From NCBI GenBank assembly GCA_003661385.1, contig QMWA01000042.1:1-10891 (forward strand): a stretch of DNA of 10,891 bases, given 5' to 3'. A model generated the notes under the pieces. The model was given only the letters and a program-made list of their open reading frames with translations, was not told the DNA's origin and ran no database searches. The DNA comes from Thermoproteota archaeon. GTDB taxonomy: Archaea; Korarchaeota; Korarchaeia; B14-G2. Shown here in pieces: positions 1 through 10,891 of the stretch. Made by a program: the position numbers and the translations under genes. Position 1 is the stretch's first letter. The number at the start of each line of letters is the position of its first letter.

Positions 1-12
1 GAGCTGAGGCAG

Positions 13-570
13 TCACCATCCTTTCTCCCCCTTACTAGCTGATCCAGCTACCAGGCCAAGAAGCAGCCCAGCCAAGTGAGCTACTATATTGGCTCCAATA
101 AACCAGAAGCCTACAGCCAGGAATACTGCTGCAGCCAGCTCAATGAACTTAGAGCTTCTTCTAGCTGAGTCTTCAGCTAAACTACACCCCATCAGCCCGA
201 ATACTCCACCTGATGCCCCGACAGTCACAGCGTTCCACCCGATAAACGGTAGAGAAGCAAGCCCAGAGAGAATGCTCGTCATGAAGAAGATCATGAGAAG
301 GAACCATGTGCCCCTTTGCAGCTCAACTATTATTCCAAATAAGGCTAGAGCTGCCATGTTAAAGAAGAGATGCAAGGTGTTCGCGTGGATAAAGGGGTGT
401 AGGAGCAGCGTATAGTATCTGCCTTCCTCGAGAGAACGCAAGCTAAGCCCAAAACTTACAATCAAAGCGTACTCTGAGCCAGATGATGTGATGTACATGT
501 GAACTAAGGTAGCTAACCCAACAAGCCCAAGCGTCCCTCGTGCTCTCCAAGCTACTTCACTTGTCAGCAT
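13..570 (-). CDS. Rhomboid-family intramembrane serine protease
   Basis: Predicted polytopic membrane protease that cleaves transmembrane segments within the bilayer. From the ATG at 570 it is 185 residues. Visible rhomboid hallmarks: H-x4-H-x3-N at residues 62-71 (HANTLHLFFN, the helix 2 motif), the nucleophile Ser120 in GASGG, and the general-base His165 in AHLAG, followed by a glycine-rich last helix. About six hydrophobic segments fit a minimal rhomboid core. The same frame is open upstream to a TTG at 651 and an ATG at 603, but those starts overlap the reductase gene by 95 or 47 bases and lack a clear SD. The ATG at 570 overlaps it by only 14 bases and places the first helix about a dozen residues in. 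It is the last gene of the four-gene operon. The substrate is unknown. Family assignment is firm; the start is not. Confidence 0.9.
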   Translation of the reverse strand: MLTSEVAWRARGTLGLVGLATLVHMYITSSGSEYALIVSFGLSLRSLEEGRYYTLLLHPFIHANTLHLFFNMAALALFGIIVELQRGTWFLLMIFFMTSILSGLASLPFIGWNAVTVGASGGVFGLMGCSLAEDSARRSSKFIELAAAVFLAVGFWFIGANIVAHLAGLLLGLVAGSASKGEKGW

Positions 571-1777
571 AGCAATAGCGATGACCAAGAGAACTGCTGC
601 CATAAGGAGCGGCAAGCTCAAGCAAAACACCGCCCAACACTGCTGTGCCAAGCCCCTTTATAAGCTGTGCAGCTAGCCTTAGATCCCTAGCTATAGAAGG
701 CAGGCATGTTCTCGTGCTATTGAATATGAAGGATGCCTGTCCATCTAAGTCGACTTCAATAGGATGCTCTCTCAAGCAGCTGCTTGCCATGCTAAAGACC
801 TTCCTAAGATCATGCCAGCTGAGTGACTCAAGGATCCTCCTTAATGCTAGCCCAGCCTCCAGCTCCATTAAGAACCTCCTTCTCCACCTTTTCTCATAGG
901 TCTCCAGCTTCTCGCCTGCGAGAAGGGCCTCTGAAAGTGTTATGGCTCCAGCAGACCCTAAGAATATACCTCCCCTGCTAATTGGCTTAACTTGCCCGGC
1001 AGAATCTCCAACCAAAGCAACCCTGCCTCTAGCCATCTTTCTGACCAGCCTCCTAGGTATAAGCCCTCCTTCAATGTGAGATATCTCCCCAATTGTAAAG
1101 ACCTTTTCAGAAAACTTCCAGAGCAGTCTTCCCCTATGAAGTGGTGCAACTACTCCTATCTTCTCGAGCTCACCGAATGGGATCCTCCAACCAAAGTATC
1201 CTGGCGGTAGAGGTGGTGTAAAGTAGACTTCAAGAGAACTACAGCCCTTTCTGCTATGTATAAGTTGCACTCCGATGTCAAAGCTCATACGCTCTCCAAC
1301 CATTTTTCTGATAATTGATCTGGCTCCATCAGCTCCAACCAGGTATTTTCCTCTGATGAACACTACACCTTCCCTCAGCTTAACACAGACCTTAACCCCG
1401 TCTCCAAGCTCTCTTCCACCAAGTGCTCTAGCTTCAGTCACCACTTCAGCTCCCTGCCTAAGAGCTTCCTCCGCTAGCTTAGCATCAAATACCGCCCGGT
1501 TTACAATCACAGCAGGCTTTTTCATAGTCAGGTCAACTTTGTCTTCTGGGAAGATGAAGCTTATCTCTCTTGTCTCCTCTACTACTGCTTCCCTGGGCCT
1601 ATATGGGAGAGACTCCCAGCACCTCCATCCAAGTATTCCAGCACAGTGTGCGGGGACACCTACTCTCTCATGCTCCTCCAGCACAACAACCTCCAAGCCT
1701 CCTCTAGCAGCTAAAGCTGCTGTCAGCAGACCTGCTGGCCCCCCTCCACATATGATCACGTCAGTCTCCTTCCTCAA
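557..1777 (-). CDS. FAD-dependent geranylgeranyl reductase family protein
   Basis: Flavoprotein of the geranylgeranyl reductase (GGR) family, which in archaea saturates the isoprenoid chains of membrane lipids or their precursors at the membrane. It is 406 residues, normal for the family. It shows the Rossmann FAD motif GGGPAG (11-16) with acidic Glu35 ending beta 2, the family cysteine motif PAHCAGI (Cys45), GADGARS (148-154), PPGYFGWRIPF (191-201) and the second FAD motif VGDSAGQVKP (256-265). The C-terminal segment near 365-390 is hydrophobic and could contact the membrane. The start is a TTG, chosen because AAGGAG lies 5 bases upstream and because it leaves the usual short lead before the Rossmann strand. 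It overlaps the CxxS protein gene by 17 bases. The exact substrate (GGPP, digeranylgeranylglyceryl phosphate or a quinone tail) cannot be read from sequence. Confidence 0.9.
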   Translation of the reverse strand: MRKETDVIICGGGPAGLLTAALAARGGLEVVVLEEHERVGVPAHCAGILGWRCWESLPYRPREAVVEETREISFIFPEDKVDLTMKKPAVIVNRAVFDAKLAEEALRQGAEVVTEARALGGRELGDGVKVCVKLREGVVFIRGKYLVGADGARSIIRKMVGERMSFDIGVQLIHSRKGCSSLEVYFTPPLPPGYFGWRIPFGELEKIGVVAPLHRGRLLWKFSEKVFTIGEISHIEGGLIPRRLVRKMARGRVALVGDSAGQVKPISRGGIFLGSAGAITLSEALLAGEKLETYEKRWRRRFLMELEAGLALRRILESLSWHDLRKVFSMASSCLREHPIEVDLDGQASFIFNSTRTCLPSIARDLRLAAQLIKGLGTAVLGGVLLELAAPYGSSSLGHRYCYADK

Positions 1778-2036
1778 GATCTCTCCTTAGAAGTTCAAAG
1801 GTGTCTTTTATCTTATCTGGCTCAAAGCCAACCACCGTGATCCTTCCATCTACTATTAGTGTTGGTGTGAAGTCTACTCCGAGTTTTTTTGCTTCCTCTG
1901 CTCCACTAGGGTCATCTACTACTATGAACTTTACTCTATCGAGCAGATTGCTGTACTTTGCCCTAAGGTACCTGAGTAAGGCCTTTGAGTACAGGCAGTT
2001 CATTGATACTACTAGCACTATCTCCCTTAGCTCCAT
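1761..2036 (-). CDS. Small thioredoxin/glutaredoxin-fold protein with CxxS site
   Basis: A 91-residue protein with the outline of a glutaredoxin/thioredoxin fold: strand IVLVVS (6-11), active-site segment C14-L-Y-S17, strand VKFIVVDD (35-42), the cis-proline segment T57-P58-T59 followed by LIVDG, then a C-terminal helix. The normal second active-site cysteine is a serine (CxxS), so it looks monothiol and could act in glutathionylation-like, persulfide, iron-sulfur or isomerase chemistry rather than as a classic disulfide reductase. No other cysteine is present. The ATG at 2036 overlaps the winged-helix gene by 10 bases and has no clear SD, suggesting translational coupling. Its downstream neighbour is the flavoprotein reductase, so a redox partnership is possible but is inference. 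Confidence 0.75.
   Translation of the reverse strand: MELREIVLVVSMNCLYSKALLRYLRAKYSNLLDRVKFIVVDDPSGAEEAKKLGVDFTPTLIVDGRITVVGFEPDKIKDTFELLRRDLEEGD
1783..1788 (-). promoter_or_regulatory. Shine-Dalgarno site for the TTG-initiated reductase
   Basis: AAGGAG on the minus strand ends 5 bases before the TTG at 1777, inside the last codons of the upstream CxxS protein gene. It matches the archaeal anti-SD and is the main reason for accepting a TTG start. Confidence 0.6.
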
Positions 2037-2629
2037 GGTGCACAGATGAAAATTATCTGATAAGGCTTAGTGTTTTTGATCACTCGGACATAACCGAGCT
2101 TCTCCAGCTTCTTTATGTGAGCTTTCACAGTGCCCTCTGACTTACCGGATAGGGCAACTATCTTAGAATATGTCAGTGGCTCTTCATTCCTTTTAGATGC
2201 CTCCTCTATTATAGATAGGGTCGTGTATATCTCCTTGTTTTTATTAGATGTGCAGATCTCTTTCAGCTTCTTCTTGACTCCTATTAGCTCCTCTTCGTAG
2301 GCCTTAATCAGCTCGCTTGCCTCCTTAGACTTGACATGTGCTTCTGTGATCTTCGGTAATGTATACTTTTCAAAGTCACTCAGTACTTCACCAATATCAG
2401 ACGATATCTTATCGAATATTAATCCAATTTCTTTATTCAGCCTTGATGTTATCATGTCTACAACATCATTTAAGGGTACACTGCCATTATCGTCTACTTC
2501 GTTCACTATGGTATCTCTTACGATATTGTATATAGATTTGCTTATTTCCTCCTTCCTAATTGATATTCTTGCCCTTAGTCTTCTCACAATTATGTCATCT
2601 ACTTTAATATCACCTGTACCTGGCATCAT
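2027..2629 (-). CDS. Winged-helix DNA-binding protein with long helical N-terminal region
   Basis: A 200-residue protein. The C-terminal part (about 132-197) looks like a winged helix-turn-helix: helix TTLSIIEEASK, then LTYSKIVALSGKSEGTVKAH as the helix-turn-helix, helix KLEKLGYV, and a beta wing ending YQIIFI. The first 125 residues are not recognised; they are strongly charged, predicted helical and probably partly coiled coil (about 85-127), suggesting dimerisation or sensing. It is the first gene of the operon and a natural candidate for its regulator, though the target is inferred. The gene is markedly AT-rich: hand counts of 2341-2520 give about 34% GC, against about 50% for 1321-1380 in the reductase gene. 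ATG codons occur at 2629 and 2626; both lack an SD, consistent with a leaderless or near-leaderless transcript. Confidence 0.7.
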   Translation of the reverse strand: MMPGTGDIKVDDIIVRRLRARISIRKEEISKSIYNIVRDTIVNEVDDNGSVPLNDVVDMITSRLNKEIGLIFDKISSDIGEVLSDFEKYTLPKITEAHVKSKEASELIKAYEEELIGVKKKLKEICTSNKNKEIYTTLSIIEEASKRNEEPLTYSKIVALSGKSEGTVKAHIKKLEKLGYVRVIKNTKPYQIIFICAPWS

Positions 2630-2656
2630 TGTTGATCCATTACCCTATATTCAACT

Positions 2657-2670
2657 GGTTTTAAGATTAA
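2657..2670 (-). promoter_or_regulatory. Archaeal TATA-like promoter of the winged-helix operon
   Basis: On the minus strand the segment TTAATCTTAAAACC contains a TATA-like core (CTTAAAAC) centred near 2662. The usual 25-base spacing puts transcription start near 2636, only a few bases before the ATG at 2629, which agrees with the missing SD. A second AT element (CTATTTAATG, about 2683-2692) lies further upstream. The surrounding 80-base gap (2630-2709) holds no other recognisable feature. Confidence 0.45.
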
Positions 2671-2709
2671 TACTTATGCCATTAAATAGTGTTTTTCCTC
2701 CAGCTATGT

Positions 2710-3489
2710 CTACTTTAATTTGACCTCTATATCGACCCTAAACTTATAGATTCTTGGTGCATATGTAGCAACTCTTCTTTTGCCAATTACCCCCCATTCC
2801 ACATTTAGCTCCTCCATTTCTTCACTAACTTTATTAACAAGCTCCTCTCCACTGTACCCACTTAGCCCATATAGGCTGATGACTCCCCTCTCTTTGAGGG
2901 TATCTACTGCAAGATCTAAGTATAATGCTCCCTCAAGAGGAAGAGGCATAAGTACTCTATCAAAAACTCCCTTCAAGAAGGGGCATACAAACCTCACGTC
3001 TCCTAGCACTGCTCTCACATTCGGCAGCTTATTTAGCCTTATGTTCCTGACCATGTACTCCCATGCTACTCTGCTTATTTCTACGCCAACAACTACATCC
3101 ACCTTCCTCCTCTTGGCTATTGCGATGCACATCGGTCCAACTCCTGCGAACATCACGAGAACCTTCTCGCCACTTGAAACCATCTCAGCTACAAGCTGCC
3201 TTTCATGTGCTTCTCTAGGCGAGAAGTAGACTCTCCTCGGGTCTAATGCCAGCTTATATCCGTGTTCTATGTGTATGACCTCTGTATCTGGGTCTCCTGC
3301 GATGACCTCATATTCCCTCAGTCTGTACTCTCCTGTTCTCGGAGAAGCTCTTAGCAGCACACTCTTCACATGCCTGTACTGCTCTATGAGCTGTTTTGCA
3401 TAGCTTTCAGCTTCAGATCTGCTTTCGCCTCTGGCTAAGCTTATTATCGCTACCGCTTTCTGTCTAGAGCCTACTATATCTACTCTCAC
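2710..3489 (-). CDS. TRM5/TYW2-family tRNA methyl- or aminocarboxypropyl-transferase
   Basis: Class I AdoMet enzyme of the TRM5/TYW2 (Met_10-like) family, which modifies position 37 of tRNA (m1G37) or builds wyosine derivatives. Visible: the family signature DPRRVYFSPREAHERQLV (83-100), AdoMet loop FAGVGP (114-119), acidic Glu137 in VGVEIS, Asp164 in LGDVR, and MPLP (181-184) where TRM5 enzymes usually carry an NLP catalytic motif. At 259 residues it is shorter than full Trm5 with its N-terminal D1 domain and nearer the size of Taw2/Trm5a-type proteins. m1G37 methyltransferase, Taw2 and the bifunctional Taw22 type therefore remain open. The GTG start at 3489 overlaps the ATPase stop as GTGA, with a partial SD (GGAG) close by. 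Confidence 0.82.
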   Translation of the reverse strand: MRVDIVGSRQKAVAIISLARGESRSEAESYAKQLIEQYRHVKSVLLRASPRTGEYRLREYEVIAGDPDTEVIHIEHGYKLALDPRRVYFSPREAHERQLVAEMVSSGEKVLVMFAGVGPMCIAIAKRRKVDVVVGVEISRVAWEYMVRNIRLNKLPNVRAVLGDVRFVCPFLKGVFDRVLMPLPLEGALYLDLAVDTLKERGVISLYGLSGYSGEELVNKVSEEMEELNVEWGVIGKRRVATYAPRIYKFRVDIEVKLK

Positions 3490-4220
3490 AGCTCCATACC
3501 TTCTATCATCCCTGCGTCAACTATCAGCTCTTCTCTTCTTCTGATCTTCTCTATCTTCCCATCTCTGATCCATACCACCCTGTTTGACACATCTATCATC
3601 TTAAGGTCATGAGTAGCTGATATCACCGTCACGCCTCTCTCGGTGCTGACTTTCTTAAGGAGCATTATTATTGACCTACCCGTTGCAAGGTCTAGGTTTC
3701 CTGTAGGCTCGTCTGCTAGCACTATGGCTGGATCATTTGCAAGAGCTCTAGCTATTGCAACACGCTGCTGCTGCCCACCTGAGAGCTCTGTTGGCCTATG
3801 GTTTATTCTATCTCCTAAGCCGACTAGCTCCAGCAGCTCCTTGGCTTTTTTCCTTCTTTCACTTTTTGGGACACCTTCAAACATCATCGTCATTTCAACG
3901 TTTTCTAAAGCTGTTATCACGTATATTAGGTTGAATGTCTGGAGTATGTAGCCTATTCTCTGGCATCTTATTATTTCAAGCTCATAATCACTGAATGTCG
4001 ATAGATCTCTACCTTCTAAGACAACTCGGCCACTTGTCGGCCGGTCAAGTGCTCCTATCATGTTGAACAGTGTTGTCTTGCCTGACCCGCTTGGCCCCAT
4101 TATTGAGAGGTACTCTCCACGTACCACCTTCAGATTTATGCCGTCAAGTGCCTTGACTACTTCTCCCTTCAAGTAGTAGTATTTTCTCAGGTTCTGGGTT
4201 TCGACGATGACCTCGCTCAT
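3486..4220 (-). CDS. LolD/MacB-type ABC transporter ATP-binding protein
   Basis: A 244-residue ABC ATPase. Walker A GPSGSGKT (42-49), Q-loop Gln94 (YILQTFNLI), signature LSGGQ (146-150), Walker B IVLADE (166-171) with the EPTGNLD D-loop, and switch His204 in SATHD are all present, so it should be active. The [15 protein letters not shown] and ADEPTGNLD segments are typical of the LolD/MacB/FtsE-like group that pairs with FtsX/MacB-type permeases for lipoprotein, lipid or peptide export. No permease gene adjoins it: a RAM-domain gene precedes it by one base and a tRNA methyltransferase follows with a 4-base overlap. The ATG at 4220 has a GGGGGA SD about five bases upstream. It probably works with a permease encoded elsewhere. 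Confidence 0.92.
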
Positions 4221-4221
4221 G

Positions 4222-4479
4222 CTAGTCCCCCATCAGGAGTAGTGTGTGGGTTCTCTCAACTCCTCTCATTTGCCTTATGTCTTGGAGGATTATCTTGCTT
4301 AGTGCTGAGAAGTCCACTCCTTCTATCTTGACTATGAGGTCACATGTCTCTCCTACAACAGGGTATATTTTCTTTATCCCGTCTATGCCTTCTAGCTTTC
4401 TATGTACTTCACGGAGGCTGCCTGGTGAAGCCTTAATGAGGACATAAGCTCCTCTGACCTTCTCTGGGCTGCCTATCAA
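4222..4479 (-). CDS. Stand-alone Lrp/AsnC ligand-binding (RAM) domain protein
   Basis: An 85-residue protein made only of the alpha/beta RAM effector domain of Lrp/AsnC regulators, with no helix-turn-helix. The order is strand GAYVLIKA (10-17), helix PGSLREVHRKLEGI (19-32), strand IKKIYPVVGE (35-44) with the family glycine, strand CDLIVKIEG (46-54), helix FSALSKIILQDIRQ (57-70), and strand VERTHTLLLM (74-83). Such proteins form dimers or higher oligomers and bind amino acids. The start is TTG at 4479: the frame is closed by a stop at 4525-4527, there is no ATG or GTG between, and an AGGTGAG SD sits just upstream. It is followed one base later by the ABC ATPase, so it may sense a ligand for that system; this is inference. 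Confidence 0.8.
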   Translation of the reverse strand: MIGSPEKVRGAYVLIKASPGSLREVHRKLEGIDGIKKIYPVVGETCDLIVKIEGVDFSALSKIILQDIRQMRGVERTHTLLLMGD

Positions 4480-4482
4480 GGG

Positions 4483-4489
4483 CTCACCT
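4483..4489 (-). promoter_or_regulatory. Shine-Dalgarno site for the TTG-initiated RAM protein
   Basis: AGGTGAG on the minus strand, three bases before the TTG at 4479. It matches the GGTGA part of the archaeal anti-SD complement and decides the unusual start. Confidence 0.55.
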
Positions 4490-4512
4490 GCATACCTCAG
4501 TGGGCTGCATCT

Positions 4513-4517
4513 AAAAA
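4513..4517 (-). terminator. Weak T-run after the RNase gene
   Basis: A run of five T on the minus strand lies about 23 bases after the RNase stop, in the 60-base gap 4480-4539. Archaeal termination often uses T-runs, so partial termination is possible. The same AT patch (AGTTTTTAGA) could instead be a TATA-like element for the RAM gene. Both readings are weak. Confidence 0.15.
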
Positions 4518-4539
4518 CTATGTCCTAACCTGAGGCTTG

Positions 4540-5814
4540 CTATATCTTGAGTGTCTCTCCCTCCTTAGGTGCTATGCTTGTTGTACCATAGGTATCCTCT
4601 ATCTCGCTGGCGAACTTGTTTGCTTCCTCTCCATGCACGCAAAGGACCGCCTTAGGCCTCGTTTTCTTGATTAGGTACTTCATGCCTGTTACATCTGTGT
4701 GAGCTGAGAAATCAAGCTGCCTTACCTGCATGTTCACGTCTATTAGATCCCCTTCTGAGAGCTCGAGCTTCCTCTCCTCTATGAGCCTTCTGCCATTAGT
4801 GTCCTCTGCTTGGTAGCCTACGATAGCTACTGTCGACTCTGAACTGTCATGTAGCTTAGCTACATAATAGACCACTGGCCCCCCCTCCAACATACCAGAT
4901 GTTGTTAGCACAACGCTTGGCGACCCTGCTATCTTGTCTCTCATCTTCTGGTCTCTAACGTAGTTGATTTTAGAGAGTGCTTGTCTTAGTAGCCTGTAGT
5001 CCCTTACCCTATTTGGGTATCTAAGTGTTATCTTGACTATGTTTCTGGCCATTCCGTCCATGAAGACAGGCCAGGATGTGCCAGCTACGTAGAGCACCAT
5101 GCTTATTTCCTCTAGCCTAGCGAGAGCGAAGCCCGGTATGATTACAGTCCCTCTCCTGCTGCAGGTCTCATCTATTATCTGCTTAAGCTCCCTCTCCTGG
5201 CTGCTTCTAGGCGGGTGTTTTCTTGTAGCATATGTGGTCTCCATTATGAGGACATCCACTTTAGGTAGCTCCAGAGTCATTCCCTCGACTAGCCGTGTGT
5301 CTATGAAGTTGAAGTCTCCTGTGTAGAGTATGGTCTTGTTCCTGTGTCTGATGTAGAACATTGCTGAGCCTGGTATGTGTCCTGCGCTCAGCGCCCTAAT
5401 CTCTATGCCTCCTCTGAGCTTTACGCCATGCTCGTACTCTACCTCCCTGTAGTTCCTATGGAACTCTAGTATCTCCCTCTCTCCATACCTAGCTTCATAG
5501 CTGTTTTTCTTCGCAACCCTGAGAGAGTCCCAGAGGAGTATCTCAGTGTACTCTCTAGTGAGGTCTATTCCAAGCACCTTAGGGGGTTTCTTCTTCATAA
5601 GCAGCGGGATAGCTCCTGAGTGGTCTAAGTGGGCGTGTGTCAGTGCAACATAGTTTACTTTGCCATCTGGCTCCTCAGGGTATAGAGGAGGCTTTCTTCT
5701 CCGTATTTTGATCCCATAGTCTAGCAGGACTCTGGTATCTCCAGCTGTAAGTTGGATTGCTGCGCGCCCTACTTCACGGCATCCGCCTAACGCCTTTATC
5801 TCTAACCTGCTCAT
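4540..5814 (-). CDS. Beta-CASP metallo-beta-lactamase RNase (archaeal CPSF-like)
   Basis: A 424-residue metallo-beta-lactamase/beta-CASP nuclease of the archaeal CPSF2-like size class, a zinc-dependent RNase acting in RNA maturation or decay. Metal-site motifs: HAHLDH (60-65), His146 in AGHIPGS, Asp167 in TGDF, and terminal His394 in CVHGEE. Beta-CASP motifs: motif A acid at Glu192 (METTYATRKH), the IIPGFALARLEEI segment (225-237), TTSGMLEGGP (304-313), and the motif with His372 in FSAHTD. There is no N-terminal KH extension, unlike aCPSF1. The FALAR segment differs slightly from the common FALGR. The ATG at 5814 has a GGGAG SD with 6-base spacing. It begins the minus-strand cluster and is divergent from valS. 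Confidence 0.92.
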   Translation of the reverse strand: MSRLEIKALGGCREVGRAAIQLTAGDTRVLLDYGIKIRRRKPPLYPEEPDGKVNYVALTHAHLDHSGAIPLLMKKKPPKVLGIDLTREYTEILLWDSLRVAKKNSYEARYGEREILEFHRNYREVEYEHGVKLRGGIEIRALSAGHIPGSAMFYIRHRNKTILYTGDFNFIDTRLVEGMTLELPKVDVLIMETTYATRKHPPRSSQERELKQIIDETCSRRGTVIIPGFALARLEEISMVLYVAGTSWPVFMDGMARNIVKITLRYPNRVRDYRLLRQALSKINYVRDQKMRDKIAGSPSVVLTTSGMLEGGPVVYYVAKLHDSSESTVAIVGYQAEDTNGRRLIEERKLELSEGDLIDVNMQVRQLDFSAHTDVTGMKYLIKKTRPKAVLCVHGEEANKFASEIEDTYGTTSIAPKEGETLKI

Positions 5815-5835
5815 TGTAAACTCCCTGCCTTACAT

Positions 5836-5879
5836 GAGGGATCTGAAACCTGAGCTCGCGTGCTTTCTGTTTCAACCTC
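5836..5879 (-). promoter_or_regulatory. Possible 5' leader hairpin of the RNase mRNA
   Basis: As minus-strand RNA, GAGG plus TTGAAAC (5879-5869) can pair with GTTTCAG (5849-5843) and, past a 3-base bulge, CCTC (5839-5836), giving about 11 pairs around a 19-base loop. One pair is G-U only in this orientation and is a mismatch on the plus strand, which favours transcription toward the RNase gene. The predicted transcript start (about 5880) falls at the base of the stem. Function is unproven. Confidence 0.25.
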
Positions 5880-5895
5880 TGACAGTAGGTGGCCG

Positions 5896-5910
5896 TGGAA
5901 GCTTTTAAAT
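5896..5910 (+). promoter_or_regulatory. BRE and TATA box of the valS-truA operon
   Basis: A purine-rich BRE-like segment TGGAAGC (5896-5902) is followed directly by TTTTAAAT (5903-5910). About 26 bases downstream gives a transcript start near 5932, leaving a leader of about 20 bases that carries AGAGGAGG (5934-5941) before the ATG at 5953. The layout also argues against starting valS further upstream. Confidence 0.6.
5901..5910 (-). promoter_or_regulatory. Possible TATA box for the RNase gene, shared with valS
   Basis: On the minus strand the AT core reads ATTTAAAAGC, the only good TATA-like match upstream of the RNase gene. Standard spacing puts its transcript start near 5880 and gives a leader of about 65 bases. 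The purine BRE expected upstream is poorer than on the plus strand. Confidence 0.35.
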
Positions 5911-5952
5911 GTAATTGTATTCCGCCATCAAGAAGAGGAGGCTGGTGCCCCA

Positions 5953-8289
5953 ATGGTGTACAAGCCTAAGCTGAAGGAGAAGAGGTGGAGAATAGAGCTT
6001 GAGGAGAAGCTCATCGAGCTAGCTGAGGAAGAAGACCTGTATAGGTTCGACTTGAAGAGCGGTAAGCCGATATTCTCAATAGATACTCCTCCTCCATATG
6101 CCTCTGGCAAGTGGCACATTGCTGCTGCAGTACACTACACTCAGATCGATATGATAGCTAGGAGCATGCGGATGAGAGGCTATGAAGTATACTTCCCCAT
6201 GGGAGTAGACAGAAATGGCTTACCTGTAGAAGTTGAGGCAGAGAGGAGGACAGGAATATCTCCACACGCCGTTGATAGAGAGACTTTCCTGAAGGTGTGC
6301 CGGCAGGTGCTAGATGAGTACGAGAGAGACATCATAAGGCTCACTAGGAGGCTTGGACTGAGCTGCGACTACAGGAACTACTTCCAAACAGACTCAGAGC
6401 TATGGAGGACACAGACACAGCGGACTCTCATAGAAGCTTACAGAAAAAACCTTCTCTACGAGGCTTATAGGGTTTCAAACTACTGCCCTGGCTGTAGGAC
6501 GACTCTAGCCGACGCCGAGATAGAGTACAGAGAAGAGGAGACAAACCTCGTATACATAAGATTCAGGGTTAAGGAGACAGGTGAGCCTATAGTAGTGGCT
6601 ACAACTAGACCAGAGCTTCTGAAGGCGTGCGCTTGTGTCCTCTACAACCCCAAAGATGATCGGTATCTGCATTTAGAAGGCAAGCATGCAGTTGTCCCAA
6701 TGTACGATAAGGAAGTCCCAATACTATCTCATCCAAGCGTGAAGAAGGAGTTCGGAACAGGGCTTGTTATGATCTGTTCATATGGAGACCGAACTGACGT
6801 AGAGCTGTTTCGTGAGCTGGGCTTAGAGCCCTTAGTGCTGATAAACGAGGAGGGCAAGATGAACGAGAAGGCTGGAGCTTACGCTGGCTTGGCAGTCAAG
6901 GAGGCTCGTGAGAAGATAACTAAGGATCTACAGGATGCTGGGCTCGTTGAGAAAGTTGAGAAGATACGCCATAAGGTTCCTATTTGTTGGAGGTCTAAGC
7001 ACCCACTTGAGTTCATACCGATGAAGGAATGGTATCTGAAGCAGCTTGAGTTCAAAGACGAGCTGAGGAAGCTAGCCTTTGAAGTCAAGTTCTATCCAGA
7101 GGAACACAGGCAGATCTGGCTCAACTGGATAAACTCCATTTCCACAGACTGGCCTATTTCCAGGAGGAGATACTATGGCACAGAACTCCCCTTCTGGTAC
7201 TGCTTAGAGTGTGGGAAGATTGTCATCCCAGAGCCAGGAAGGTACTATCGCCCGTGGTGTGAGCCTCCTCCATTCGACAAGTGCCCACACTGTGGGTCTA
7301 CAAAGGGCTTTCGAGGAGAGGAGAGAATCGTAGATACATGGATCGATTCGAGCATATCAGAGCTGGTGTACTGCGGATATGGCTGGAATGAAGAGATGCT
7401 GAAGAAGATGTTTCCATGCTCAATAAGGCCTCAAGGAATAGACATAGTGAGGACGTGGCTCCACTATACGATGCTAAGAGGATACCAGCTATTCAAGAGG
7501 CCAGCTTTCAAGGAAGTTTGGCTTTCTGGCCTAGGCCTGGACGAGAAAGGAAGACCTATGAGCAAGTCCCTTGGGAACATAGTCGATCCCGATGTAGTCA
7601 TTGAGAAGTATGGCGTAGATGCAATAAGGCTATGGGGAGCCATGGAAGCTAAGCTAGGCTCGAACTACAGGTACTCTGAGGCCAAGGTGCGCTCTGCATA
7701 CCGCTTTCTGAACAAGCTGTGGAACATAGCGAGATTCGTGTCATGCTTTCCTGAAGCTGAGAGGCCCAACCAGCTCAAACCAGCAGACGCATGGATCCTA
7801 GCTGAGCTAAACGAGCTGATAAGGAGATGCCTAAAAGGCTACGAGGAGCTTGACTTCTTCATACCATCTAACGCTGTATACAACTTCGTGTGGAACACCT
7901 ATGCTCCACACTACCTTGAGATGGTCAAGTGGAGAGCTTACGGCCCACCCGACTCAGAACCCACTAGATCAGCATGGTATACCCTCCACACCACATTAAA
8001 GGCCGTCCTCCTCCTGCTAGCGCCCATTACACCGTTCATAACAGACTACATTTGGAGAGAAATGTACGGAAGCAGCATACACAGGCAGCTCTTCCCAAAG
8101 GAGATAGACGGCATAGATGACAAGCTGAGGGAGTTCACCGCCAGGATCAAGTCGTTCAATAGCTATGTGTGGAAGCTGAAGAAGGTTGAGCTGAGGATCC
8201 CTCTAAATGCTCCTGTAAAGGTAGAGGTTCCCGCAGACCTCAAGCTATTCAAGGAGGACCTTGTTCATATGCATAACATCCAAGAGTAG
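5953..8289 (+). CDS. valS: Valyl-tRNA synthetase
   Basis: Class I synthetase that charges tRNA-Val in the cytoplasm; 778 residues from the ATG at 5953. Features in order: the signature region SIDTPPPYASGKWHIAAAV (42-60) holding the HIGH site as HIAA, DRNGLPVE (86-93), a zinc knuckle C178-x2-C181, the CP1 editing domain with ATTRPE (216-221), the ValRS-type MKEWYLKQ and TDWPISRRRYYGT segments (357-410), a second zinc site C417-x2-C420 and C444-x2-C447, and the KMSKS loop as PMSKSLGN (535-542). A helical anticodon-binding domain closes the protein, which lacks the long C-terminal arm of bacterial ValRS. The frame is open to an ATG at 5860, but that start would place the promoter inside the gene; AGAGGAGG precedes 5953. 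HIAA is unusual because the motif glycine is normally near-invariant. Confidence 0.93.
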   Translation: MVYKPKLKEKRWRIELEEKLIELAEEEDLYRFDLKSGKPIFSIDTPPPYASGKWHIAAAVHYTQIDMIARSMRMRGYEVYFPMGVDRNGLPVEVEAERRTGISPHAVDRETFLKVCRQVLDEYERDIIRLTRRLGLSCDYRNYFQTDSELWRTQTQRTLIEAYRKNLLYEAYRVSNYCPGCRTTLADAEIEYREEETNLVYIRFRVKETGEPIVVATTRPELLKACACVLYNPKDDRYLHLEGKHAVVPMYDKEVPILSHPSVKKEFGTGLVMICSYGDRTDVELFRELGLEPLVLINEEGKMNEKAGAYAGLAVKEAREKITKDLQDAGLVEKVEKIRHKVPICWRSKHPLEFIPMKEWYLKQLEFKDELRKLAFEVKFYPEEHRQIWLNWINSISTDWPISRRRYYGTELPFWYCLECGKIVIPEPGRYYRPWCEPPPFDKCPHCGSTKGFRGEERIVDTWIDSSISELVYCGYGWNEEMLKKMFPCSIRPQGIDIVRTWLHYTMLRGYQLFKRPAFKEVWLSGLGLDEKGRPMSKSLGNIVDPDVVIEKYGVDAIRLWGAMEAKLGSNYRYSEAKVRSAYRFLNKLWNIARFVSCFPEAERPNQLKPADAWILAELNELIRRCLKGYEELDFFIPSNAVYNFVWNTYAPHYLEMVKWRAYGPPDSEPTRSAWYTLHTTLKAVLLLLAPITPFITDYIWREMYGSSIHRQLFPKEIDGIDDKLREFTARIKSFNSYVWKLKKVELRIPLNAPVKVEVPADLKLFKEDLVHMHNIQE

Positions 8290-8292
8290 CCC

Positions 8293-9102
8293 ATGAGCAG
8301 CCTAAGGTGGGCAGTCAAAATCTACTATGATGGCTCAGACTTCAGAGGCTATGCAAGACAGCCAACTGGATGTACGGTAGAAGACCACCTCATAGCAGCT
8401 CTGCAGAGGCTTTCTATCATAAAAGCCCCCAGTGAATCCCACTTTATTTCAGCATCCAGGACAGACAAGGGAGCTTCTGCGCTAGGAAACGTTGTAGCCT
8501 TTACAGGGGAAGCTAGCAGCCTAAGGCTTGGCCAGCTTAACCATGAGCTAAAGTGGCGTATAATAGCATGGGCTTATGCAAGAGTTCCAGCTGACTTTAA
8601 CCCGAGGAAGGCAGCCTTGTACAGGAGGTACCTTTATGCAGATTACTATCATGGTGAAGACCTATCTCTGATGTATAAAGCAGCTAATATGGTGAATAAA
8701 GCTGGTGTTGTGAGATTTAAGTCTGGAGGAGCTGGATTAGTGCTTTCTGCTGCTGTGGCTTCCAGCGGGCAAGCCGTGCTGCTCGATGTGAGAGTCAAGT
8801 GGGCGATGAGAGGCTTTATACGAAGGCTTTGGGCTGCAATCAAGTCTGTTGGAGCTGGCAAGGTGACTATCGAGGAGTTCAGTCGCATAATCTCTGGTGA
8901 GCTGGAGTTCTCTTCATTCTCTCCTCCAGATGGGCTTCTGCTCCTTGATGTTGCTCTCCCAATCAAGCTTACAGTAGACAGGTACTCCTTACTTCAGCTC
9001 CTTAAGAGGCTACATGGCAAAATTAGGCTGCATAACACACTACATGTCCTTGCTAGGATTCAGAGAGATTCGCTTGCCCGTGCTATGGCGTCTCTTACCT
9101 GA
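8293..9102 (+). CDS. truA: tRNA pseudouridine synthase TruA
   Basis: TruA-type enzyme that isomerises uridines in the tRNA anticodon stem-loop (positions 38-40 in well-studied members). It is 269 residues, the usual length. It opens with VKIYYDGSDFRGYARQP (8-24), has the catalytic Asp58 in SRTDKGASA (55-63), the YRRYLY segment after it, the C-terminal FIRRLWAAIKSVGAG stretch and the closing SPPDGLLLLDV (TruA APPxGL-like). The middle segment that usually contains the H-D-F motif is shortened and poorly conserved here, so the protein is a divergent member. The ATG is three bases after the valS stop with no good SD, so it is probably translated by coupling. The 3' end overlaps the convergent zinc-ribbon gene by 8 bases. 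Confidence 0.88.
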   Translation: MSSLRWAVKIYYDGSDFRGYARQPTGCTVEDHLIAALQRLSIIKAPSESHFISASRTDKGASALGNVVAFTGEASSLRLGQLNHELKWRIIAWAYARVPADFNPRKAALYRRYLYADYYHGEDLSLMYKAANMVNKAGVVRFKSGGAGLVLSAAVASSGQAVLLDVRVKWAMRGFIRRLWAAIKSVGAGKVTIEEFSRIISGELEFSSFSPPDGLLLLDVALPIKLTVDRYSLLQLLKRLHGKIRLHNTLHVLARIQRDSLARAMASLT

Positions 9103-9481
9103 TTTTCTCGCTGTATATCAGTGTCACCATGGCTTTCCCACCGCATTTCTTGCACTTCTCTTCCTTGCCAACATAGTCTCCTCTCTGAAAGTCCCTTACG
9201 AGCTTTTCTCCGCATTCCTGGCACTCTATAACTATGCTTATGGATTTCCTCTCCTCTAAGGCTGCCCTTCTGGCTTTGACCACCTCAAGCATCTGCATCA
9301 TTACTATGAGGACTGCTGCAAATCCCAACATGGCCCATATGATGTTACGCTCACTCTCTGTTTTAGCTGCTAGTGTAATAAAGAAAAGAGCTATAACCAT
9401 CATTAAACCAACCATCACTAGGGTAGAGAGCAGATATGGCGTTGCAGGTCTTTCTACGCCCTTCTCTCCCAAGCTGCCCAC
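9095..9481 (-). CDS. Two-helix membrane protein with C-terminal zinc ribbon
   Basis: A 128-residue protein not recognised as a named family. It has two hydrophobic segments, about 17-38 and 48-66, followed by a basic, helical stretch (KARRAALEERK) and a soluble C-terminal zinc-ribbon-like module with C87-x2-C90 and C110-x2-C113. The positive stretch after helix 2 suggests the ribbon faces the cytoplasm. The GTG start follows the DUF1512 stop codon with no gap (TAG then GTG), and no strong SD is seen, so translation is probably coupled to DUF1512. The 3' end overlaps truA from the opposite strand. Close linkage suggests that it works with the DUF1512 protein at the membrane; its role is unknown. 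Confidence 0.75.
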   Translation of the reverse strand: MGSLGEKGVERPATPYLLSTLVMVGLMMVIALFFITLAAKTESERNIIWAMLGFAAVLIVMMQMLEVVKARRAALEERKSISIVIECQECGEKLVRDFQRGDYVGKEEKCKKCGGKAMVTLIYSEKIR

Positions 9482-10576
9482 CTACTGGCTTATCCCGATG
9501 GTGTTTCCTATTCCAGCTATTATTACAACATCCCCTTCACTGGTCTTCTTCTTGATGATATCAAGTATCCTCTCTACAACTCTGTCTGCAGCTTCAGCTA
9601 CCTCTCTAGGCATTGCTGTGATGGCTTCTGTTATATCCTCCTTAACCACTATTGCAACCAGTGGTATTCCATATTCCGTTGCTACCGTCTCTATTTTATA
9701 CTTCTCCGGCCCTGGATCGCCTATTGCCGCTCCTATTCCCTCAGCTACCTCTCCTGTTCTCTCTCCCTCTAGCTTTACTGCTGCATCTACCATTATAATC
9801 ATCTTAACCTTGCCATCATGCTCTTTGACGATCTTCTCTACAGCATCCCCAGGCTTGCCCACCTCTCCTCCAGGCCCCTTGGCCTTTATGATGATGAGCT
9901 TTCTGCCGCTAGCCTCTCTCTCGTATGCGATCACGTTCTTCGCTACCTCTCTCCATTTTGAGCCGTTCCCTAGCTTGAATGCAACAAGAGGACCTAAGCT
10001 ATCTCCTATAGGTATGCCTTCTTTGAGGGGTATTAGCGCTCTAAAGTAGCTTCTAGCTATCCTCATTATTTCTGGAAGGTACATGTAAAGCTGTACCATG
10101 TAGAAGTAGTTCTTTGTCTTCTTTGCTAGGAGGAATATGTGCCTGACAACCCTGTATATTATGTCTAGTGCTAGGTTTGCAGCTAGCACGTTCTTCATAT
10201 TCGACCTCTCGGCTTCGCTTGCGTTGACAGCCACCTCCCTGATGAAGTCATCTACCCTGTCTTCTTGGGTCTTAAGCAGGTGCTCAAGCCTCTTTATGAT
10301 CCCAACTGGGTCCATTGACACCGGTTCTATGAGAAAGAACCCCTTTATGGACTTCAGAGCCTTCTTAGCCTTTTCCTCGCTGCAGCCATACCTCCTAGCC
10401 TCCTCTTCAAACACCCTGTCTGCCCTAGTTAGGTAGCTTTCAAGCTGCTTTAGGTAGCTCTGTATCTCTAGCATCCTGTATGTGAGCTGTATTCTCTCAT
10501 TTAGTGGCGTGAAGAACATCAGTGCTATCAATACCCAGAAAAGTATACTCCACACATCTGTCTGGCTGTTTTGCAT
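9482..10576 (-). CDS. DUF1512 family membrane-anchored protein
   Basis: A 364-residue archaeal protein that I recognise as DUF1512 (family of unknown function). One N-terminal transmembrane helix (about 9-25) is followed by a long helical region (27-180) and a soluble alpha/beta domain. That domain has IGDSLGPLVA (190-199), KGPGGEVGKPGDA (233-245), the strand VKMIIMVDAA ending in Asp264, a glycine-rich EVAEGIGAAIG (276-286), and YGIPLVAIVVKEDITEAI (302-319). Motif order resembles the YyaC/Gpr/HybD fold (see findings). ATG 10576 is preferred because GGGAG lies six bases upstream; a GTG at 10591 in the same frame is possible. The zinc-ribbon membrane protein follows directly. Biochemical function is unknown. 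Confidence 0.85.
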   Translation of the reverse strand: MQNSQTDVWSILFWVLIALMFFTPLNERIQLTYRMLEIQSYLKQLESYLTRADRVFEEEARRYGCSEEKAKKALKSIKGFFLIEPVSMDPVGIIKRLEHLLKTQEDRVDDFIREVAVNASEAERSNMKNVLAANLALDIIYRVVRHIFLLAKKTKNYFYMVQLYMYLPEIMRIARSYFRALIPLKEGIPIGDSLGPLVAFKLGNGSKWREVAKNVIAYEREASGRKLIIIKAKGPGGEVGKPGDAVEKIVKEHDGKVKMIIMVDAAVKLEGERTGEVAEGIGAAIGDPGPEKYKIETVATEYGIPLVAIVVKEDITEAITAMPREVAEAADRVVERILDIIKKKTSEGDVVIIAGIGNTIGISQ

Positions 10577-10582
10577 TGTACT

Positions 10583-10587
10583 CTCCC
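10583..10587 (-). promoter_or_regulatory. Shine-Dalgarno site selecting ATG 10576
   Basis: GGGAG on the minus strand with 6-base spacing to the ATG at 10576. It lies within the extra codons that a GTG start at 10591 would add, so it favours the shorter DUF1512 protein. Confidence 0.45.
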
Positions 10588-10621
10588 ACACATGCTACTA
10601 GTATTCACCCATGAGCATCAG

Positions 10622-10630
10622 CTTAAAATC
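10622..10630 (-). promoter_or_regulatory. Possible internal TATA box for the DUF1512 gene
   Basis: GATTTTAAG on the minus strand, in the short gap after the upstream gene's stop. Normal spacing puts a transcript start near 10600 and a leader of about 24 bases containing the GGGAG site. It may drive DUF1512 and the zinc-ribbon gene separately from the upstream gene. Confidence 0.35.
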
Positions 10631-10639
10631 GTTAAGCCA

Positions 10640-10891
10640 TTAAGCTTCCCTACAATCCTGTGGCTTCTCTCCCTTCGGCAGAGCATCCTTACCATGCTCA
10701 GCCTTCTCTATTCTCATTGCAACCATATCCAGCACTTTATCAAGCTCCGCTCTCACGACATTATAGGTGGTTTTCGCCAGGTCGTATAGAAGCAGGAAGC
10801 CCATAAACAAGAGTATGATACCTAGTCCTCTGACAATGTAGTCTCCTATGCTAGGCACCTGCCTTAGCAAGGGGTTTACTGCCTCCCATAC
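10640..10891 (-). CDS. Single-helix membrane protein, probably 5'-partial
   Basis: The frame runs open to the right edge. One reading is that the gene begins outside the window. The other is that it starts at TTG 10870, where a GGGAGG lies 11 bases upstream, giving a 76-residue protein. What is visible is one strong hydrophobic helix (about residues 12-28 from that TTG: IVRGLGIILLFMGFLLL), then an amphipathic, charged helix (YDLAKTTYNVVRAELDKVLDMVAMRIEKAEH) that may be a coiled coil, then a polar tail. No domain is recognised. It lies 63 bases upstream of the DUF1512 start on the same strand, making three consecutive membrane-protein genes. Confidence 0.55.
   Translation of the reverse strand, partial: VWEAVNPLLRQVPSIGDYIVRGLGIILLFMGFLLLYDLAKTTYNVVRAELDKVLDMVAMRIEKAEHGKDALPKGEKPQDCREA

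Follow-up and report, generated by a model that had tools for sequence, protein, structure and literature searches.

A membrane-anchored archaeal protein family, DUF1512, with an invariant aspartate pair in a predicted circularly permuted hydrolase-like domain

What does a membrane protein do that was found in every genome searched of an archaeal phylum and whose family has no described role? The question is raised by a gene in a window of 10,891 nucleotides (the whole stretch of DNA analysed here; positions 1 to 10,891 of contig QMWA01000042.1), which belongs to a korarchaeal assembly of 206 contigs and 1.74 Mb. Pfam analysis assigned residues 10-181 of the encoded protein to PF07431 (DUF1512; 8.4e-50, 169.3 bits against a cut-off of 25) and residues 190-362 to PF23542 (DUF1512_C; 4.9e-67, 225.6 bits against a cut-off of 25). 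With both curated cut-offs exceeded, the protein is a clear member of DUF1512/DUF1512_C. The Pfam texts of both entries read 'unknown function', and a literature search found no paper naming DUF1512 and no stated function, fold or permutation. A sequence-only reading had likened the soluble domain to the YyaC, Gpr and HybD proteins on the basis of four motifs (IGDSLGPLVA, PGDAVEKI, MIIMVDAA and GIPLVAIVVKEDITEAI), each of which was found in the protein, and of two acids roughly 70 residues apart, which are Asp192 and Asp264, separated by 72 residues. The features of the gene are as follows; an alternative GTG start is located at 10591, five codons upstream of the ATG.

9482..10576, minus strand: DUF1512 protein, 364 amino acids plus stop, a single open reading frame with ATG start, identified by Pfam and kept in 29/29 searched genomes of the phylum
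10505..10555, minus strand: N-terminal transmembrane helix, residues 8-24 (hydropathy 2.12; helix in the AlphaFold model)
10019..10504, minus strand: helical N-domain, residues 25-186, with invariant P85, P90 and H146 (alignment and model)
9542..10018, minus strand: predicted HybD/Gpr/Pth-type alpha/beta domain minus its first strand, residues 187-345 (model and structure searches)
10001-10003, minus strand: codon of Asp192, motif PIGDSLGPL, aligned with the Gpr DALGP Asp (alignment, hhalign)
9785-9787, minus strand: codon of Asp264, motif IIMVDAA, aligned with the Gpr IAIDAL Asp (alignment, hhalign)
9761..9775, minus strand: KLEGE motif, residues 268-272, with invariant E270 (alignment)
9485..9541, minus strand: C-terminal strand, residues 346-364 (VIIAGIGNTIGI), the proposed permuted first strand (structure rows, profile tests)
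9503..9514, minus strand: GIGN motif, residues 355-358, with invariant G355, G357 and N358 (alignment)

DUF1512_C was present in every genome searched in the phylum (29 of 29) and in one of 14 control genomes (Sulfolobus acidocaldarius). A single-sequence scan of genome contigs returned no relative; an alignment query retrieved relatives and yielded at least 80 loci with DUF1512 among GTDB species genomes. The listed loci come from Korarchaeota-like genomes, Bathyarchaeota, Desulfurococcales, Methanomethylicota, Caldarchaeum, Marsarchaeota, Geoarchaeota and Asgard archaea, among others, and Methanodesulfokora washburnensis is one of the carriers. Conservation was assessed on 75 TACK and Asgard homologues. 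Asp192 and Asp264, whose invariance the sequence-only reading had proposed to check, are identical in 75/75, as are G191, G195, R225, E270, G271, G282, G286, E296, G355, G357, N358 and G361. The C-domain has no conserved His, no His column exceeding 24% in this alignment; the sole invariant His in the 75 sequences is H146, in the N-domain.

The membrane anchor supposed earlier was recovered as one N-terminal transmembrane helix, by hydropathy and in the model. Family-wide, lysine and arginine together number 0.15 ahead of the helix and 2.0 within the 15 residues that follow. Under the positive-inside rule, this charge bias points to an N-out/C-in orientation with the bulk of the protein in the cytosol. 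DUF1512 would be a single-pass membrane protein with a cytosolic C-terminal domain.

AlphaFold2, supplied with the 75-homologue alignment, modelled the whole protein with a mean pLDDT of 94.1 and a pTM of 0.88, and residues 178-364 alone with a pLDDT of 91.8 and a pTM of 0.90. Foldseek against the PDB with the model as query returned peptidyl-tRNA hydrolases (Pth) first (E 3e-5, TM 0.56), then PAC2 proteins, HycI/HybD proteases (TkHycI, TMt 0.61) and nucleoside phosphorylases, which all have the phosphorylase/hydrolase-like fold. VIA-align gave Z 12.6 for CRS2 and 12.1 for Pth (Pth/CRS2 range 11.7-12.6), and Z 10.4 for Thermococcus kodakarensis HycI (2.8 A over 125 residues) and 10.1 for Escherichia coli HybD (HycI/HybD overall about 10-10.6). 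The matches to the predicted model cover 121-155 of 187 residues at Z 10-12.6 and TM 0.5-0.6. It is very probable from the model that residues 187-345 adopt the phosphorylase/hydrolase-like fold, and the fold call made earlier from motifs was upheld by both structure searches. HycI/HybD lie 1-2 Z units below the nearest structures by Z, the peptidyl-tRNA hydrolases; as rows within 1 Z unit count as tied, fold alone does not single out a nearest family, though the fold itself is settled. Gpr structures (1c8b/7c4x) were absent among the 50 structural matches listed, which excludes nothing. A sequence search of the PDB with the 75-sequence profile gave no match.

The last strand of the model (350-355) reads VIIAGIGNT and occupies an unexpected place in the chain. 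In the listed fold rows, the aligned part of the target begins at residue 9 or beyond, past the target's first strand, and that of the model stops short of strand 350-355, so that neither strand is aligned. In Gpr, and in HycI proteins from the same archaeal genomes, GLGN/GIGN is the first strand, and in Gpr the catalytic Asp follows six residues past it. The native DUF1512 chain does not begin the domain with a GxGN-type strand: its GIGN strand comes last. The claim that the motifs occur in matching order did not survive this comparison, the native chain order differing from that of these families.

For hhalign, a construct of the DUF1512_C profile was made in which residues 346-360 were moved ahead of 189-345. 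Against Gpr the score rose from 28.6 in native order to 38.95 after permutation (126 columns). Against HycI, the native profile scored 27.8 over 17 columns only, the profile without its last strand 22.4, and the permuted profile 39.26 over 69 columns. As yardsticks, the known relatives Gpr and YyaC scored 37.9 and Gpr versus HycI 34.4; permuted DUF1512_C is similar to the former and above the latter. The permuted scores against Gpr and HycI were reached by 0/200 column-shuffled strands and by none of 42 other real segments of the protein; a separate earlier set of 100 shuffles gave a top score of 37.7 for Gpr. With the junction untrimmed, the real scores were 34.7 (Gpr) and 34.3 (HycI), reached by 1/150 and 0/150 shuffles, respectively. 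The gain against YyaC depends on junction trimming: 3/200 shuffles reach the trimmed score, and no gain was seen untrimmed. The Gpr and YyaC profiles were built from six sequences each, taken from plasmids and the PDB apart from that of Bacillus subtilis YyaC, whose identity Pfam confirmed.

The permuted alignment pairs Asp192 with the Asp of Gpr DALGP, Asp264 with the Asp of IDAL, and GIPLVAIVV with GVPVIAIGV. By hmmscan, three of the four permuted cases gave a match to DUF1256, located exactly where its first strand lies, and native sequences gave none; all matches were below the cut-off (E 0.003-0.14, at most 17.5 bits versus 27). In this controlled comparison the likeness to Gpr, YyaC and HybD first seen in the motifs rises above chance for Gpr and HycI once the strand is moved. 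A permuted first strand would explain the weak native-order scores against Gpr, YyaC and HybD. We consider it likely that the C-terminal domain has, as predicted, the HybD/Gpr/Pth-type fold in circularly permuted form. Nothing relevant was found in the literature on permutation within the phosphorylase/hydrolase-like fold.

The gene directly downstream encodes a small membrane protein, and methionine aminopeptidase (MetAP) genes recur nearby at other loci:

9095..9481, minus strand: partner gene, 128 amino acids, two transmembrane helices plus a zinc ribbon, unnamed family, directly downstream on the same strand
9143..9223, minus strand: zinc-ribbon part of the partner, C87, C90, C110 and C113 (C87, C90 and C110 invariant, C113 in at least 90% of 41 sequences)
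L051 4015-4917, L085 3995-4912, L094 6507-7421 and others: example MetAP neighbours

A zinc-ribbon gene, mostly with two transmembrane helices and the pattern CxxC...CxxC, lies directly 3' of DUF1512 in 69 of the 80 listed loci, usually with a gap of less than 25 nt, and matched no Pfam or NCBIfam family over the cut-off. It is missing from 11 of the 80, including Hermodarchaeota and several Bathyarchaeota-like soil genomes, and is therefore not obligatory. At one locus (L103 4977-6155) the DUF1512 protein carries a 29-residue C-terminal extension and elongation factor 2 follows 31 bases later, replacing the zinc-ribbon gene. Type II MetAP (TIGR00501) was found nearby in about 45 of the 80 listed loci. 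In Bathyarchaeota, Thorarchaeota, Caldarchaeum and Nezhaarchaeota it is convergent and comes right after the zinc-ribbon gene; in Desulfurococcales and Acidilobaceae it is co-directional and lies immediately upstream. The existence of two arrangements suggests, as neighbourhood evidence, more than inherited gene order. Thorarchaeota carry two tandem type II MetAP copies at the locus (L071 6457-7368 and 7414-8325; L111 1684-2586 and 2655-3566). In our window truA and valS occupy the place of MetAP. The window also holds, all on the minus strand, a 76-amino-acid open reading frame with one transmembrane helix and no family match that adjoins the DUF1512 gene upstream (10640-10870), a beta-CASP nuclease of 424 amino acids that matches aCPSF1 only from model position 175 on, a short form lacking the N-terminal portion (4540-5814), and a Trm5/Taw2-group tRNA methyltransferase below all curated cut-offs (2710-3489).

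Taken together, we propose that DUF1512 is a membrane-tethered, permuted, Gpr-like Asp-dyad hydrolase in protein maturation, a reading to which we assign a probability of about 0.5. We predict that the C-terminal GxGN strand folds back alongside the loop of Asp192, and it would rebuild the edge of an active site from Asp192, Asp264, Asn358 and Glu270, all four invariant in the 75 homologues. The two Asp would act as a Gpr-like catalytic pair, and the protein may be a membrane-tethered endopeptidase, or a related amide or ester hydrolase, on cytosolic or nascent polypeptides. The zinc-ribbon protein is a likely partner, and the MetAP neighbours hint at a role in protein maturation. The chances that the C-domain is a hydrolase of some kind appear evenly balanced; a peptidase would be the most likely kind, but that assignment is more tentative. 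Of the sequence-only reading as a whole, the predicted fold, the invariant Asp pair and the single transmembrane helix stand, and the native order needs correcting.

Could the same fold be present without permutation, with the C-terminal strand as an extra strand at the edge of the sheet and the GxGN likeness due to coincidence or convergence? Covariation (75 sequences, Neff 58, a weak signal) placed the C-terminal strand parallel with 223-230 (ranks 4-12 of 316) and with 257-264 (ranks 4-13), strands 2 and 3 of the sheet, over the settings tried, and ranked first an antiparallel pairing of strand 348-355 with 277-285 that canonical sheet order leaves unexplained and that speaks for an added edge strand. 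The antiparallel pairs, again a weak signal, are 279-354, 281-352 and 283-350 (window 9728-9742 and 9515-9529). The top covarying pair, S193-I362, reflects mostly one clade split (G-I versus S-V) and was given little weight. Against an unpermuted domain stand the precise omission of the target's first strand from the listed alignments with one model strand left unmatched, the invariance of GxGN in 75 sequences, and the shuffle and segment controls, and we regard it as improbable. A nucleoside phosphorylase or nucleosidase-type enzyme is very improbable: MTAN and PNP rows do appear at Z 10.0-10.4, but these targets of 223-245 residues need long insertions for about 145 aligned residues, and by hhalign the Asp motifs fit Gpr and not the nucleosidases.

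The strongest rival, which we judge somewhat unlikely, keeps the permuted fold and drops the enzyme activity, leaving a membrane scaffold or assembly chaperone. PAC2/PbaA proteins have this fold and are non-catalytic, and PAC2-type structures are among the Foldseek matches (5un0 at E 6e-4, 3mnf, 5y9n); moreover, no complete known catalytic set or substrate was identified for DUF1512. Its difficulty is that D192, R225, D264, E270, E296 and N358 are invariant polar residues of buried type that look like a catalytic centre and overlap with the aspartates of Gpr. A peptidyl-tRNA-hydrolase-like esterase at membrane-bound ribosomes would agree with the top Z of Pth and CRS2 and with an aminoacyl-tRNA synthetase and MetAP as neighbours, and the bacterial Pth1 type is, to our knowledge, missing from archaea. 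His20 and Asn114 of Pth1 nevertheless have no counterpart, Asp192 standing by range at the expected place of His20, and profile similarity was absent (score 14.8, with one Pth sequence tested), which makes such an esterase quite improbable.

On the preferred reading of a permuted Gpr-like hydrolase, a family filed as of 'unknown function' can be given a fold, a set of candidate active-site residues, a topology in the membrane and two possible partners, and its function becomes testable. If true, a natural permutation in this fold that is fixed family-wide and coupled to a membrane anchor would be a useful case of domain rewiring. A wider extension, which we hold to be doubtful, is that permuted Asp-dyad peptidase, zinc-ribbon subunit and MetAP link form a TACK/Asgard-wide membrane module, an uncharacterised co-translational protein-maturation system in the lineage closest to eukaryotes.

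Among known systems, Pth1 and CRS2 are the top fold match; DUF1512 differs from them in its proposed permutation, in the lack of the catalytic His and Asn, and in having no sequence-profile similarity (to one Pth sequence). From the Pth1 catalytic set of Asn10, His20, Asp93 and Asn114, only N358 and D264 offer possible counterparts for two. The HybD/HycI proteases (PF01750) share the fold (Z 10.1-10.6) and, after permutation, GIGN and the first Asp; genomes with DUF1512 also encode ordinary HycI genes. The metal ligands of HybD are Glu16 (E/D16), Asp62 and His93 (PMC2670836). The third of these, His93, has no conserved counterpart in the DUF1512 C-domain, which is also predicted to be permuted, and a HybD-type metal site is therefore not supported.

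YyaC (DUF1256, PF06866), a protein important in the sporulation of Bacillus and grouped with the HybD-like superfamily (PMC12700454), has TGDSLGPLVG where DUF1512 has IGDSLGPLVA, shares the IDA strand and is weakly matched in Pfam by permuted DUF1512, below the DUF1256 cut-off; native DUF1512 gave no match. It differs in having GTDR in place of GIGN, in being soluble (PMC12700454) and in a score gain that is junction-dependent. Gpr (Peptidase_A25, PDB 1c8b/7c4x) shares the GxGN strand, DALGP against GDSLGP, the Asp of the VDA strand and the GIPVIAIG strand over 126 columns after permutation; neither native nor permuted DUF1512 sequences matched Peptidase_A25 in Pfam. Unlike the soluble Gpr, which acts on proteins of the spore, DUF1512 has a predicted permuted chain order, a membrane anchor and a helical N-domain. 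Two aspartates, in DALGP and IDAL, are essential in Gpr, and hhalign aligns both with invariant residues of DUF1512, D192 and D264. With both Asp kept and the His missing, DUF1512, if an enzyme, would most closely resemble Gpr and YyaC.
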